From Aquisphaera giovannonii (GTDB lineage Bacteria; Planctomycetota; Planctomycetia; Isosphaerales; Isosphaeraceae), in contig NZ_CP042997.1 of assembly GCF_008087625.1 (NCBI RefSeq), forward strand, positions 3,286,001 to 3,350,000: a stretch of 64,000 nucleotides of DNA, written 5' to 3'. The notes below the pieces were generated by a model. That model was given only the letters and a program-made list of their open reading frames with translations. It did no database searches and was not told the DNA's origin. Of this stretch, positions 1 to 64,000 are shown piece by piece. The position numbers and the translations under genes are program-made. Position 1 is the first letter of the stretch, and every line of letters starts with the position of its first letter.

Positions 1-605
1 CCTCCGGGCGGGACGTGAACATCCTGGTGCTGGACACCGAGGTCTACTCGAACACCGGCGGACAGGCCTCCAAGTCCACGCCCCGCGCCGCGGTGGCGAA
101 GTTCGCCTCCGGCGGCAAGGCGGTCGGCAAGAAGGACCTGGGGATGATGGCCGTCGATTACGGGAACGTCTACGTGGCGACGGTGGCCATGGGCGCCAAC
201 CCGCTCCAGACCCTCAAGGCGTTCCGCGAGGCCGAGTCCTACCGCGGCACCTCGCTCATCATCGCCTACAGCACGTGCATCGCCCACGGCATCGACATGA
301 CGACGTCGATGAACCACCAGAAGGAGGCGATCACCTCGGGCTACTGGCCCCTCTACCGCTACGACCCCCGCGAGGCCCACGACGGCTGCAAGCCGTTCCA
401 CCTGGACAGCCGCAAGCCCACCACGTCGTTCCGCGAGTTCGCCCTCAAGGAAGGGCGGTATGCCATGCTGGCCCGCGCCAATCCCTCGCAGGCGGAGCGG
501 CTGCTCGACCTGGCCCAGAGAGACATCACCGAACGCTGGCACTTCTACGAGCAGATGGCCGGCATCGAGCGGACCGTCAGTCCGATGGAGGAGCTTGCCC
601 GATGA
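1..605 (+). CDS. nifJ: Pyruvate:ferredoxin (flavodoxin) oxidoreductase, C-terminal part
   Basis: This is the last ~201 residues of a pyruvate:ferredoxin oxidoreductase; the reading frame is already open at base 3, so the 5' part lies outside the window. The enzyme oxidatively decarboxylates pyruvate to acetyl-CoA and reduces ferredoxin or flavodoxin. The segment is the end of the thiamine-diphosphate-binding domain: it has the Mg/TPP motif TEVYSNTGGQ, the KKDLGMMA and YGNVYVA segments and the conserved ATVAMGANPLQTLKAF. The GTG at base 15 lies inside the conserved domain and is not a real start. The stop codon overlaps the next ATG (ATGA at 602-605), so the two genes should be translationally coupled. 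The NifJ assignment is firm; the physiological direction cannot be read here. Confidence 0.95.
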   Translation, partial: SGRDVNILVLDTEVYSNTGGQASKSTPRAAVAKFASGGKAVGKKDLGMMAVDYGNVYVATVAMGANPLQTLKAFREAESYRGTSLIIAYSTCIAHGIDMTTSMNHQKEAITSGYWPLYRYDPREAHDGCKPFHLDSRKPTTSFREFALKEGRYAMLARANPSQAERLLDLAQRDITERWHFYEQMAGIERTVSPMEELAR

Positions 606-1612
606 GCCCGTCAATCCGCACCAAGTACCTGGGCCTGGACCTGAAGAACCCGCTGGTGGCCTCGGCGGGCCCGCTCACGGGCAAGATCGACAGCCTCATG
701 AAGCTCGAGGAGGCCGGGGCCTCGGCCGTCGTCCTCCCCTCGCTCTTCGAGGAGCAGATCACCCGGGAGGAGGTGGAGATCGCCCTCCTCTACGACTTCA
801 ACAACGAGGGCTTCGCCGAGGCCCAGACCTACCTGCCCGAGATGCAGGACTATCACACCGGCCCCGACAACTACCTGCAACTGGTCCGCCAGGCCAAGCA
901 GGCTCTCACGGTGCCGGTGATCGGCAGCCTCAACGGCACCACCAACGGCGGCTGGATCCACTACGGCAGGATGATCGAGCAGGCCGGGGCCGACGCGCTG
1001 GAGCTGAACATCTACTTCCTGCCGACGGAGCCCGAGACGACCGCCCTGGAGGTGGAGAACCGCTACCTGGAGCTGGTGTCGGCGGTCCGCGAGGCGGTCT
1101 CGATCCCGCTGGCCGTCAAGGTCGGGCCGTTCTTCAGCTCGATGCCCAACATGGCGAAGCGGCTCTACCAGTCCGGGGCCGACGGCCTCGTCCTGTTCAA
1201 CCGCTTCCTCCAGCCGGACATCGACCTGGAGACGCTCAGCGTGGAGCCCCACCTGGTCCTCAGCAGCAGCGACGAGCTGCGGCTCCCGCTCCGCTGGATC
1301 GCCATCCTTCGGTCCTATTTCGAGAAGTCCCTGGCGGCGACCAGCGGGGTGCACGCGGCCGAGGACGTCATCAAGCTCCTGCTCGCCGGCGCCGACGTGG
1401 CGATGACAACGTCCGGCGTGCTCCGGAAGGGCCCCGGGCTGCTCTCCGAGATGCTCGTCGGCCTCCGGACCTGGCTGGAGGAGAAGGAGTACGTCTCCGT
1501 CGAGCAGATGAAGGGCTCCCTCAGCCAGCGGAACAGCCCCGACCCGGCGGCGTTCGAGCGGGCCAATTACGTGAAGGCAATCCGCTCGTATACCTCGCAG
1601 TTCGCGGGCTGA
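602..1612 (+). CDS. Dihydroorotate dehydrogenase-like FMN protein
   Basis: A 336-residue TIM-barrel protein of the dihydroorotate dehydrogenase family. Visible family features are the N-terminal LGLDLKNPLVASAGPLT strand, GSLNGTTNGGW, GADALELN, the LAVKVGPFF strand and the C-terminal GADVAMTTSGVLRKGP phosphate-binding region. The loop that carries the catalytic base in true class 1 enzymes (NxSCPN) reads NIYFLPTE here, so the usual Cys is missing. I therefore do not call it pyrD. It starts by a 4-base ATGA overlap with nifJ, and homologues beside pyruvate:ferredoxin oxidoreductase genes are a known arrangement. An FMN-dependent redox role tied to that enzyme is an inference. Confidence 0.85.
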   Translation: MSPSIRTKYLGLDLKNPLVASAGPLTGKIDSLMKLEEAGASAVVLPSLFEEQITREEVEIALLYDFNNEGFAEAQTYLPEMQDYHTGPDNYLQLVRQAKQALTVPVIGSLNGTTNGGWIHYGRMIEQAGADALELNIYFLPTEPETTALEVENRYLELVSAVREAVSIPLAVKVGPFFSSMPNMAKRLYQSGADGLVLFNRFLQPDIDLETLSVEPHLVLSSSDELRLPLRWIAILRSYFEKSLAATSGVHAAEDVIKLLLAGADVAMTTSGVLRKGPGLLSEMLVGLRTWLEEKEYVSVEQMKGSLSQRNSPDPAAFERANYVKAIRSYTSQFAG

Positions 1613-1636
1613 CGACGGCCCGAGATCCTCGCGAGG

Positions 1637-1663
1637 GGGGCCGGCGTCCGAAATGCCGGCCCC
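1637..1663 (+). terminator. GC-rich hairpin after the nifJ/DHOD-like pair
   Basis: A perfect 9-bp stem (GGGGCCGGC at 1637-1645 with GCCGGCCCC at 1655-1663) and a 9-nt loop lie 24 bases after the stop codon. There is no T-run behind it, so it may terminate weakly or protect the transcript 3' end. Confidence 0.45.
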
Positions 1664-1706
1664 GACGATTTAGGACGGATCACGACCGCCCGGATCGAGG
1701 CCCGCC

Positions 1707-2537
1707 TTGCCCACCATCGCGATCGACGACCTGGAAGACCCCCGGATCGCCGCCTATCGGAGCCTCAAGGCGACGAACGCGACGCGGGGGCTCGACCACT
1801 TCGTCGTCGAGGGGGACAAGCTCGTCGACCGCCTCCTGCGGAGCCGCTTCCCGGTGGAGTCCATCCTCGCCACCGATCGCTTCGCGGCGAAGCACGGCGG
1901 GCAGCTCCCGGACGGCCTGCCCCTCTACGTCGTCCCCTTCGGGCTCGTCCACGAGCTCGTCGGATTCCCGTTCCACCGGGGCGTCCTCGCCTGCGGCCGG
2001 CGCCTGCCCTGGCCTCCCGCGGGGGAGATCGTCGGGCGCGGAGGGCGAAGCATGACCCTCGCCATCTGCCCGAAGATCAGCAACCCCGAGAACCTCGGGG
2101 CGATCGCGCGCATCGGCGACGTCCTGGGGATCGACGGCATCCTCACGGGGCCGAGCTGCCCGGATCCCCTCTCCAGGCGCGTGCTGCGGGTCTCGATGGG
2201 CTCGGCGCTGTCGCTGCCAATCCTCGTGGAAGAACACCTCGGACAGGCCGTCGACCGGCTCGTCGACGAGTCCGGCCTGGCCCTGTGGGCGGCGGTCGCC
2301 GACGGGTCCGCGGATCCCTTCGACCGGCACCGCCGCCCCGCGCGGCTGGGCCTGGTCCTGGGCGACGAGGACGAGGGGGTGGAGGCCGCCTGGCTCGCCC
2401 GGTGCGAGCGTTCGATCACGATCCCCATGCGACCGGGCGCCGGCTCGTTGAACGTCGCCGTCGCGGCGGGGATCCTGCTCTATCACCTGGCCGGGGATCG
2501 ACGCGGCACGCGGGACGGCTCGGCGCCGCCCGCGTGA
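1707..2537 (+). CDS. SpoU/TrmH-family RNA 2'-O-methyltransferase
   Basis: A 276-residue SPOUT methyltransferase that would transfer a methyl group from SAM to a ribose 2'-OH of tRNA or rRNA. The three SpoU motifs are in order: NPENLGAIARIGDVLGIDGI (motif 1), LGLVLGDEDEGV (motif 2) and IPMRPGAGSLNVAVAAGILLY (motif 3, the trefoil knot). An N-terminal substrate-binding region (ATRGLDHFVVEGDKLVDRLL) precedes it, as in TrmH/RlmB-like proteins. The start is TTG at 1707, with GAGG 6 bases upstream; no better in-frame start precedes the conserved N-terminus. The RNA target cannot be told from the sequence. Confidence 0.9.
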   Translation: MPTIAIDDLEDPRIAAYRSLKATNATRGLDHFVVEGDKLVDRLLRSRFPVESILATDRFAAKHGGQLPDGLPLYVVPFGLVHELVGFPFHRGVLACGRRLPWPPAGEIVGRGGRSMTLAICPKISNPENLGAIARIGDVLGIDGILTGPSCPDPLSRRVLRVSMGSALSLPILVEEHLGQAVDRLVDESGLALWAAVADGSADPFDRHRRPARLGLVLGDEDEGVEAAWLARCERSITIPMRPGAGSLNVAVAAGILLYHLAGDRRGTRDGSAPPA

Positions 2538-2548
2538 CGGGCCGCGGC

Positions 2549-3220
2549 TCAATTCCCCTGGGGCCCCGCGACCTCGCCGCGGGCCGGGGCGGGGCGGAGG
2601 CCGAGCCGATGGAATTCCTGCTCCAGGCGCTTGCGGATGAGCTGGAGCTTGAGCTCGACGGCGCGCACGGTCCGGTTGATCATCGAGGCGATCTCGGCGT
2701 TGGTGAAGCCCTCCAGCTTCCAGACGACGATCCGACGCTGCTCCTCCGGCAGCATGTCCAGGATCCGGGTGACCTCCTCGACCACGGCGACCTGCTCCTC
2801 GGGGCCGGGCTGGTGCCGGTCCTCGTGGTCGAGGAGCCAGGGGGGCGAACGGTCGTCGTCGTGCGAGGCCGGACGGTCCGGCCTCTCCTTCCGGAAATCG
2901 CGGCGTTCCGCCATGTGGCGATGCGCCGTATTCACGACCTTGCACATCGTGATCCGGACCAGGAGTTTCCAGAGCTCCTTGCGGCTGGCCGGGGCCGCCT
3001 TGCCTTCGAATTGCCCCCTGAAGAAGCTCGCGAACATGCTCTGGAGAATGTCGTGCTCGTCCTCCCGCCGCAGGATGCGGTCGTCCAGGTGGCGGCGCAC
3101 CAGGACCTTCAGGCGGGGCGAGAATCGCTCCCAGATGATCCGCGCGGCCTCGTCCCTCAGGGTCGCGTCCGGCGACCGCAGGTGGTAGACGACGTGGGTC
3201 AGGGATCCTTCGGTTTCCAT
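2549..3220 (-). CDS. ECF-type RNA polymerase sigma factor
   Basis: A 223-residue sigma-70-family factor. Region 2 is seen around HDILQSMFASFFRGQFEG. Region 4 is LPEEQRRIVVWKLEGFTNAEIASMINRTVRAVELKLQLIRKRLE, with its helix-turn-helix, cited here only as consecutive pieces of the region. A His/Arg/Asp-rich acidic linker joins the two. I chose the ATG at 3220, which is preceded by a G-rich stretch, because the 13 extra residues available upstream look non-coding. No anti-sigma gene is adjacent. The gene is divergent from an FHA-GAF-SpoIIE phosphatase, and the 450-base gap between them could hold shared control sites. Promoter specificity is unknown. Confidence 0.88.
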   Translation of the reverse strand: METEGSLTHVVYHLRSPDATLRDEAARIIWERFSPRLKVLVRRHLDDRILRREDEHDILQSMFASFFRGQFEGKAAPASRKELWKLLVRITMCKVVNTAHRHMAERRDFRKERPDRPASHDDDRSPPWLLDHEDRHQPGPEEQVAVVEEVTRILDMLPEEQRRIVVWKLEGFTNAEIASMINRTVRAVELKLQLIRKRLEQEFHRLGLRPAPARGEVAGPQGN

Positions 3221-3667
3221 GGCTGTCCCCCGGGACGTGAGGATGTGCGACCGCGGCACGATGGCCCGACGGACTGCAACCGACGGGCTGAGAGGAGATC
3301 ACCGTTGATCGGCCGTCCCCGCCAAATTGGACTCAAATCGCCCCGCGCGGGCCGAACGGTAAGGACCGAGGTGCCGATCCGTAGTGAAGATCGGCCTCCC
3401 TCGCCCATCGAACCAAGGAACGATGAGATGATAAGGAGTGCCAACCGGTCATGCCAATGAAAACCGAGAAAAAGCCCGGAAAGCTCGATCAGTCGTGATG
3501 GCCGAGCCCATCGAGGAATCGGGGAGGATGTGCGTCGATTGGGCTCGTCTTGGGGGCCTGCGCATGGGAACTTGATGTCGAGGAGGGTGGCATGCCGCCG
3601 TCGCCGCGCGTGGACGGGCGTCGCGGCTCGGGGGATGAATGACAGGCCCGTCCCGGGGACTTCCGCG
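3221..3667. other. Intergenic region between divergent sigma factor and FHA phosphatase genes
   Basis: About 450 bases without a convincing gene. Short open frames exist on both strands but show no family features. It must contain the promoters for both divergent genes; I could not pick a confident -35/-10 pair. Confidence 0.5.
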
Positions 3668-5347
3668 ATGATTTCCGACCAGAGCATCGTCCCGACGCTC
3701 CAGATCCTCAGCGGGCCCCACGCCGGCCGGCTCTACAAGATCGACCGGGACGTGCTCGTGATCGGCCGCAACACCGACTGCGACCTGATCCTCGAGCCGA
3801 AGTCCGTCTCGCGACGGCATGCGGCCGTCGTCCGGAGGGAGGCCGACTATGTCATCAAGGACCTCAACAGCACGCGGGGGACGTTCGTCAACGGGGTCCG
3901 GCTCGCCCAGCCCGCGGTCCTGAAGAACGGGAACGTCATCCAGATCGGCGAGCTCCAGCTCTACTTCAAGACGAACGCCGTGCAGATCCAGGACGACTCC
4001 TCGGAGCCTTCCACGGTGTTCGCCACCATGGACATGCCCAGGGAGGACGCCCGCTTCGAGGCCGTCGTCCGGCCGGAGGAGAAGCTGCGGGCCCTGCACC
4101 GCATCGGCCGGTCGCTGGGGGCCACGCTCGAGCTGAGCGCCGTGCTGGACAAGGTCCTGGCGGCGCTGTTCGAGATCTTCCCGGCCGCGGAGCGGGGCTT
4201 CGTCCTGCTGGAGGACCGCACCCGCGGCATCCTCACCCCGGAGGCCATCCGCACGCGATCGGGCACGCCCGGGAATCCGAAGATCAGCAAGTCCATCCTC
4301 CAGCGCGTCCTGAACGACGGCAAGGCGATCCTGAGCAAGGACCTCCCCTCCGAGTTCCCCAACAGCGAGAGCGTCAGCGAGGGGCGGATCACCTCGCTCA
4401 TGTGCGTGCCGCTCCTGGACCACCAGCAGCACCCCATCGGGATCATCCAGATCGACACCCGGACCGGCCGCACCCATTTCGAGCAGGACGACCTGGACCT
4501 CCTCGTGTCGGTCGCCGGCCAGGTGAGCGTGGCGGTCCAGAACGCGCGGCTGCATCACGACCTGATCAAGCAGCACGAGCTCGAGCAGGAGCTCCAGTAC
4601 GCCCGCGAGGTGATGCAGGCCCTCCTCCCCGAGCGGCCCAAGAGCGTCTCGGGCTACGAATTCTGGGACCACTACGAGCCGGCCCGCCACGTGGGGGGCG
4701 ACTATTACGGCTTCATCCCCCTCTATGGCCCCCGCGACGACCGCAAGCAGCCGGCCCGGCGCTGGGCCATCGCGATCGGCGACGTGGTCGGCAAGGGCCT
4801 CCCGGCCGCCCTCCTGACGGCTCGCCTGTCCGCGGAGATCCGGCTGTTCCTGCAGGGCGAGGGGGACCCGGCCTGGGTCGTCTCCCGCCTCAATCAGCAG
4901 CTCATCGAGAACGGCGTGCTGGACATGTACATCACGTTCCTGCTGATCATTCTGGACGTGGAGACCAGCCGGATCCAGCTCGCGAACGCGGGCCATCCCC
5001 ACCCGCTCCTGAGGCGCACCGACGGCCAGGTCGTGGAGCTGGGCAAGGAGGCGTCCGGCCTCCCCCTGGCGATCGCGCCGGACGGCCCTTATGAGTCGTG
5101 GGAGGCCACGCTCCAGCCCGGCGAATCCGTCGTCCTGTTCACCGACGGCGTGACCGACGCCATGGACCAGACCAACGGCCGATTCGGCGACAAGCGCCTC
5201 CGCCAGATCATCGCCGCGACGCCCGGCGGACCGACGCCGATCGGCGAGACCATCCTCCACCAGGTCCAGGAGCACTCGTCGGGCCGCACCCAGTTCGACG
5301 ACATCACCATCGTGACGTTCGGCCGCCGCCCGGCCGCCGGGGGATGA
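3668..5347 (+). CDS. FHA-GAF-SpoIIE (PP2C) serine phosphatase
   Basis: A 559-residue cytoplasmic signalling protein with three domains. Residues ~10-105 are an FHA phosphothreonine-binding domain (GRNTDCDLIL, SVSRRHAAVV, LNSTRGTFVNG). Residues ~135-290 are a GAF sensor domain. Residues ~300-555 are a PP2C/SpoIIE phosphatase (LQYAREVMQALLP, VGGDYYG, GDVVGKGLPAALL, LANAGHPHPLL, VLFTDGVTDAMD, DDITIVTF). Such proteins commonly dephosphorylate STAS anti-sigma antagonists. I prefer the ATG at 3668, which has GGGGA 8 bases upstream; an ATG at 3635 is possible. A STAS protein lies 9 kb away at 14019, but no direct link is shown. Confidence 0.93.
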   Translation: MISDQSIVPTLQILSGPHAGRLYKIDRDVLVIGRNTDCDLILEPKSVSRRHAAVVRREADYVIKDLNSTRGTFVNGVRLAQPAVLKNGNVIQIGELQLYFKTNAVQIQDDSSEPSTVFATMDMPREDARFEAVVRPEEKLRALHRIGRSLGATLELSAVLDKVLAALFEIFPAAERGFVLLEDRTRGILTPEAIRTRSGTPGNPKISKSILQRVLNDGKAILSKDLPSEFPNSESVSEGRITSLMCVPLLDHQQHPIGIIQIDTRTGRTHFEQDDLDLLVSVAGQVSVAVQNARLHHDLIKQHELEQELQYAREVMQALLPERPKSVSGYEFWDHYEPARHVGGDYYGFIPLYGPRDDRKQPARRWAIAIGDVVGKGLPAALLTARLSAEIRLFLQGEGDPAWVVSRLNQQLIENGVLDMYITFLLIILDVETSRIQLANAGHPHPLLRRTDGQVVELGKEASGLPLAIAPDGPYESWEATLQPGESVVLFTDGVTDAMDQTNGRFGDKRLRQIIAATPGGPTPIGETILHQVQEHSSGRTQFDDITIVTFGRRPAAGG

Positions 5348-5359
5348 GATCCCGGCGGG

Positions 5360-6394
5360 TCAATCGTCGCCCCGCGGCCCTTCCAGGCCGAGCTTCTCCC
5401 GGAGGAGCGAGTTCAGACGAGGGTGTGCCTCGTGGTCGCGTACGTCGAGCGCCCGCACGCCGGCCAGCTTCTCGATGAGGGCGGCCCCGGCCGCGGTCTT
5501 CGTCGCCGGGCCGGTGACGAGATCCGGCCGGACGCCGAACGCCGTCATCACGCCGAGCGAGGCGTACGGGTCGCCCACGCTCAGGATCGTCATCCGAACG
5601 CTCGACTCGATCAGCGAGATGGCCGTGTCGCTGTTGTACGCCTCCAGCGGCGATGCGCCGGTCTCGACCACCGCCACGTCGGGGTGCAGCTCGTCGATCC
5701 GCCCGATCAGCGGCATCATGGCGTCGCGATAGGCATCGGCGGGACCGATGGTGGAGGGGAGGCCCGCGTCCACGAAATCGAACGCGTGGTCGGCCCCTTC
5801 GTCCCGCATCGACAGCAGGTCGTTGTACCGCCCCGCCCCGGTCAGCTTGGCCCCGACGACCCGCAGGCCGGCCCGGCTGAGCAGGCGGATGATCACGCGG
5901 GCGGTCGCGGTCTTGCCCGCGGACATCGACGACCCGATGATCAGGACCGTCGGGACGCCCAGCACCCGGAGCGGGCCCCGGATCGCGAAGTCCGCCATCC
6001 GCGTCGGCTCCCCCCCGAGGAAGACGTGACCCCGGTACGACAGGGGCAGCATCGGGGGGAGCAGGGCCGAGCGCATCTGGCAGAGCCCGAGGATGCCCCC
6101 CTCGGTCAGGGCGTGCATCCGCCCGTCGGGTCCGATGGCCTCCCAGTCCCCCGTCCCTTCGAGCGTGGCGAATCGCTTGCCGAGCGCGCCGATCACCAGG
6201 TCGCCGCGATCCGCCTCCACGAGGCGGCCGTTGCAGAGCTCCAGGCGGGTGCTCGCCGGGCCGGGGTCTTCCACCTCCGCCAGGACGTAGTCGCCGGTGC
6301 CCCACCTCGACCGTTCGAGCGGCCGGATGGTGCAGGGAGACTTCGACAGGGGCGAGATTCGCGTGACGGACGCGTGCAGGTGCGGGGTGGCCAT
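5360..6394 (-). CDS. P-loop NTPase of unknown function (MobB/BioD-like fold or DUF1611-like)
   Basis: A 344-residue protein. The N-terminal ~130 residues look like a beta-rich domain (GDYVLAEV, NGRLVEADRGDLVIGALG). A P-loop NTPase domain follows, with a Walker A motif in IIGSSMSAGKTATARVIIRL and downstream VVGAKLTGAGRYNDLLSMRD, VAVVETGASPLEAYNSDTA and GVMTAFGVRPDLVTGPA. The architecture resembles DUF1611 and dethiobiotin-synthetase/MobB-type enzymes, but the Walker A differs from the usual GTDxxxGK pattern, so the family is uncertain. No substrate can be assigned. The ATG at 6394 is divergent from the ABC1 kinase gene with only 108 bases between the two starts. Confidence 0.7.
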   Translation of the reverse strand: MATPHLHASVTRISPLSKSPCTIRPLERSRWGTGDYVLAEVEDPGPASTRLELCNGRLVEADRGDLVIGALGKRFATLEGTGDWEAIGPDGRMHALTEGGILGLCQMRSALLPPMLPLSYRGHVFLGGEPTRMADFAIRGPLRVLGVPTVLIIGSSMSAGKTATARVIIRLLSRAGLRVVGAKLTGAGRYNDLLSMRDEGADHAFDFVDAGLPSTIGPADAYRDAMMPLIGRIDELHPDVAVVETGASPLEAYNSDTAISLIESSVRMTILSVGDPYASLGVMTAFGVRPDLVTGPATKTAAGAALIEKLAGVRALDVRDHEAHPRLNSLLREKLGLEGPRGDD

Positions 6395-6439
6395 GGTCGG
6401 GTCCTCGGCGTGCGATGGCCCGGCGGGCGCATCCGATGC

Positions 6440-6445
6440 TACAAT
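6440..6445 (+). promoter_or_regulatory. Candidate -10 box (TACAAT) for the ABC1 kinase gene
   Basis: TACAAT in the context GCTACAATATGACA, 57 bases before the ATG at 6503. No good -35 box is visible 16-18 bases upstream. Confidence 0.4.
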
Positions 6446-6502
6446 ATGACAGTCGCCCGCCCCCGGCAATCCGGCGACGACCCGGGCGACCCGGAGCCCA
6501 TC

Positions 6503-7999
6503 ATGACGGACTGGGACTGGCTCATCGGCGATGCCGTCATCGGGTCGATCCTGCCCCCCGAATACGCCCGCTACCGGCGGCCGGTCGTCGAGGGCCTCCG
6601 CCACTTCCTGGGCCGCCTGCGGGCCGGCGAGATCGCGGGCATCCTGGCCGGCCAGGCCGCGCTCGGACCGACGGCCACGGCCGAGGAGAGGCTGGTGGAC
6701 CTGGCGGAGCGCTGCCCGGTCCTGCACAAGATCGGCCAGGTGCTGGCCCGGGACCGGAGGCTTTCCGCCGAGCTGAGGCGACACCTCCAGCGGCTGGAGT
6801 CGCTCCCGCCGACGACGCCGGTCGCGGCCATCGAGGCCGTCCTCGCGGCCGAGCTCGGCCGGCTGGATCGCCTGGGAGTGACCCTGGAGCCCCCGGCGCT
6901 CGCGGAGGCGAGCGTGGCGGTGGTGATACCCTTCAGCCGCCACGCCGGGCCCGAGCCTCGCCGCGGCGTCTTCAAGGTCCTCAGGCCGGGCATCGAGGAG
7001 AAGCTGTCTCGCGAGCTCCGCTCGCTGGAGGACATCGGGGCGTTCCTGGATGACTCCTGTGCCCGCTTCGAGATCCCGGCCCTCGAGTACCGCGAGGTCT
7101 TCGAGCAGGTGCGCGAGTCGCTGGTCTCCGAGGTGGACCTTGCCGGCGAGCAGGATCACCTCCGCCGGGCGGCGGCGATCTACGCGGACGCGCCGGACGT
7201 CGTCATACCTCGCGTCCTCCCGTATTGCTCGCCCAGGGTCACGGCCATGGAATGGGTCGACGGGCGGAAGGTGACCGATGCCGGCCCGCTGAGTCCCGGA
7301 CACCGCCGACGCCTGGCCGAGGTCGTCATCGAGTCCCTCATCGCGGCCCCGGCCCTCTCGACGGACGAGGACGCGATTTTCCACGCGGATCCGCATGCGG
7401 GCAATCTGCTCGCGACGCCCGATCGGCGGCTTGCCATCCTCGACTGGAGCCTCGCCGGGCGTCTCGGCCGGGGCGATCGCGCGGCGATGACGCAGGTCAT
7501 GCTCGGCGGCCTCACGCTCGATCCCGGCTCCGTCCGAGACGGCCTCCGCGGCCTCTCGGCGGACGGTCGACTCGACGATCCCGCATTGGCTGCCGTGACC
7601 GCAGAGCATTTGCGGACGCTCCGGCACGGCGGCTTCCCCGGTTTCTCCTGGCTGATGGGGCTGGTCGACGACGCGGTCCTCCGCGCGAGGCTCAGGGCCC
7701 ACTCGGGGCTGATGCTCTTCCGCAAGGTGCTTCACACCCTGGAGGGCGTCGTCGCCGACATCTCCCCGGATGTCCAGGCGGACCGCGTCCTGCCCGCCAT
7801 CTTCCTGCGCCGGTTCGTCTCGGAGATCCCCGCCCGCCTGGCGGCCCCGTACCGGTCCCGCCGCTTCGGGACCGGGCTCTCCAACGAGGACCTGGCGATC
7901 CTCCTCGTGCAGCTCTCCTCGACGCCCGCCCGGGCATTCGTCGAGAATACGCTCGAGCTGCTCGCGGCCCTCGGCGGACGTCCCGAGCCGGGACTGTGA
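6503..7999 (+). CDS. ABC1/UbiB-family atypical kinase
   Basis: A 498-residue member of the ABC1/ADCK/UbiB atypical kinase family. The signature K-x-G-Q stretch appears as LHKIGQVLARD. The nucleotide-binding lysine is in FKVLRPGIEEKL (K158). The catalytic loop is HADPHAGNLL (H294 onward) and the metal-binding segment is LDWSLAGRLGRGD, where DFG is replaced by DWS. Family members act on ubiquinone or other isoprenoid lipid metabolism, probably as ATPases. The ATG at 6503 begins the conserved part; an ATG at 6446 would overlap the candidate -10 box. It stands alone between a divergent NTPase gene and a convergent DUF2934 gene. Confidence 0.88.
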   Translation: MTDWDWLIGDAVIGSILPPEYARYRRPVVEGLRHFLGRLRAGEIAGILAGQAALGPTATAEERLVDLAERCPVLHKIGQVLARDRRLSAELRRHLQRLESLPPTTPVAAIEAVLAAELGRLDRLGVTLEPPALAEASVAVVIPFSRHAGPEPRRGVFKVLRPGIEEKLSRELRSLEDIGAFLDDSCARFEIPALEYREVFEQVRESLVSEVDLAGEQDHLRRAAAIYADAPDVVIPRVLPYCSPRVTAMEWVDGRKVTDAGPLSPGHRRRLAEVVIESLIAAPALSTDEDAIFHADPHAGNLLATPDRRLAILDWSLAGRLGRGDRAAMTQVMLGGLTLDPGSVRDGLRGLSADGRLDDPALAAVTAEHLRTLRHGGFPGFSWLMGLVDDAVLRARLRAHSGLMLFRKVLHTLEGVVADISPDVQADRVLPAIFLRRFVSEIPARLAAPYRSRRFGTGLSNEDLAILLVQLSSTPARAFVENTLELLAALGGRPEPGL

Positions 8000-8027
8000 C
8001 TCGATCGATCCCGGGGCGGGCGGGGCG

Positions 8028-8894
8028 TCAGAACAGCCGGAACCGTCGAGCCCGGACCGGCTCGTCCGAGGGCGCCAGCGGGAGGACCAGGCACGTGGCC
8101 GCGTGCACGTCCCCCTCGCCCCCCGTGGTGAACGACCGCTGGGGCATCTTGAGCCCCTCTCCCTCCTGGTCCTCGTCGCGGGTGCAGAGCGGCAGATGGA
8201 CCTGGAGGATGGTCCGCCCCGAGCCGAGGAAGAAGAGCATGTAGGGATAGGGCGCCTCGTCGTCGGTCCGGCGGGCCAGCATGGCCCAGGCCCCGTCGCC
8301 GCCGTGCCTCGTCTGGTAGAGGAGGCAGCTCACGCCCCCGAAGAGGCCGCCGTCGAAGTCGTGGTCCGGGTTGGCGACCCACTCGATCGTGTCGTTGAAA
8401 TCCGCGAGGTCGGCATCCGGCATCATGGCGAGCGCGATCCGGGCCAGGGCCTTGTAGGCGGGTATGGGGATCGCCGTCGGGATCCGGAGGTCGCGTCGGG
8501 CCGCCCCGTCGCCGCGGAGGCCTTCCAGCGTCCCCCAGAAGGCCGCCAGCTCCCTGTCGAGCGAGCCCGCGAGCTGCTCGAAGCAGGCGTCGCAGATCTC
8601 GCGGGTCGTGGGGGAAGGCGAGTCGAGGAAGTCGGGCAGGATCGGACGGACGAACGAGAAGGCCGCCCGGGGCGCCGATTGCTCGCAGAACCGGCATCGC
8701 GGCCGCCTCTCGGCGCCGACCGGCTTCGGCCGCGACTCGCCGCGCTCGATCTCCGCGATCGTCGCGTAGTTGAGGTCGAACACGAGGTCCATCCGGGCGG
8801 CGATCCAGTCCTCCCGGTCGTTGCCGTGCTGCCACCGGCGACGCTCCCAACGCTCGTACGCACGCTTCTCGATCTGCTGGTCGCTGGGTTCCAT
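8028..8894 (-). CDS. DUF2934-domain hypothetical protein with a zinc-ribbon-like segment
   Basis: A 288-residue protein. Residues ~7-35 match the short DUF2934 motif (EKRAYERWERRRWQHGNDREDW), a planctomycete-rich N-terminal module quoted here in two parts: EKRAYERWERRRW then QHGNDREDW. Two cysteine pairs follow, CRFCEQSAPR and ICDACFEQL, spaced like a zinc ribbon or HNH-type metal site. The C-terminal half has no motif I recognise. There is no signal peptide. The ATG at 8894 has AAGGAA 8 bases upstream. The gene is convergent with the ABC1 kinase gene. The function is unknown. Confidence 0.75.
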   Translation of the reverse strand: MEPSDQQIEKRAYERWERRRWQHGNDREDWIAARMDLVFDLNYATIAEIERGESRPKPVGAERRPRCRFCEQSAPRAAFSFVRPILPDFLDSPSPTTREICDACFEQLAGSLDRELAAFWGTLEGLRGDGAARRDLRIPTAIPIPAYKALARIALAMMPDADLADFNDTIEWVANPDHDFDGGLFGGVSCLLYQTRHGGDGAWAMLARRTDDEAPYPYMLFFLGSGRTILQVHLPLCTRDEDQEGEGLKMPQRSFTTGGEGDVHAATCLVLPLAPSDEPVRARRFRLF

Positions 8895-9077
8895 GGCCCC
8901 GTTCCTTCGGTCGTCGGCGACGCCCCCGCGATCTTCCCGTCGCGGCGTCCGCCTCCCGTTCGATCTTAGTGGACCGCACCGGCCCGAGGAAACCCCGTCG
9001 CTGGCCCTCGCGCCGGGCAGCGGTCATAATGCCCGGCTGGAACGGCATCCCAGGCGCACCGAATCGAGAGAGCCCCC

Positions 9078-11864
9078 ATGCCCGCGACCATCGCCGAGCT
9101 ACCCGCCCCGACCGAGGAGCCCGAGGCCTTCCGCGTCCTGGTCGGCCTCGTCGGTTCGAAGGCCACGAAGGTCCCGGCCGAGGCACTCGCGCGCCACGTG
9201 ATGCGGATCGTCCCCGCGGAAGAATGGCCGGTGCGGGCAGAGGCCCTGGACGCCCTGCTCCGGCGCGTGGCGGCGGCGAGGAAGGACGAGCTTCGGCTCG
9301 AGAGGCGGCCCGAGGAAGGCGCCGTGCTCGGCGCCTACGCCACCCGCCGCAAGGGCTCCGGCTCGCGGCCGTACCAGACCGTCCTGGCCGGGGTCGATCC
9401 CCTGGCGGGCCGCTGCGACTGCCCGGATTACCTCAAGAGCTCGCTGGGCCTCTGCAAGCACCTTTTCGCGGTCCTGGAGCACGTCTTCGCGCGGCCGGCA
9501 CTGCACAGGCGGGCCCTGAAGGAACAATCCCAGCTCGCGGACGAGCCGCCCTCGGGATTCCGCTGGGACCCCGTCCGCCCGCTCCTCGGGTTCGGCGACT
9601 GGCTGGAGCGCGTGAGCTGGGCGGGCCCGAAAGGGATCGGCGCGGCCCCCGACAAGGGAGCGGACCTCCTCCCCAGGCTGCGGCCCGGCCCGTCTCCCGG
9701 ATGGTGGACGCTCAGGTCCGCGTTCCGGGACCGTCCCGAGAAGCGGCTGGAGCTCGTCGAGGCCCTGTTGAAGGCCGTGCCGGCCGCGGCCAGGACCGTC
9801 CAGGACGACCCGGCCCTGCGGGCCTTGCTCGTCCAGGAGCGCGACCGCCTTACGCGGTTGCAGGCGGATGCCCTGGGGCCGGCCGAGATCCGCGCGGCGA
9901 TCCGCGGGCTGAAGGTCTCTCTCTATCCCTACCAGAAGGAAGGGGTCACGCGGTTCCTCCAGGCGGGCCGCCTCCTCCTGGCGGACGACATGGGCCTGGG
10001 CAAGACGGCCCAGGCGATCGCCTGCTGCGAAATCCTCCGACGGACCGGGAAGGTCCGCCGCGGGCTCATCATCGCCCCGGCGGCGCTCAAGCCCCAGTGG
10101 GGCCGCGAGTGGGCCCGCTTCTCCGACCTCCCCATCGAGATCGTGGACTGCAGCCCCGCGGAGCGCAAGGCCCTCTACGGCGAGCGGAAGGAGGGCTTCT
10201 TCATCATCAATTACGAGCAGCTCCTCCGCGACCTGGACCTGGTCCACGCGTGGAAGCCGGAGCTGGTCGTCCTCGACGAGGCCCAGCGGATCAAGAACTG
10301 GGCGACGAAGACGGCGCTCACCGTCAAGGGGCTGACCCCGGCGTATCGGCTCGTCCTGACGGGCACGCCGATGGAGAACCGGGTCGAGGAGCTGGCTTCG
10401 ATCGTCGAATGGGTGGACGACATGGCGCTCGAGCCGAAGTGGCGGCTCCCCGCGCTGCACGCGATCCGGTCCGACGGACGCAAGGAGGTGACGGGGGTCC
10501 GGAACCTGGAGACGATCCGGACGCGGCTGCGGCCGTCGATGGTCCGCCGCGTCCGCCAGGAGGTGCTCGACCAGCTCCCGCCGAGGACCGACACGCGCAT
10601 CCCCGTGGAGATGACCGCCGAGCAGATGGAGGAGCACGAGGCCCTGAACCAGCCGATCGCGGCCCTCGTCTCGATCTCGTACCGCCGCCCGCTCACGCAG
10701 GTCGAGTTCCTCCGGCTGATGAGCCTGCTGACGACGCAGCGGATCATCTCCAACGGCCTGGCCCAGCACCAGTTCAAGGACGTCTGGCCGGACATCCGCC
10801 GCAGGCGGCCCGAGGAGCGCATCCTGAGAGAGCTCGGCGCCCCGAAGCTCCAGGAGCTTCGTCAGCTCGTCCGGCAGGTTGTCCTGGACCAGGGCCGCAA
10901 GGCGGTGATCTTCAGCCAGTGGCGTCGGATGCTGCTGCTGGCCCAGTGGGCCGTGGCCGACATCCTCGCGGAGCAGCACCTCCGGTCGGGCTTCTTCACC
11001 GGCGCCGAGCCCCAGAAGAGGCGGACCGAGAACATCGTCAATTTCCACGACGACGACGCGTTCCGGGTCCTCTTCGCGAGCGACGCGGGGGGCGTCGGCC
11101 TGAACCTCCAGCGGGCGGCCAACTGCGTGATCAACCTCGAGTTGCCGTGGAACCCGGCCGTGCTGGAGCAGCGGATCGGGCGGGTGTACCGGCTGGGCCA
11201 GAAGCAGCCGATCGACGTGTTCAATCTCGTGGCGGAGCAGGGGATCGAGTCGCGCATCGCCGACCTGGTCGGCAACAAGCAGGCGTTCTTCAAGGGCCTC
11301 TTCGACGGCGACAGCGACTCCATCCGCTTCGACCAGTCCGGCTCCTTCCTCTCGAGGGTCCAGAAGCTCTACGACCCCGAGGGCAAGGCCGCCGCGGCCG
11401 GAGCCGCGAGGGGCGACGAGCCGGCCGACCTGCCTGGCGTCGATCCCGACGGCAGCCCGGACGATTCCATCGACGACCCCTACGAGGAGATGATCGAGGC
11501 CGGGGACGAGGCCCTGGACCGGGACGAGCCCGCCTCCGCCCTCGCGGCGCTCTCCCCGGAGGCCGGGCCGCTCGCCCTGCCCGCGCCCGGGGCGCCCTCC
11601 GCCCCGCCCGACGCCGAGTCGCCGCCGGCCCAGGCCTCCGAGGCCCCCGCGCCGGTCGATGGCGAGGCCGCCCGGCCCCCGGGCGGGTCGGCGGCGGCGC
11701 CCTCGATGGGCGAGGTCCGCGAGCTGTTCTCCCGCCTCCAAGTCCGTCGCGGCGAGGCGGGGAAGATCGTCATCGAGGCGCCCGCCGACGCGGCGACGAC
11801 CCTCGGCGCCCTGTTCGAGGGCATGGCCGCGCTGCTCCAGGCCGCGGCGAAGGCGGAGGGGTGA
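9078..11864 (+). CDS. SWIM zinc-finger SNF2-family DNA helicase/translocase
   Basis: A 928-residue SNF2-family ATPase. An N-terminal SWIM zinc finger is at residues ~113-136 (CDCPDYLKSSLGLCKHLF). The helicase core begins near residue 275: motif I is ADDMGLGKTAQAIA (K309) and motif II is LDEAQRIKN (D400), so the usual DEAH box reads DEAQ. Motif III is LTGTPMENR. The C-terminal RecA domain carries AVIFSQWRRM, FASDAGGVGLNLQ and EQRIGRVYRLGQKQPIDVF. A low-complexity Ala/Pro/acidic tail (~730-880) ends in a short predicted helix. Proteins of this class remodel DNA-protein complexes. The next gene is 188 bases downstream on the same strand. Confidence 0.93.
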   Translation: MPATIAELPAPTEEPEAFRVLVGLVGSKATKVPAEALARHVMRIVPAEEWPVRAEALDALLRRVAAARKDELRLERRPEEGAVLGAYATRRKGSGSRPYQTVLAGVDPLAGRCDCPDYLKSSLGLCKHLFAVLEHVFARPALHRRALKEQSQLADEPPSGFRWDPVRPLLGFGDWLERVSWAGPKGIGAAPDKGADLLPRLRPGPSPGWWTLRSAFRDRPEKRLELVEALLKAVPAAARTVQDDPALRALLVQERDRLTRLQADALGPAEIRAAIRGLKVSLYPYQKEGVTRFLQAGRLLLADDMGLGKTAQAIACCEILRRTGKVRRGLIIAPAALKPQWGREWARFSDLPIEIVDCSPAERKALYGERKEGFFIINYEQLLRDLDLVHAWKPELVVLDEAQRIKNWATKTALTVKGLTPAYRLVLTGTPMENRVEELASIVEWVDDMALEPKWRLPALHAIRSDGRKEVTGVRNLETIRTRLRPSMVRRVRQEVLDQLPPRTDTRIPVEMTAEQMEEHEALNQPIAALVSISYRRPLTQVEFLRLMSLLTTQRIISNGLAQHQFKDVWPDIRRRRPEERILRELGAPKLQELRQLVRQVVLDQGRKAVIFSQWRRMLLLAQWAVADILAEQHLRSGFFTGAEPQKRRTENIVNFHDDDAFRVLFASDAGGVGLNLQRAANCVINLELPWNPAVLEQRIGRVYRLGQKQPIDVFNLVAEQGIESRIADLVGNKQAFFKGLFDGDSDSIRFDQSGSFLSRVQKLYDPEGKAAAAGAARGDEPADLPGVDPDGSPDDSIDDPYEEMIEAGDEALDRDEPASALAALSPEAGPLALPAPGAPSAPPDAESPPAQASEAPAPVDGEAARPPGGSAAAPSMGEVRELFSRLQVRRGEAGKIVIEAPADAATTLGALFEGMAALLQAAAKAEG

Positions 11865-12052
11865 ACCCCGAAGGCCCCGCGCGAGGCCCCCGGTTGCGGT
11901 CGGGTCGGGGCCGTGGCATGCTGAACATGATCCGTCTCGCCGCCCTCGACCCGGCCGCATGCCCGGCCGCCCAGCCATCGCTGGCCGACGCACCGGGCAG
12001 AGGTCGAGGCGTCTCCCTACCGACCCACGAGCATGCAAGGAGAGCCTGGTCC

Positions 12053-13402
12053 ATGAAACGACGCGATTTCCTCACCCGCGCCGCGATCGCCGGCGCGGCC
12101 GGCCCGTTCGTCGGCGGCACCGTGCCGTCCTTCGCCGCCGCCGCCCAGGGCCGCTCCCCGAACGAGAAGGTCCGTTTCGCGTGTATCGGGGTGGGGGGCA
12201 AGGGGGACAGCGACACCAACGACGCCGGCGCGCACGGCGAGATCGTGGCCCTCTGCGACGTCGACGCCCGCACCCTCGACAAGATGGGCGATAAGTACCC
12301 GAAGGCCAAGAAGTACTACGACTATCGCAAGATGCTCGAGGAGCTCGGCGACAAGATCGACGCGGTCACCGTCTCCACGCCGGACCACACGCACGCCCCG
12401 GCGAGCGTCATGGCCATGAGGATGGGCAAGCACTGCTTCTGCCAGAAGCCGCTGACCTGGTCCATCGAGGAAGCCCGCCTGATGCGGACCCTCGCCGCCG
12501 AGAAGAACCTCTGCACCCAGATGGGCAACCAGGGCACCGCCGCGGACGGCTTCCGCCAGGGCGTCGAGACGGTCCGCTCCGGCGCGATCGGGGCCGTCAA
12601 GGAGATCCACGTCTGGACCAATCGGCCGATCTGGCCGCAGGGGATCCCCCGGCCCAAGGAGACGCCAGGCGTCCCGAACCACATCCGCTGGTACGAGTTC
12701 CTCGGCGCGGCACCCGACCAGCCCTACCACCCGGCCTACGGGGCGTTCAACTGGCGCGGCTGGCTCGACTTCGGCACCGGCGCGCTGGGCGACATGGCCT
12801 GCCACACCATCAACGTCGCGGCCATGGCGCTGGAGCTCTTCGACCCAGAGTCGGTCGAGGTCGTGGACACCTCCGGGATCGTGGACCACGCGAGCTACCC
12901 GGCCTGGTCGATCATCCGCACCCACTTCGGCGCCCGCAACGGCCGGCCCCCGCTGACCATGACCTGGTACGACGGCGGCGACAAGCTCCCGGAGGGCAAG
13001 AAGGCCTTCCGCGAACTTCTCTACGGACAGAAGCTGCCGGACAGCGGTTTGCTGCTCGTCGGCGAGCAGGGCTCGTTCTTCTCCGAGAACGACTACGGCG
13101 CGGAGCACACACTGCTCCCCGGCGACCGTTACAAGGATTTCAAGGAGCCCGACGTCAAGCTCCCTCGCTCCCCCGGCCACTTCACCGAGTGGGTGGAGGC
13201 CATCAAGACCGGCAACCCGAAGAAGGCCCTCTCCAATTTCGACTACGCCGGCAGGCTCACCGAGACGGTCCTCCTGGGCGTCGTGGCGCTGAAGGCGGGG
13301 ACGAAGATCGAGTGGGATGCCGATGCGATGAAGGCCCGGAACTGCCCGGATGCCGACCAGTACATCCGGCGAAACTATCGCAAGGGATTCTCGATCCACT
13401 GA
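12053..13402 (+). CDS. Tat-exported Gfo/Idh/MocA-family oxidoreductase
   Basis: A 449-residue NAD(P)-dependent oxidoreductase. The N-terminus is a twin-arginine signal (KRRDFLTRAAIAGAAG), so the protein is probably exported folded with its cofactor. The nucleotide-binding fold starts at VRFACIGVGGKGDSD. The sugar-oxidoreductase motif is KHCFCQKPLTWSIEEARLM, with Gln where many relatives have EKP. WLDFGTGALGDMACHTIN supplies the conserved DxxxH region. Substrates of this family are usually sugars or inositols; none can be assigned here. AAGGAGAG at 12037-12044 is placed 8 bases before the ATG. Many planctomycetes carry dozens of such paralogues. Confidence 0.93.
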   Translation: MKRRDFLTRAAIAGAAGPFVGGTVPSFAAAAQGRSPNEKVRFACIGVGGKGDSDTNDAGAHGEIVALCDVDARTLDKMGDKYPKAKKYYDYRKMLEELGDKIDAVTVSTPDHTHAPASVMAMRMGKHCFCQKPLTWSIEEARLMRTLAAEKNLCTQMGNQGTAADGFRQGVETVRSGAIGAVKEIHVWTNRPIWPQGIPRPKETPGVPNHIRWYEFLGAAPDQPYHPAYGAFNWRGWLDFGTGALGDMACHTINVAAMALELFDPESVEVVDTSGIVDHASYPAWSIIRTHFGARNGRPPLTMTWYDGGDKLPEGKKAFRELLYGQKLPDSGLLLVGEQGSFFSENDYGAEHTLLPGDRYKDFKEPDVKLPRSPGHFTEWVEAIKTGNPKKALSNFDYAGRLTETVLLGVVALKAGTKIEWDADAMKARNCPDADQYIRRNYRKGFSIH

Positions 13403-13439
13403 GGCCGCCGGATCGTCCGCGCGTCGATGTCAAGCCGAC

Positions 13440-13469
13440 CCGACCGCGCCGGCCTCCCGGCGCGGTCGG
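13440..13469. terminator. Bidirectional hairpin between convergent genes
   Basis: A perfect 13-bp inverted repeat (13440-13452 with 13457-13469) closes a 4-base CCTC loop. It lies between the convergent oxidoreductase and ribosome-recycling-factor genes. It lacks a T-run but is well placed to end transcription from both sides. Confidence 0.6.
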
Positions 13470-13475
13470 ACCACC

Positions 13476-14012
13476 TCACGACTTGCGTCCGGACCTGTGC
13501 GGGGGACTGTCCCCGCTGATCTCGACGAGCTTCGCGTCGACCAGCCGGTCGATCTCGGCCATGGCGCCGTCGGTCAATTCCTGGACCACACGGTCGGACC
13601 GCTTCCCCGACGCGGCGAGCTGCTTGCGGATGTCCTGGCGGACCGACCGGACCGCCACCCGGGCCTTCTCGCCCAGGGCCTTGACGTGCGAGGCGACCTC
13701 GTCCCGCTGCTCCCCGCTGAGCGGAGGGATCGTCACGCAGACGCGGGCCGGGTCCAGCGCGTAGGCATTCTGGCGGGCGTCCGCCAGCGACTTGACGATG
13801 GCCGGCACCATCGCCCGGTCGAAGGGCGCGACGATGATCCGCCCCGCCTGCGTCGTGATCGCCGCGATCCGACCGATCGGCGAGCGGCTCCCCTGGCACT
13901 CCACGACGAAGGTCTCGACGAATCCCGGGCCGATCGCGCCAGGGCGGATGCCCCGGAGCTGATCCGCCAGGTGTTCGACGGGCTGGCGGATTCGGTCTTC
14001 CCAGCTCGCCAT
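13476..14012 (-). CDS. frr: Ribosome recycling factor family protein (possibly a second, divergent copy)
   Basis: A 178-residue protein that aligns over most of its length with ribosome recycling factor (usual length ~185). The beta-barrel domain is recognisable in GRIAAITTQAGRIIVAPFDR and MVPAIVKSLADA. The IPPLSGEQRDEVASHVK segment and the arginine-rich arm EKARVAVRSVRQDIRK follow, then a helix ending VQELTDGAMAEIDRLVDAK. The N-terminal helix is short, and the canonical IRTGRAxPxLLD segment reads IRPGAIGPGFVE. It is the third gene of an ene-reductase/STAS/RRF run, not next to tsf/pyrH where frr usually sits. It may therefore be a paralogue with a special role; whether the genome has another frr cannot be seen here. 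Confidence 0.82.
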   Translation of the reverse strand: MASWEDRIRQPVEHLADQLRGIRPGAIGPGFVETFVVECQGSRSPIGRIAAITTQAGRIIVAPFDRAMVPAIVKSLADARQNAYALDPARVCVTIPPLSGEQRDEVASHVKALGEKARVAVRSVRQDIRKQLAASGKRSDRVVQELTDGAMAEIDRLVDAKLVEISGDSPPHRSGRKS

Positions 14013-14018
14013 GGCGGC

Positions 14019-14384
14019 TCAGCCCTTCCGCCGGGAGAGGCGGGGACGGCCGAAGAATTCGGCCGCGTCCACGACCGTCGGGAAGACGTCCCAGTAATCC
14101 TCCATCTGCATCATCGCCAGGTGCCCCTCGATCTCGCGGCTGGGATGCGCGATGACGACTTCGCCGCCGGCCTTGCGGACGTCGCGGGTGATCGTCATCA
14201 GGATGGCGAGCAGGGATTTCCCCGTCTCGCGGATCCCGGCCAGCTCGATGACGAAGTTCCGCACCCCGCGATCCAGCAGCTCGCGGACGTCCGCCGCCGC
14301 ATCCACGTAGCGCGGGTCGTTCATCATCCGGCCGAAATTGCTGAGCACCGCGAGGTCGCCGTCGAGGCGGACGTTAAGGACCAC
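14019..14384 (-). CDS. STAS-domain protein (anti-sigma factor antagonist type)
   Basis: A 121-residue single STAS domain. The fold is visible as LDGDLAVLSNFGRM, RNFVIELAGIRETGKSLLAIL, GEVVIAHPSREIEGHLAMM and a C-terminal amphipathic stretch. The segment TGKSLLAIL sits where SpoIIAA-type antagonists carry the phosphorylatable Ser/Thr (DSSGL), so partner switching with a kinase and an SpoIIE phosphatase is possible. The start is GTG at 14384, with AAGGAG 8 bases upstream. The stop is 6 bases from the start of the ribosome-recycling-factor gene, and the upstream ene-reductase ends 21 bases away, so the three genes are likely one transcript. Confidence 0.85.
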   Translation of the reverse strand: MVLNVRLDGDLAVLSNFGRMMNDPRYVDAAADVRELLDRGVRNFVIELAGIRETGKSLLAILMTITRDVRKAGGEVVIAHPSREIEGHLAMMQMEDYWDVFPTVVDAAEFFGRPRLSRRKG

Positions 14385-14405
14385 GGGATCACTCCTTTCG
14401 AGACC

Positions 14406-15527
14406 TCAGCGCCGCTTCACGGCGTAACCGTAGGGGGTTGGCCAAGGGGCCTCGCCCCCGAGTTCCCTCGCCGCGTCGAGCGCCCAGTATGGCTCCCGGA
14501 GCAGCTCGCGTCCGATCAGCACGATGTCCGCCTCGCCGGCCTCGATGATCGCCTGCGCCTGGGCGGCCTGGGTGATCATGCCGACCGCCGCGGTCCGGAT
14601 GCCCGCTTCCTTCCGGATCCGCGCGGCGAATGGGACCTGGAACCCGGGCGCGACCGGGATCTTCGCGTGCGGGACCAGCGCGCCCGACGAGACGTCGATC
14701 AGGTCCACGCCGACCTCGCGGAGCATGCCGGCCAGCGCCACGGACTGCTCCGCGTCCCAGCCCCCGTCGACCCAGTCCGTGGCCGAGATCCGGACGAAAA
14801 GCGGCATCTCCGCGGGCATGAGCGATCGCAGGCGCTGGGCCACCCGCAGCAGGAGGCGGGCGCGGTTCTCGAGCGACCCGCCGTAGCGGTCCGTCCGCCG
14901 ATTGGAGAGCGGCGAGAGGAATTCGTGCAGCAGGTAACCGTGGGCCGCGTGGATCTCGAGCAGGCGGAAGCCGGCCCCCACGGCACGCCGGGCCGACGCC
15001 TCGAAGGCCGCGACGATCCCGTCGATGCCCGCCTCGTCGAGCGCGACGGGGACGGGATCCCCGTCGTGGAACGGGATCGCGCTGGGGCCGACCACCGTCC
15101 AGCCCCCCTCCTCGCGCGTCTTCAGGCTACGCCCCCCGTTCCAGGGGACGTCGCAGCTCCCCTTGCGGCCGGCGTGAGCGAGCTGGATCCCCGGCACGGC
15201 GCCCTGCGACTCCACGAAGCGGGCGATCCGCGCCAGCGGCTCGGCCTGATGGTCGTCCCAGAGCCCCATGTCGCCGGGCGAGATCCGACCCTCGGGGGTG
15301 ACGGCCGTCGCCTCCACCATCACCAGGCCGGCGCCGCCGACCGCCCGACTGCCGAGGTGCACGAGGTGCCAGTCCGTCGCCAGCCCGTCCTTGCAGGAGT
15401 ACTGGCACATCGGCGACATGCCGACCCGATTGCGGAAGCTCACGCCCCGGATCGAGAGTCGAGTCAACAATCCCGGGGCCGCGGGCTCGCCCGCTCTCGC
15501 GTCCGCACGCGTCTCGTCAGTCGTCAT
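14406..15527 (-). CDS. NADH:flavin oxidoreductase, YqjM-like old yellow enzyme
   Basis: A 373-residue FMN-dependent ene-reductase of the YqjM/NamA class, which reduces activated C=C bonds with NAD(P)H. Markers are SPMCQYSCKDGLATDWH (with the class-typical regulatory Cys), IQLAHAGRKGS, the catalytic and substrate-binding GFRLLEIHAAHGYLLHEF followed by LSPLSNRRTDRYGGSLENR, VRISATDW and the phosphate-binding DIVLIGRELLREPYWAL. It heads a three-gene minus-strand run with the STAS and RRF-like genes and is divergent from msrA. Both ene-reductases and MsrA belong to oxidative or electrophile damage responses, but co-regulation is only an inference. Confidence 0.92.
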   Translation of the reverse strand: MTTDETRADARAGEPAAPGLLTRLSIRGVSFRNRVGMSPMCQYSCKDGLATDWHLVHLGSRAVGGAGLVMVEATAVTPEGRISPGDMGLWDDHQAEPLARIARFVESQGAVPGIQLAHAGRKGSCDVPWNGGRSLKTREEGGWTVVGPSAIPFHDGDPVPVALDEAGIDGIVAAFEASARRAVGAGFRLLEIHAAHGYLLHEFLSPLSNRRTDRYGGSLENRARLLLRVAQRLRSLMPAEMPLFVRISATDWVDGGWDAEQSVALAGMLREVGVDLIDVSSGALVPHAKIPVAPGFQVPFAARIRKEAGIRTAAVGMITQAAQAQAIIEAGEADIVLIGRELLREPYWALDAARELGGEAPWPTPYGYAVKRR

Positions 15528-15575
15528 CGCCGCCTCTCGCTCCGGTTACGATCTTCGAGATTCGAACCGATCCCC

Positions 15576-15581
15576 ATTGTA
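15576..15581 (-). promoter_or_regulatory. Candidate -10 box for the ene-reductase/STAS/RRF run
   Basis: On the minus strand this reads TACAAT in the context GCTACAATGGGG, about 50 bases before the ene-reductase start. A matching -35 box is not obvious. Confidence 0.4.
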
Positions 15582-15743
15582 GCAGTACCGGGAATCCGCG
15601 GCCCGCGCGGCGTCCCGTCGGTCAGCATGGAAGGCCTGAATCCCCAGGGGCCTTGCCTCGCCCGCGATCATTCCAGGGGCGCCGCTCGATCGTCCGGGAC
15701 CGCAACCCGCGGGCCGGCGACCATTCGATGAGGAGGAAGAATC

Positions 15744-16214
15744 ATGGCGACCGCGACATTCGGCGCAGGCTGCTTCTGGGGGGTCGAGGCGGCCTTCGCC
15801 CGGCTCCCCGGAGTGATCGAGACGGCCGTCGGCTACGAGGGCGGCACGCTGGACAACCCGACCTACCGCGACGTCTGTTCGGACCGCACAGGCCACGCGG
15901 AGGTCGTCCAGATCGAGTTCGACCCGACCCAGATTCCGTACGAGCAGCTCCTGGCCGCCTTCTGGAAGGTGCACGACCCGACCACGCCCAACCGGCAAGG
16001 GCCGGACCACGGCAGCCAGTATCGCTCCGTGGTCTTCTACCACGACGACGCCCAGCGCCGGGCCGCGGAGGCCATGAAGGAGAAGCTCGATGCCGAGGGC
16101 GTCTTCCGACGCCCCATCGTCACGCAGATCGTGCCGGCCTCGAAATTCTGGAGGGCCGAGGAATACCACCAGAAGTACGTGCAGAAGCACGGGGGCAGCA
16201 GCTGCCACATCTGA
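15744..16214 (+). CDS. msrA: Peptide-methionine (S)-S-oxide reductase MsrA
   Basis: A 156-residue MsrA, which reduces methionine-S-sulfoxide in proteins and free form. The catalytic motif GCFWG is at residues 9-13 (C10). [52 protein letters not shown] and [11 protein letters not shown] all match the family. A C-terminal resolving cysteine is present in GGSSCHI (C154). The ATG is preceded by a strong ribosome-binding site, AGGAGGAAG at 15731-15739. The thioredoxin system would be the reductant. It is divergent from the ene-reductase run. Confidence 0.97.
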
Positions 16215-16305
16215 TCGGCTGCGGACGGCCGCCGGATCCGGCTCAGGGCCGCGTGAGGCCTCCCCGCAATCCGGGATGGGCGACAGCGGCGGCCCCCGGA
16301 TTCGA

Positions 16306-16557
16306 CTAGAAACCAGGGACGCGGCCCGCCGCACCTCCCCGATTGGAGGCCTGCGTACAGGTGCCTCCCTTCAGGAGGTGGTCGAGCTGCGTACGCAGCA
16401 CCTTCGCCTCCCCGATGGTCACGTCGGAAGACCCGAGCCGTTCGAGCAGCATCCGGAGCGATTCGATATTCCCGGCCTGGTTCCCGGGGTTCGGAATCAT
16501 CGGTCCCTCTCCATCCACCAGCACAACCTCCGCATCCGTGTCAACCGATGCCGCCAT
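16306..16557 (-). CDS. Small hypothetical protein (83 aa)
   Basis: A short frame from the ATG at 16557. The middle (GNIESLRMLLERLGSSDVTI then GEAKVLRTQLDHLLKGG) looks like a real amphipathic helical protein, while the two ends are low complexity. I recognise no family, and there is no strong ribosome-binding site. It lies between msrA (tail to tail) and a gene-poor stretch. It could be a genuine small planctomycete protein or a chance frame. Confidence 0.4.
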   Translation of the reverse strand: MAASVDTDAEVVLVDGEGPMIPNPGNQAGNIESLRMLLERLGSSDVTIGEAKVLRTQLDHLLKGGTCTQASNRGGAAGRVPGF

Positions 16558-16984
16558 CGGAGCTTAGGTTGCATAGAGGCAGGATGCAAATCCCGGTCCC
16601 CGGGTTCGCGGGGACCGCGAGGTTTCCGCGGCCGTGATGGGATCTCGAGTTGCGAACGGCACTTGCGTCCATGGCGTGCGAAACGCGAATGAGCGAGAAT
16701 GCACAAGAATGAGGCATCACGGATGAGATTTTTACCTTGCCCGTGCAGCCCGATGACATCCCGCATGTCAAGCGGACTCGACCGCGGCCTCACCTGAACA
16801 CGCAATGAGCAGAGGTGACGATTTCACGAGCCACCTTCCTTCACTGCCCAGGGTGATCGGCACCAGAGAGTCATCGTAAGATCGGCCGGCATCCCGACGG
16901 CCCACTCACGACTTGCCTCTCGGTCGCGTAAGATGCTGGCGATCCGCGGTGGAAGTTTCGCGGCCTCCTCTGGACCTGGAAACC
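16558..16984. other. Gene-poor stretch upstream of algH
   Basis: About 430 bases with lower GC than the surroundings and no supportable gene. It includes an A/T-richer part around 16680-16735. No clear promoter pair or repeat was found, although the algH promoter should lie here. Confidence 0.5.
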
Positions 16985-17539
16985 ATGGAATCGCTCAAAG
17001 GGCAACTGCTGATTGCGACTCCGGAGCTGGTGGCCCCGATGTTCGCCCGGTCGGTCATCCTGATGCTGGACCACAACGAGGACGGGGCACTCGGGGTGAT
17101 CCTCAATCAGCCCATCAGCACGACGCTCACCGACCTCGCGGGCAAGGTCTTCGACGAGGAATTCGTCTGGGACAAGCCGCTCAGGCTCGGGGGACCGGTC
17201 TCCGGCTCGCTGCTGGTGCTGCATACGGTGGAGGAGCTGGCGGACCAGGAGACCCTCCCCGGGGTCTACGTCACGCTCGAATCCTCGCAGGTGCAGCGGC
17301 TGATCACGCGGAAGCCGGAGCCCTCGCTCGTGATCGCCAATTACTCGGGCTGGGGGCCGGGGCAGCTCGAGGGCGAGTTCGGTTGGGACTCGTGGCTGAC
17401 GCTCCCCGCGACCCCGGAGCTCGTGTTCTGGGACGACGATCGGGACCTGTGGAAGGTGACCGTGAGCGAGGTCCGCGCGCGGAAGCTGTCCGACTTCCTC
17501 GGGCTGAAAGGCGTGCCGGGAGACCCCTCGCTCAATTGA
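16985..17539 (+). CDS. YqgE/AlgH family protein
   Basis: A 184-residue YqgE/AlgH-type protein. Family marks are the N-terminal LKGQLLIATPEL, FARSVILMLDHNEDGALGVILNQP (two adjacent pieces), LRLGGPVSGSLLVLHTVEEL, LESSQVQRLI, NYSGWGPGQLEGEF and the C-terminal RDLWKVTVSEVRA. AlgH was first seen as a regulator of alginate genes in Pseudomonas, but its biochemical role is unresolved. The ATG at 16985 fits the family N-terminus; an upstream ATG at 16913 would add unrelated residues. It ends 66 bases before the mcsA promoter and is probably a separate transcript. Confidence 0.92.
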   Translation: MESLKGQLLIATPELVAPMFARSVILMLDHNEDGALGVILNQPISTTLTDLAGKVFDEEFVWDKPLRLGGPVSGSLLVLHTVEELADQETLPGVYVTLESSQVQRLITRKPEPSLVIANYSGWGPGQLEGEFGWDSWLTLPATPELVFWDDDRDLWKVTVSEVRARKLSDFLGLKGVPGDPSLN

Positions 17540-17605
17540 TGCAGCGGGCACCTATGGGCCGCACGGCAGGGCGTCCCCCGTGCCCTCGGCGAGCCGTTGC
17601 GTTTC

Positions 17606-17633
17606 TTGACAGCCCGGGGGCCTCAATTACAAT
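17606..17633 (+). promoter_or_regulatory. Strong sigma-70-type promoter of the mcsA-mcsA'-mcsB operon
   Basis: TTGACA (17606-17611) and TACAAT (17628-17633) are separated by 16 bases, the best promoter match in the window. Transcription would start near 17640, about 120 bases before the first ATG. Confidence 0.75.
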
Positions 17634-17637
17634 TGAG
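17622..17637. promoter_or_regulatory. Candidate operator: perfect inverted repeat over the -10 box
   Basis: CTCAATT-AC-AATTGAG is a perfect 7-bp inverted repeat with a 2-base spacer, and it covers the -10 hexamer of the mcsA promoter. Such placement suits a repressor dimer. The repressor is unknown; it does not resemble the tandem heptad of CtsR. Confidence 0.6.
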
Positions 17638-17761
17638 TCTGTCACTTGCCTCTCCGGCGAGAGCGATCGGCCGGCGACACGGCGGCCGCCCCTTCGGATG
17701 AGGGAATTCGGGGAGCGGCACCCCGTCGCAACGACCTTGCGCGGGCGGGCGGAGCGAAATC

Positions 17762-18280
17762 ATGAAATGCCAGAAGTGCTCCAAGCCGGCCACCTTCCAC
17801 ATCACGGACATCGTGGAGAAGGGGAAGCACCGCGAATACCACTTCTGCGACGAGCACGCCCGCCAGCACCTGACCGCCCCTGAGGAGACGCCCGAATCGG
17901 CGCCCATGGGCGAGCTCGCCAAGAAGCTCGCCAGCGGCTCGTCGGCGTCGGTCTCGTTCCGGGAGGCCTCGCCCGCGGACAAGCAGGTCTGCCCGGTCTG
18001 CCAGATCACCTTCCTGGAGTTCCGCAAGTCGGGCCGCCTCGGCTGCCCGTATGATTACGAGGTCTTCCGCGACGAATTGATGCCCCTGCTCGAGAGCATC
18101 CACGGGGAGACCCGCCACTCCGGGAAGGTCCCCCGGCGGGCGCCGCGGAACACGCAGCAGCAGACGACCTTGATCCAGCTCCGCAACGAGCTCAAGCGGG
18201 CCGTCGCGGCCGAGGATTACGAGGAGGCCGCGCGCCTCCGCGATCGCATCAAGTCGATCGAGCAGGAGCAGGGGCGTTGA
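17762..18280 (+). CDS. mcsA: McsA-like zinc protein with UVR motif (activator of the protein-arginine kinase), copy 1
   Basis: A 172-residue McsA-type protein. It begins with a treble-clef-like cysteine set (MKCQKCSKPATFHI then HFCDEHARQH). A second zinc motif follows, VCPVCQITFLEFRKSGRLGC with PYDYEVF directly after it. The protein ends in a UVR helix pair (LRNELKRAVAAEDYEEAARL). In Bacillus and Staphylococcus McsA binds and activates McsB, which phosphorylates arginines in proteins to mark them for ClpCP. It is the first gene of an mcsA-mcsA'-mcsB operon behind a strong promoter with an inverted-repeat operator. The acidic, serine-rich linker (~40-75) is longer than I would expect. Confidence 0.9.
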   Translation: MKCQKCSKPATFHITDIVEKGKHREYHFCDEHARQHLTAPEETPESAPMGELAKKLASGSSASVSFREASPADKQVCPVCQITFLEFRKSGRLGCPYDYEVFRDELMPLLESIHGETRHSGKVPRRAPRNTQQQTTLIQLRNELKRAVAAEDYEEAARLRDRIKSIEQEQGR

Positions 18281-18352
18281 GCGTAGAATGAGAGGAGACG
18301 AGGAGAGAACGTCTCCGCGCACCGCCCTTCCGTCCGCCGAGGTCGTCCCGAA

Positions 18353-18838
18353 ATGATCTGCCAGCGTTGCAAGAATGAGGCCTCGGTCCACCTCACCGAG
18401 AGGGTGGGCGGGAAGCGGAAGGAGATCCACCTCTGCTCGGCCTGCGCCAAGAAGTCCGGCCTGGGCCTCCCCGAATCGCCCCCGAATTTGGCCCTCGACG
18501 CCGTCGTGCAGGACCTGATCCTGACGCACGTCGGCGAGCTAGTCGGCGAGCTGGCGGAGCTGGCCTGCCCGGAATGCGGGATCAAGTACATGGAGTTCCG
18601 CGCCGGCGGCCGCCTGGGATGCCCGCAGGATTACCGGATCTTCGGCCGCGGGCTGCTCCCGGTCATCCAGCGGGTCCACGGGGCCACGCGGCACGTCGGC
18701 AAGGTGGCCCGCCAGCGCCCGGGCGCCATCCACCGCCTCCGCCTCCGCTCGCAACTCCGCGACGCCATCGCGCGTGAGGACTACGAGGAGGCCGCACGCC
18801 TCAGGGATCAGCTCCGCCTCAAGGATATCCACGCATGA
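18353..18838 (+). CDS. McsA-like zinc protein with UVR motif, copy 2
   Basis: A 161-residue paralogue of the preceding gene with the same layout. It has CQRCKNEASVHLTERVGG and LCSACAKK at the N-terminus, CPECGIKYMEFRAGGRLGC followed by PQDYRIF in the middle, and a C-terminal UVR motif (LRSQLRDAIAREDYEEAARL). Its stop codon overlaps the mcsB start (ATGA at 18835-18838), so it is translationally coupled to the kinase and may be its main partner. Two adjacent McsA-like proteins suggest a tandem duplication with divergence, and perhaps two alternative activators or adaptors. Confidence 0.9.
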   Translation: MICQRCKNEASVHLTERVGGKRKEIHLCSACAKKSGLGLPESPPNLALDAVVQDLILTHVGELVGELAELACPECGIKYMEFRAGGRLGCPQDYRIFGRGLLPVIQRVHGATRHVGKVARQRPGAIHRLRLRSQLRDAIAREDYEEAARLRDQLRLKDIHA

Positions 18839-19899
18839 CTCTGGACGACCTGACGAAGACTTCGGGCGAATGGCTGCGCGGCAACGGCCCGGAGAGCGAC
18901 ATCGTGATGTGCTCGCGCATCCGGCTGGCCCGCAACCTCGCCGAATTCCCCTTCACCAACCGCAGCAGCCGCGCGGAGAAGGGCGAGATCGAGTCCCACT
19001 TCAAGTCGGCGCTGGCCGCCAGCCGCCTGGAGATGGACTACTTCGACGTCAACGTCCTGCCCCCGCTCGACCGCCAGTTCCTGGTCGAGCGGCAGATCAT
19101 CTCCAGCGAGCTCGCCAAGGGCGAGGGCCCGCGCGGCGTCGCGATCAGCCCGCACGAGAACGCGGCGATCATGGTCAACGAGGAGGACCACCTCCGCATC
19201 CAGTACATGCTCTCGGGATTCCGGCTCCACGAGGTGTGGGACGAGATCAACAACATCGACGACCAGCTCGAGGAGAACCTCGCCTTCGCGTACAACCCGT
19301 CGCTCGGCTACCTCACCGCGTGCCCGACCAACGTGGGCACCGGGATCCGGGTCGGCGTGATGCTCCACCTCCCCGGCCTCGTCCAGGACAAGTCGATCGA
19401 CAAGGTCTTCCGCGCGCTCCAGAAGATCAACCTCGCCGTCCGCGGCCTCTACGGCGAGGGGAGCCAGGCCTTCGGCGACTTCTACCAGATCTCCAACCAG
19501 CAGACCCTGGGCAAGAGCGAGCCGGAGCTGATCCGGATCCTCACCGACGTCGTCCCGCAGGTCCTCCTCTACGAGCGGCAGGCCCGCCAGAGGCTCGTCA
19601 CCGAGCGGCGGCAGCACCTGCACGACCAGGTGAGCCGGGCCTACGGCGTCCTCAAGACCGCGCAGACGATCTCCAGCGAGGAGACGATGCTCCTCCTCTC
19701 CAGCGTCCGCATGGGCATCAACCTCGGCCTCATCGACGACGTGTCCATCGCCACGGTCAACGAGCTGTTCATCCAGACGCAGCCCGCGTTCCTCCAGAAG
19801 ATCCGCGGCTCGGAGCTCGACGTGGAGGACCGGAACGTGGCGCGGGCCACCTACCTCCGCAGCCGACTGGCCAACGGGCGGATGGCGCCCGAGCCCTGA
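18835..19899 (+). CDS. mcsB: Protein-arginine kinase McsB (ATP:guanido phosphotransferase family)
   Basis: A 354-residue guanidino kinase that phosphorylates arginine side chains in proteins. It has the family N-terminus (IVMCSRIRLARNLAEFPF) and NEEDHLRIQYMLSGFRL. The nucleotide and active-site segment is LGYLTACPTNVGTGIRVGVM, with catalytic Cys at residue 163; the C-terminal SSEETMLLLSSVRMGINLGL is also present. In Firmicutes the product pArg tags proteins for ClpC-ClpP and inactivates the repressor CtsR. Here no ctsR or clpC lies in the window. The start overlaps the stop of the second mcsA-like gene. A J-domain protein gene follows 90 bases downstream. Confidence 0.95.
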   Translation: MTLDDLTKTSGEWLRGNGPESDIVMCSRIRLARNLAEFPFTNRSSRAEKGEIESHFKSALAASRLEMDYFDVNVLPPLDRQFLVERQIISSELAKGEGPRGVAISPHENAAIMVNEEDHLRIQYMLSGFRLHEVWDEINNIDDQLEENLAFAYNPSLGYLTACPTNVGTGIRVGVMLHLPGLVQDKSIDKVFRALQKINLAVRGLYGEGSQAFGDFYQISNQQTLGKSEPELIRILTDVVPQVLLYERQARQRLVTERRQHLHDQVSRAYGVLKTAQTISSEETMLLLSSVRMGINLGLIDDVSIATVNELFIQTQPAFLQKIRGSELDVEDRNVARATYLRSRLANGRMAPEP

Positions 19900-19989
19900 T
19901 CGCATCTCCGGCTTGACGACGCCCCGGACGCGACGCAGGCTTGATTGCGGGCCGACGAGAACGCACTTCCAACCGAGTGAGCATTCCCC

Positions 19990-20712
19990 TTGGCCACAAT
20001 CAGCTTCGAGATCGACCCGAAGTCCGTCCTCGGCGTGGCGGAGGACGCGTCGCTCGATCAGATCCGCGACGCCTACCGGCGCAAGTCCAAGATCCTCCAC
20101 CCCGACGCCGGCGGCGAGGAGTGGGCCTTCCGGATCCTCGCCCAGTCCTACGAGATCCTCAGCACGGCGCGCGTCCGCAGGGCCGCGGCCGCCGAGCCCC
20201 CACACCCGGCCGCCGCGACGGCGGCGTCCCACGACGCCCGCAGGGACCGAAAGGCCGGCCCCAGCTCCGAGACCGTGAGGGGCGGGTTCCACGACGCCGA
20301 CGTGCCCGCCGACCGGATCGTGGCGGTGGAGCACCTCTGCGTGCGCTACCTGTGGGACGACGCGGCCTACCTCTTCCTCGCCCGGAAGCAGTCGGACGAG
20401 GAGCGATTCCTGAGCTGCAGCCTGAACATCCGATGGCCCGACGAGAACCGCTCCGCCTTCGCGATGGGAGACGAGAAGGTCGCGTCCATCCTGGCGACCC
20501 TCCGCGAGACGTTCGCCGTCATGGCCGCCTCGCCGGACGTGGTCACGTCCCACGTGAGTGACGACCACGACGAGTTCGCCGGATGGCTCACCTACCGGAA
20601 CTTCGACCGATCCTGGGCCGCACTCAAGGCCCTGCACGCCGAGCTGAGGCGCAAGGGGCTGGGGCTCCGCCAGTGGTCGCGGGACCTCTTCATCCCCAAG
20701 AACTGGAAGTGA
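19990..20712 (+). CDS. J-domain (DnaJ-like) protein with an unknown C-terminal domain
   Basis: A 240-residue protein. Residues ~10-60 form a J domain (SVLGVAEDASLDQIRDAYRR, KSKILHPDAGGEEWAFRIL) with the HPD motif that stimulates Hsp70 ATPase. An Ala/Pro linker leads to a ~130-residue C-terminal domain (IVAVEHLCVRYLWDDAAYLF, SCSLNIRWPDENRSAF) that I do not recognise. The start appears to be TTG at 19990; no ATG or GTG in frame precedes the conserved J domain, and no strong ribosome-binding site is seen. Its position behind mcsB suggests a protein quality-control function, by inference. Confidence 0.85.
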   Translation: MATISFEIDPKSVLGVAEDASLDQIRDAYRRKSKILHPDAGGEEWAFRILAQSYEILSTARVRRAAAAEPPHPAAATAASHDARRDRKAGPSSETVRGGFHDADVPADRIVAVEHLCVRYLWDDAAYLFLARKQSDEERFLSCSLNIRWPDENRSAFAMGDEKVASILATLRETFAVMAASPDVVTSHVSDDHDEFAGWLTYRNFDRSWAALKALHAELRRKGLGLRQWSRDLFIPKNWK

Positions 20713-20745
20713 GGCCGGGCCGCGCCCCCGGCGTCCCGGCGGCGA

Positions 20746-21279
20746 TCACCAGCGGTTGACCTCCGGCGACTCGAGCGAGCCGATCTTGGCCATGATGGGG
20801 CCGATGAGCTCGTCCGGCACGAACCGCTCCAGGGCCGCGCCGCCGCCGAACCGCGCGACCTGCTTGATCAGCGAGCTCGAGATGTTCGCATACTCGCCGT
20901 CGGCCATCAGGAAGACGGTCTCGATCTCGGGGTCGAGGCGCTGGTTGGTCAGCGTCATGCCGAACTCGTACTCCATGTCGGTCAGGGTGCGCAGGCCTCG
21001 GAGGATCACGCGGGCTCCGACCCTCCGCACGAACTGGACGGTCAGCTCGTCGAAGGACCGGACGCTGACGTTCTCGTAAGGCCTGACGACCGACGCGGCC
21101 AGGTCGATGCGCTCCTGGACCGTGAACAGCGACGTCTTCCCGGGATTGATGCCGATGCCCACGATCAGGTGGTCGAACAGGGCGCGGCCCCTGCGGATCA
21201 CGTCGAGGTGGCCCAGCGTGATCGGGTCGAAGGTGCCGGCGAAGACGGCCGTTCGGAACGGGTCGGTCTCCTGGCTCAT
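20746..21279 (-). CDS. coaD: Phosphopantetheine adenylyltransferase CoaD
   Basis: A 177-residue nucleotidyltransferase of the fourth step of coenzyme A synthesis, joining ATP and 4'-phosphopantetheine to give dephospho-CoA. The nucleotide-binding motif is AVFAGTFDPITLGHLDVIRR (T/HxGH type). ARVILRGLRTLTDMEYEF and the C-terminal EYANISSSLIKQVARFGG are diagnostic. Length is slightly above the usual ~160 because of short ends. GGGAG lies upstream of the ATG at 21279. It is convergent with the J-domain gene and 27 bases downstream of a class V aminotransferase gene on the same strand. Confidence 0.96.
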   Translation of the reverse strand: MSQETDPFRTAVFAGTFDPITLGHLDVIRRGRALFDHLIVGIGINPGKTSLFTVQERIDLAASVVRPYENVSVRSFDELTVQFVRRVGARVILRGLRTLTDMEYEFGMTLTNQRLDPEIETVFLMADGEYANISSSLIKQVARFGGGAALERFVPDELIGPIMAKIGSLESPEVNRW

Positions 21280-21306
21280 GGTCCACAGCTCCCGGCTCGG
21301 CCGCCC

Positions 21307-22464
21307 CTAGGCGCCCCCCCTCGGCCGCCGCGACATCTCGAGGGCGGCCCGCAGGCGGTCAAGGTCGTCGTCGTCGTTGTAGATGTGGGGGCTGACGCGC
21401 AGCCTCCCTCGGCGGGCCGAGACGACGATGCCCGCCTCCCGGAACGCCGAGGCCGCGGCGGCCGGATCGACGCCGTCCTGCTCGATGGCGACGATGCCCG
21501 CGACGTCCCCCGGCCGGGGCGAGCCGACGACCCGCCAACCGGCGCCGGCCGCCAGCTCGCGCACGGCGGCGGCGCGGTCGAGGATCCGGGCCGAGACGGC
21601 CTCCGGCCCGATCTCGAGGATCAGGCCGAGGCTCGCGCCGAGCCCCTGGATCCCCGGCATGTTGAAGGAGCCCCCCTCCCAACGCTCCGCGGTCGGCTTG
21701 AGGCGGAAGTCCAGCTCCGGGGCGTCGAACGTGCCGATCACGCTGTGCCAGCCGACGCCCAGGGGCCGGAGCCTCTCGATCCAGTCGCGGCGGACGTGGA
21801 GGATTCCCGCGCCCTCGGGGCCCAGCAGCCACTTGTGGCCGTCGGCCGCGAGGAAGTCGACGGGCGTCTTCCGGACGTCGAGCGTCAGCGGCCCGAGGCC
21901 CTGGATCGCGTCCACGAAGAGGGCCACGCCGCGGCCGTGGCAGAGCTCGCAGAGCAGGTCCAGGTCGTTCCGGAACCCCGAGGCGAACTCGACGTGGCTG
22001 ACGGCGAGGACCCGGGTCCTCGCATCCATCGCGGCGGCCAGGTCCTCCGGCCAGATCCGCCCGTCGCGGCCGGGGACCAGCCGGACGGAAACCCCCCGAT
22101 CGGCCAGGTTCATCCAGGGGTAGACGTTCGACGGATACTCCTCGGCCGGGACGACCACATTGTCCCCGTCCCGCCAGGGGAAGCCCTCCGCGACCAGGCC
22201 GATCCCCTGCGTCGTCGAGTTCACGAAGGCGATCTCCGCCCGATCCGCACCGATCAGGCGGGCCGCGGCGTCCCGGGCGGCCTCGAGCTTCTTCCCCCAC
22301 TCGGGCCATCGGACGACGCCGTGGCCCTGCTGGTCCTCCAGCCACGCCCGGACGACGTCGCCGGATCGCCGGGGCAGGGGGGAGACGGCCGCGTGATCCA
22401 GGTAGACCCAGCCTCGCGTCACCGGGAACTCGCGATCCCGGAGGTCGTCCCAGGGGTCTGCCAC
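21307..22464 (-). CDS. Class V aminotransferase (cysteine desulfurase-like PLP enzyme)
   Basis: A 385-residue fold-type I PLP enzyme. Markers are YLDHAAVSPLP, NSTTQGIGLVAEGF, VLAVSHVEFASGF, the DAIQGLGPL strand and the PLP lysine in AADGHKWLLGPEGAG (K211). The loop that carries the catalytic Cys in true desulfurases ends here in SARRGRLRVSPHIYNDDDD, with no Cys, so it is probably not a cysteine desulfurase. Relatives include isopenicillin-N epimerase-like enzymes and other lyases. The start is GTG at 22464, with GAGG 9 bases upstream. It is likely co-transcribed with coaD. Confidence 0.88.
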   Translation of the reverse strand: MADPWDDLRDREFPVTRGWVYLDHAAVSPLPRRSGDVVRAWLEDQQGHGVVRWPEWGKKLEAARDAAARLIGADRAEIAFVNSTTQGIGLVAEGFPWRDGDNVVVPAEEYPSNVYPWMNLADRGVSVRLVPGRDGRIWPEDLAAAMDARTRVLAVSHVEFASGFRNDLDLLCELCHGRGVALFVDAIQGLGPLTLDVRKTPVDFLAADGHKWLLGPEGAGILHVRRDWIERLRPLGVGWHSVIGTFDAPELDFRLKPTAERWEGGSFNMPGIQGLGASLGLILEIGPEAVSARILDRAAAVRELAAGAGWRVVGSPRPGDVAGIVAIEQDGVDPAAAASAFREAGIVVSARRGRLRVSPHIYNDDDDLDRLRAALEMSRRPRGGA

Positions 22465-22522
22465 GTCTGCATTCCTCGCTGGAGGGCGGGGAGCGGCGGG
22501 GAGAGCCCCGCGCGATCCGGTC

Positions 22523-22732
22523 TCACCGGCGGGCGCTCTTGCCGACGAGGAACATGGCGAGCCCGGCGAGGATGCCCGCCCCGAAGTAGCCGTCGAGCGG
22601 CCGCCCCTTGCTGTCGCCGTCGGCCGCCGGCTCGTCCTGGGCGCGGGCCGCCGGGCAGGCCGATCCGATCAGTCCCAGCGCCAGGAGGGCGGGAGCGATC
22701 CGGGAAGTCCAGGAGCTGCGTTGGCGTTGCAT
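22523..22732 (-). CDS. Small exported/membrane protein (69 aa)
   Basis: A short protein with an N-terminal signal sequence (SRIAPALLALGLIGSACPAA, cleavage expected after ARA) and a C-terminal hydrophobic helix (FGAGILAGLAMFLVGKSARR). It would sit in or near the membrane. The first 64 bases overlap the 3' end of the HYExAFE gene in another frame, an arrangement suggesting translational coupling. No family is recognised. Confidence 0.6.
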   Translation of the reverse strand: MQRQRSSWTSRIAPALLALGLIGSACPAARAQDEPAADGDSKGRPLDGYFGAGILAGLAMFLVGKSARR

Positions 22733-23289
22733 CGGTCGCGTTCCTTGACGGGCTTGGGTCTTCGAGGGGCCTCGAGGGTCATGGGCAGCCATTCGCTGAG
22801 CGGCCGGACCCGCCGGCGGAACGCCCGCCGGGCCATGGCCACGGCCTTCCACGCCGGGCCCCGGGATCGGAGGTGGGCCACGTAGTCGTCCAGGGCGATG
22901 CCCCAGAAGCGATATTCCTGGCCCCGGAACTCGAACGAGCCGTTGTCGCGGGGGAGCGGGAACGGCCGCGGCATCTCGGCATACACGAAGGCCAGGATGG
23001 AGCGGAAACCGGGGCCGAACATGGACTGCCAGCGGACCAGCCCGTCCAGGTCATCCGTCGTCACCCAGTTCTCCCAGTCGCGACGGCCCCGGGGGTTGCG
23101 CCCCCGCTTACCCTTGACCTCCACGACCAGGTTCGAGGCCATCCGAGGGTAGAGGAGGAAGTCCGGGTTCTTCAGGCCGTCGTCCCCGAACACCGCGCGC
23201 CGGGACTCGTCGATGGCCACGCAGGGGACGCGGAGCGAGCGGACGTACGCCTCGAAGGCGGCCTCGTAGTGGTTCGATCGGATGGCCAT
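22669..23289 (-). CDS. HYExAFE family protein, nuclease-like
   Basis: A 206-residue protein that opens with SNHYEAAFEAYVRSLRVPCV, containing the HYExAFE signature of a planctomycete family. NPDFLLYP followed by LVVEVKGKRGR has the D...ExK spacing of PD-(D/E)XK nucleases, so a nuclease-like fold is likely. The gene name only records the motif; no function is established that I know of. The last ~30 residues (Arg/Lys then Pro/Ser rich) overlap the start of the small exported protein gene. The ATG at 23289 is clear. Confidence 0.82.
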   Translation of the reverse strand: MAIRSNHYEAAFEAYVRSLRVPCVAIDESRRAVFGDDGLKNPDFLLYPRMASNLVVEVKGKRGRNPRGRRDWENWVTTDDLDGLVRWQSMFGPGFRSILAFVYAEMPRPFPLPRDNGSFEFRGQEYRFWGIALDDYVAHLRSRGPAWKAVAMARRAFRRRVRPLSEWLPMTLEAPRRPKPVKERDRCNANAAPGLPGSLPPSWRWD

Positions 23290-23410
23290 CGTCGACCGCC
23301 CCCGTGGTGCCTCGGCGCCCGGGCCGATCCCGCGCCGATCCTCTAACCGACTCTATCTTCCGGATTTCCGTCCGGAGGTCAACGGCCCGCGGATCGACCG
23401 ATCCATTTCG

Positions 23411-23860
23411 TCAGGGCACCTGGATGATCGGCAATCCGGCCGGCCCCGGGGCCGGCTTCCGGCGGGGGCGGGGCGGCAGGACGGCCTCGGCGTACTCCCA
23501 GATCTGCTCCGGGGTCTCGAAGCATTTGGTGAACGACCACTCGTCGTCGTATTCGCATTCCGCGGTGGTGTACTCGCGGCAGATCTTGGGCCGGTCGTGG
23601 TAGATCTTGCAGCGGTAGTCGGCGGCCAGGTAGTTGCACTTCGTCATCACGAGCAAGTACCACTGCTCCTTGACCGTGTAGATCAGGGTCTGGCCGTGGG
23701 CCAGGTACCAGCGGATCGAGTCGAAGTCGTCCCACGTGGTCGGGGTGTCGATGGGCAGCGAGAAATAGCGGCAGCACTTGCCCACGCAGTGGTCGCAGAG
23801 GCACTCCCCCGCCTTCAGCTCGTCGCGGCGGGGCCTCGGGGATCGTCGCCGGGATCTCAA
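23411..23860 (-). CDS. YkgJ-family cysteine-cluster protein
   Basis: A ~149-residue protein with the cysteine pattern of the YkgJ/CxxCxxCC family, a predicted Zn- or Fe-binding protein: LCDHCVGKCCRYF, TKCNYL, RCKIYHDRPKICREY and TKCF. PIDTPTTWDDFDSIRWYL is the planctomycete-typical insert. The start is uncertain: the TTG at 23860 gives MRSRRRSPRPRRDELKAGE, which fits the family, and no ATG is available before the conserved part without running far into the upstream protease gene. It follows the M50 protease gene by 35 bases and is probably in its operon. Confidence 0.82.
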   Translation of the reverse strand: MRSRRRSPRPRRDELKAGECLCDHCVGKCCRYFSLPIDTPTTWDDFDSIRWYLAHGQTLIYTVKEQWYLLVMTKCNYLAADYRCKIYHDRPKICREYTTAECEYDDEWSFTKCFETPEQIWEYAEAVLPPRPRRKPAPGPAGLPIIQVP

Positions 23861-23895
23861 GGGGCGGCCTCTCGGTGTGGCGGGGATCGACCGTC

Positions 23896-24993
23896 TCAGT
23901 CCTGGGTCTTGGACCGATTCCGGTAGCGGGTGCTGACGCGTACGAGGAACCGGTTCTCCTCGTCGGTGAGGGCGGACCGGCCCTGCCGGTGGAGCTTGTC
24001 GAGGATCTCGTCCATGCGCCGCTCCTCGGCGGCCTCGCGGGCCATCCGCCGCTGGCGGCGGAGTTCGGAACGCCTCCTCCGCCACCGTCGGATCGCGCTC
24101 TCGCGGTAGGGGCGGACCTTGGCGGCCGAACTCTCGAGGCTCGTGTAGCCCTCGGAGAAATCATAGCCGAAGACGCCGTCTTCGAAGTACCCTCCGTCCT
24201 CGAGGATGCGCGACTCGCTCCGCACGAGCCATTCGATCAGCAGGGCCAGCATGATCAGCGTGAGGCCGTCCGCCCGCCACTTGATGAGGAGTCGGGCCAG
24301 GCCCGTGAGGAAGAGGATCGCGGCGGTGGCCCGGGCGGTCCAGGGGGCGTAGATGCTGTCGCGGGACGACACCAGGCCGTGCGAGGACAGGTAGCCCCGG
24401 AGCATCCGGCCGCCGTCGAACGGGAGCGCGGGGAGCAGGTTCGCGAGGAACAGCAGGTAATTGACGTAGCCGAACCATCCGATGGTCCAGATCCGGGATA
24501 GCGGCCGTGCCAGCGAGCCGCCCGCCAGCGTCGGGGCGCCCGAATCGGTCACCCCCGCCACCGGGCCGTTGCCGAACGGGTTCCAGACGAAGTGGGCCCG
24601 GGCGAGGAATTCCAGGCCCAGGGCGATGCCGAGGAACAGGGCGCCGCTGACGGCCGGCCCGGCGAGGGCGACCAGCATGTGCTCGCCCCCCCGCGCGGGG
24701 GCCGAGGGCGTCACGAGGTTGCCGAGGGGCCACAGGTGGACCTCCTCCTGCTCGGTATCCAGGAGGTAGGCGGCCAGGGCGTGCGCCAGCTCGTGGATGG
24801 CCAGGGCCGCCAGCAGCAGGCCCAGCCAGCACGCCGTCGCGGGCAGGCGCCGCACGCCGTCCTCGGCCCTGGTCGCCAGGAGGGCCATCAGCAGCTCGGA
24901 ACCCACGAACAGGATCAGGAAGATGTGGACGCGGACTGTCGTCCCGAACCAACGGCCCAGGCGAATCGGGGACCACGTCAGAGGATCGCTCAT
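23896..24993 (-). CDS. Site-2-protease family (M50) intramembrane metalloprotease
   Basis: A 365-residue membrane protein. The zinc site is AIHELAHALAAYLL (H67-E68-xx-H71) in the second hydrophobic segment. The third ligand is in LLPALPFDGGRMLRGYL. Several more hydrophobic helices (LILFVGSELLMALL, VALAGPAVSGALFLGIALGL, GLTLIMLALLIEWLV) confirm a multi-pass protein. After ~residue 290 there is a basic cytoplasmic tail ending in MDEILDKLHRQGRSALTDEE, a small domain also found at the end of some rhomboid-like proteases. The ATG at 24993 was chosen over upstream starts because it directly precedes the family N-terminus. It is divergent from aroB. Confidence 0.9.
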   Translation of the reverse strand: MSDPLTWSPIRLGRWFGTTVRVHIFLILFVGSELLMALLATRAEDGVRRLPATACWLGLLLAALAIHELAHALAAYLLDTEQEEVHLWPLGNLVTPSAPARGGEHMLVALAGPAVSGALFLGIALGLEFLARAHFVWNPFGNGPVAGVTDSGAPTLAGGSLARPLSRIWTIGWFGYVNYLLFLANLLPALPFDGGRMLRGYLSSHGLVSSRDSIYAPWTARATAAILFLTGLARLLIKWRADGLTLIMLALLIEWLVRSESRILEDGGYFEDGVFGYDFSEGYTSLESSAAKVRPYRESAIRRWRRRRSELRRQRRMAREAAEERRMDEILDKLHRQGRSALTDEENRFLVRVSTRYRNRSKTQD

Positions 24994-25051
24994 GGGCGGG
25001 ACGCTCGGAGTGGGTGACGATCGCGGGATCGGCCACGATGCATGGAATTCG

Positions 25052-25080
25052 ACTCTATCAACCGCGGCCGGAGGTGACAA
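25052..25080 (-). promoter_or_regulatory. Candidate promoter of the M50 protease gene
   Basis: On the minus strand TTGTCA (25075-25080) and TAGAGT (25052-25057) are separated by 17 bases, about 60 bases before the ATG at 24993. Confidence 0.5.
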
Positions 25081-25110
25081 CGCGACCCGACCGGGGCGGC
25101 CCTCTCCGCC

Positions 25111-25139
25111 TTCAGCCGCGGGAGGCGGTGTGATAGACT
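25111..25139 (+). promoter_or_regulatory. Candidate promoter of aroB
   Basis: TTCAGC (25111-25116) and TAGACT (25134-25139) are spaced 17 bases apart and lie ~50 bases before the aroB ATG. The match is moderate. Confidence 0.4.
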
Positions 25140-25189
25140 GCGCCCAGAGAATACGCGGTCGACTCCCTCCGACTTGGCGAGCATCCGGC

Positions 25190-26326
25190 ATGCCAGAGCC
25201 ACCCGACGGCACAGAGTCCTCGGTCCTCGTGGACCTCGGCCCGCGCCGCTATACCGTGCGGGTCGTCACCGGCTCGAGGGGCTTCGGCGCGTTCGCGCGG
25301 GAGTCTCTGGCCGCCACCTGGGCCGGGCGGGCGTGCCGATCGGCGCTCGTGGTCACGGACGCCAATCTGGCCGATCACCCGGCGGCCGCCGGGACGCTCG
25401 ACGCCCTCCGCAACGTCCAGATTGAGCCTCGCCTCGCGGTCCTGGATCCCGGCGAGGCGACCAAGAGCCTCCCGTCCGCGTCGAGGCTCTACGACGAGCT
25501 CGTCGCCATGCGGGCCGACCGGCACGCCGCGGTCGTGGCCGTCGGCGGCGGGGTCATCGGCGACCTCGCCGGCTTCGCGGCCGCGACATATGCCCGGGGC
25601 GTCCCGCTGCTGATGGTGCCGACGACCCTCCTGGCGCAGGTGGACAGCTCGGTCGGCGGCAAGGTCGGGATCAACCACCCGCGCGCCAAGAATATCATTG
25701 GGGCTTTTCACCAGCCCTCGGGCGTCTGGGTGGACACCGCCACCCTGGACACGCTCCCGGACAGGGAGCTGCGCTGCGGGCTGGCGGAGGTGGTGAAATA
25801 CGGCGTCATCCTCGACGCCGCCTTCTTCGAGGGGCTCGAGGAGCGGGTCGGCGAGATCCTCGCCCGCGACCCGGCCGCGATCCGTTGGATCGTCGCCCGA
25901 TGCTGCGAGCTGAAGGCCGACGTGGTCACCCGCGACGAGCGCGAGGAGACGGGCCTCCGCGCCGTCCTGAATTTCGGCCACACCGTCGGCCACGCCGTCG
26001 AGGCCGTCGCCGGATACGGCGGGGCCTACCAGCACGGGGAGGCCGTCGCCGCGGGGATGGTCGCCGAGTGCCGCATCGCCGAGCGCATCGGCTGGATCGG
26101 GCCCGGCCTGACGGATCGCCTCATCGGCCTGCTCGCCAGGATCGGCCTCCCGACCCGCATCAATGGCTGCGACCCGGCGACCCTCCTGGAGGCCATGGGC
26201 CGCGACAAGAAGAATGAGGCGGGAGCCGTCCGGTTCGTCCTCCCCCGGGAGCTGGGCCGCGTCGAGCTGACGGGCCTCCCGTCCCGCGACGACGTGGTAG
26301 CCGCCCTGGAGCCGCTCTGCCGCTGA
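25190..26326 (+). CDS. aroB: 3-dehydroquinate synthase AroB
   Basis: A 378-residue NAD- and metal-dependent enzyme of the shikimate pathway that turns DAHP into 3-dehydroquinate. It contains AVVAVGGGVIGDLAGFAAAT, VPTTLLAQVDSSVGGKVGIN, KNIIGAFHQPSGVWVD, CGLAEVVKYGVILD and the metal site LNFGHTVGHAVEAVAGYGGA with GEAVAAGM following it. RDKKNEAGAVRFVLPRELG closes the active site. The length is typical. The ATG at 25190 matches the family N-terminus. It is followed 25 bases later by dprA on the same strand. Confidence 0.97.
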   Translation: MPEPPDGTESSVLVDLGPRRYTVRVVTGSRGFGAFARESLAATWAGRACRSALVVTDANLADHPAAAGTLDALRNVQIEPRLAVLDPGEATKSLPSASRLYDELVAMRADRHAAVVAVGGGVIGDLAGFAAATYARGVPLLMVPTTLLAQVDSSVGGKVGINHPRAKNIIGAFHQPSGVWVDTATLDTLPDRELRCGLAEVVKYGVILDAAFFEGLEERVGEILARDPAAIRWIVARCCELKADVVTRDEREETGLRAVLNFGHTVGHAVEAVAGYGGAYQHGEAVAAGMVAECRIAERIGWIGPGLTDRLIGLLARIGLPTRINGCDPATLLEAMGRDKKNEAGAVRFVLPRELGRVELTGLPSRDDVVAALEPLCR

Positions 26327-26351
26327 CCCGCCGACTCGCCCCTGCACCGGA

Positions 26352-27479
26352 GTGCGCGTGGACGACGAAGACCGCAAGCCCGACCTCCGCGACCTGCTCC
26401 TGCTGACGATGGTCCCCGGGGTCGGGCCGCTGACCTGCCGCGCCCTGCTGGACCACTTCGGCTCGCCGGCCCGTATCCTGGACGCCCCGGTCTCGCAACT
26501 GCGCGAGGTCCCGGGCGTCGGCCCCAAGACCGCGGATCGCATCGCCGCCGGCCGCCGCGAGCGGGATGCCGACGCCGAGCTGGAGCTCTGCCGGCGGTCG
26601 GGCGTGGACCTGATCGCGAGGGGCTCGCCGGACTATCCCGCGATCCTCGACGAGATCCCCGACCCGCCCGCCTTGCTGTACGCCCGGGGGAGGCTCGAGC
26701 CGCGGGACCACCTGGCGATCGCGATCGTCGGCTCCCGGCACTGCACGCCCTACGGGATGCGGGTCGCGGAGCGGCTGGCGGCGTCCCTCGCCCGGACGGG
26801 CTTCACGGTCGTCTCCGGGCTGGCGAGGGGCATCGACGCGGCCGCCCATCGCGGCGCCTTGAAGGCCGGCGGCCGGACGATCGCCGTGCTCGGCAGCGGC
26901 CTGGCGACGATCTACCCGCCCGAGCACGAGGACCTCGCCGGCCAGGTCGCCGCGGCCGGCGCCCTGATGACCGAGCTGCCGATGCGACAGGGGCCCCTCG
27001 CCGGGCTCTTCCCCCAGCGGAACCGGATCATCTCGGGCCTCTGCCTGGGCGTGGTCGTCGTCGAGGCGGCGCCGCGGAGCGGGTCGCTGTCCACCGCGAA
27101 GCACGCCGCGGAGCAGAACCGCGAGGTCTTCGCCGTGCCCGGCCCCGTGGACAGCCTGGCCTCCCGCGGCTGCCACCGCCTGATCCGCGACGGCGCCCGG
27201 CTGGTGGAGACGGTGGACGACATCCTGGAGGAGCTCGGCCCGCTCGCCCGCGAGGTCCGCACCGCCCCCGACGAGCCCTCCGTACGGCACCCCGCCGAGC
27301 TGGCCCTCTCCGACCAGGAACGCTCGCTCCTGGGGCATCTCGACAACACGCCCATCGGGGTGGATGAGCTGATCGCGAGGACGCGCCTCACCGCCAGCCA
27401 GGTCATGGCCACGCTGAGCGTGCTGGAACTGAGGCGGATGGTCAAACGCCTGCCGGGGCACCTCTTCTTCCGCGCCTGA
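26352..27479 (+). CDS. dprA: DNA-processing protein DprA
   Basis: A 375-residue DprA that binds incoming single-stranded DNA and loads RecA during natural transformation. Helix-hairpin-helix elements are at the N-terminus (MVPGVGPLTCRALLDHFG and VPGVGPKTADRIAAG). The Rossmann-like core has AIVGSRHCTPYGMRVAERL, VVSGLARGIDAAAHRGAL, VLGSGLATIYPPEHEDLA, FPQRNRIISGLCLGVVVVEA and SGSLSTAKHAAEQNREVFAVPGP (as consecutive short pieces). A C-terminal winged helix follows (IGVDELIARTRLTASQVMAT). The start is GTG at 26352 or the in-frame GTG at 26358. Other competence genes are not in the window. Confidence 0.96.
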   Translation: MRVDDEDRKPDLRDLLLLTMVPGVGPLTCRALLDHFGSPARILDAPVSQLREVPGVGPKTADRIAAGRRERDADAELELCRRSGVDLIARGSPDYPAILDEIPDPPALLYARGRLEPRDHLAIAIVGSRHCTPYGMRVAERLAASLARTGFTVVSGLARGIDAAAHRGALKAGGRTIAVLGSGLATIYPPEHEDLAGQVAAAGALMTELPMRQGPLAGLFPQRNRIISGLCLGVVVVEAAPRSGSLSTAKHAAEQNREVFAVPGPVDSLASRGCHRLIRDGARLVETVDDILEELGPLAREVRTAPDEPSVRHPAELALSDQERSLLGHLDNTPIGVDELIARTRLTASQVMATLSVLELRRMVKRLPGHLFFRA

Positions 27480-27668
27480 CGGGGACGGCCTGATACGATG
27501 GCGGGTCGACGAGCTTCATTCGCCCGGTCCAGGGCATGTCTGGTCTCGCGGTTGTCCGACAATATCTTGGGTGATGTCCACGCTCCGCGTCCTGGAGTTG
27601 AAGCGATTGATCGAATGCTCCCCGGGCCGCCATTCGACGGGTCCTGAGCCGGATTCGAGGGCCTCGCC

Positions 27669-28445
27669 ATGATCCAGGAACAGACCCTCGTGCGGATCCG
27701 CGAGCGGGGCCACCTCGACGTGCTGGACCTGACGATGCTGGTCATCCGGCGACGGCCGCGGGAGATCGGACTGGCGGCGGCGGCGGGGATCGCGCCCTTC
27801 GCGGCGCTCAACGCCTGGCTCCTCGCCGGCGCGGACTTCCCGGCCATCCTCTGGCCCGTCCTCCTCTACTTCGAAGCCCCGTGGGCCACCGCCCCGCTGA
27901 CCGTGGTCCTGGGGGGCCTGATGTTCGGACGCCGGCCTCGCGCCCGCGAGGCGATCGGGCAGCTTGCCCGCGCGTTCCCGGCCTTCTTCTTCGTGCACGT
28001 GATCTATCGCGCCCTGCGCGCGACGATCCTCCTGCTGCCCTTCGCCGCGGGCAGCCCTTGGGTCGCGAACCAGGTCATCCTGCTGGAAAAGGCCGGTGCC
28101 GCGACCGCCATCCGGCGATCCGCCAGGCTGGCCGGCGAGAACCCCTCCGGCACGCTCCCGATCGCCCTCGCCGAGCTCGCATTCGGCCTGATATTCGCGG
28201 TCTGCTTCTGGATCGGGACCGGCGCCGCGATCGAAACGTTCCTCCGCGGGGAGACGACGTGGGACCGGCCGGGGCTGGGCGACCTCGGGGGCCTGCGGTT
28301 CCAGCTCGGCATCTGGATCGCCATCGCCTTCTTCGGCGCCGCCCGCTTCTTCCTGTACATCGACCAGCGGGTCCGCTCCGAGGGCTGGGAGCTGCGGCTC
28401 CGCCTCTGGTCCGCCGGGGCGGACCTGGAAAGGGGGCCGCGATGA
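27669..28445 (+). CDS. Multi-pass membrane protein, first gene of the MoxR-associated module
   Basis: A 258-residue integral membrane protein of unknown function. Hydrophobic segments include GLAAAAGIAPFAALNAWLLA, ILWPVLLYFEAPWATAPLTV, AFFFVHVIYRALRATILLLP, LAELAFGLIFAVCFWIGTGA and LGIWIAIAFFGAARFFLYI. The middle has a soluble piece (LLEKAGAATAIRRSARLAGE) like that of glycerophosphoryl-diester/UPF0259-type membrane proteins. Its stop overlaps the DUF4129 start (ATGA). It belongs to the DUF4129-DUF4350-MoxR-DUF58 envelope module. Confidence 0.78.
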   Translation: MIQEQTLVRIRERGHLDVLDLTMLVIRRRPREIGLAAAAGIAPFAALNAWLLAGADFPAILWPVLLYFEAPWATAPLTVVLGGLMFGRRPRAREAIGQLARAFPAFFFVHVIYRALRATILLLPFAAGSPWVANQVILLEKAGAATAIRRSARLAGENPSGTLPIALAELAFGLIFAVCFWIGTGAAIETFLRGETTWDRPGLGDLGGLRFQLGIWIAIAFFGAARFFLYIDQRVRSEGWELRLRLWSAGADLERGPR

Positions 28446-29227
28446 CCGCCCTCCGGCTCGCCTTCGCGGCTTCGTGTCTCCTCGGCGCCCTGGCCGCCGG
28501 ATGCCGGCCGGCCGCCGCCGCGCCGCCGGGCGACGATGCGGCCGGGTCGCAGGCCCGGTCGGCGATCCGCCGCCAGGCCTATCCCTGGTACGACGCCGAC
28601 CGCGACGAGGTGAGGCCGCTCATCCCCGCGCGATCCTCCTGGTCGAGGCGGCTGGAAGGGTGGATGGAATCGATCGGGGCGTGGTTCCGCCGCCATTTCG
28701 GGGGGAACGACGAAGGGGCCTCGGGCGGCCGGGCGGGCTCGCTCCTCTCGACATTGCTCTTCGCGATCGCCGGCGCCGCGCTCGTGGCCCTCTGCTGGCG
28801 GCTCTGGAGGATGCACGAGCGCGGCCCCGACCGCGGGGCGATGACGGCCACGGTCGGCGAGGCCGCGCGGGTTGCCGGCCTGACGCCGGGCGAGGGCCTG
28901 GAGGGGGCCGATCCCTGGGCGGAGGCGGACCGGCTCCTGGCGGCGGGAGATCGGCGGGGGGCCGTGACCTGGCTCTTCCTGGGGCAGCTCCTGGTGCTCG
29001 ATCGCGCCCGAGTCATCCGGATCGCGCCCGGCAAGACCGGCCGTCAGTACGCGGCGATGATCGAGGACCCCGGCCTCGGCGACGCCCTCCGCGCGACGCT
29101 GGCCGTGTTCGAGCAGGTCTACTACGGCCGGAAGGATCCCGACCCGCACGTCGTGGAGGCCCTGTTCCGGCGGGCGACCGGGTTCCGCCGTCGGCTGTCC
29201 GAGATCGAGGGGGTCGCCGGATCATGA
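28442..29227 (+). CDS. DUF4129-domain membrane protein
   Basis: A 261-residue protein with an N-terminal signal or anchor (FAASCLLGALAAGC, a possible lipobox), an extracytoplasmic part, one transmembrane helix (LLFAIAGAALVALCWRLW) and a C-terminal DUF4129 domain (ADRLLAAGDRRGAVTWLFLG, PGKTGRQYAAMIEDP, FEQVYYGRKDPDPHVVEALF). DUF4129 proteins recur with MoxR ATPases and DUF58 proteins; some carry transglutaminase domains, but this one does not. It overlaps both neighbours by 4 bases (ATGA at each end), showing tight translational coupling. Confidence 0.88.
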   Translation: MTALRLAFAASCLLGALAAGCRPAAAAPPGDDAAGSQARSAIRRQAYPWYDADRDEVRPLIPARSSWSRRLEGWMESIGAWFRRHFGGNDEGASGGRAGSLLSTLLFAIAGAALVALCWRLWRMHERGPDRGAMTATVGEAARVAGLTPGEGLEGADPWAEADRLLAAGDRRGAVTWLFLGQLLVLDRARVIRIAPGKTGRQYAAMIEDPGLGDALRATLAVFEQVYYGRKDPDPHVVEALFRRATGFRRRLSEIEGVAGS

Positions 29228-30354
29228 CCGCCCATCCTCCCACGCGTCGCATCGCGTTTCTCGCGACATGCGGGCTCGTCCTGGCCCTCGCCATGGGCTG
29301 CGGCGGCGGGCCGGAGACGGCCTATGGAACCCTCCGCGGCAGCAGCCTGAACGGGACCGGCGCCTTCGCCGAGCTGCTCCGCTCGCAGGGCCACGAGGTC
29401 CGCGCCGCGCGGCGGCTCACGGACGAGACGGCGGGCTGGTCGGAGGTCATCGTCCGGTTCGCCGCGACGCCGGGGCCTCCCGGCCGGGACGAGGCCGGGT
29501 GGTACGCGCGCTGGCTCACTCAGCGGCCGGGCCGCAGCCTCGTGTACGTCGTCCGCGGCTACGACGCCGAGCCCGAATACTGGGATCGGGTGCTCGCGCA
29601 GCTCTCGGGGGAGGATCAGCCCGAGCGTCGGGCCGAGGCCGAGCTCCGCCGCGGCAGGGCCCTCCGATGGGCGAATCGGCTCCCACCCGCCGCGGAGAAG
29701 CCGGCCGACCCCGGGGCCTGGTTCTCCCTGCTGCCGGCCGTCGAGCCCCCCGCGACCTGCAAGGCCCTGGGCGGCCCCTGGGCGCAGGGCGTCGACGCGC
29801 AGGCCGCGGCCATCCCCCTCCGCCAGGCGATCCGGGACGAGCCCGGTCGCACCACGGCCCTCCTGACGGGCGACGGGAAGGTGCTCGCCGCCGAGTGGAG
29901 GGTCGAGGGCGGCGGCGACGTGCTGGTGCTGGCGAGCGCCGCGTTCCTCCTCAACCTGCCGATGGCGACCCCGGCGCGACGCCCTCTGGCCGAGCAGGTG
30001 GCCGACTGGATCGCGGCGGAGCCGAGCCGGGTCGCCTTCGTCGAGGGCCTCGATCCCCTGGGCCCGCCGCGCGGCCCCCGGACGCTCCTCGAGCTCGTCG
30101 AGGACCTTCCGACCTTCCGCTGGATCGCCGTGCACCTGGGCCTCTTCGCCGTCGTCGCGGGCCTCGCCCGGGCCGTGCGGCTGGGGCGGGCCCGCCGCGA
30201 GCCCCCGCCCGGCGCCGGCCGCCCGGCGGCCCATGCCGAGGCCCTGGGAGAGCTCCTCGCCCAGAGCCGCGGGGGCCCGGCCGCGGCCCGCGAGATCCTC
30301 GGGGCCTATCGCCGCTGGAGGTCCGGGGACGAGACGACCGAACGCTCGAGTTGA
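29224..30354 (+). CDS. DUF4350-domain protein
   Basis: A 376-residue exported protein. The N-terminal signal (IAFLATCGLVLALAMGCGGG) has a lipobox-like cysteine. The main part matches DUF4350 (SSLNGTGAFAELLRSQGHEV, SLVYVVRGYDAEPEYWD, GGGDVLVLASAAFLLNLPMA), a fold related to glutamine-amidotransferase-like/GldG partner domains. A C-terminal transmembrane helix (WIAVHLGLFAVVAGLARAV) and a short cytoplasmic tail follow. The last 49 bases overlap the antisense lipase gene. It is the third gene of the MoxR-associated module. Confidence 0.87.
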   Translation: MTAHPPTRRIAFLATCGLVLALAMGCGGGPETAYGTLRGSSLNGTGAFAELLRSQGHEVRAARRLTDETAGWSEVIVRFAATPGPPGRDEAGWYARWLTQRPGRSLVYVVRGYDAEPEYWDRVLAQLSGEDQPERRAEAELRRGRALRWANRLPPAAEKPADPGAWFSLLPAVEPPATCKALGGPWAQGVDAQAAAIPLRQAIRDEPGRTTALLTGDGKVLAAEWRVEGGGDVLVLASAAFLLNLPMATPARRPLAEQVADWIAAEPSRVAFVEGLDPLGPPRGPRTLLELVEDLPTFRWIAVHLGLFAVVAGLARAVRLGRARREPPPGAGRPAAHAEALGELLAQSRGGPAAAREILGAYRRWRSGDETTERSS

Positions 30355-32147
30355 GCCGCCCCGCCGGGGACCGGGTTGATCGCGGCGTGCTCCGCGAGGA
30401 TCCGCCGCACCTCGGCGATGGCCTGGGGCTGGTAGTAGATGTTCGTGTGCCGCGCGGGGACGAGGAGCTGGCTCTCGGCGTCGTCGATCAGGGCGCTCGA
30501 CAGCGGGACGACATTATCCCCGCCTCCGCCCTCGGGAGAGTGGTGGGCGTACCCGGCGATCGTGTGCAGCGTGACGTCGGTCCCCAGGGGCAGGCCCCGG
30601 ATGATGGGGAGGAATGGCTGCCCGGACTGCATCAGGTCGATGCTGCTCGGGATGCGGCCGGCATACGCGCCGCGGATCGCCCCGGGGTTGTCGCGACGGA
30701 TCTGTTCCATGGACGCCGAGGTGTCCGAGGCCGGCTGCACGAGCCTGGTCGCGAGCCGGCCGACGACCGAGCCGGCGACCGGCGAGCCGAGGTGCGGCGT
30801 GGCGATGAAGACCACGCGGCGGATCATCGGGGAGGGCTCGAAATAGAAGAGCCTCCGGAGGAAGTCCCGCGTCTCCTCGGTCGTCGCCAGGCGGTCGAGC
30901 GGCACGTTCGAAAACTCCTTCCAGAGCTGGTCGCCGCTGGAGGTGATCTGCAGCCGGGTGACGAGGCCCCCCATGCTGTAGGCGACGACGACCATCCGCC
31001 GAAGCGCGGGGTCCTTGCCCTCCGGGTCGAAGGTCCCCTCGATCTCCCGGAGCTGCTCCCGGAGGATCGACGCCGTCCGCAGGCTGGTGACCCCCGTCGG
31101 ATAGCGATACACCCAGACCTGATACCGCTCCACGAATCCCGGGGTCCGGTAGAGCGAGACCATCATGTCGTTGAAGAGGAACGGGTCGTCGAGCAGGCCG
31201 TGGACGAACAGGACCGGTATCTTGCCCGGCTGGTAGGGTTCGAGGATCCGGACGGCCGCCTTGCTGAGCATCATCGAGGGGAAGACGAACCCCGCCAGGC
31301 CGAAGGGACCGCGCTCCGCCTGGATCTGATGGGCCAGCCGGTTGCCGGCCGCGAAGTTGCCGCGCAGCGGCACGCGTCCCGCCGGCAGCGGGACGTCGGC
31401 CTCGCGGAGCGGGTCGTGGAACTCCAGGACATCGACGGGCGGCCTGCCGCCGCCGGGGATGAGCCAGGCGTCGAGGTCGGGGCGGAGCACGGCGGTCGCG
31501 TTGAAGGCGGCCTGCCTGGGCAGGAACCGGTCCGAGGTGCTGAGGCGCGGGTTGTCGCGTTCGATGGCCACGTCCGCGCCGAGCCCCGGCCGGACGGCAT
31601 CCGCGCCGTGCTCGCTGGGATTCCGCTCCAGTCGCGTCGGGTCCTCCACGCGATGGAAATCCTCCGCCTGCCAGACGAAGCCGCCGTGCCGGATCGGGAC
31701 CACGGTGGACCCGGCCGGCGTGTTCACCGTCAGGTGCGACCGCGGGTCCAGCCTGCCGAACTGCTGCCCGGCGCGGAGGCAGTCCCGCAACGCCTCGTTC
31801 GCAAGGTCGCGGGCGCGGATCGCTTCCGGGTGCTCGGCCCCCGCGTCCCGGGATGCCGACAGGTAGGCCGCCGTGCCCATCACGGCGGCCTCGTAGTAGC
31901 GGTCGACGCAGGCGTCGTCGTCCTTGGGCTCGAGGTGGTGGCCCTGGCGGAGGGCCGCCTCGGCCCGGCGCATGAGGGATCCGTCGCGCCATACGAAAGG
32001 GCCGGCCAGCCTCGGCGGAGGGGCGTCGGCGGCCGGCCCGGACCGGCATCCCGGAGCGCCGATCGCCGCGAGCAGGAGGCACGCCGCGATCGATCGGCGG
32101 GCGAGGCCGGTCCGATTGGCTCGGATTTCCGCGTCGTTGCGTTTCAT
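30306..32147 (-). CDS. Alpha/beta-hydrolase (lipase/esterase-like) lipoprotein
   Basis: A 613-residue predicted lipoprotein: the signal sequence SIAACLLLAAIGAPGC ends in a cysteine. The first ~270 residues are a helical and beta-rich region without a known domain. The hydrolase core starts at KIPVLFVHGLLDDPFLFNDM. The nucleophile elbow is VVVAYSMGGLVTRL (S391), followed by RRVVFIATPHLGSPVAGS. GGGDNVVPLSSALIDD and a later His (ARHTN) can complete the triad. Such enzymes hydrolyse esters or lipids outside the cytoplasm. The gene lies antisense inside a MoxR/DUF58 module and its 3' end overlaps the DUF4350 gene by 49 bases. Confidence 0.85.
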   Translation of the reverse strand: MKRNDAEIRANRTGLARRSIAACLLLAAIGAPGCRSGPAADAPPPRLAGPFVWRDGSLMRRAEAALRQGHHLEPKDDDACVDRYYEAAVMGTAAYLSASRDAGAEHPEAIRARDLANEALRDCLRAGQQFGRLDPRSHLTVNTPAGSTVVPIRHGGFVWQAEDFHRVEDPTRLERNPSEHGADAVRPGLGADVAIERDNPRLSTSDRFLPRQAAFNATAVLRPDLDAWLIPGGGRPPVDVLEFHDPLREADVPLPAGRVPLRGNFAAGNRLAHQIQAERGPFGLAGFVFPSMMLSKAAVRILEPYQPGKIPVLFVHGLLDDPFLFNDMMVSLYRTPGFVERYQVWVYRYPTGVTSLRTASILREQLREIEGTFDPEGKDPALRRMVVVAYSMGGLVTRLQITSSGDQLWKEFSNVPLDRLATTEETRDFLRRLFYFEPSPMIRRVVFIATPHLGSPVAGSVVGRLATRLVQPASDTSASMEQIRRDNPGAIRGAYAGRIPSSIDLMQSGQPFLPIIRGLPLGTDVTLHTIAGYAHHSPEGGGGDNVVPLSSALIDDAESQLLVPARHTNIYYQPQAIAEVRRILAEHAAINPVPGGAAQLERSVVSSPDLQRR

Positions 32148-32404
32148 GGGTGCGAATCGGGATGGCAGCGGCGGTCGTCGATCAGGCGGTGTCACCCGAG
32201 GCATCGGCCGGGCGGGCAGGGACGATCCAGCCAAACCTCCGCGATCTCGGGCCCGCCGCCGGCAGGACCGCTCAGCCCGTCACGACCCGTCGCATCGACG
32301 ATCCGCCGGGCGGACGGAGATCCGACCGCTCCGCTTCCCTTCCGCAACGCCTTCTGCTCTCATGACATCCTGGACCCCTCGAGGACGGACGAGGACTGCC
32401 GCGC

Positions 32405-33490
32405 ATGAGCGACCCGGTGAACGAGGTGACCTTCCTCGACGGCGGAGAAGGCGACGGCGAGGATGCGCCCGTCGAGGCCACGCACATCGAGGCGGCGGCC
32501 CCCGTTGAGCCTCGGCCGGCGGCGGAGGGGAGTCGCGACGGCACCGTCGCCGGCTGGTCCCGGCGGGTGACCGCGGAGATCAACAAGGTCTTCATCGGCC
32601 AGGACCGGCTGGTCCGTGGCGTCCTCGCGGCGCTGCTCGCCGGCGGGCACGTGCTGGTGGAGAGCGTCCCGGGGCTCGGCAAGACGCTGCTGGTCCGGGC
32701 CTTCGGCCGGGCGCTCGGCTGCGACTTCAACCGGATCCAGTTCACGCCCGACCTGATGCCGTCGGACGTGACGGGCTCGCCGATCTACGACGAGCGGATC
32801 CACGACTTCCGCTTCCGCCCCGGCCCGGTCTTCACCCAGCTCCTCCTCGCCGACGAGATCAACCGGGCGCCGGCCAAGACCCACGCCGCCCTCCTGGAGA
32901 TCATGCAGGAGAGCCGGGTGACGGTCGACGGCACGGACCACCGGATCGAGCCGCCGTTCCTCGTCATGGCGACGCAGAACCCGATCGAGTCCGAGGGGAC
33001 GTATAACCTGCCGGAGGCCCAGCTCGACCGCTTCCTGTTCAAGCTGGTGGCGAGCTATCCCGGCGAGAAGGACGAGATCGAGATCCTCCGCATGCATACC
33101 CGCGACACCCCGCCGGACCGGGACCTTGGGGCGCAGCTCGCCCCCGTCACGTCGCCCGCCGAGGTGATCGCGATGCAGGGGCGGGCCGCGAGGGTCCTCG
33201 CGGACGACCATGTGCTGGGGTACATCACGGCCCTGGTCCGGGCCACGCGGAAGTGGCCCGCCTTCGCGATGGGCGTCTCCCCGCGCGCCGGCGTCGCGAT
33301 GCTCAAGGGGGCCCGGGCGATCGCGGCCCTGGAGGGGCGTGACTACACCGTCCCCGACGACGTCCAGGAGGTCGTCCTCCCCGCCCTCCGTCATCGCGTC
33401 GTCCTGACGCCCGAGGCGGAGGTCGAGGGGCGCTCGCCCGACGAGCTGCTCTCCGAGCTGGTCCGGTCGGTCGAGGTCCCCATCCGATGA
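32405..33490 (+). CDS. MoxR-family AAA+ ATPase
   Basis: A 361-residue MoxR ATPase, a chaperone-like AAA+ protein thought to insert cofactors or mature DUF58/von Willebrand partners. Walker A is ESVPGLGKTLLVRAFG (K93). The MoxR-typical RIQFTPDLMPSDVTGSPIY follows. Walker B is LLLADEINRAPAKTHAALLE (D150-E151). Sensor 1 is FLVMATQNPIESEGTYNLPE, with AQLDRFLF directly after it. An acidic N-terminal extension of ~50 residues precedes the ATPase. The stop overlaps the next start (ATGA). Confidence 0.95.
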   Translation: MSDPVNEVTFLDGGEGDGEDAPVEATHIEAAAPVEPRPAAEGSRDGTVAGWSRRVTAEINKVFIGQDRLVRGVLAALLAGGHVLVESVPGLGKTLLVRAFGRALGCDFNRIQFTPDLMPSDVTGSPIYDERIHDFRFRPGPVFTQLLLADEINRAPAKTHAALLEIMQESRVTVDGTDHRIEPPFLVMATQNPIESEGTYNLPEAQLDRFLFKLVASYPGEKDEIEILRMHTRDTPPDRDLGAQLAPVTSPAEVIAMQGRAARVLADDHVLGYITALVRATRKWPAFAMGVSPRAGVAMLKGARAIAALEGRDYTVPDDVQEVVLPALRHRVVLTPEAEVEGRSPDELLSELVRSVEVPIR

Positions 33491-34815
33491 CCCGGGTCCG
33501 GATCTGGCCCGGCCGGCCGCTGGCGAACCTGCTGCTCCTGCCGGCCTTGCTCTCGCTCGGGGTGCTCGCGAGCGAGGCGGTGAAGCCGCCGGTGATCGCC
33601 CTCGACGCGATCGCGGCGGCGGTCGCGATCGCCGACCTCGCCACGCTCCGCGGCTCGTCGCGACTCCGCGTCTCCAGGGACTGCCAGGTGACCTGCTCGA
33701 TCGGCGAGCCGCACCTCGTGAGGCTGGCGGTCGAGAACCCGGGGACCCGCCCCCGGCGCATCCGGCTCCGCGACGACGTCCCCCCCGCCTTCGCCGCCGA
33801 GCCCGCCGAGTTCCGCCTCGACGTGCCGGGGAAGGCGCGGGCGGAGCTCGAGTATCGGATGGTGCCCGGCCGCCGCGGGGCCTATCGCCTGGACCGCGCG
33901 GATGCGCTGGTCGGCAGCCGGCTCGGCCTCTGGCAGGCGGCCGTCACGTGGCCGCTGCGGACCGAGGTCTCCGTCTATCCGGACGTCCGCCAGATCGCCC
34001 GATACACTCTGCTCGCCCGCCGCGACCGCCTCAGCGCCATCGGCCTGCGGTCCTCGCGGAGGATGGGCAACGACAACGAATTCGAGCGGCTCCGCGACTA
34101 CATCGAGGGCGACGACCCGCGGACCCTGGACTGGCGCGCGACCGCTCGCCGCCAGAAGCTGACCGTGCGGGCCCACCAGCAGGACCAGAGCCAGCGCGTC
34201 GTCTTCCTCGTGGACTGCGGCCGGATGATGGCCGGCGACACCGGGGGCGGCCTGTCCCCGCTGGACCACGCGCTCAACGCGACTCTGCTGCTGGCGCACG
34301 TGGCCCTCTCGCGGAACGACCAGGTCGGCCTGATGGCCTACTCGGATCGGACCCTCGCCTACGTGCCGCCGACGGGGGGCCCGCGGCGGCTCCGGCGGCT
34401 GGTCCACGCGGTCCACGACCTGTTCCCCGAGCCGGTCGAATCGGACCACGGCCGCGCCCTGATCGACCTGGAGTCGCGTTGCCGCAAGCGATCGCTCGTG
34501 ATCCTGCTGACCAACCTTTTCGACGAGGTGGCCGCGGGGATACTGGCCGAACACCTGAAGAACCTGACCGGCCGTCACCTGCCCCTGGCCGTCCTCCTCC
34601 GCGACCACGACCTCTTCGCGATGGCCGACGCCGCGACGAGGGACGACGCGGCGCTCTGCGCGGGCGCCGCGTCTGCCGACCTGCTAAACTGGCGGGAGCG
34701 CGTGCTGGCGGGCCTGCGCCGAGAAGGCGTGCTCACGCTCGACGCCTTCCCTGACGAGCTCACCGCCGCCCTCGTCAGCCGTTACCTTGCGATCAAGGCC
34801 CGACACCTGCTCTGA
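33487..34815 (+). CDS. DUF58-domain protein (von Willebrand A-like), MoxR partner
   Basis: A 442-residue protein with two N-terminal hydrophobic segments (LLLLPALLSLGVLASEAV and VIALDAIAAAVAIADLA), a beta-sandwich region (RLRVSRDCQVTCSIGEPHLV), then DUF58: DYIEGDDPRTLDWRATARRQ and the vWA-like strand RVVFLVDCGRMMAGDTGG. DUF58 proteins pair with MoxR ATPases across bacteria, with a presumed role in envelope assembly or stress. It overlaps moxR by 4 bases. The downstream membrane-protein gene starts 70 bases later with its own ribosome-binding site. Confidence 0.93.
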   Translation: MTRVRIWPGRPLANLLLLPALLSLGVLASEAVKPPVIALDAIAAAVAIADLATLRGSSRLRVSRDCQVTCSIGEPHLVRLAVENPGTRPRRIRLRDDVPPAFAAEPAEFRLDVPGKARAELEYRMVPGRRGAYRLDRADALVGSRLGLWQAAVTWPLRTEVSVYPDVRQIARYTLLARRDRLSAIGLRSSRRMGNDNEFERLRDYIEGDDPRTLDWRATARRQKLTVRAHQQDQSQRVVFLVDCGRMMAGDTGGGLSPLDHALNATLLLAHVALSRNDQVGLMAYSDRTLAYVPPTGGPRRLRRLVHAVHDLFPEPVESDHGRALIDLESRCRKRSLVILLTNLFDEVAAGILAEHLKNLTGRHLPLAVLLRDHDLFAMADAATRDDAALCAGAASADLLNWRERVLAGLRREGVLTLDAFPDELTAALVSRYLAIKARHLL

Positions 34816-34884
34816 GGCCGGCCGGGCGGGACCGGGGCGAGATCGGAGCCGGCGGCGATCCCGATTCGAGGTCCGAGGAGAGGA

Positions 34885-35745
34885 ATGGAACCCGTGACGA
34901 AGCCCGACCCGGCGCCCGACGAGCTGGACTACTACGCACCGCCGCGGGGCGAATCCGGGCCGTCGGGCCCCGGCCGCGACGTCGAGGCCGACGTGGTCCC
35001 GTTCGACCTCGGGTGCATCGTCGCGGCGACGTGGTCCGTCTTCAAGAGGCGGCTCTGGCCGAGCGTCGGCATCGCGTGGACGGCATACATCCTGGTCCTC
35101 GCGTTCGGGCAGGTCCAGTCGCTGGTCACCGGGCGGCTGTCGCCCGCCGACAGGCCCACGTACTACTTCGTGTACTTCGCGTTCTTCTTCGGCGGATCCG
35201 TCTTCTCGACCTGGATCTCGCTGGGGCAGAACCTCGCTTTTCTCGCCATCGCGAGGGGCGAGGAGGCGCCCAACGATCGCCTGTTCCAGGGCTGGCCGTT
35301 CGTCCTCACCTCGCTCCTGGCGGGCCTTGTGCTGGTGGGCCTGATGGCGGGCGTCGCCCTCATCGTGCTCGCGCCGGCGGCCCTCCTCGCCGAGGTCGCC
35401 GGCCGGAGCATCCTGCCGGTCGTGCTGGGCGGCGTCGTGGCGATGGTGGCGATCGCCTACGTCGCGCTCCGGACGTGGCAGTTCGCCTACTTCATCGTCG
35501 ATCGGAACCTCGGCGTCATGGATTCGTTGCGGGCCTCGTGGTGGGCGACGGGCCGCGGGCCGGGGACGGTCCTCCTGCTGTACTTGACCGTCTTCGCGGC
35601 CAACCTCGCCGGCCTCCTCTGCTTCGTCGTGGGCCTGATCTTCTCCATCCCATTCACGACCCTGCTGCTGGCCGTCGGCTACCTGTCGCTGACGGGCCAG
35701 CCCCTGAGGCCCCTCGAGGCCGGGCCGGATTCGCCAGCCGAATGA
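34885..35745 (+). CDS. Multi-pass membrane protein downstream of DUF58
   Basis: A 286-residue membrane protein. A proline- and acid-rich cytoplasmic N-terminus (~50 residues) is followed by about six hydrophobic helices, for example VGIAWTAYILVLAFGQV, YYFVYFAFFFGGSVFSTWIS, VLTSLLAGLVLVGLMAGVAL and VLGGVVAMVAIAYVALRT. NLGVMDSLRASWWATGRGPG is the kind of loop seen in DUF975/UPF0259-like proteins, which resemble the first gene of this module at 27669. The ATG has GAGGAGAGG upstream. The stop touches a possible upstream start of the next gene. No function is known. Confidence 0.8.
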   Translation: MEPVTKPDPAPDELDYYAPPRGESGPSGPGRDVEADVVPFDLGCIVAATWSVFKRRLWPSVGIAWTAYILVLAFGQVQSLVTGRLSPADRPTYYFVYFAFFFGGSVFSTWISLGQNLAFLAIARGEEAPNDRLFQGWPFVLTSLLAGLVLVGLMAGVALIVLAPAALLAEVAGRSILPVVLGGVVAMVAIAYVALRTWQFAYFIVDRNLGVMDSLRASWWATGRGPGTVLLLYLTVFAANLAGLLCFVVGLIFSIPFTTLLLAVGYLSLTGQPLRPLEAGPDSPAE

Positions 35746-35771
35746 AGGACTTCACCGACGCGAGGAGGCCG

Positions 35772-36938
35772 ATGATGAGGATCTTGCTGTCCGCCGTTCC
35801 CGCGGCCCTGGTGATGCTCGCCTCGGGCGCGACCGGCTTCGCCCCGGCGGCCGAGGCACCCGCCAGCCCCGAGGTGACCGAGGCCATGAAGCCCTACCTC
35901 GACCGGCACAAGCTGGCGGGCGTCGTCGCCCTCGTCGCCGACCGGGGCGGCAAGGTCCTCTACAGGAACGTGCTGGGCTATGCGGACGTCGAGGAGAAGC
36001 GGCCGATGGACGAGCGCGACGTGTTCTGGGTCGCGTCCATGTCGAAGATGTTCGTCGGCGCCTCCGTCATGTTGCTCGTCGACGAGGGGAAACTTCGCCT
36101 CGATGATCCCGTGACGAAGTTCATACCCGAACTAGACGGGTGGATGGTGGTCGCGGAGAAGGACGAGTCCCACGTCCTGCTGAAGCGGCCGGCCCGTCCC
36201 GTCACGCTGCGGCACCTGTTGAGCCACACCAGCGGGCTGGCCGGCATGTCCGAGCTCCAGCGGGTCACCGGGGCCGACGGTACGTCGCTGAAGGCCCGCT
36301 CGCTGAGCTCCGTCACCGGGCCGCTCCAGTCGCAGCCCGGCGAGCGTTACGCCTACGGCAACCTCGGCATGAACGTCGCCGCCCGCGTCGTGGAGATCGT
36401 CGGCGGGATGCCGTACGAGCGATTCCTCCAGGAGCGCTTCTTCGACCCGCTCGGGATGACGGAGACGACCTTCTGGCCGACCGAGGCGCAGGTGGCCCGG
36501 CTGGCCGGGGCCTACGGGCCCAACCCGGCGGGGACGGGCTATCGTCGGGGGGACGTCGGGTTCCTCACAAGGCCGTTCAGCGACCGGAGCCGTCGCCACC
36601 CCGAGGCCGGCGGCGGGCTCTTCTCGACCGCGCACGACATCCTGCGATACGGTTTGATGCTGGCCAACGACGGCGAGCTGGACGGCCGGCGTTACCTCTC
36701 GCACGCGGCGATGGACGAGCTCCGCAAGGAACAGACGGGGACGACCCGCGCCCCATACAGCCTCGGCTATCACCTGCGGAACGGGATGTTCGGCCACGAC
36801 GGGGCCTACGGCACGGACCTTTCCGTCGATCCTCGCACGGGCATGGTGGCCGTCTTCATGGTCCAGTGCACCGGCGGCGATCAGTGGGCCGCCCGCGATG
36901 CGTTCCTGCGGGCGGCCAGGCGGGCCTTCCCGAGGTGA
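35772..36938 (+). CDS. Serine hydrolase, beta-lactamase class C/esterase family
   Basis: A 388-residue exported serine hydrolase. A signal peptide (RILLSAVPAALVMLASGA, ending near PAAEA) precedes the domain. The SxxK motif is VASMSKMFVG (S89, K92). The YxN motif is RYAYGNLGMN. LRHLLSHTSGL, a family mark, and the third motif region GMFGHDGAYGTDLSVDP (HxG) are present. It could be a penicillin-binding-protein-like or carboxylesterase enzyme; a true beta-lactamase role is not implied. I chose the ATG at 35772 because AGGAGG is just upstream; a start at 35742 would overlap the previous stop. Confidence 0.92.
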   Translation: MMRILLSAVPAALVMLASGATGFAPAAEAPASPEVTEAMKPYLDRHKLAGVVALVADRGGKVLYRNVLGYADVEEKRPMDERDVFWVASMSKMFVGASVMLLVDEGKLRLDDPVTKFIPELDGWMVVAEKDESHVLLKRPARPVTLRHLLSHTSGLAGMSELQRVTGADGTSLKARSLSSVTGPLQSQPGERYAYGNLGMNVAARVVEIVGGMPYERFLQERFFDPLGMTETTFWPTEAQVARLAGAYGPNPAGTGYRRGDVGFLTRPFSDRSRRHPEAGGGLFSTAHDILRYGLMLANDGELDGRRYLSHAAMDELRKEQTGTTRAPYSLGYHLRNGMFGHDGAYGTDLSVDPRTGMVAVFMVQCTGGDQWAARDAFLRAARRAFPR

Positions 36939-37074
36939 GTCCCCGCGACCGTCGCGCTCGCGTTCATGACCGCGGGTGCCTGGTCCGACTCAGGGCGACT
37001 CGTCCTGTCCTCGGCCTGGGGGCTTGACGAGGCTGCCGGCGTCGGCTTACACTTCCATCTCATAATTCGGCGCG

Positions 37075-37233
37075 CATCTTATCCAGAGTGGCTGAGGGAC
37101 GGGCCCTGTGACGCCACAGCAACCGGTTCACCCATGGTGAATGCTGGTGCTAACTCCTGCCCCGCGCGGCGAGGCCGAGATCGAGGTCGTTGAGACCCGA
37201 TCGGGCCGGTCGCGGCGAGGGATAGATAAGATG
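37075..37233 (+). promoter_or_regulatory. SAM-I (S-box) riboswitch aptamer
   Basis: The conserved S-box core is present: CATCTTATCCAGAGTGGCTG, then GAGGGACGGGCC, GCCACAGCAACC (37113-37124), a P3 hairpin (TTCACC/GGTGAA) and GGTGCTAACTCCTGC (37146-37160). P1 is formed by CATCTTATC (37075-37083) and GATAAGATG (37225-37233), a perfect 9-bp helix. P4 appears extended by ~50 bases compared with typical members. The aptamer binds S-adenosylmethionine and normally turns off methionine and cysteine genes. It lies 219 bases before the threonine-synthase-like gene. Confidence 0.93.
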
Positions 37234-37277
37234 GTCGGAGTGAACGCCCATGGGCCATCGCTCCCCCACCACATCTT
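37228..37277 (+). promoter_or_regulatory. Alternative hairpin (expression platform) of the SAM riboswitch
   Basis: AAGATG (37228-37233), the 3' strand of aptamer helix P1, can instead pair with CATCTT (37272-37277). GGT/ACC and GGAG (37237-37240)/CTCC (37261-37264) extend the pairing. The two folds exclude each other. If SAM fixes P1, the freed CTCCCC (37261-37266) is complementary to GGGGAG (37440-37445), the ribosome-binding site of the next gene, which would give a translational OFF switch. Confidence 0.55.
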
Positions 37278-37452
37278 GTCCATCCTGATTCCCCTCTGGG
37301 TGAGTCGCCCGAATCGGCCGCGACCCCGGCTTCGTGCTGGCCTCGCGACGGTTGATCTCGACGCCTCATTCACCCGGAACCTCGGACCCGAGCGGGCCGC
37401 CATCGCGGCCCGGCGGCGGTGCGATGGCTCCATCCCGACGGGGAGACTGCCG

Positions 37453-38739
37453 GTGTCCGCGGAACTCGTGACCGGTCTTCAGTGTCGCCTTTGCGGCAAG
37501 CGCTATCCCAAGGAAGCCCTGAATTTCTGCACCGAGGATTTCGGGCCGCTGGAGGTCACGTACGACTACGAGGCCGTCGCGCGGACCTTCACCCGCGAGG
37601 CCATCGCCGCCCGGCCCCGGACGATGTGGCGCTATCGGGAGCTGCTCCCCGTCGACGGCGAGCCCGCCGTCGGCAGGCAGGTCGGCGGCACCCCGCTCGT
37701 CAGGGCGGACCGCCTGGCCAGGGCCCTCGGCGTCCGCGAGCTCTACATCAAGAACGACGCCGTCAATCACCCGACGCTTTCGTTCAAGGACCGCGTCGTC
37801 GCCGTGGCGCTGTCGAAGGCCGTGGAGCTCGGCTTCCGCACCGTCGGCTGCGCCTCCACGGGCAACCTCGCCGGGAGCGTCGCCGCGAACGCCGCGTCGG
37901 CCGGCCTGGAGGCCTACGTCCTGATCCCCGACGGCCTCGAGCAGGGCAAGGTGCTGGGCGCGACCATCTACGGCGCGAAGGTCATCGCCGTGGAGGGGAA
38001 TTACGACCACGTCAACCGGCTCTGCTCGCAGATCGCCTTCCGCTACGGCTGGGGCTTCGTGAACGTCAACCTCCGGCCGTTCTACGCGGAGGGGTCCAAG
38101 TCCATGGGCTTCGAGATCGCGGAGGACCTCGGCTGGCGGGCCCCCGACCACGTCGTCGCCCCCATGGCCGGCGGCAGCCTGATCGGCAAGATCTACAAGG
38201 CCTTCTACGAGCTCGATCGGCTGAATCTCCTCGAGTCGCCCGTCTGGACGAAGATGTACGGCGCCCAGGCGACCGGCTGCAACCCGATCTCCGCGATGGT
38301 GAAGTCCGGCGCGAAGAAGGTGCGGCCGATCCGCCGCCCGGACACGATCGCCAAGAGCCTCGCCATCGGCGACCCGGCCGACGGCTACTTCGCCTCCAAG
38401 CTGATCCGCCAGACCGGCGGCTGGAGCGAGGACGTGGACGACGACGCGATCGTGGACGCCATGACCCTCCTCGCCGAGACCGAGGGCATCTGGGCCGAGA
38501 CCGCCGGCGGCGTCACCGTGGCCGTCGCCCGCAAGCTCATCGAGCAGGGCAAGATCGACCGCGACGGCTCCACCGTCCTCTGCATCACGGGCAACGGCCT
38601 GAAGACCCAGGAAGCCCTCCTCGACCGCCTCGCCAGGCCCGCGGTCATCGAGCCGACCATGGATGCCTTCGAGTCGCTGATCGCCGAGTCGTCGGCCCGC
38701 CACACCGAAGACGCCGGGGCGCTCGTCGGGGCGGTCTGA
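37453..38739 (+). CDS. Threonine synthase-like PLP enzyme under a SAM riboswitch
   Basis: A 428-residue fold-type II PLP enzyme of the threonine synthase family. An N-terminal zinc-ribbon-like piece (LQCRLCGKRYPKEALNFC) leads into the catalytic domain. The PLP lysine is in PTLSFKDRVVAVAL (K112), CASTGNLAGSVAANAA is the phosphate-side loop, and ATGCNPISAMVKSG and ETAGGVTVAVARKL follow. True threonine synthase makes threonine from O-phosphohomoserine. The SAM-I riboswitch and the following sulfur-carrier, E1 and desulfurase genes point instead to homocysteine (or cysteine) synthesis with a protein thiocarboxylate; this is inference. The start is GTG at 37453, with GGGGAG 7 bases upstream. Confidence 0.9.
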   Translation: MSAELVTGLQCRLCGKRYPKEALNFCTEDFGPLEVTYDYEAVARTFTREAIAARPRTMWRYRELLPVDGEPAVGRQVGGTPLVRADRLARALGVRELYIKNDAVNHPTLSFKDRVVAVALSKAVELGFRTVGCASTGNLAGSVAANAASAGLEAYVLIPDGLEQGKVLGATIYGAKVIAVEGNYDHVNRLCSQIAFRYGWGFVNVNLRPFYAEGSKSMGFEIAEDLGWRAPDHVVAPMAGGSLIGKIYKAFYELDRLNLLESPVWTKMYGAQATGCNPISAMVKSGAKKVRPIRRPDTIAKSLAIGDPADGYFASKLIRQTGGWSEDVDDDAIVDAMTLLAETEGIWAETAGGVTVAVARKLIEQGKIDRDGSTVLCITGNGLKTQEALLDRLARPAVIEPTMDAFESLIAESSARHTEDAGALVGAV

Positions 38740-38804
38740 TCGCCCCGAGACCCGCCCGCCGCGCCCCACACCCCCGATCCCACCCGTTCTCGAAAGGCCC
38801 AGCC

Positions 38805-39074
38805 ATGCCCCTCGTTCGCATCCCGACCCCGCTCCGCCCCCACGCCGGCGGCTCCGACCGCTGCGAGGCGTCCGGCACGACCGTCGGCGAGGTCCTCGCC
38901 GACCTGGGCTCGTCCCACCCGGCGCTGAAGGACCGGCTCTTCGATGGCGACGACCTGCGCCGGTTCGTCAACGTGTACGTCAACAACGAGGACATCCGCT
39001 ACCTGGACGACCTGGCCACCCCCGTGGCCGAGAAGGACGAGGTCAGCATCATCCCGGCCGTCGCGGGCGGCTGA
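38805..39074 (+). CDS. MoaD/ThiS-family sulfur-carrier protein
   Basis: An 89-residue ubiquitin-like protein. It ends in EVSIIPAVAGG; the C-terminal Gly-Gly is the site that is adenylated and turned into a thiocarboxylate. VRIPTPLRPHAGGSDRCEAS and VGEVLADLGSSHPALKDRLF are the usual MoaD-like strands and helix. FVNVYVNNEDIRYLDDLATP matches CysO/MoaD relatives. Because GG is already the true end, no JAMM peptidase is needed to expose it. The gene starts 65 bases after the PLP enzyme and 54 bases before its probable E1. Its neighbours make it a sulfur donor for amino-acid synthesis rather than molybdopterin synthesis. Confidence 0.93.
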   Translation: MPLVRIPTPLRPHAGGSDRCEASGTTVGEVLADLGSSHPALKDRLFDGDDLRRFVNVYVNNEDIRYLDDLATPVAEKDEVSIIPAVAGG

Positions 39075-39128
39075 CCCTCTCGCCCGTACCGCCCCCGCCG
39101 ACATACCACACCTTCGCCGGAGCCCCCG

Positions 39129-40175
39129 ATGTCCTCGCCGACCGCCGACCCGCTGGATCGTTACTCACGACAGGTCCGATTCCACGCCCTCGGCGAGGCC
39201 GGCCAGCGCGCCCTGATGGGGAGCCGGGTCACGCTCTGCGGCTGCGGCGCGCTCGGCACCGTGCTCGCCAATCACCTGGTCCGGGCCGGGGTCGGCCGGA
39301 TCCGGATCATCGACCGCGATTTCATCGAGACCCACAACCTCCAGAGGCAGATCCTCTTCGACGAGCAGGACGTGGCCGACAACCTGCCCAAGGCGGAGGC
39401 CGCCGCGCGGAAGCTGCGGGCCATCAACAGCTCGGTCGAGGTCGAGGCGGTCGTCACGGACCTGGACCACACCAACGTCATCCCGCTCGTCCAGGACGCC
39501 GACCTGATCCTCGACGGCACGGACAACTTCGAGACCCGCTACCTGATCAACGACGCGGCCGTGAAGCTGGGCAAACCGTGGATCTACGGCGGCGTGATCG
39601 GGAGCGAGGGCCAGACCATGACCATCATCCCGGGGCAGACCCCGTGCCTCCGCTGCGTCATCGAGACGGCGCCGCCGCCGGGCATGACCCCGACCTGCGA
39701 GACGGCCGGCGTGCTTGGCCCGGCGGTCGCGGTGATCGCCTCGTTCGAGTCGGTCGAGGCGATCAAGGTCCTCTCCGGCAAGCGGGACGCGATCAACCGC
39801 GACCTGATCATGGTGGACCTCTGGGACTGGACCTTCCGCCAGCTGAAGATCGCCAGCCTGCTCGGCAAGGTGGACTGCCCCTGCTGCAAGCACCGGAAGT
39901 TCGAGTGGCTCGAGGGCGAGCAGGGCTCGCACACCACGACGCTCTGCGGCCGGAACGCCGTCCAGGTCGCCAACCGCCGCTCGGAGCCGCTCGACTTCAC
40001 GGAGATGGCACGCCGCCTCCAGCCGCTGGGCGAGGCCCGCCACAACGCGTTCATGCTCCGCTTCGCCGCCGAAGGCTACGAGTTCACCGTCTTCCCCGAC
40101 GGCCGCGCGATCATCAAGGGGACCAACGACATCGCCAAGGCCCGCACGCTCTACGCCCAGTTCGTCGGGAGCTGA
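39129..40175 (+). CDS. E1-like adenylyltransferase/sulfurtransferase (ThiF/MoeB/HcyF type)
   Basis: A 348-residue E1-like enzyme that adenylates the C-terminal Gly of a ubiquitin-like sulfur carrier. The ATP-binding fold is VTLCGCGALGTVLANHLVRA. NLQRQILFDEQDV and ADLILDGTDNFETRYLIND are family signatures. The zinc cysteines are CLRC and CPCC. A cysteine in TPTCETAGVLGP (C190) is at the ThiF/MoeB active-site position. The C-terminal ~90 residues (FTVFPDGRAIIKGTNDIAKA) are the ThiF-type extension. No rhodanese domain is attached, so sulfur must come from elsewhere, probably the next gene. Confidence 0.93.
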   Translation: MSSPTADPLDRYSRQVRFHALGEAGQRALMGSRVTLCGCGALGTVLANHLVRAGVGRIRIIDRDFIETHNLQRQILFDEQDVADNLPKAEAAARKLRAINSSVEVEAVVTDLDHTNVIPLVQDADLILDGTDNFETRYLINDAAVKLGKPWIYGGVIGSEGQTMTIIPGQTPCLRCVIETAPPPGMTPTCETAGVLGPAVAVIASFESVEAIKVLSGKRDAINRDLIMVDLWDWTFRQLKIASLLGKVDCPCCKHRKFEWLEGEQGSHTTTLCGRNAVQVANRRSEPLDFTEMARRLQPLGEARHNAFMLRFAAEGYEFTVFPDGRAIIKGTNDIAKARTLYAQFVGS

Positions 40176-40233
40176 GCGGACGCTATCATTCAGGAAGACA
40201 CCGCCCGACGCCCGATCCCAGCCCGGTATCACG

Positions 40234-41388
40234 ATGATCTACCTCGACAACGCCGCCACCAGCTTCCCCAAGCCCGAGCCCGTCTATCAGGCCCTCGACC
40301 GTTTCGCCAGGACGAGCCTGGCGAACCCCGGACGCGCCGGGCACCGCATGGCCGTCGCCGCGGAGCGGATGCTCGACGAGGCCCGCCACCGGCTGAATCG
40401 GCTCTTCGAGGGCGAGGCGCCGGAGCGATGGATCCTCACCCTCAATTGCACCGACGGCCTCAACCTCGCCATCAAGGGGCTCGTCCGGCCCGGCGATCAC
40501 GTGATCACGACCGACCTGGAGCACAATTCCGTCAGCCGACCGCTGCGGGCGCTGGAGAAGGCGGGCGTCATCCGGCTGACTCGCGTCGCCTCCTCCGAGG
40601 GATACGTCCGCGCCGCGGACATCGCCGCCGCCCTCACGGACGCGACCACCCTGGTGGCCATGACCCACGCCTCGAACGTGCTGGGCACGGTCCAGCCGAT
40701 CGAGGAGGTCGCGTCCGCCGTCCGCGCCGCGGGGGCACTCTTCCTCGTGGACGCGGCCCAGTCGGCGGGCGTGGTCCCGATCAGCTTGAAGGAGCTGCCG
40801 ATCGACCTGATCGCCTTCCCGGGCCACAAGGCGCTCTACGGCCCGACCGGCACCGGGGCCCTCTACGCCGGCCCTCGCACCGACGGCAAGCTCCGCCCGT
40901 GGCGCGAGGGGGGGACCGGCGGCGATTCCTCGAGCGAGGTCCAGCCCGTCCTGCTGCCCTACTACCTCGAGGGCGGGACGCCCAATGTCCTGGGGGTCGC
41001 GGGCCTGGTCGCCGGCCTCACCTGGGTGGAGGAGAAAGGCCCGGACGGCCTGCGCGCCCACGAGGTTGAGCTGCTCCAGGAGGTCGTCGACTGGGTCGAA
41101 CGGGCCGAGGGCTGGGGGGTCGCGGGCCGCTGGGATCCCGCCCGTCACGTTGGGGCCCTCTCCCTGCGAGTCCCGGAGGGCCTCACGCCCCAGGACATCG
41201 GGTCGGTCCTCGACGTGAGCTTCGACATCGCCGTGCGCCCGGGCCTCCACTGCGCCCCGTACATCCACCGGGCCCTGGGCACGTTCCCCGACGGCACCCT
41301 TCGCCTGAGCCCCGGCCCCTTCTCCACCCGGCAGGACGTCCAGCACCTAATCGGTGCGCTGGGCGAGATCACCGCGAGCATCCTCTGA
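40234..41388 (+). CDS. Cysteine desulfurase (class V aminotransferase family)
   Basis: A 384-residue PLP enzyme. It starts MIYLDNAATSFPKPEPVYQA, the desulfurase signature. NCTDGLNLAIKGLV, ITTDLEHNSVSRPLRALE and DAAQSAGVVPISLKEL follow. The PLP lysine is in FPGHKALYGPTGTGALY (K199), and RPGLHCAPYIHRALGT holds the catalytic cysteine (C340). It removes sulfur from cysteine as a persulfide. Placed last in the SAM-regulated cluster, it is the likely sulfur source for the E1/carrier pair. The ATG is 58 bases after the E1 gene. It could alternatively serve Fe-S assembly, but no suf genes are nearby. Confidence 0.93.
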   Translation: MIYLDNAATSFPKPEPVYQALDRFARTSLANPGRAGHRMAVAAERMLDEARHRLNRLFEGEAPERWILTLNCTDGLNLAIKGLVRPGDHVITTDLEHNSVSRPLRALEKAGVIRLTRVASSEGYVRAADIAAALTDATTLVAMTHASNVLGTVQPIEEVASAVRAAGALFLVDAAQSAGVVPISLKELPIDLIAFPGHKALYGPTGTGALYAGPRTDGKLRPWREGGTGGDSSSEVQPVLLPYYLEGGTPNVLGVAGLVAGLTWVEEKGPDGLRAHEVELLQEVVDWVERAEGWGVAGRWDPARHVGALSLRVPEGLTPQDIGSVLDVSFDIAVRPGLHCAPYIHRALGTFPDGTLRLSPGPFSTRQDVQHLIGALGEITASIL

Positions 41389-41725
41389 CCTGTCCGGGAG
41401 TGCGCTTCTCGACCCGACGGCCATCGCCATGGCGACGCTCGATCACCGATGGGCTCGCGGCAGGTCCGGCGTCGCGTCGCTGATGCCGGGACGCGACGCC
41501 GGGTCGTCGCCGCGAAGCATGATGGCCCTTCAAATCTCGTCCTCTCGCCACGGAATGCCCCGGGCCGAACTGATGACGACGAACATGGCTTCCAGTTGCT
41601 AGACTGTGCGTCGATGCGGGCACGATCCCGCCCGATCGGCACGCTTGCGACGATCGAGTTGCTCCAGGACCAGCGTCGGCCTGACGGCGGATCTTCGAGG
41701 GGCCGCGGACCGCGGCCGGGGTGAC
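41389..41725. other. Intergenic region before the glycosyltransferase gene
   Basis: About 340 bases with no supportable gene. A TAGACT box in TTGCTAGACTGTG (near 41599-41604) could be a -10 element for the glycosyltransferase, but a -35 box is not clear. Confidence 0.4.
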
Positions 41726-42946
41726 ATGACTTTGCCTACCTGGCTCGTGGCGGCCCTGGCGCTGATCAACCTCATCGCCTTGCCGTACATCGCATTCCTC
41801 CTCGTGACGACGCTGGCCGCCATCCTCGGCCGGAGGCGTGGCGCCGATGCCGCGGCGCCGATCCAGCGTTTCCTCGTGATGATCCCGGCCCACGACGAGG
41901 AGGGCGGGATCGGCGACACGGTGCGCAGTTGCCTCGCGATGGACTACCCGCGGGAGCTCTTCGAGGTCCTGGTGATCGCGGACAATTGCACGGATCGCAC
42001 CGCGGAGGTCGCCCGTCGCGAGGGGGCCACGGTGGTCGAGCGGTTCGACGATGCGAAGAGGAGCAAGGGCTTCGCCATCGAGTACCTCATCGATCGCCTG
42101 AAGGGATCGGGGCGTTTCGACCTCCTCGATGCCCTCGTGCTGGTCGACGCGGATACGGTCGTCGAGCCCACGCTCCTTCGCAGCTTTGCGGACCTCGTCC
42201 GGTCCGGCGGCCGGTGGGGGCAGTGCTACTACACGGTGGCCAACCCGGACGCATCCTGGCGGACGCAGCTCATGACCTACGCCTTCGCCCTCTTCAACGG
42301 CGTGACGCCGCTGGGGCTCTCCCGGCTCGGGCAGAGCGTGGGCTTCCGCGGCAACGGGATGTGCCTGACGACCGAGGGGCTCCGCCGGGTCCCGTGGACC
42401 TCGTACGGCCTCGTGGAGGACATGGAGTTCTCCTGGAAGGTTCGCCTCGCCGGCGAGACGATCGCGATGCGCCCCGAGGTGGCGGTCCGCGGCATGATGC
42501 TCAGCGGCGGGGGCAAGGCCGCGGAGGACCAGCGGCAGCGCTGGGAATCCGGCCGGAGGGACATCAGGCGGAGGATGCCCGGCCAGATCCTCCGCTCGAA
42601 GCATCTCGGGTGGGCCGACAAGCTCGCGTGCCTCATCGAGGTCACCATGCCCACGATGACCGCCCTCCTGGCGGGCATGCTTGTCCTCTTCGTCGCCGAC
42701 GCGGCGACGCTGACGTCGCCCCTCCCCCCCGCGCTCGGTCCCTGCCTGTGGGCCATGTGCATCACGATCGCCCTCACGCTCTCGCTCTCGACCGTGGCGC
42801 CTTTCCTCTGCTTCGGGCTGCCCTGGTCGTACGCCAGGGCGCTCGCCTACCTCCCCGTCTATGCGGCCTGGAAGACCGTCCTGGCCCTCAAGCCGAAGCC
42901 GAAGCGGTGGGTGCGGACGGTCCGCGAACAGCCGGCCGGGCGATGA
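41726..42946 (+). CDS. Family 2 glycosyltransferase, membrane-bound
   Basis: A 406-residue membrane glycosyltransferase. An N-terminal helix (WLVAALALINLIALPYIAFL) precedes the GT2 domain: RFLVMIPAHDEEGGIGDTVR, LVIADNCTDRTAEVARREGA, ALVLVDADTVVEPTLLRSF (the DxD), FRGNGMCLTTEGLRRVPW and LVEDMEFSWKVRLAGE. RQRWESGRRD corresponds to the QxxRW motif of processive enzymes. Two to four C-terminal helices (TALLAGMLVLFVADAATL, CITIALTLSLSTVAPFLCF) follow. It probably builds an exopolysaccharide or glycolipid; the sugar is unknown. It stands alone. Confidence 0.9.
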   Translation: MTLPTWLVAALALINLIALPYIAFLLVTTLAAILGRRRGADAAAPIQRFLVMIPAHDEEGGIGDTVRSCLAMDYPRELFEVLVIADNCTDRTAEVARREGATVVERFDDAKRSKGFAIEYLIDRLKGSGRFDLLDALVLVDADTVVEPTLLRSFADLVRSGGRWGQCYYTVANPDASWRTQLMTYAFALFNGVTPLGLSRLGQSVGFRGNGMCLTTEGLRRVPWTSYGLVEDMEFSWKVRLAGETIAMRPEVAVRGMMLSGGGKAAEDQRQRWESGRRDIRRRMPGQILRSKHLGWADKLACLIEVTMPTMTALLAGMLVLFVADAATLTSPLPPALGPCLWAMCITIALTLSLSTVAPFLCFGLPWSYARALAYLPVYAAWKTVLALKPKPKRWVRTVREQPAGR

Positions 42947-43353
42947 CCCCGCCACAGCCGCATCCGAGCCCGTCCCGTCCGGCGACAGATGTTCATCAGA
43001 ACGATCGAGACTCGCGCGCGAGAAAAACGGGAATGCCCGCTCCCGAGCGGGCCGCCCTATCCCCTTCATAGCCAACGCCTTCTTCCGACCAAGGGGGACG
43101 CCCCCGCGGCGGCGGGCGGCCCCAAACCCTTGCGAAGCGGGCGAAAATAGGGTGTGATCGGTCCATGCGACTCGGCGGCCGGATGACCGAGCGGGTCATT
43201 TCGACATCATCGATGCGATGCGCAATGCACGTCGAGCCGAGACGGTAGACGTGCTGAGTTTCATCAAGCTTGCTGCGTCGGGCGGTGTCGAGGTAAGCGG
43301 CAGTTAGGTCGCGAGCAGCCCGAAGAATGGCAGAGTGAACCAGGAGTCCAGTC
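42947..43353. other. Intergenic region between glycosyltransferase and gap
   Basis: About 400 bases without a gene. It holds one hairpin (listed separately) and must hold the gap promoter; no convincing -35/-10 pair was found. Confidence 0.4.
43035..43052 (+). terminator. Hairpin after the glycosyltransferase gene
   Basis: GCCCGCT (43035-43041) and AGCGGGC (43046-43052) form a 7-bp stem with a 4-base loop 89 bases after the stop. No T-run follows. Confidence 0.4.
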
Positions 43354-44355
43354 ATGGCAGTCCGCGTTGGTATCAATGGGTTTGGCCGAATTGGTCGTCT
43401 TGTCTTCCGCGTCCTGGCCGCGCACCCCTCGGAGTATGAGGTGGTCGCCATCAATGATCTCGCGGACCCCAAGCACCTGGCGGTCCTGCTGAAGTACGAT
43501 AGCGTGCACAAGAGGTTCAACGGCACCGTCGAGGCGGGCGAGAAGGCCCTGATCGTCAACGGGAAGACGATCCCGATCCTCACCGAGCGCGACCCCGCGA
43601 ACCTGCCCTGGAAGAACCTCGGCTGCCAGGTCGCCCTGGAGTCCACCGGCTTCTTCACGAGCCGCGAGAAGCTGCAGAAGCACATCGACGCCGGCGCCGA
43701 GAAGGTCATCCTCAGCGCCCCGGCCAAGGACAAGCTGGACGCCACGCTCGTGATGGGCGTCAACGATCACATCCTCGACAAGTCGATGAGGATCGTCTCC
43801 AACGCGTCCTGCACCACGAACTGCCTGGCCCCGATGGCGAAGGTCCTGAATGACACCTTCGGGATCGAGAAGGGCCTCATGACGACGATCCACGCCTACA
43901 CCAACGACCAGCGCGTGGCCGACCAGATCCACGAGGACGTCTACCGCTCGCGGGCGGCAGCCGTGAACGTGATCCCGACCAAGACCGGCGCCGCCAAGGC
44001 CGTCGGCGAGGTCATCCCCGAGCTCAACGGGAGGCTCACCGGCTTCGCCGTGCGCGTCCCGGTGCCGGACGGGTCGATGACCGACCTCACCGCCGTGCTC
44101 AAGAAGCCCGCCAGCAAGGACGAGGTCAACGCGGCGATCAAGGCCGCCGCCGCCGGCCCGCTCAAGGGCATCATCGAGTACAATACCGACCCCGTCGTCT
44201 CCAGCGACATCGTCGGCAACCCCCATTCCTGCATCTTCGTGCCCGACCAGACTCTCGTCATCGAGAACCTGGTCAAGGTCATCGCCTGGTACGACAACGA
44301 GTGGGGCTACTCCTGCCGCACGGCCGAGCTGATCTCCAAGCTGGGCGCCCTCTGA
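43354..44355 (+). CDS. gap: Glyceraldehyde-3-phosphate dehydrogenase, type I
   Basis: A 333-residue GAPDH. NAD binding is [18 protein letters not shown]. The active-site segment is [19 protein letters not shown] with catalytic Cys at residue 153, and [20 protein letters not shown] carries the catalytic-pair region. [20 protein letters not shown] and [14 protein letters not shown] complete the family marks. It interconverts glyceraldehyde-3-phosphate and 1,3-bisphosphoglycerate. It is followed on the same strand by pgk, the next enzyme of the pathway, with a stable hairpin in the 96-base gap. Confidence 0.98.
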
Positions 44356-44386
44356 TCGCCGCCCGCCACGACGCCACACTCCGATG

Positions 44387-44415
44387 GATCCGGCCGGGGC
44401 CTACCCGGCCGGATC
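44387..44415 (+). terminator. Stable hairpin between gap and pgk
   Basis: A perfect 12-bp stem (GATCCGGCCGGG at 44387-44398 with CCCGGCCGGATC at 44404-44415) with a 5-base loop, followed by TTGTC. It may attenuate or process the gap-pgk transcript. Confidence 0.5.
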
Positions 44416-44451
44416 TTGTCACGCGCACACCTCACGAATCGGGGATTTCCC

Positions 44452-45645
44452 ATGTCCAAGCAGACCGTCCGCGATCTCGACGTGAAGGGTAAGAAAGTCC
44501 TGGTCCGCGTCGATTTCAACGTCCCCCAGGCCAAGGACGGCGAGGTCGCCGACGACCGCCGCATCCGCGCCGCGCTGCCGACGCTCAACGACATCCTCGG
44601 CCGCGGCGGAAGCCTGATCCTCGTCAGCCACCTCGGCCGGCCGACTGGCGACCCCGCGAAGGACGAGCCGTTCCGCCTGAACAAGGTGGCGGAGAAGCTC
44701 TCCGAGCTGATCGGCAAGCCCGTCAAGAAGGTGAACGACACGGTCGGCCCCGAGGCCGAGGCCGCCGCCAAGCAGCTCGCCCCGGGCGGGATCCTCGTCC
44801 TCGAGAACGTCCGCTTCAACAAGGGGGAGAAGAAGGGCGACGTCGAGTTCGCCAAGAAGCTGGCCGGCCTCGCGGACGCCTACGTGAACGATGCCTTCGG
44901 CACCTGCCACCGCGACGAGGCCTCCATGGTCGCCGTCCCGGAGCAGTTCCCGACGGGCCACCGCGCCATCGGCTTCCTCGTCGAGAAGGAGCTGCAGATC
45001 CTCGACACCCTCCTCGCCAATCCGAAGAGCCCTTACGTGGCCGTGATGGGCGGGGCCAAGGTGTCCGACAAGATCCTCGTCATCGAGAACCTCCTCAAGA
45101 AGGTGGACAAGCTGCTCGTCGGCGGCGCGATGACGTACACCTTCCTAAGGGCGCAGGGCCATTCGGTCGGCAATAGCAGGGTGGAGGCGGACAAGCTGGA
45201 TGTCGCCAAGCACGTCCTGGAGCTCGCCGGCCCCAAGCTCGTCCTCCCGGTCGATCACCTGATCGCCGACAAGCCGGCCGCCGGCGCCGAGACCAAGGTC
45301 GTGGACGGGCCGACGATCCCCGAAGGCTGGTTCGGCATGGACATCGGCCCCAAGACGATCGAGCTCTACTCACAGGTCATCAAGGACGCCGGCACCGTCG
45401 TCTGGAACGGCCCCATGGGCATGTTCGAGGTCGAGGCCTTCGCCAAGGGCACGAAGGCCGTCGCTCAGGCGATGGCGGACTCCTCGGCAGTGACGGCGGT
45501 CGGCGGCGGCGAATCCGCGGAGGCCGTGGAGAAGTTCGGGCTGGCCGAGAAGGTGAGCCACGTCTCCACGGGCGGCGGCGCCTTCCTCGAGTCCCTGGAG
45601 GGGAAGAGCTTCAACTCGCTGAAGGTGATCCCGGAGCGCGGCTGA
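44452..45645 (+). CDS. pgk: Phosphoglycerate kinase
   Basis: A 397-residue phosphoglycerate kinase that transfers phosphate between 1,3-bisphosphoglycerate and ADP. Family motifs are KKVLVRVDFNVPQ, LILVSHLGRPTGDPAKDEPF, GILVLENVRFNKGEKK, YVNDAFGTCHRDEASM, PYVAVMGGAKVSDKILVIEN, WNGPMGMFEVEAFAKGT and AVGGGESAEAVEKFGLAEKV with HVSTGGGAFLE. The length is normal. The ATG at 44452 directly precedes the family N-terminus. It follows gap by 96 bases and is convergent with a small lipoprotein gene. Confidence 0.98.
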   Translation: MSKQTVRDLDVKGKKVLVRVDFNVPQAKDGEVADDRRIRAALPTLNDILGRGGSLILVSHLGRPTGDPAKDEPFRLNKVAEKLSELIGKPVKKVNDTVGPEAEAAAKQLAPGGILVLENVRFNKGEKKGDVEFAKKLAGLADAYVNDAFGTCHRDEASMVAVPEQFPTGHRAIGFLVEKELQILDTLLANPKSPYVAVMGGAKVSDKILVIENLLKKVDKLLVGGAMTYTFLRAQGHSVGNSRVEADKLDVAKHVLELAGPKLVLPVDHLIADKPAAGAETKVVDGPTIPEGWFGMDIGPKTIELYSQVIKDAGTVVWNGPMGMFEVEAFAKGTKAVAQAMADSSAVTAVGGGESAEAVEKFGLAEKVSHVSTGGGAFLESLEGKSFNSLKVIPERG

Positions 45646-45663
45646 TCCCGCGCGGAGGCCGCC

Positions 45664-45996
45664 TCAGCGAGTGGTCGGCGGCGCCCCGACGACGATCTGC
45701 TTCATCTCGTTGTAGATCCCGGAGGGGACCCCGATGAAGGTAGCGCGGGCGGCCTTGACGATCTTGTTGTCCCCGCCGTCTTCCCAGTAGTCCCTGGGCT
45801 TCGACAGGATCGGGTGCCTGTCGACGTAGCCGACCGACTGCGGGGCGGGGGCCTCCACGACGGGGCTCCCGCCGTCGATCGTGCCCGAGAGCGTGGTCTC
45901 CGGCGCCGGCCGCTTCGACCCGGAGCCGTGACAACCGACAGCGGTCAACATCACGGCCGGGAGCAGAAGGGCGCCCGGCCATCGCTTGACGCGCAT
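45664..45996 (-). CDS. Small predicted lipoprotein (110 aa)
   Basis: A 110-residue exported protein. Its signal sequence (WPGALLLPAVMLTAVGC) ends in a lipobox cysteine. The mature part is polar with a YVDRHPILSKPRDYWEDGGD segment and ends ATFIGVPSGIYNEMKQIVVG. AAGGA and AGG lie 8-15 bases before the ATG at 45996. I recognise no family. It is convergent with pgk, only 18 bases away. Confidence 0.72.
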   Translation of the reverse strand: MRVKRWPGALLLPAVMLTAVGCHGSGSKRPAPETTLSGTIDGGSPVVEAPAPQSVGYVDRHPILSKPRDYWEDGGDNKIVKAARATFIGVPSGIYNEMKQIVVGAPPTTR

Positions 45997-46186
45997 CCTG
46001 ACCTGTCCTTTCCGAAGAGTGCGGCCTGGGCCGCGACGGGTCCTGGAAGAAGCTCCATCCGTGGGCTGTGCAATCTTAGCCCGCGGCCGGGCGGCCCGCG
46101 GGGAATTCGGGCGCGGCGAGGTGGCGGAGATGACGAGCGTCGAGGCCTTGCCGCCGTTGCGGGTTGGAGCGACCGGGAGGGGATCC

Positions 46187-47038
46187 ATGGAGCTTGACGG
46201 CTGGCCTCACGCCTACATCGCCTTCGACCTCGAGACGACCGGCCTGTTCGCCAGGATCGATCGGGTCGTGGAGATCGCGGCGGTGCGGTTCGGGGAGGGG
46301 GGGGAGGAGCTCGGCCGTTTCGAGCGCCTCGTCCATCCGGGCCGTCGCATGTCCCCGGCAGCCCAGGCGGTCCACTGCATCTCCGACGACGACCTCGCGG
46401 ACGCGCCCCCGGCGCGCGAGGTCCTGCCCGACTTCCTCGCCTTCCTGGGCGACGAGGGGTCGTGCTCGCTGATCGCGCACAATGCCAGCTTCGACGCCGG
46501 CTTCCTGGGCGCCGAGCTCAGGCGGGCGGGCCTCGAGCTGCCGCTGCATCGGGTCTTCGACACGCTCGCCCTGGCGAGGCGGAGGCGGCCCGACCTGCCC
46601 CGGCACCGGCTCGAGGACCTCTCGCGGGCCTACGGGATCGCCCGCGCCCGGGCGCATCGCGCGCTCGACGATGCGCTCTGCGTGAAGGACCTCTGGGTCC
46701 ACCTCCGGGGGCACGCCGACCCGGACGGGGTCCTCGTCTCCTACCCCATCCATTGCGCCGACGAGGCGCAGGCCGCGCCCCACGGCTGGGACCTGCTTTC
46801 CTACGCCATGGAGTCGCGAGCGGTGATTCACATCGAGTATGATGGCGGGACCAAGGGCCGCGGCCCTCGCCGGATCACGCCCCGACGGTTCATCCACAAG
46901 GGGGGAGAGGCCTACGTCCTCGCCCTCTGCCAGAAGGACGGCTTCGAAAAGGCCTTCCGCCTCGACCGCATCGTCCGCTGCGAGCTCGTCGCCGAGCCCG
47001 CCGTCCCGGTTGTTGATGGGCGATCGATCGGTCGATAG
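46187..47038 (+). CDS. DnaQ-like 3'-5' exonuclease with a C-terminal WYL-like domain
   Basis: A 283-residue two-domain protein. The exonuclease (DEDDh type) is at residues ~5-170: AYIAFDLETTGLFARIDRVV (ExoI), SLIAHNASFDAGFLGAEL (ExoII) and ARAHRALDDALCVKDLWVHL (ExoIII). After a short linker, residues ~205-275 resemble a WYL/ligand-sensing SH3-like fold (RAVIHIEYDGGTKGRGPRRI, TPRRFIHKGGEAYVLALC). The pairing suggests a nuclease controlled by a nucleotide or nucleic-acid ligand, by inference. GGGAGGGG just before 46187 supports this ATG; one at 46130 is possible. Confidence 0.85.
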   Translation: MELDGWPHAYIAFDLETTGLFARIDRVVEIAAVRFGEGGEELGRFERLVHPGRRMSPAAQAVHCISDDDLADAPPAREVLPDFLAFLGDEGSCSLIAHNASFDAGFLGAELRRAGLELPLHRVFDTLALARRRRPDLPRHRLEDLSRAYGIARARAHRALDDALCVKDLWVHLRGHADPDGVLVSYPIHCADEAQAAPHGWDLLSYAMESRAVIHIEYDGGTKGRGPRRITPRRFIHKGGEAYVLALCQKDGFEKAFRLDRIVRCELVAEPAVPVVDGRSIGR

Positions 47039-47082
47039 ACTACACCATGAAAGTTCAGGCGAACTTCGTAAGAGGAAATGAA

Positions 47083-47652
47083 ATGCGTACGGTCGTCGCC
47101 CTGGTCCTGATCGCCCTCGGAGTCGCCCTCCGGCTGAACCCCTATCACGAATTCAACTTCGTCCCGATCGGTGCGCTGGCCCTGTTCGCCGGCAGCTGCC
47201 TGCCCCTGCGCTGGGCGTGGGTCGTGCCGCTCGCGGTGATGGGGCTCTCCGACCTCTATCTCGACTGGGGCTCGGGCCGTGCCGTGCTCGACGCATCCCG
47301 CGTGTTCAGCTACGCGGCGCTGGCGGTCATCCCGGTGCTGGGGCTGCTGGTCCGCCGCTCGAGGGCGGGCCTGTACCTGGTCCCCGGCCTGGCGGTGGCG
47401 GGCTCGGCCATCTTCTTCGCCCTCAGCAACCTGGGCTCCTGGATCGACCTGCCGATGCTCTACACGCGCGACCTCGCCGGCCTGGCCGACGCGTACGTCA
47501 AGGCGATCCCCTTCTACCGCAACACGTTCCTGTCCGACCTCATCGGCGCCCCGCTCTTCTTCGCTGCGGGCTACCTGATCGAGCGGGCCTATCGCCGGCT
47601 CACGGCCAGCCAGGCCGTCTCGGCCGAGGCGGGCAAGTCTTCGATCGCCTGA
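47083..47652 (+). CDS. DUF6580-family membrane protein
   Basis: A 189-residue membrane protein with about five to six helices (VVALVLIALGVALRL, IGALALFAGSCLPLRWAWVV, YAALAVIPVLGLLV, LYLVPGLAVAGSAIFFALS, DLIGAPLFFAAGYLIERAYR). HEFNFVPIGALALFAG and LMGLSDLYLDW-type segments match the DUF6580 putative transporters, which resemble ECF transporter S components. AGAGGA lies 6 bases before the ATG at 47083 and decides this start over an ATG at 47047. It precedes mfnB by 16 bases. Confidence 0.82.
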   Translation: MRTVVALVLIALGVALRLNPYHEFNFVPIGALALFAGSCLPLRWAWVVPLAVMGLSDLYLDWGSGRAVLDASRVFSYAALAVIPVLGLLVRRSRAGLYLVPGLAVAGSAIFFALSNLGSWIDLPMLYTRDLAGLADAYVKAIPFYRNTFLSDLIGAPLFFAAGYLIERAYRRLTASQAVSAEAGKSSIA

Positions 47653-47668
47653 CGGGGCCGACGAACCG

Positions 47669-48385
47669 ATGGCAAGGCTGCTCGTCAGCGTCCGCTCGGC
47701 GACGGAAGCGGTCGTGGCCCACCGCGCGGGGGCCTCGATCATCGACGTCAAGGAGCCGGACGCGGGCCCGCTGGGGATGTCCCCCTGGCCCACCTGGATC
47801 CGGGTCAGGCAGGCCCTGGACGAGTCGGTGCCCGTCAGCGTCGCCCTCGGCGAACTCCCCGAATGGAGGAGCGAGGTGCCGCCGGCCGTCCCCTCGCGAG
47901 CCTGGTCGGGGCTCGCCTTCCGGAAGATCGGGCTCGCGGAGTCGGGGCCGCGGTGGCGCGGCGACTGGTTCGAGCTGATGCGTCGACTCGACGGATCGGG
48001 CCCGAGCTGGGTCGGCGTGGCGTATGCCGACTGGCGATCCGCCGGCAGCCCCTCGCCGGATGAGCTGCTGGAGGCCGCCGGGGACTCGCCCGAGACCGTC
48101 GGCATCCTCCTGGATACGTGGGCGAAGTCGGATCGCCTCCGGATCGACGACTCGCTCGTCCACTGGTCGGGCCGCGTCCGCGAGCGAGGCAAGTTCCTGG
48201 CCGTCGCGGGGGGCCTGGACGCCTCGTCGATCCCCGGGCTCGACGTTCTGGAGCCCGACATCGTGGCGGTCCGCGGTGCCGCCTGCGAGGGCGGAGACCG
48301 CCGTGCGCCGGTCGTCGCCTCGCGGGTCGAGCGCCTGGCGGAACTCGTTTCGGAACTGGGGCGAGTGCCGTGCCGACGCGGCTGA
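47669..48385 (+). CDS. mfnB: (5-formylfuran-3-yl)methyl phosphate synthase MfnB
   Basis: A 238-residue TIM-barrel enzyme that condenses two glyceraldehyde-3-phosphates into the furan precursor of methanofuran. The N-terminal motif is LLVSVRSATEAVVAHRAGAS followed by IIDVKEPDAGPLG (K28). The Schiff-base lysine is in SGLAFRKIGLAE (K86), matching the two lysines (27 and 85) of the methanogen enzyme. AVAGGLDASSIPGLDVLEPD and VAVRGAACEGGDRRAPV are near the phosphate site. Planctomycetes use methanofuran/H4MPT-linked C1 enzymes, so the gene fits. Its stop is overlapped by the next gene's start. Confidence 0.9.
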   Translation: MARLLVSVRSATEAVVAHRAGASIIDVKEPDAGPLGMSPWPTWIRVRQALDESVPVSVALGELPEWRSEVPPAVPSRAWSGLAFRKIGLAESGPRWRGDWFELMRRLDGSGPSWVGVAYADWRSAGSPSPDELLEAAGDSPETVGILLDTWAKSDRLRIDDSLVHWSGRVRERGKFLAVAGGLDASSIPGLDVLEPDIVAVRGAACEGGDRRAPVVASRVERLAELVSELGRVPCRRG

Positions 48386-49677
48386 CGCAGCGAAGCTTCG
48401 GGTTCGCGGAGCGACCGAGGCGGCTGGAGCGTCGCTTCAAGTCGGGCATTCTGGCGCTGACGGCGGTCATCGCGGCCTTGCTCCTGGGAGGATCTCCGCA
48501 CGGGCGCAATGCCGTCGCGTGGCTGGCCGCCCACGGCCGATGGGCCGCACTCCGGGCGGTCGGGACGCAGCCATCGCGATCCGAGGTCGACGCCGAGTGG
48601 GCCCGCAAGCGCCAGCATGACGTCGATCAGGCGATGGCGAAGCTCAGGCGGACGTACGACCAGTACGAGCCCCCGATGCGTCGGCTGCTCGACTACGCCG
48701 GCCTCGACCCGGACCACGCCCTCCTGCGTTGGGGGAATTTCGACCGCACCGTGTACTTGCCCTCCACCGTGTTCGAGGCGGACGAGACGGGCCGTTCTTA
48801 CCGCCTCCGCCCTTCCGTGAAGTCGATCTGGATCCGCAACCTGAAGCTGAAGGAGGGGCTGCTCGCCTACTTCCCGCTCCCGGTCGGCCCGAGGCTCGAC
48901 GAGGTGGTGCACGCGTCGGGTGCGCTGCTCGTGGAGTCCTCGCTCCAGACGACCAATTCCTGGGGACTGAGGGGGCCGGAGCCGGACCTCTCGGCCGAGC
49001 TCCGCGGGATCGTGCTCGGCGATTCCTACATGCAGGGACTTTTCGTAGGCGACGACGAGACCCCGGTCGAATGCCTCAAGCGGGAGCTCTCGAAGGCCAT
49101 GGGTTGCGGGGCCGAGGTCCTCAACACCGGCCACCTCGGCTATTCCCCCGAGCAGGAATATTTCACGCTGCGGACCTTCGCCGAACGGTTCCCCCCGCGG
49201 TTCGTGGTCCTGAGCCTCTTCGCGAACGACTTCGGCGACCTGTTCGAAGTCCTCGAGGGCAAGGGGGACTGGGAGGAGGGCCGCCACTGGATCGGCCAGA
49301 TCGTCGATTTCTGCCGCGCACGAGGCATCGTGTGCCTGGTGGTCCCGGCCCCCTGGGTCAATCAGCTGTCGTCGCCGCGACGGAGCGGGTTCTATCCCGG
49401 CAAGATCTCGAACATCCTGGATGTGGACCCTCTGGCGTACCTCGATCCGATCGAGGACTTCGCGACCGAGACGCTCCGCCGAACCTCCCCGCAGGAACCC
49501 GCGGGGGCCCCGGTGACTTCCAATCCGCTCTTCAACGGCCATATCGGCGATGGCCACTTCTCCGCCCTCGGCTGCCAGGTGTGGGCCAGGGCCGTGGCGG
49601 GCCGCCTCGCCCTGCTGCTGGGCGGCAAGATGGCGTCGCGGCTGCCGGCCTCGGGGCCGGCCGCGCCGTCCCGCTGA
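48370..49677 (+). CDS. SGNH/GDSL-type hydrolase with an N-terminal membrane anchor
   Basis: A 435-residue protein. One N-terminal helix (GILALTAVIAALLLGG) anchors a large extracytoplasmic part. SGNH blocks: GIVLGDSYMQGLFVGDDETP (Ser nucleophile), EVLNTGHLGYSPEQEYFTL (Gly), VLSLFANDFGDLFE (Asn) and IGDGHFSALGCQVWARA (Asp/His). It could be an O-acetyl-esterase for polysaccharide. The start appears to be GTG at 48370, overlapping mfnB by 16 bases; the first residues are otherwise not conserved. The gene is convergent with yjbQ. Confidence 0.85.
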   Translation: MPTRLTQRSFGFAERPRRLERRFKSGILALTAVIAALLLGGSPHGRNAVAWLAAHGRWAALRAVGTQPSRSEVDAEWARKRQHDVDQAMAKLRRTYDQYEPPMRRLLDYAGLDPDHALLRWGNFDRTVYLPSTVFEADETGRSYRLRPSVKSIWIRNLKLKEGLLAYFPLPVGPRLDEVVHASGALLVESSLQTTNSWGLRGPEPDLSAELRGIVLGDSYMQGLFVGDDETPVECLKRELSKAMGCGAEVLNTGHLGYSPEQEYFTLRTFAERFPPRFVVLSLFANDFGDLFEVLEGKGDWEEGRHWIGQIVDFCRARGIVCLVVPAPWVNQLSSPRRSGFYPGKISNILDVDPLAYLDPIEDFATETLRRTSPQEPAGAPVTSNPLFNGHIGDGHFSALGCQVWARAVAGRLALLLGGKMASRLPASGPAAPSR

Positions 49678-49699
49678 GGCCGGTCGGGGCCTCCGGAGC

Positions 49700-50122
49700 T
49701 CACTCGCCGATGATCTTGACGAGCACGCGCTTGGGCCGTCTGCCGTCGAACTCGCCGTAGAAAATCCGCTCCCAGGGGCCGAAGTCCAGCTTCCCCCGGG
49801 TCACCGCGACGACGACCTCGCGGCCCATGATCTGACGCTTCATGTGGGCGTCGGCGTTGTCCTCGCCGGTCCGATTGTGGCGATAGCGCTGGGGGGACGC
49901 GTCGAAGGGTGCCAGGGCCTCGAGCCAGTCGCGATAATCCTCGTGCAGGCCGGACTCGTCGTCATTGATGAAGACCGAGGCCGTGATGTGCATCGCGTTG
50001 ACCAGCAGGATGCCCTCCTGGATGCCCGATTTCCGAACGATCTCATCGATCCGGGGCGTGAGGTGGACGATGCCGAAGCGTTCGGGGTGATGGATCGTCA
50101 GGTACTCGGTATGCGACTTCAT
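49700..50122 (-). CDS. YjbQ-family protein (secondary thiamine-phosphate synthase, UPF0047)
   Basis: A 140-residue YjbQ/UPF0047 protein. Family marks: [76 protein letters not shown] and [18 protein letters not shown]. The conserved His residues (MHIT, DAHMK) form a metal-like site. Homologues show weak thiamine-phosphate synthase activity, and the true role is unclear. It is convergent with the SGNH gene and downstream of the SbtA-like gene on the same strand. Confidence 0.94.
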
Positions 50123-50246
50123 TTCGTGCTCGTGGGTTCAACGGGGATCCTGGCCAAGCACGAAGATATTAGCAGAAGACGTGCCGCGTTGCCGGCGCCG
50201 CTCGCAACCGCCCCCAGCGGCGAGCAGGCCGCGTCGGCCGGCCGGC

Positions 50247-51791
50247 TCATCCGACGGGGAAGGCCCTGGTCACCGCCTTCGCGACCAGCATGTAGACGGG
50301 GATCCCGATGGTCACGTTGTAGGAGAAGGTCAGTCCCAGCGAGGCCGCCAGCGGGAGGGTCGGGCTCGCCTCGGGGATGGCGAGACGCTGCACGGCCGGC
50401 ACCGCGATGTAGGAGGCCGCGCCGCATAGCACCGAGAAGAGCACGTAGGTCCCCAGCTCGAACGGCACGCCCGTCGCCCACGAGTAGGCGTGGGCGACGG
50501 CGATCCCGAACGTCGCGAACAGGTTCGGCGCCAGGATGCCGAACAGGACGAACGGCAATCCCGCGGTCCGGAGGTCCCTCAGCTTCCGGGACGCCGTCAT
50601 CCCCATCTCGAGCAGGAAGAGGCAGAGGACGCCCTGGAACAGGTCCACGAAGAAGCTGTCGTCGGCCCGGGTGACCGCCGGCCCCTGGAGCCCGCTGATC
50701 AGGCCGATGCAGATGCCGCCGAACAGCAGATACAAGCCCGTGTTCAGGAACACCTCGTGCAGCAGCTTGCCCGAGATGAGGGGCTTCTTGCCGGCCCCGT
50801 TCCCTCCGCCATCTCCGTCCGCGTCGGGATGGACCATCTTCTCGAGGGCGATCTCGGCCTCGGATTCCACGGCCGCATCGTGCTTCGATGGGCCACGCGA
50901 ATCCTCATTCTCCTGCGCGGCCTGCGCGACGGCGCCGGGGTCGAAGCCCGCCTCGTCCGGCATGTTCCCCAGCGCGTCCATGCCGCTAGCGCGGAGCCTG
51001 GCGACCAGGAACAGGGCGACGAGGCAGCCGGGGATCTCCATGACGGCCAGCATGACCGGCATGTACGCCTCGTACGCGACGTGGGCGCTGGCCAGCACGC
51101 CCAGCGCGGTGACGAACGTGCCCGCGGAGTCCGAGCCGTAGTACCCGGCGACGGTCGCCTGGTCGATGCGCCGCATCCGAGTCGTGGCGCGGAGGATGAG
51201 GTAGGCCGCGGTCCCGATGACGAAGTTGGTCAGGAAGCCGACCAGCATGAAGCCGGCGATCGACCCGATGTGATTCGGGTCGAGGTGGGAGAGCTCCTCG
51301 CCGCCGTGCCAGCCGATGGCGATCAGCAGATAGATCGTAAGCGCCTGGTACATCACGTACGGGAATTCGAAGTGGACCCGCAGGATCGGCACGAGGAAGC
51401 CCAGGTAGAAGAACAGGAGCAGGGGCTTGAAGAGGTTGTGCCGGAAGTTCTCCCAGAACTCGGCGAGGATCGAGCGGCTCCCCGGCTTCTCCGACTCGGC
51501 GGCCTGGCTGTCCTCGATGGCCACCCTCGACGCGGTGATGGAGTCGATGATCGCGACCCGCGTGCCCGGCTTCACGTCCTTCAGCTCGGACACGCCTCCG
51601 CCCGGCTTGAGGGTCGTGGACTTGCCGAAGTTCACCACGACGTCCCGCTGCGCCTTCTCATCGTGGACAACCATCCGGGAGTTGTCGCGGTCGATCGACT
51701 TGACGGTGCCCCGCAGCTCGTCCGCGAGGACGGGCAGGCCGACGACCATCGCCGCCACGCAGATCACCGCGGAGGATCGGAAAGAACGCAT
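50247..51791 (-). CDS. SbtA-type sodium-dependent bicarbonate permease with an exported N-terminal domain
   Basis: A 514-residue protein. It begins with a cleavable-looking signal (SSAVICVAAMVVGLPVLADE) and a ~75-residue small beta domain (LRGTVKSIDRDNSRMVVHDE, TTLKPGGGVSELKDVKPGTR). The SbtA permease follows: GFLVPILRVHFEFPYVMYQA, YYGSDSAGTFVTALGVLASA, YEAYMPVMLAVMEIPGCLVA, GLYLLFGGICIGLISG, CLFLLEMGMTASRKLRDL, VLCGAASYIAVPAVQRLAIP and LPLAASLGLTFSYNVTIGIP. SbtA imports bicarbonate with Na+. AAGGAG upstream decides the ATG at 51791. No SbtB-like PII gene is adjacent. The DabA/DabB genes lie upstream on the same strand. Confidence 0.9.
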   Translation of the reverse strand: MRSFRSSAVICVAAMVVGLPVLADELRGTVKSIDRDNSRMVVHDEKAQRDVVVNFGKSTTLKPGGGVSELKDVKPGTRVAIIDSITASRVAIEDSQAAESEKPGSRSILAEFWENFRHNLFKPLLLFFYLGFLVPILRVHFEFPYVMYQALTIYLLIAIGWHGGEELSHLDPNHIGSIAGFMLVGFLTNFVIGTAAYLILRATTRMRRIDQATVAGYYGSDSAGTFVTALGVLASAHVAYEAYMPVMLAVMEIPGCLVALFLVARLRASGMDALGNMPDEAGFDPGAVAQAAQENEDSRGPSKHDAAVESEAEIALEKMVHPDADGDGGGNGAGKKPLISGKLLHEVFLNTGLYLLFGGICIGLISGLQGPAVTRADDSFFVDLFQGVLCLFLLEMGMTASRKLRDLRTAGLPFVLFGILAPNLFATFGIAVAHAYSWATGVPFELGTYVLFSVLCGAASYIAVPAVQRLAIPEASPTLPLAASLGLTFSYNVTIGIPVYMLVAKAVTRAFPVG

Positions 51792-52338
51792 GAATCCTCG
51801 CTCCTTGAAAGGCGGGGCAGGGGAGTCGACCGGGGCGACTCGTGACACATCCAGGCTGATCGGCACGGCCTTCGAGGCGGCCGCGTGGGGCCTCGGTCAA
51901 GCGATGCATCCGTCGGGGAGGGGCCGGCCACTCGGCTGCCCCCATGGGCGCGGCGGGCGGGGATGCGCGTCGCGCGACGGCGGATCACCGGCGGAGCGGG
52001 GCGCAGTTCGTCGCGGGTAGGGGATCGATGGCCAGGGGACCCGGGCCCCCGGCCGGGTGGCACCGCTCGCGGAGACCCATCCCCGGGCCGAATCGACGGC
52101 CGGCCCGCCGAGCACGCCCGGGAAGGCGTCGCCCCCGAGGAACCCGGCGGCGGTCGCCCCGAGGATGCCCCGAACGGCCGGCCTTGTTCAGGTGGCCTGC
52201 CCCCGAAGGCGAGATGGAGGCGTGTTTCATGGAGCACCCGGTTCGGGCAGATCGGGCAGGCCTGGCCTGCAGCCGGATCTCCCTTCGCCCGTTCGGAGCC
52301 GAGATCTGGGTCACGTCCAAGGTCCATGTTCGAGGGGG
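51792..52338. other. Intergenic region between sbtA-like and nuoM-like genes
   Basis: About 550 bases. Open frames exist on both strands because of high GC, but none has family features or a good ribosome-binding site. It probably contains the sbtA-like promoter. Confidence 0.45.
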
Positions 52339-53835
52339 TCAACGATGCATGATCGGCCCCGGCCCGCCCCGGGGCCGCGGCGACTCGGCGCCCTCGCGTC
52401 CGTCCGGCGCCTCGTCCCGACTCGAGTCTACCGGACGGGCAGGGCCTTCCATCAGCCCGCGACGCTCCTCCAGGATGGCCGCGGCGGCCTTGTGCCGCGT
52501 GGTCACGCCGGGCTGGGGGAAGAGGCCGCCGCCGAGGATCAGCGCCGAGAACGTCAGCACGGCCAATCGCTCCCGGGCGACGATCCCCAGCGGGACCGAG
52601 GAGACATGCCTCGCCCCGGCGAAGAGGATCAGGTAGGCGCGGACCACCGCGATGCCGTTGAGGGCCGCGGCCGCGACGACGGCGATCCCGACGTAGGGGC
52701 TGACCTCGACTGCGCTGTCCACGACGAGCTCGGCGGAGATGAAGCCGAGCGTCCCGGGGAACCCGACGCAGGCCAGGCCCGTCAGGAGGAAGCAGGCCGC
52801 CAGCGACGGCGAGTGCTCGTACAGGCCGAGGTGGCCGGCCAGCGGCAGTCGGCCGTAGCGGGCCTCGAGCGCCCGGATCGTCAGGCCGAAGCCGCCCAGC
52901 GAGAGGATCACGGAGAACCAGAGGCAGAGCGACCCGGTCAGCGACATCTCCGTGTGCAGCTCCAGGCCCACCAGCACGAGCGAGGCGTGGCTCAGGAACA
53001 GGTTCGCGAACAGCCTCCGGCAGTCGCGCTGGATCGCGGCCATCCCCGCCGCGTAGACCGCGGTGAACAGAGACGCGATGCCGATGCCCTGGAGCACCCA
53101 CGCCGGGGCGATCGGCAGCACGAGCCGCACGGCGGCGTAGACGCCCGCCAGCGGCGCCACGAACAGCAGCGCGACGCCGAACGAGGCGTGCTCGAACCAG
53201 TCCGTCGCCCAGCAGTGGGCCGGGACCGTCCCGCACCGGACGAGGATGGCCGCCATCAGCAGCACCGCCGCCCAGGTCGGCGGGGCCGCCCCCCGGCTCG
53301 CCTCCACGCCGGCCCATCCCAGCACCAGGAGGGCGACGAAGAGCCCCATGTGCGCCGCGTACACGCGGGTCGGCCGGCCGCGGTTGCGCAGCTCGAAATA
53401 GGGGGGGATCGCGCACAACGTCAGCAGCAGCACCAGCAGCCAGGACGCCCGGCAACTGAACATGGCCAGCCGGATCGTCTCGGAGGTCAGGGACCAGGCG
53501 AACGAGAAGCGCCGCATCTTCGTCCGCGTCGTGGCCAGCGCCGTCAGGAAATGCAGCAGTGCAACCGCCGGGACGAGCGGCGCGCTCAGCTCATCCAGGG
53601 CCAGGACCCGCCGCCCGAACAGCCGAACCTGCGGGCTCGCGTCGGCGATCGCGGCCGGGTCCGCCCCCGAATAGAACGCCAGCCAGGCCAGGAAGGTGCC
53701 GCCGAACGCCAGCGCGGTGAACGCCAGGCCCAGGCGAGCGGCCCGGATCGGGTCGCGGACGCGGCCCACCCACAGCGCTCCGACGAGCGTCGTCGCGATC
53801 GAGGCGTCCAGCCAGGGGAGTTCCAGGAGAGTCAT
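52339..53835 (-). CDS. NuoM/NuoN-like proton-transporter-family membrane subunit (degenerate)
   Basis: A 498-residue multi-pass protein of the NADH-quinone oxidoreductase/Mrp antiporter family. The key region [20 protein letters not shown] aligns with the broken-helix segment of NuoM, but the lysine seven residues before the conserved His is Arg here. The fifth-helix glutamate seems replaced by Leu ([11 protein letters not shown]). [18 protein letters not shown] is a typical late segment. It may therefore be a structural partner rather than an active proton channel. It overlaps the upstream DabB-like gene by 4 bases (ATGA). The tail is Arg/Pro/Gly-rich. Confidence 0.85.
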
Positions 53836-55220
53836 GAATAGTCCTCGATCGCCCCGAAATGAGGCCCCGACTGCTCCGACTCGCGCGACCGCTCACCGGC
53901 CAGGAAGTCCGTCCAGCGCCTCTCGATCGCGTCGAACCGCCTCATGACGGACACGAATGGCCCGGCGACGTAATCGCGGAGGATCGCGTCCAGATAGCCT
54001 CGCTCCAGCGCCAACCGGTAGAGCCAGTCGCGGACCGGATGGCCCGAGGGGCTCCAGCGCTGCCCCGAGCGGGGGAGGTGCCCGCCGATGGCGTTCTCCA
54101 TCGTGTGATAATCGTGGAGTAGCGTCGGGGCTCGCACGAACTGGAGGGCCCTGAGGCACGCGTGGCCCAGCATGTGGACGAGCGCCACGTAGCGGAATCC
54201 GCAGCCGATCTCGGCCACGATGATCCCGACCTGCGAGAGCGAGGCGAACGACAACGCCGACTTGATGTCGGTCTGCACGCTCCCCGCCAGGTAGGCATAC
54301 ATGGCCGTGAGCACGCCGAGCACCGCCACCAGCACGGAGAGCGTCGGGCTCGCGTCCAGCAAGGGGCTCACTCGGAGCAGGAGGAAGGCGCCCAGGTGGA
54401 CCGAGAGCGCTCCGTAGAAGACCGCGCTGGAGGGCGTGGGCCCCTCCATCGCCCTGGGGAGCCAACCCGAGAAGGGCACCAGGGCGGACTTGCCGGCGGC
54501 GGCCACCAGGACCAGGAGCCCCACCAGGAGCGCCTGATGGCCGAAGAGCGAGGGGACGACCTCCGGCCAGAGCCCCGTCCCCATAAGCTTGTCGAAGTCC
54601 CCCTCGCCGCGCAGGTGATGCATCGCGACCGCGGCCAGCAGCAGGGCGGCGTCGGAGACGCGGTAGACTACCCAGACCCACAGGCCGTTCCTCGCCGGGG
54701 CCTGGCGATCCTGGAAGAACGCCACGAGCAACGCCGAGGACAGCCCGACAAGCTCCCAGCCGGCGAAGAGCGTCTCGATCGTGCCGGCCAGCGAGGTCAC
54801 CACCATGCCAAGGACGAAGATCGTGTAGAGCACGAAGAAGCGGTTGAATCCCACGTCCCGGTGCATGTAGCGGGCGGCGAAGGCCCCGATCGTCCCGGAG
54901 AGGAGGAACGAGAGGATGGCCATCGGCACCGACAGCCGGTCGAAGACGAACTTGATCGCGAAATGATACTGCCCGGGGATGACGACCCAGTCTCCGAGCT
55001 CGATCGGGACGTGACGCGTCCCGAGCCAGAGCATGCCGGCCAAAGTGCCGAGGGCCGCGAGCAGGCCCGCCACCGTCCCCCACTGGAGGATCCGGGTCGT
55101 CGTCGGCTCGTCCAGCTTGCGGTCGATCAGCGAGCTGACCCCGAGGATCGCGGCCAGGAGGAGCGGCGCCGCGATCACCACGGCCCCCAACGCGGTCATG
55201 AAGCTCTCGGCGGTCGGCAT
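53832..55220 (-). CDS. DabB/NuoL-like proton-conducting membrane subunit
   Basis: A 462-residue membrane protein like DabB and NuoL. Charged residues of the proton path are kept: [20 protein letters not shown] (Glu in WE) and [20 protein letters not shown] (Lys), followed by [22 protein letters not shown] (in two pieces). [20 protein letters not shown] and [16 protein letters not shown] are later family segments. In the characterised DAB system, DabB couples an ion gradient to DabA for energy-driven CO2 hydration and uptake. It begins 25 bases after dabA and is translationally coupled to the NuoM-like gene. Confidence 0.92.
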
Positions 55221-55245
55221 CTCGACGCAGCTCCGGTCGGGCGGC

Positions 55246-58200
55246 TCAGCCGCGGCCCACGATCTCCGCGAACTCGAGGTGGTCGCGCCACCCCCGATAC
55301 CATCGCACGGAAGATTCCGCCGCGGGCAGGACGGCCGCCTGCGGCGAGTAGGGGCGGAACTCGCCCCCCTGGAAGACGCTCAGCTCGCCGCTGCCCGGGT
55401 GAATCAGGGCGATTCGGACCCAGCGATTTCGGCAGAGCTTGCCGATGCCCTCGTCCGCGTCCATGATCCGGGTCATCACGGCGGGGGTGGTCTCGATGAT
55501 GAAGATGATGCGCACCGGCTCGTGGCTCTCCACCATCTGCCAGGGCAGGCCGGTGCGGAGGTCGCTCGCCGCCCCGTCCATCACCCCCAGCAGCGACGAC
55601 ACGTTGTGCGGCAGCTTGGTCCCTGCGCCCCATCCCGCGTTGTCCACGTGCGAGAAGTAATACTCCAGGCTGATCCCCCCGCAGACCGGGAAGATGGCGC
55701 GCAGGATGCGCAGGAGGATCGTCCCCTCCTCGTCGTCCTGCGACGAGTCATACGACGTGAGGAAGGCACGCCGGTCCAGGAAGAGCCCCCGGGTCGTCTC
55801 CCGACGGCCGACGACGCAGAGGGCGTTGGTCGCATGCCCCCACTCCGGCCGCACCTGTGCGAGGTCCTCGGACCGACCCTCGACGTGCTGGCGGGCGCCC
55901 TCGAACGACAGCGCCAGCGAGGCCGACTGGAAGCGACGGCTCCTCTCGTGCGCGTTCCGGGCGGCCGCCGCTTCCATCAGGGTGCGGAACGACTCGAACT
56001 CGGCGACGTGGGACTGCGGCAGTAGATCCGCGTCGTAGAACGTGATGGACTCGCTCGTCGTGTTGTGCATCGCCCCCACGAAGCGCGACCCATCGGGCAC
56101 CGAGACGCCCCTCCCGGCGAGGATCTCCCGGACCCCGGGGTGATTCAGCATCTGCGCGAAAGCGCGGGCGTTGGGACCGCCCCGGGACCCGCCGCACGCC
56201 CCGCAATCATAGGCCGACGCGTGCGGGTTGTTGACCGTGGAGGATCCGTGGCCGATCGCGAAGACCAGCCGCGAGAAGTCCCGGGTCATCCCGATCTCGC
56301 GGAGCACCTTCTCGGCGATCTCCGCCATCTCCCCGATCGTGAAGCCCTGGTCGACGGTCGCCGGCCCCGGCTCCCCCCCGGCTCGCTCCAGGCGAAGCCG
56401 GGTCTGCGGCGTCGCGTCGACGATCCGGCCGAGCCGCCGGGTCACCCTCGCGGTCATCCGGGGGAAGAGCGTCCTGGCCACCAGGGGGATCGACGCGAGG
56501 ACGCCGACGATCGCGGCCAGGAACGCCCCCAGTGTCAGCGACCGGCTCCCGACGTCGAATCGGTACGTCGCCATCCCCAAGGCACGGCGGACGCGCTGGC
56601 GCACCTCGAGGGCCGCCCGGTTGGCGTCCACGACCTCCTCCACCACCCAGTTCCGGGGCTGCATGGACCCCGGGCAGAGCGGCGCGAAATGGGCGTCCGC
56701 CGCCCCGAGGTAGTACATCGGCACGGAGAAGAAGCCAGCCGTTCCGTAGGTGACCACGTCGGGCGCCACCTCCTCCAGGTGTCGTCGGATCGACTCCTCC
56801 CGGTCGTCGATGCAGAAGACGGCCTGGAATCGCGGCCAGGACGGCGTCGGGGCCGGCCGGCGGACGTGCAGCGCGATCGCGTCCGCGGCCTGCGTGTAGA
56901 ACCGCCGCTCGTACGCGAGGTGGTACACCCTGCGGCGCTCGAAGCTGCCGAACGACTCGACCTCCTCGAGCATCGCCCGCCACTGCGACGGCTCCAGGCG
57001 GTAGAGCACGTCGGGCGGCAGTCCGCGGAGCTGGACGAGCTGGAAGAGCGGGAACGCGCGCCGCTCCACGCCCGGGCGGCCCGGCCTGCGGATCATCCGC
57101 CGGCAGACGTCCCGCAGGGCGTCCGGCGCCACCGCCTCGCCGAGCGCCTCCTGCGCCGTCCAGGCCAGGGCGTGACGGTCGAGGATCAGCCGGACGGCGA
57201 GGAACTCCACCAGGCTCCCGGCCGGGATCGGCTGGACCACGCGGTCCCCGCGAAGCTCGACGACGCGGATCATCCCCGCCCAGCCCCTCAGCGCGAGCAG
57301 GGTCTTAGAGACGAAGGCCTCCCATTCTTGCGGAGGGACGCCGAGCGCCCGCAGCGACCGTCGGATCGACTCCAACGGCCCGACGCCTGCCTGCATCAGC
57401 CCCGACAGCTCCGCGTGGAGCCCCTTCATCCAGCGGTCCGGCGGGCCGAACGGCTGCCCGTAGAGGTCGCAGAATGCCCGGTAGAAGCCGTCCTCGCGCC
57501 CCGGCATCGCCCAGCGGGCCATCCCCTGGTCGAGGTAGGCGGCGCAGAAGCGAATCAGGAGTTCGTGCACGGGCCGGTCGGAATCCGCGCCCGTCGCCTC
57601 CAGAAGCAGGTCGCGATGCCGCAAAGGCTCGGGCGGTGGGGCCGTGAACGGGGGCAGGTCGCGAACGCCGTCGCAGCAGAGCCGCCAGAGGGCCTGGACC
57701 GTGAAGCCCTCCCAGTCGGACTCGCTCCAGTGCTCCATCCGCGAATCGTCGAAGCGGTCGAGCAGCTCCTCCAGCGCCCCGGGCCGGCGGAACGACCCCG
57801 GTACGCCCGGCCCCGACTCGCCGTTTCGGCCCGGCTCCAGGGCGGTCCTAAGGTCGCGGACCACCCATCGGCGCGTCTCCGCGATGAGCCGCGCGCGGTC
57901 CGCCGCGGACACCTCCGGCCGGACCCTGCGCAGCGCGTCGGCCTCGGCGACGAACCAGATCAGCTCGTCGGTCGGCGCCGAGCGCGGAGGGTGCTCGAGC
58001 ATGTCGAGTCGCAGCTCCAGCCGCGTCCCGAAGCAGGGCACCTCGCGCGACGCGTCCGCGCCGAGGTCCTGCACCAGGGCCTCGCGGAGGTCTGCGTAGC
58101 GGATGCGGCCGCGGACGAGCTCCTGACGATACCGCTCCTCGCTCAGGTAGGGCTGGCAGCCGAAGATCTCCGCCCCCTTCGCGAGCGCCTCGTTGAAGGG

Positions 58201-58365
58201 GAGGTGCTCGAGGGCGTGCAGCGTGTTGTGGTGGATGAAGACCGTGATCGGCCCCTGCGCCGGGAGCAGGTGCCCGGCGTGGTCGATGATCTCTTCCAGG
58301 TCCGCGAGCTCAGCGTCGAGCCCGGGGGCCGAGTGCGCCGCTTCGGGTGCGGTCGAGGACGTCAT
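55246..58365 (-). CDS. dabA: DabA inorganic-carbon transporter subunit (UPF0753/DUF2309)
   Basis: A 1039-residue DabA, a beta-carbonic-anhydrase-like protein that with DabB converts CO2 to bicarbonate in an energy-driven way. The N-terminus ([20 protein letters not shown]) is typical. Zinc and catalytic residues are all seen: [20 protein letters not shown] (C518, D520) and [20 protein letters not shown] (H706, C721), with the exact 15-residue His-to-Cys spacing of Dab[21 protein letters not shown] and [14 protein letters not shown] are other family pieces. It is first in the minus-strand order dabA-nuoL-like-nuoM-like-(gap)-sbtA-like. The ATG at 58365 fits the family. Confidence 0.95.
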
Positions 58366-59118
58366 GGGAGGTGATGCTCCGGCATGATCTCGGGCCCTCC
58401 TTCGTCGAAGGCGATGTCGGCCGACGCGACTTCCCGGCGATCGCTCGGCGCTCAGTCGATGGCGGGCGTCGCGGGGGCGACGCCCCGTTCGGCGAGAATC
58501 CCCGGACCACGACCTCCTTCCTGGTCGATCCCGAGGACTTCGTGATCCCCCGCAACGGCGTGGGGATCTCGGCGGCTTCGCGGGGGCGGTTGCGCGATCC
58601 TACGGGGTCGGCCGTCGCGTTCGCCCGCCGGATGCTCCCATCCGATGGGCACGCGAACGGCTCGTTCGGCATCACCGGGTGGTTGTGCAGCCTGTAGACG
58701 CCGTCGCGTTCGACCGGACGACCTCCCTCGGCTCGTCTCCCTTCCTGAACGTCCCCTCTGGCACGTCGCCTCTCGCTTAGCGAAGCTCCTGTAGGAACCG
58801 CCCATTGAGCTCCGCGTCGCATCGGCGCCGCGCGGGGACGGCTTTGTGCTCGGATTCCTCGGGCCGAATTCGTGGGGGTCATCGATCGTGCTGATGCGCG
58901 CACGCCGCCTCGACAAGCCCGCAAGCAAGAATGCGTCGTCCCATGGTGCGCCCGGGAGGGGAGAGGTGCACATATTTCTGGGATGGGGACAACGGCACGT
59001 CATCGCGGTTGTCGAGGGCCGGCAGGGCCGTAAGGATATCATAGGGTGGAAGTCCGCCGTCCGCAAGCCCGTTCGGCGTTGTGGTCGGCGGGCCGGACGG
59101 GTCCGGGACGCGGGCGGC
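58366..59118. other. Long intergenic region upstream of dabA
   Basis: About 750 bases with no convincing gene on either strand. The stretch includes an A/T-richer patch at ~58965-59045. It should contain the dabA promoter; no repeat or riboswitch was recognised. Confidence 0.5.
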
Positions 59119-61023
59119 TCAGCGGGGATCGCCGGCGAGGGGTAGGGGGCTTCCCCCGACGGGCGAGGGGCGGGCCGCGACCTCCGCCCAGGCCGCGACC
59201 CGCCGGCCTCGTTCGTCGAGGCCGACCGCGCGGACGATGAAGGGCCCCGGCTCGGGCGGGCTGCCCGTCAGCCGGATGGGCTGAGAGCGGAGGATGCCGC
59301 CGCCGGGAAGCCCCGAGGTGCCGAAACGCGAGGCGACCCCGAGCATGTCGAGCCGGCCTCTCAGTCCGGCTTCCGGGCGGGGGTCGGCGCCCGGGATGAG
59401 CGGCCCCCAGGAGAGCGAGGCCAGCCTGAGGTTCTGCCCGTCGGATTCCCTGACGGCACCACGAAGGCGGAGCTCCCCGTCCGCCCCCCGGGCGAGGCTG
59501 GCGTCCAGCTCGAGCCGGGGCAGGCCACGAGGCAGGGGCACGAAGGTGACCTGAAGATCCGCGGCCTCCGGCCCCTCGATCGCGACCTCGATCCCCCCGG
59601 GCGCCTCGGCATCGACGACCGCGAAGTGGCTGCTCGTCCCCGCCGCCGACCAGCGATCCGGCGGGCCGCCCGGCGTGACGAACGTCGCCCGAGGGCCGCC
59701 CAGGTGCCACTCGTCGAGCTCGGAGGCGCCGGCCCCCGCGCCGGCCGGTGAGCCATGCGGTCCCCGCCCGCCGAGGCCGCCCAGGTAGAGGTCCACCGAC
59801 CACCGGCGATAGAGCTCGGCGAACGAGCAGCCGGTCGCCGACTCCAGGTTCTCCGTCCCTCGCAGGCGGGAGCGGATCAGGGTCGGGACGAGGTCGCGTC
59901 CGTACCGGTCCACGCACCATCGGAGGAACAGGTAGGTGCTGCCCCGATTGCCGTGGCTCCGGAAGAGGTCCGCCGCGTAATAGTCGTCCACCACGAGCTG
60001 GTACCGCTCCGGCCTCGCCAGGTAGGCCTCGACGCGATAATCGATATTCGATCGCGAGAACGCGTGATCATCCTCCGCCATGTGGGCGATGGCCTCGTCC
60101 AGCCAGCCCTCCTCCTCGAGCCCGCCGGCCGCATCACGCCCGCCGTCGATCGTCCGCGACTTGCCGCAGAAGACGACCGCGTGCATGTACTCGTGGGCCA
60201 GGACCGTGCGCAGGTGCGGCCCCGGGGCGAGTGCGCTGTTCAGGTAGAGCATGTCGCAGCGATTGCCGAACGGGGGCGAGAACGAGGGGTCGAGGTCGGT
60301 GACCCGCACGAAGCCGTCCACGGCGTGCCGGCCGCCCCCCAGCCGCCCCAGCCACCCGGAGAGGAGCACGGTGAAGCGTCCGTCCCGATCGACGTCGTCG
60401 GCCACGCCCGTGGTCCGATCGGCGGCCGGGTAGATCCGGTCGTCGAACGTGTCCACGATGTCCTTCAGCAGGTCCGGCCCGGCGGTCGTGAGGTCCTCGG
60501 CGCCGACATAGATCTGCACCCGCCGCCCGACCGCGCGGAGGACCCCGCGGACCTCGACGTAGTTGCTCGCGATGGTCACGTCGCCGTCGCGTACCATCAG
60601 GTGGAATCGACGCTCCGCGGGTGGCCTCCCCCTCGCCGGTCCGCAGGCCGGCGCCGGCCTGAACCTTCGCAGCCTGGGCGGCTGCTCGACGGGGGCCGGT
60701 GCACGTCTGACCGACGTGCCCGAGCCCTCGGCCAGGGGCCTGGCCCTCAGCTCGATCGGGAACGGGCCCGGGCGGCGAGAGAGCGACGAGACCACGATCA
60801 GCGACTTCGCGCCCTTCTCGGGGGCGGCCCAGCTCAGCGAGGCTCGCCCTCCCTGCACGGCGACGGAAATCGGCGGCGCCGGGGGCTCGGGGTCGGCGAG
60901 CGATTCGCCGGTCCTGGTCCTCGCGTCCGTCCCCGCCCGTACGCCCGCCAGCACGACCAGGAGTGCCGCGGCCAGGAGCCCGAGGAGGAGGCGACGGGCG
61001 TGCAAAGAATCCGCTAAGCCCAT
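59119..61023 (-). CDS. Exported M30-like zinc metalloprotease
   Basis: A 634-residue protein with an N-terminal signal or anchor (LLLGLLAAALLVVLAGV). Residues ~50-170 look like a fibronectin-like region (ISVAVQGGRASLSWAAPEKG). The protease site is LRTVLAHEYMHAVVFCGKSR (H277-E278-xx-H281), with EEEGWLDEAIAHMAEDDHAF, a hyicolysin/M30-type third ligand. YLFLRWCVDRYGRDLVPTLI is also M30-like. The C-terminal half is beta-rich. It would be secreted or bound outside the membrane. The gene is on its own and ends next to the region upstream of dabA. Confidence 0.8.
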   Translation of the reverse strand: MGLADSLHARRLLLGLLAAALLVVLAGVRAGTDARTRTGESLADPEPPAPPISVAVQGGRASLSWAAPEKGAKSLIVVSSLSRRPGPFPIELRARPLAEGSGTSVRRAPAPVEQPPRLRRFRPAPACGPARGRPPAERRFHLMVRDGDVTIASNYVEVRGVLRAVGRRVQIYVGAEDLTTAGPDLLKDIVDTFDDRIYPAADRTTGVADDVDRDGRFTVLLSGWLGRLGGGRHAVDGFVRVTDLDPSFSPPFGNRCDMLYLNSALAPGPHLRTVLAHEYMHAVVFCGKSRTIDGGRDAAGGLEEEGWLDEAIAHMAEDDHAFSRSNIDYRVEAYLARPERYQLVVDDYYAADLFRSHGNRGSTYLFLRWCVDRYGRDLVPTLIRSRLRGTENLESATGCSFAELYRRWSVDLYLGGLGGRGPHGSPAGAGAGASELDEWHLGGPRATFVTPGGPPDRWSAAGTSSHFAVVDAEAPGGIEVAIEGPEAADLQVTFVPLPRGLPRLELDASLARGADGELRLRGAVRESDGQNLRLASLSWGPLIPGADPRPEAGLRGRLDMLGVASRFGTSGLPGGGILRSQPIRLTGSPPEPGPFIVRAVGLDERGRRVAAWAEVAARPSPVGGSPLPLAGDPR

Positions 61024-61408
61024 TCCAACACACCAGGCCGGTTGAACTTAAGACCCGGCCTCGGTGCCGCGGCCGGCACCTCTGGAAACGCCGAGACAGC
61101 CTTTCGATCGGCCCTGCCGAATGTCCGGCTTGAATCGATCGGGTGACGATTCCCGGCCACCCGTCGTCGCGGGAAACTTGAGGATTTTCCCGGTTTGGGC
61201 GGTGGCGCCCGTCGCTCGTACCCCGATGGCTGCGCCGGGTCTGCCGGCCAGGATGGGAGGTGGCGTCGCATCGCATCCGCCGGATCGGCGGGTCGCGCGG
61301 GAAGCGACCGCAGTCGAGGGCGTTTTCCCGGGGCGGGCTTGCCAGCTCGATGACGATATCCAGGATCTGTCTCAGGAAGTCCGTTCGGTTCGCAGGAGCA
61401 GGCCCGTC
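61024..61408. other. Intergenic region before a small lipoprotein gene
   Basis: About 385 bases holding the divergent start sites of the M30-like gene and the small lipoprotein. No supportable gene or clear promoter pair was seen. Confidence 0.4.
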
Positions 61409-61630
61409 ATGATCCCGGCACGAACCGTCATCCGTTGCACCCCCCGTCTCCTCCTCTGCGTCCTGGCGTTCTCGCTGGCGGGATGCGCCTCGCACCGCGG
61501 CCTGCGGACGGCCCCGGACTCCCAGAACGTCGTCCAGCGGCCGGTCTATCCGGCCCCGGGGAGCAGGCCTTTCTACATCGGCGGTTACGCCGGCGCCGAC
61601 TACCGCCCCGCGGGCGCCGCCGGTCGGTGA
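61409..61630 (+). CDS. Small predicted lipoprotein (73 aa)
   Basis: A 73-residue protein with a lipoprotein signal (LLLCVLAFSLAGCASHRG; lipobox cysteine in LAGC). The mature part is short and rich in Pro, Gly and Tyr (PAPGSRPFYIGGYAGADYRP). AGGAG lies ~10 bases before the ATG. No family is recognised; many planctomycetes encode such short lipoproteins. Confidence 0.65.
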   Translation: MIPARTVIRCTPRLLLCVLAFSLAGCASHRGLRTAPDSQNVVQRPVYPAPGSRPFYIGGYAGADYRPAGAAGR

Positions 61631-61846
61631 TCGGCGCGGAACCGCCGGCGCGATCCCACGAGCCATGGAAAGCCCGGTCCCCCGGGGCGTTTGGCTTGGA
61701 TCGGGCACGCCGGCGACCTACAATCGTGGACGACGTCTCCGCCGGGCGTCCAAGGCCTCGCCATTCCGGGCGACGCAGGGCCGCCCGCGGCTCACCCGGC
61801 CAGCCCTGGTGCCACATCCCGCTCGGGAACAGAGATAGGCCGACCC

Positions 61847-62914
61847 ATGGGGCAGGGCGATATTCGAATCGGCATCGTGGGCGCCGGCCAGAGCGTCCGG
61901 AAGAGGCATCTCCCGGGCCTTCGCAACCTGGCGGGCGTGCGGATCACGGGCGTCTGCAACCGCCACCGCGAATCCGCCTCGCGGGTGGCCCGGGAATTCG
62001 ACATCCCGCGCATCTACTCCGACTGGGAAGAGCTGATCTCGGACCATGAGATCGACGCCGTCCTGATCGGCGCCTGGCCCTACCTGCATTGCCCGGTGAC
62101 GCTCGCGGCGCTGGATGCCGGCAAGCACGTGCTGACCCAGGCCCGGATGGCGATGAACGCCCGAGAGTCCCAGCGGATGCTCGATAAGGCCAAGGAGCAT
62201 CCCAGCCTGACGGCCATGATCGTCCCCACCCCCTTCGGACTCTCGGGCGAATCGCACCTGCGTTCGTTGATCGCCGATGGTTTCCTCGGCGACCTGCGTG
62301 AGCTCCGCGTCGACAGCTTCAGCGGCGACCTTGCGGCCCCCGAATCGCCGATGACCTGGCGCCAGATGACTCGCTATTCGGGGTTCAACATGCTGACGCT
62401 CGGCGTCGTCTATGAGGCCGTCCTGCGATGGGCCCCGCCGGCCGATCGAGTGATGGCGTACGCCTCCAAGCAGGTGGAGCGGAGGCTCGACCCGGAGCTG
62501 GGCAAAGTGGCGAGAGTGGGCACCCCCGACAGCATCCAGGTCCTGACGACCCAGGAGGGCGGGTCCGTCGGGGTCTATCGCCTGAGCGGCCTGACGCGAC
62601 ACGAGCGGAAGATGACCGTCACGCTGGTGGGCAGCGACGGCACGCTGGTCTACGATCTCCTCCGCGACGAGATCCGAGGCGCCCGCTCGACCGAGCATGA
62701 ACTGCGGCCCTTGCCCATCCCGCCGGATATCCGCGGCCGCTGGCGCGTCGAGGAGGACTTCGTGGCGGCCATCCGCGGCGAGCGTCCCGTGACGCACACG
62801 GACTTCGCCACGGGTGCTCGATACATGCAATTCACCGAGGCCGTCGCCCGCAGCTCCCGCCACCAGGTCCCCGTCCGGCTTCCTCTCCAGGAGTTTTCCA
62901 ACCCCAGCCTGTAG
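61847..62914 (+). CDS. Gfo/Idh/MocA-family oxidoreductase (cytoplasmic)
   Basis: A 355-residue NAD(P)-dependent oxidoreductase without a signal peptide. The nucleotide-binding start is IRIGIVGAGQSVRKRHLPGL. EIDAVLIGAWPYLHCPVTLA follows, then the motif region LDAGKHVLTQARMAMNARES, in which the usual EKP is replaced by QAR. That substitution removes the catalytic lysine of most relatives, so the activity may differ. DGTLVYDLLRDEI and the C-terminal HTDFATGARYMQFTEAV are typical. The promoter is not obvious. It is the last gene before the tRNA. Confidence 0.9.
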   Translation: MGQGDIRIGIVGAGQSVRKRHLPGLRNLAGVRITGVCNRHRESASRVAREFDIPRIYSDWEELISDHEIDAVLIGAWPYLHCPVTLAALDAGKHVLTQARMAMNARESQRMLDKAKEHPSLTAMIVPTPFGLSGESHLRSLIADGFLGDLRELRVDSFSGDLAAPESPMTWRQMTRYSGFNMLTLGVVYEAVLRWAPPADRVMAYASKQVERRLDPELGKVARVGTPDSIQVLTTQEGGSVGVYRLSGLTRHERKMTVTLVGSDGTLVYDLLRDEIRGARSTEHELRPLPIPPDIRGRWRVEEDFVAAIRGERPVTHTDFATGARYMQFTEAVARSSRHQVPVRLPLQEFSNPSL

Positions 62915-62968
62915 CCATCTCATCCCAACTCGAACCGCCGAGGCCGGTACCGCTGATCCTGATCGACC

Positions 62969-62997
62969 TTGAAAGCAACGGCCGAAGGTCGTACCAT
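62969..62997 (+). promoter_or_regulatory. Sigma-70 promoter of tRNA-Gln
   Basis: TTGAAA (62969-62974) and TACCAT (62992-62997) with 17 bases between them, 36 bases before the tRNA 5' end. Confidence 0.65.
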
Positions 62998-63033
62998 GAT
63001 CCGGGTGGCCGCGATTGGCCAACGACCTATCCT

Positions 63034-63104
63034 TGGGGATTGGTGTAACGGTAGCACGACTGACTCTGGATCAGTTAGTCTAGGTTCGAATCCTAGATCC
63101 CCAG
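63034..63104 (+). tRNA. tRNA-Gln (anticodon CTG)
   Basis: A full cloverleaf. The acceptor stem is TGGGGAT (63034-63040) with ATCCCCA (63097-63103) and discriminator G. The anticodon stem is ACTGA/TCAGT with the loop CTCTGGA, giving anticodon CTG (codon CAG). The T arm is CTAGG-TTCGAAT-CCTAG. CCA is not encoded; GCTTGG follows. It is flanked by a good promoter and a rho-independent terminator, and an integrase gene points toward it. Confidence 0.95.
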
Positions 63105-63111
63105 CTTGGCT
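63034..63111 (+). other. Candidate attachment site at the tRNA-Gln 3' end
   Basis: The tRNA 3' half directly faces a tyrosine integrase gene, so its T-arm/acceptor region could be the att core. The second att copy would be outside the window and was not seen. Confidence 0.4.
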
Positions 63112-63138
63112 AAAAACCCTGCGAAAGCGGGGTTTTTT
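63112..63138 (+). terminator. Rho-independent terminator of tRNA-Gln
   Basis: AAAAACCCTGC-GAAA-GCGGGGTTTTTT: a GC stem with a GAAA tetraloop flanked by A and T runs, starting 8 bases after the tRNA 3' end. It also reads as a terminator for the integrase gene on the minus strand. Confidence 0.85.
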
Positions 63139-63187
63139 GTTGCGCCGCAAGGATTTGCGTCGTACGCTACAAACCCCGATTAATGAC

Positions 63188-64000
63188 TCACGACGACTTC
63201 CGTTGCACTCGCTTGCCTCTGGTCGGTGCAACGGATGGTGCAACGGACGGGGCTGCCGGTGCAACGGACGGGGCTGCCGGTGCAACGGACGGCATGGCTT
63301 CGATTGCTGCCCGCATGTCGGCAACGCGAACGTCCGTGTAGATGTTGCTGGTGAGCTTCGGGTCGGAATGCCTCATGAGGCGCTGGGCAACCGTCAGGGG
63401 GACGCCGGAGGCCGCCAGGAGCGTCCCGAACGTCGTCCGCAGCGAATGCAGGTCCACGCGCCGGCCCCGGTCGTCTTCCAGGGGGATGCCGGCCCGCTTG
63501 CGATCGGCATGGAAACGCCTGATCAGGTCCGCGGGGATGTTGAAGACGGCATCGGCCGGCCGCCTGCCATCCACGCGACGACGAAGCATCGCGATCAGGT
63601 CGGCTCGCAGGGGCAGGATGGCCCCTTGCTTGTTCTTCGTCGTCCCGGCCCGGAGCGACATGCCGGGACTCTCGCCGTCAAGGTCCAGGTCGGCAACCCT
63701 CAAGAGCCGGGCCTCGTTGACGCGCAGGCCGGTCCCCGCGAGGAAGAGATACAGGTCGGCCCGATCCGCCCCGGTCATACGCTCGGCCGGTCGCCCGCCC
63801 TCCACCTTGCCGGCCGACTTTAGGGGCCGCCTCGCCGGCGCCTGCTGGGCGGCTGCCATCAGCTTCCCAAGCTCATCAGGAGTCAGGGCCCGCCGAGGCC
63901 GCCGCGGGTCGGCCTTCTCGCTCGCCTTGGGCAGCCTAGCGAACGGATTGCCGGCCAGCCGCCCAGCCGTGGCGAGCCAGGAGCAGAAGCCGGAGGCCGC
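63188..64000 (-). CDS. Tyrosine recombinase/integrase, N-terminus beyond the window
   Basis: At least 270 residues of a phage-type tyrosine recombinase; the frame is open to the window edge at 64000, so the start lies outside. The core-binding end (FCSWLATAGRLAGNPFARLP) leads to the catalytic domain: FLAGTGLRVNEARLLRV (first Arg), DLHSLRTTFGTLLAASG (His-xx-Arg), RLMRHSDPKLTSNIYTDVRV (His and nucleophilic Tyr). A basic C-terminal tail contains SVAP/AAP repeats encoded by tandem DNA repeats. It faces tRNA-Gln (CTG) 84 bases away, the usual place for an integrated element. Confidence 0.93.
   Translation of the reverse strand, partial: AASGFCSWLATAGRLAGNPFARLPKASEKADPRRPRRALTPDELGKLMAAAQQAPARRPLKSAGKVEGGRPAERMTGADRADLYLFLAGTGLRVNEARLLRVADLDLDGESPGMSLRAGTTKNKQGAILPLRADLIAMLRRRVDGRRPADAVFNIPADLIRRFHADRKRAGIPLEDDRGRRVDLHSLRTTFGTLLAASGVPLTVAQRLMRHSDPKLTSNIYTDVRVADMRAAIEAMPSVAPAAPSVAPAAPSVAPSVAPTRGKRVQRKSS
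63225..63290. repeat. Short tandem repeat in the integrase 3' end
   Basis: Four copies of GGTGCAACGGA(C/T), at 63225, 63237, 63258 and 63279. The last three are spaced 21 bases apart by GGGGCTGCC. They encode the SVAP-AAP repeats on the minus strand. The copies are nearly identical, so copy number may vary. Confidence 0.85.

What the first reader, a model, noticed from the sequence alone, without database searches (positions are those of the whole stretch)
17606..19899. Protein-arginine phosphorylation operon (two McsA-like genes + McsB) in a planctomycete
McsB keeps the active-site Cys and sits in a tight operon with two zinc/UVR McsA paralogues. Known arginine-phosphorylation biology is from Firmicutes, with CtsR and ClpC next door. 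Neither is here, so targets, reader and degradation partner could differ. The second McsA is translationally coupled to the kinase.
Basis: partly seen in the sequence, partly recalled or inferred. Interest (0 to 1): 0.72.

Follow-up and report, generated by a model that had tools for sequence, protein, structure and literature searches.

The report
Planctomycete protein-arginine kinase operon
This planctomycete carries what looks like a complete system for tagging proteins with phosphate on arginine and sending them for destruction: a rewired version of a system studied mainly in Gram-positive bacteria, not yet tested in the laboratory here.

Summary
At 17606-19899 lie a sigma-70-type promoter, two McsA-like genes and mcsB; the second mcsA overlaps mcsB by ATGA. 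McsB keeps its catalytic residues.

The same genome encodes a ClpC with both phosphoarginine-pocket glutamates and a phosphatase with the YwlE-type Thr P-loop, fused behind a TsaC-like domain. In 28 non-Firmicute loci clpC lies downstream of mcsB. No CtsR was found in 294 phylum genomes; the McsB catalytic family was found in 386 of 393.

New points: (1) the McsA pair comes from an old duplication; A2, coupled to mcsB, keeps the ancestral position, and A1 is the copy shared with other Planctomycetia; (2) Asp replaces the last Cys of the McsA zinc finger that contacts McsB; (3) the arginine that locks the Bacillus McsB octamer is Lys in 131 of 140 rows, but some Firmicutes lack it too; (4) the eraser is a fusion in at least 138 of 195 genomes.

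A new variant of a known system; no biochemistry was done.

The parts
17606..17633 (+). sigma-70-type promoter TTGACA-N16-TACAAT, 11 of 12 consensus matches
   Evidence: 1 found, mean 0.1 in shuffles; form matched in 27 of 29 Isosphaeraceae upstream regions
17762..18280 (+). mcsA1 (172 aa): zinc finger 1 with ligands C,C,C,H, zinc finger 2 with C,C,C,D, UVR motif
   Evidence: belongs to the clade that also holds the single McsA of other Planctomycetia
18053..18055 (+). codon of Asp98, in the place of the fourth Cys ligand of McsA1 zinc finger 2
18353..18838 (+). mcsA2 (161 aa): zinc finger 1 CCCC, zinc finger 2 CCCD, UVR motif; the copy that overlaps mcsB
   Evidence: 4-base overlap in 31 of 31 Isosphaeraceae loci (28 distinct by McsB core)
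18629..18631 (+). codon of Asp93, in the place of the fourth Cys ligand of McsA2 zinc finger 2
18835..19899 (+). mcsB, protein-arginine kinase (354 aa)
19321..19323 (+). codon of catalytic Cys163 (B. subtilis Cys167)
19402..19404 (+). codon of Lys190, at the position of B. subtilis Arg194, the phospho-switch of the McsB octamer
   Evidence: role of Arg194 from PMC8370763 section 6
19834..19836 (+). codon of Asn334, at the position of B. subtilis Asp338 of the pArg receptor site (Arg333, Arg337 and Ser281 are kept)
19990..20712 (+). J-domain protein (240 aa, HPD kept) directly downstream; possibly in the same transcript
   Evidence: DnaJ, E 2e-10; homologue just downstream of mcsB in 18 fetched loci, all Isosphaeraceae by my labels

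Best explanation
The operon encodes the writer of a protein-arginine-phosphorylation system. McsB, activated through the second zinc finger of a McsA, phosphorylates arginines on aberrant or regulated proteins. ClpC, encoded 1.1 Mb away (G000:C1:2173327), binds the pArg through its two N-terminal pockets and feeds the protein to ClpP. A YwlE-type phosphatase, here the C-terminal half of a TsaC-like fusion protein (G000:C1:3952705), removes the mark. No CtsR was found, so induction of the operon by phosphorylating CtsR, as in Bacillus, should not occur; the promoter is sigma-70-like. McsB should not form the pArg194-locked octamer of B. subtilis, because that residue is Lys, so its oligomeric control must differ. 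I propose that McsA1, the copy shared across Planctomycetia, is the main activator and that the faster-evolving McsA2 tunes it or serves a subset of substrates. Shown by sequence: gene order, catalytic and pocket residues, presence of the parts, grouping of the McsA copies. Inferred: kinase activity, ClpC delivery (ClpP itself was not looked for), phosphatase specificity, division of labour between the McsAs.
For: Family and structure matches. Residues R29, E121, C167, R207 and E212 (B. subtilis numbers) are kept in 60 of 60 newly sampled phylum loci and in every one of the first 80 rows that is not gapped there. ClpC in the same genome with the E32 and E106 equivalents and a UVR middle domain; both glutamates in 30 of 30 phylum ClpC loci read, the best-scoring ones; ClpC N-domain match in 118 of 118 genomes, 117 of them at E 2e-52 or better and one (G105) only at 2.7e-14. 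clpC downstream of mcsB on the same strand in 28 non-Firmicute loci (27 distinct), six of them with two McsAs upstream: L063, L064, L066, L067, L073, L076. Thr at P-loop position 5 in 35 of 35 phosphatase loci read, 30 of them the best-scoring; that Thr directs selectivity to pArg (PMC8001253, passages). PF00217 in 386 of 393 genomes.
Against: No activity, pArg or interaction has been measured. Both McsAs score below NCBIfam's McsA cut-off, and McsB passes only one of five arginine-kinase models' cut-offs. D338 is Asn, so the allosteric pArg pocket is altered. clpC is not linked here nor in 111 other loci of 145. The phosphatase is not linked to the operon, and the seven genomes without a PF00217 match all have a LMW-PTP, three of them with a match over both halves of the fusion (G104, G105, G186), so the two are not strictly co-inherited. 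18 of 22 genomes chosen from families f43, f64 and f69 have a PF00217 kinase but no LMW-PTP. Four of the 60 sampled loci (L141, L163, L186, L187) show no McsA within nearly 3 kb upstream of mcsB. Asp at the fourth zinc-ligand place could weaken that finger.
Confidence: 0.8

Rival explanations
1. McsB is active, but pArg serves a non-degradative purpose or a reader other than ClpC, because the operon is detached from clpC and CtsR is missing.
For: No clpC within the sampled flank here or in 111 other loci; CtsR not found in 294 of 294 genomes.
Against: ClpC with both pArg-pocket glutamates in the genome and in 30 of 30 loci read; clpC next to mcsB in other lineages of the phylum; Chlamydia has the same detached layout and a ClpC that degrades pArg-casein (PMC10128030, passages).
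Confidence: 0.12
2. McsA1 and McsA2 are not alternative McsB activators: one of them mainly serves another partner (for example ClpC) and only shares the operon.
For: A1 and A2 differ strongly within a genome (mean identity 5% in the linker, 53% in zinc finger 2) and are conserved to different degrees; their zinc finger 1 ligands differ (CCCH against CCCC).
Against: Both keep the second zinc finger, which contacts McsB in S. aureus (PMC12467219, passages), and both stay upstream of mcsB in the Isosphaeraceae and Gemmatales-type loci.
Confidence: 0.3
3. The kinase is a small-molecule (phosphagen or free arginine) kinase rather than a protein kinase.
For: The catalytic domain is homologous to arginine and creatine kinases.
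Against: It aligns to McsB up to about residue 345, but to phosphagen kinases only up to about residue 250; the pArg-receptor arginines are kept; McsA genes and, in relatives, clpC are its neighbours.
Confidence: 0.04

Closest known systems
ctsR-mcsA-mcsB-clpC system of Bacillus subtilis with YwlE
   Same: writer, activator, reader and eraser families; catalytic and ClpC-pocket residues; mcsA overlapping mcsB
   Different: no CtsR found; clpC elsewhere; two McsAs; zinc finger 2 CCCD instead of CCCC; octamer switch Arg194 is Lys and Asp338 is Asn; eraser fused to a TsaC-like domain
mcsAB operon and ClpC of Chlamydia trachomatis
   Same: non-Firmicute, mcsAB apart from clpC, ClpC that degrades pArg-casein (PMC10128030, passages)
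   Different: two McsAs here; chlamydial zinc ligands and octamer residues were not examined
McsA-McsB complex of Staphylococcus aureus (8GQD)
   Same: zinc finger 2 of McsA, which contacts a McsB loop close to the catalytic Cys (PMC12467219, passages), aligns to both McsAs here
   Different: fourth zinc ligand is Asp here; assembly state unknown
YwlE / PtpB arginine phosphatases
   Same: CxGNTCRSP P-loop with Thr at position 5
   Different: C-terminal domain of a TsaC/Sua5-LMW-PTP fusion; in the window's genome the TsaC half lacks the K-x-R motif of TsaC (motif recalled), while a separate strong Sua5/YrdC gene exists

Membership tests
McsB protein-arginine kinase | phosphagen-kinase catalytic core with R29, E121, C167, R207, E212 (B. 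subtilis numbers) | tested here: met
McsB protein-arginine kinase | McsB-specific C-terminal domain with pArg receptor residues R337, R341 and S285 | tested here: met
   R333, R337 and S281 in the window protein
McsB protein-arginine kinase | NCBIfam protein-arginine-kinase equivalog cut-offs | tested here: inconclusive
   PRK01059.1-4 passed (440 of 385); NF053707 (376 of 500) and three other PRK01059 models not passed
McsB protein-arginine kinase | phosphorylates protein arginine | not testable with these tools
   needs biochemistry
Bacillus-type pArg-locked McsB octamer | Arg194 as phospho-tether and Asp338 in the receptor pocket | tested here: not met
   K190 and N334 here; 131 of 140 non-Firmicute rows have K at 194, 7 R, 2 Q; three of five fetched Firmicutes lack R as well
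McsA kinase activator | two four-Cys zinc fingers | tested here: not met
   A1 CCCH + CCCD, A2 CCCC + CCCD; Firmicutes all Cys in 5 of 5
McsA kinase activator | UVR motif and nearly full-length similarity to B. subtilis McsA (8wtb) | tested here: met
McsA kinase activator | NCBIfam NF053706 cut-off | tested here: not met
   125 and 109 bits against 210; hence 'McsA-like'
McsA kinase activator | activates McsB | not testable with these tools
   needs biochemistry
ClpC as pArg reader | E32 and E106 of the N-domain pockets, UVR-bearing middle domain | tested here: met
   sites from PMC12583610 (passages)
YwlE-type arginine phosphatase | LMW-PTP family with Thr at P-loop position 5 | tested here: met
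YwlE-type arginine phosphatase | pArg-specific activity | not testable with these tools
   needs biochemistry
ctsR-mcsA-mcsB-clpC operon | CtsR present | tested here: not met
   PF05848 not found in the own genome nor in 294 phylum genomes; caution: the control rang only in L. lactis, not in B. subtilis, although B. subtilis has ctsR

The most novel reading that the evidence does not exclude
Arginine phosphorylation is a core, ancient protein-quality system of the whole phylum Planctomycetota, run without CtsR and without the Bacillus octamer switch. In Isosphaerales and Gemmatales the kinase is controlled by a pair of duplicated McsAs (a McsA1/McsA2 exchange in place of the pArg194 lock), and the mark is erased by a phosphatase born as a fusion with the tRNA-t6A enzyme TsaC, whose TsaC half has since decayed into a regulatory domain in some lineages.
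Probability: 0.25. Interest if true: 0.75.

Novelty: new variant of a known kind. Interest (0 to 1): 0.52.

Why it matters
Phosphoarginine tagging has been studied in a few Bacilli and only lately elsewhere. Here the kinase's catalytic family is found in 386 of 393 genomes of another phylum, a ClpC N-domain match in 118 of 118 and CtsR in none of 294, so the quality-control role could be studied apart from the CtsR stress circuit. The natural Lys at the octamer switch tests how general the gated-chamber model is. The paired McsAs are a natural experiment on which copy activates the kinase.

Tried and rejected
A regulatory palindrome at the promoter (CTCAATTACAATTGAG) was dropped: among 29 Isosphaeraceae loci it is shared, in shorter form, only with the closest relative L010. 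CtsR boxes and CIRCE were sought in the window with up to 3 mismatches and not found. A separate McsA duplication inside Isosphaerales was rejected (p-AU 0.0036); whether the Isosphaeraceae and Gemmatales-type A2 form one clade stays open (p-AU 0.36). Structure prediction of the downstream J-protein gave a mean pLDDT of 63.6 and no fold match at E <= 0.001. Control oddity: the 14-genome control found PF00217 in none, and neither CtsR nor Clp_N in B. subtilis, although a B. subtilis record has the whole operon; I gave that control no weight.

Limits of the counts. 'Isosphaeraceae', 'Gemmatales-type' and 'Planctomycetia' are my labels for the loci, from record titles, family codes, kinship, tree position and similarity; some titles look mis-binned (L068 is titled Porticoccaceae but lies inside the planctomycete tree). 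The 140 non-Firmicute McsB rows hold 134 distinct cores; on these position 194 is K in 125, R in 7, Q in 2. The 31 Isosphaeraceae loci are 28 distinct and the 28 clpC-linked loci 27 distinct. In one search the mcsB start codon that gave a gap closest to -4 was taken in every group, which favours overlaps in all groups alike. In one search, two Isosphaeraceae A1 rows (L026, L027) show a gap at the first Cys because my script began the protein too late; the DNA has both Cys. For the tree, 17 Isosphaeraceae loci, L063-L065, L076, rows under 130 aa and identical rows were left out; one search used 74 of those 134 rows. The listing was cut; counts come from later calls on the stored files. One search lists 150 rows and says that more exist, so 138 is a lower bound; 9 of the 138 have stop codons inside the aligned stretch.
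Full report
What is there. The window lies in a 10.5 Mb genome whose McsB is 97% identical to that of Aquisphaera insulae, a planctomycete. Three genes on the + strand follow a TTGACA-N16-TACAAT promoter at 17606-17633: mcsA1 (17762-18280), mcsA2 (18353-18838) and mcsB (18835-19899), the last two overlapping by ATGA. The promoter form recurs upstream of mcsA1 in 27 of 29 Isosphaeraceae loci. Pfam finds UVR in both small proteins and the ATP:guanido phosphotransferase catalytic domain in the third. The closest solved structures are McsB and McsA of Bacilli. NCBIfam scores are mixed: McsB passes one equivalog cut-off and misses four, and both McsAs stay under the McsA cut-off.

Is McsB intact? 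By alignment to B. subtilis McsB, the catalytic residues R29, E121, C167, R207 and E212 are all present (the Cys is C163 here); in 60 newly sampled phylum loci each is invariant. It is the only PF00217 match in the genome.

Are reader and eraser present? Yes. Six PF02861 matches mark four Clp-type reading frames; the one at G000:C1:2173327 is a ClpC of 844 aa with a UVR middle domain, and its alignment to B. subtilis ClpC keeps Glu at positions 32 and 106, the crucial determinants of the two pArg pockets (PMC12583610, passages). In 30 phylum loci, the best-scoring, both glutamates are kept in 30 (29 matched, the last read). Two LMW-PTP genes exist. One (L092) is a fusion of a Sua5/YrdC/TsaC-like domain and a LMW-PTP with P-loop CTGNTCRSP; the other (L093) joins a region that looks like membrane segments (my reading; Pfam finds only LMWPc) to a LMW-PTP with CGGNTSRSP. 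Thr at this P-loop position directs YwlE to pArg and was tested in PtpB (PMC8001253, passages). CtsR was found neither in this genome nor in 294 phylum genomes; the control of these two searches did not ring in B. subtilis, which has ctsR, so it is weak.

How widespread? PF00217 is found in 386 of 393 Planctomycetota genomes drawn at 90% completeness or more. A ClpC N-domain match occurs in 118 of 118, one of them weak. Of 195 genomes searched with the fusion, 193 have some match, and at least 138 have one match spanning both domains, 9 of these with stops inside the aligned stretch. In all 35 phosphatase loci read, 30 of them the best-scoring, the P-loop residue is Thr; in one of the 35 (L238) the TsaC half did not align. 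In the window's genome and in the family coded f2 the TsaC half mostly lacks the recalled K-x-R motif, while in family f3 and most genomes outside the class that were read it is largely kept. A separate strong Sua5/YrdC match exists in the window's genome. So the phosphatase P-loop stays constant while the fused domain decays in some lineages. Against strict coupling with the kinase: all seven genomes without a PF00217 match have a LMW-PTP, and 18 of 22 genomes chosen from families f43, f64 and f69, each with a PF00217 match, have no LMW-PTP.

Is ClpC the partner? Gene order says yes. Of 145 loci with mcsB, clpC lies downstream on the same strand in 33: 5 of 5 Firmicute references and 28 others, the Omnitrophota locus L084 included; 112 are unlinked, 101 of them with at least 1.5 kb of sequence downstream. 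Six of the linked loci have two McsAs upstream: L063, L064, L066, L067, L073, L076. The detached layout of the window is thus most simply a local loss. Chlamydia has the same detachment and a ClpC that degrades pArg-casein (PMC10128030, passages).

What are the two McsAs? Two McsAs precede mcsB in 31 of 31 Isosphaeraceae loci with readable upstream sequence and in 14 of 14 Gemmatales-type loci; the other loci with any have one. Five of the 60 sampled phylum loci show none: L141, L163, L186, L187, and L171 at a contig end. In the tree of 134 McsAs, A1 of both groups lies with the single McsAs of other Planctomycetia (100/97), and A2 of both groups lies outside that clade. A separate duplication in Isosphaerales is rejected (p-AU 0.0036); one clade of the A2s is neither shown nor rejected (p-AU 0.36). 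The last McsA overlaps or touches mcsB (gap of at most 3 bases) in 31 of 31 Isosphaeraceae, 12 of 14 Gemmatales-type, 26 of 33 other single-McsA loci and 4 of 5 Firmicutes, but in only 10 of 54 Planctomycetia with a single McsA. The simplest reading: A2 keeps the ancestral coupled place, A1 arose as an upstream duplicate in an ancestor of Planctomycetia, and A2 was later lost in the orders that have a single copy. Among Isosphaeraceae, A1 is more conserved than A2 in both zinc fingers and the UVR motif, A2 more in the linker.

Molecular changes. The fourth ligand of zinc finger 2 is Asp in 31 of 31 A1 and 31 of 31 A2 of Isosphaeraceae, in 13 of 13 A1 and 13 of 14 A2 of Gemmatales type (one Glu), in 44 of 54 single Planctomycetia McsAs and 26 of 32 of other classes, against Cys in 5 of 5 Firmicutes and in the Omnitrophota locus. 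This finger contacts a McsB loop that positions the catalytic Cys in S. aureus (PMC12467219, passages). In B. subtilis McsB, pArg194 binds R337, R341, S285 and D338 of a neighbour and locks the octamer (PMC8370763, section 6; other passages). In 140 non-Firmicute rows position 194 is K in 131, R in 7, Q in 2; position 338 is N in 107 and D in 24 (distinct rows). R337, R341 and S285 are kept in the window. Residue 194 is not Arg in three of five fetched Firmicutes either, so the octamer switch is not general even there and its loss is not a planctomycete peculiarity.

Literature. McsB with 'arginine kinase' and Planctomycetes returned one paper, where the terms occur in the reference list and a table legend. 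'Protein arginine kinase', planctomycet- and ClpC, at least two of three, gave 39 papers; in the ten listed, planctomycet- does not occur. Sua5 with YwlE and Sua5 with LMW tyrosine phosphatase and fusion returned none. McsA, McsB and 'paralog' gave 16 papers, of which I saw ten in the listing. Only open-licence papers were searched, so absence there proves little.

Verdict. A real, probably working protein-arginine-phosphorylation system of a known kind with new variant features. The most interesting parts are its reach across the phylum without CtsR, the old McsA pair and the fused eraser.

Noticed in passing
L092 (G000:C1:3947000-3962000), 5706-7070: TsaC/Sua5-like domain fused to a YwlE-type LMW-PTP, widespread in the phylum; the TsaC half looks degenerate here while a separate strong Sua5/YrdC gene exists.
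   Followed up: partly
L093 (G000:C1:9482000-9494000), 5218-6708, - strand: Second LMW-PTP with P-loop CGGNTSRSP at the C-terminus of a protein whose first 340 or so residues look like membrane segments.
   Followed up: no
genomes of families f43, f64, f69: 18 of 22 chosen genomes show no LMW-PTP although each has a PF00217 kinase; four of the 18 are single-contig assemblies (G066, G135, G148, G153). Kinase without the known eraser.
   Followed up: partly
window 19990-20712: J-domain protein with a conserved C-terminal domain of unknown fold follows mcsB in many Isosphaeraceae loci.
   Followed up: partly
L097:853-1626 and L100:685-1608 (own genome): Two similar-looking proteins of unknown function that end in a UVR motif.
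   Followed up: no
window 16913-17539: AlgH-like (DUF179) gene directly upstream of the operon.
   Followed up: no
control genomes of the genome search: The B. subtilis control rings for neither CtsR, Clp_N nor PF00217, as if its ctsR-mcsA-mcsB-clpC stretch were missing or withheld.
   Followed up: no
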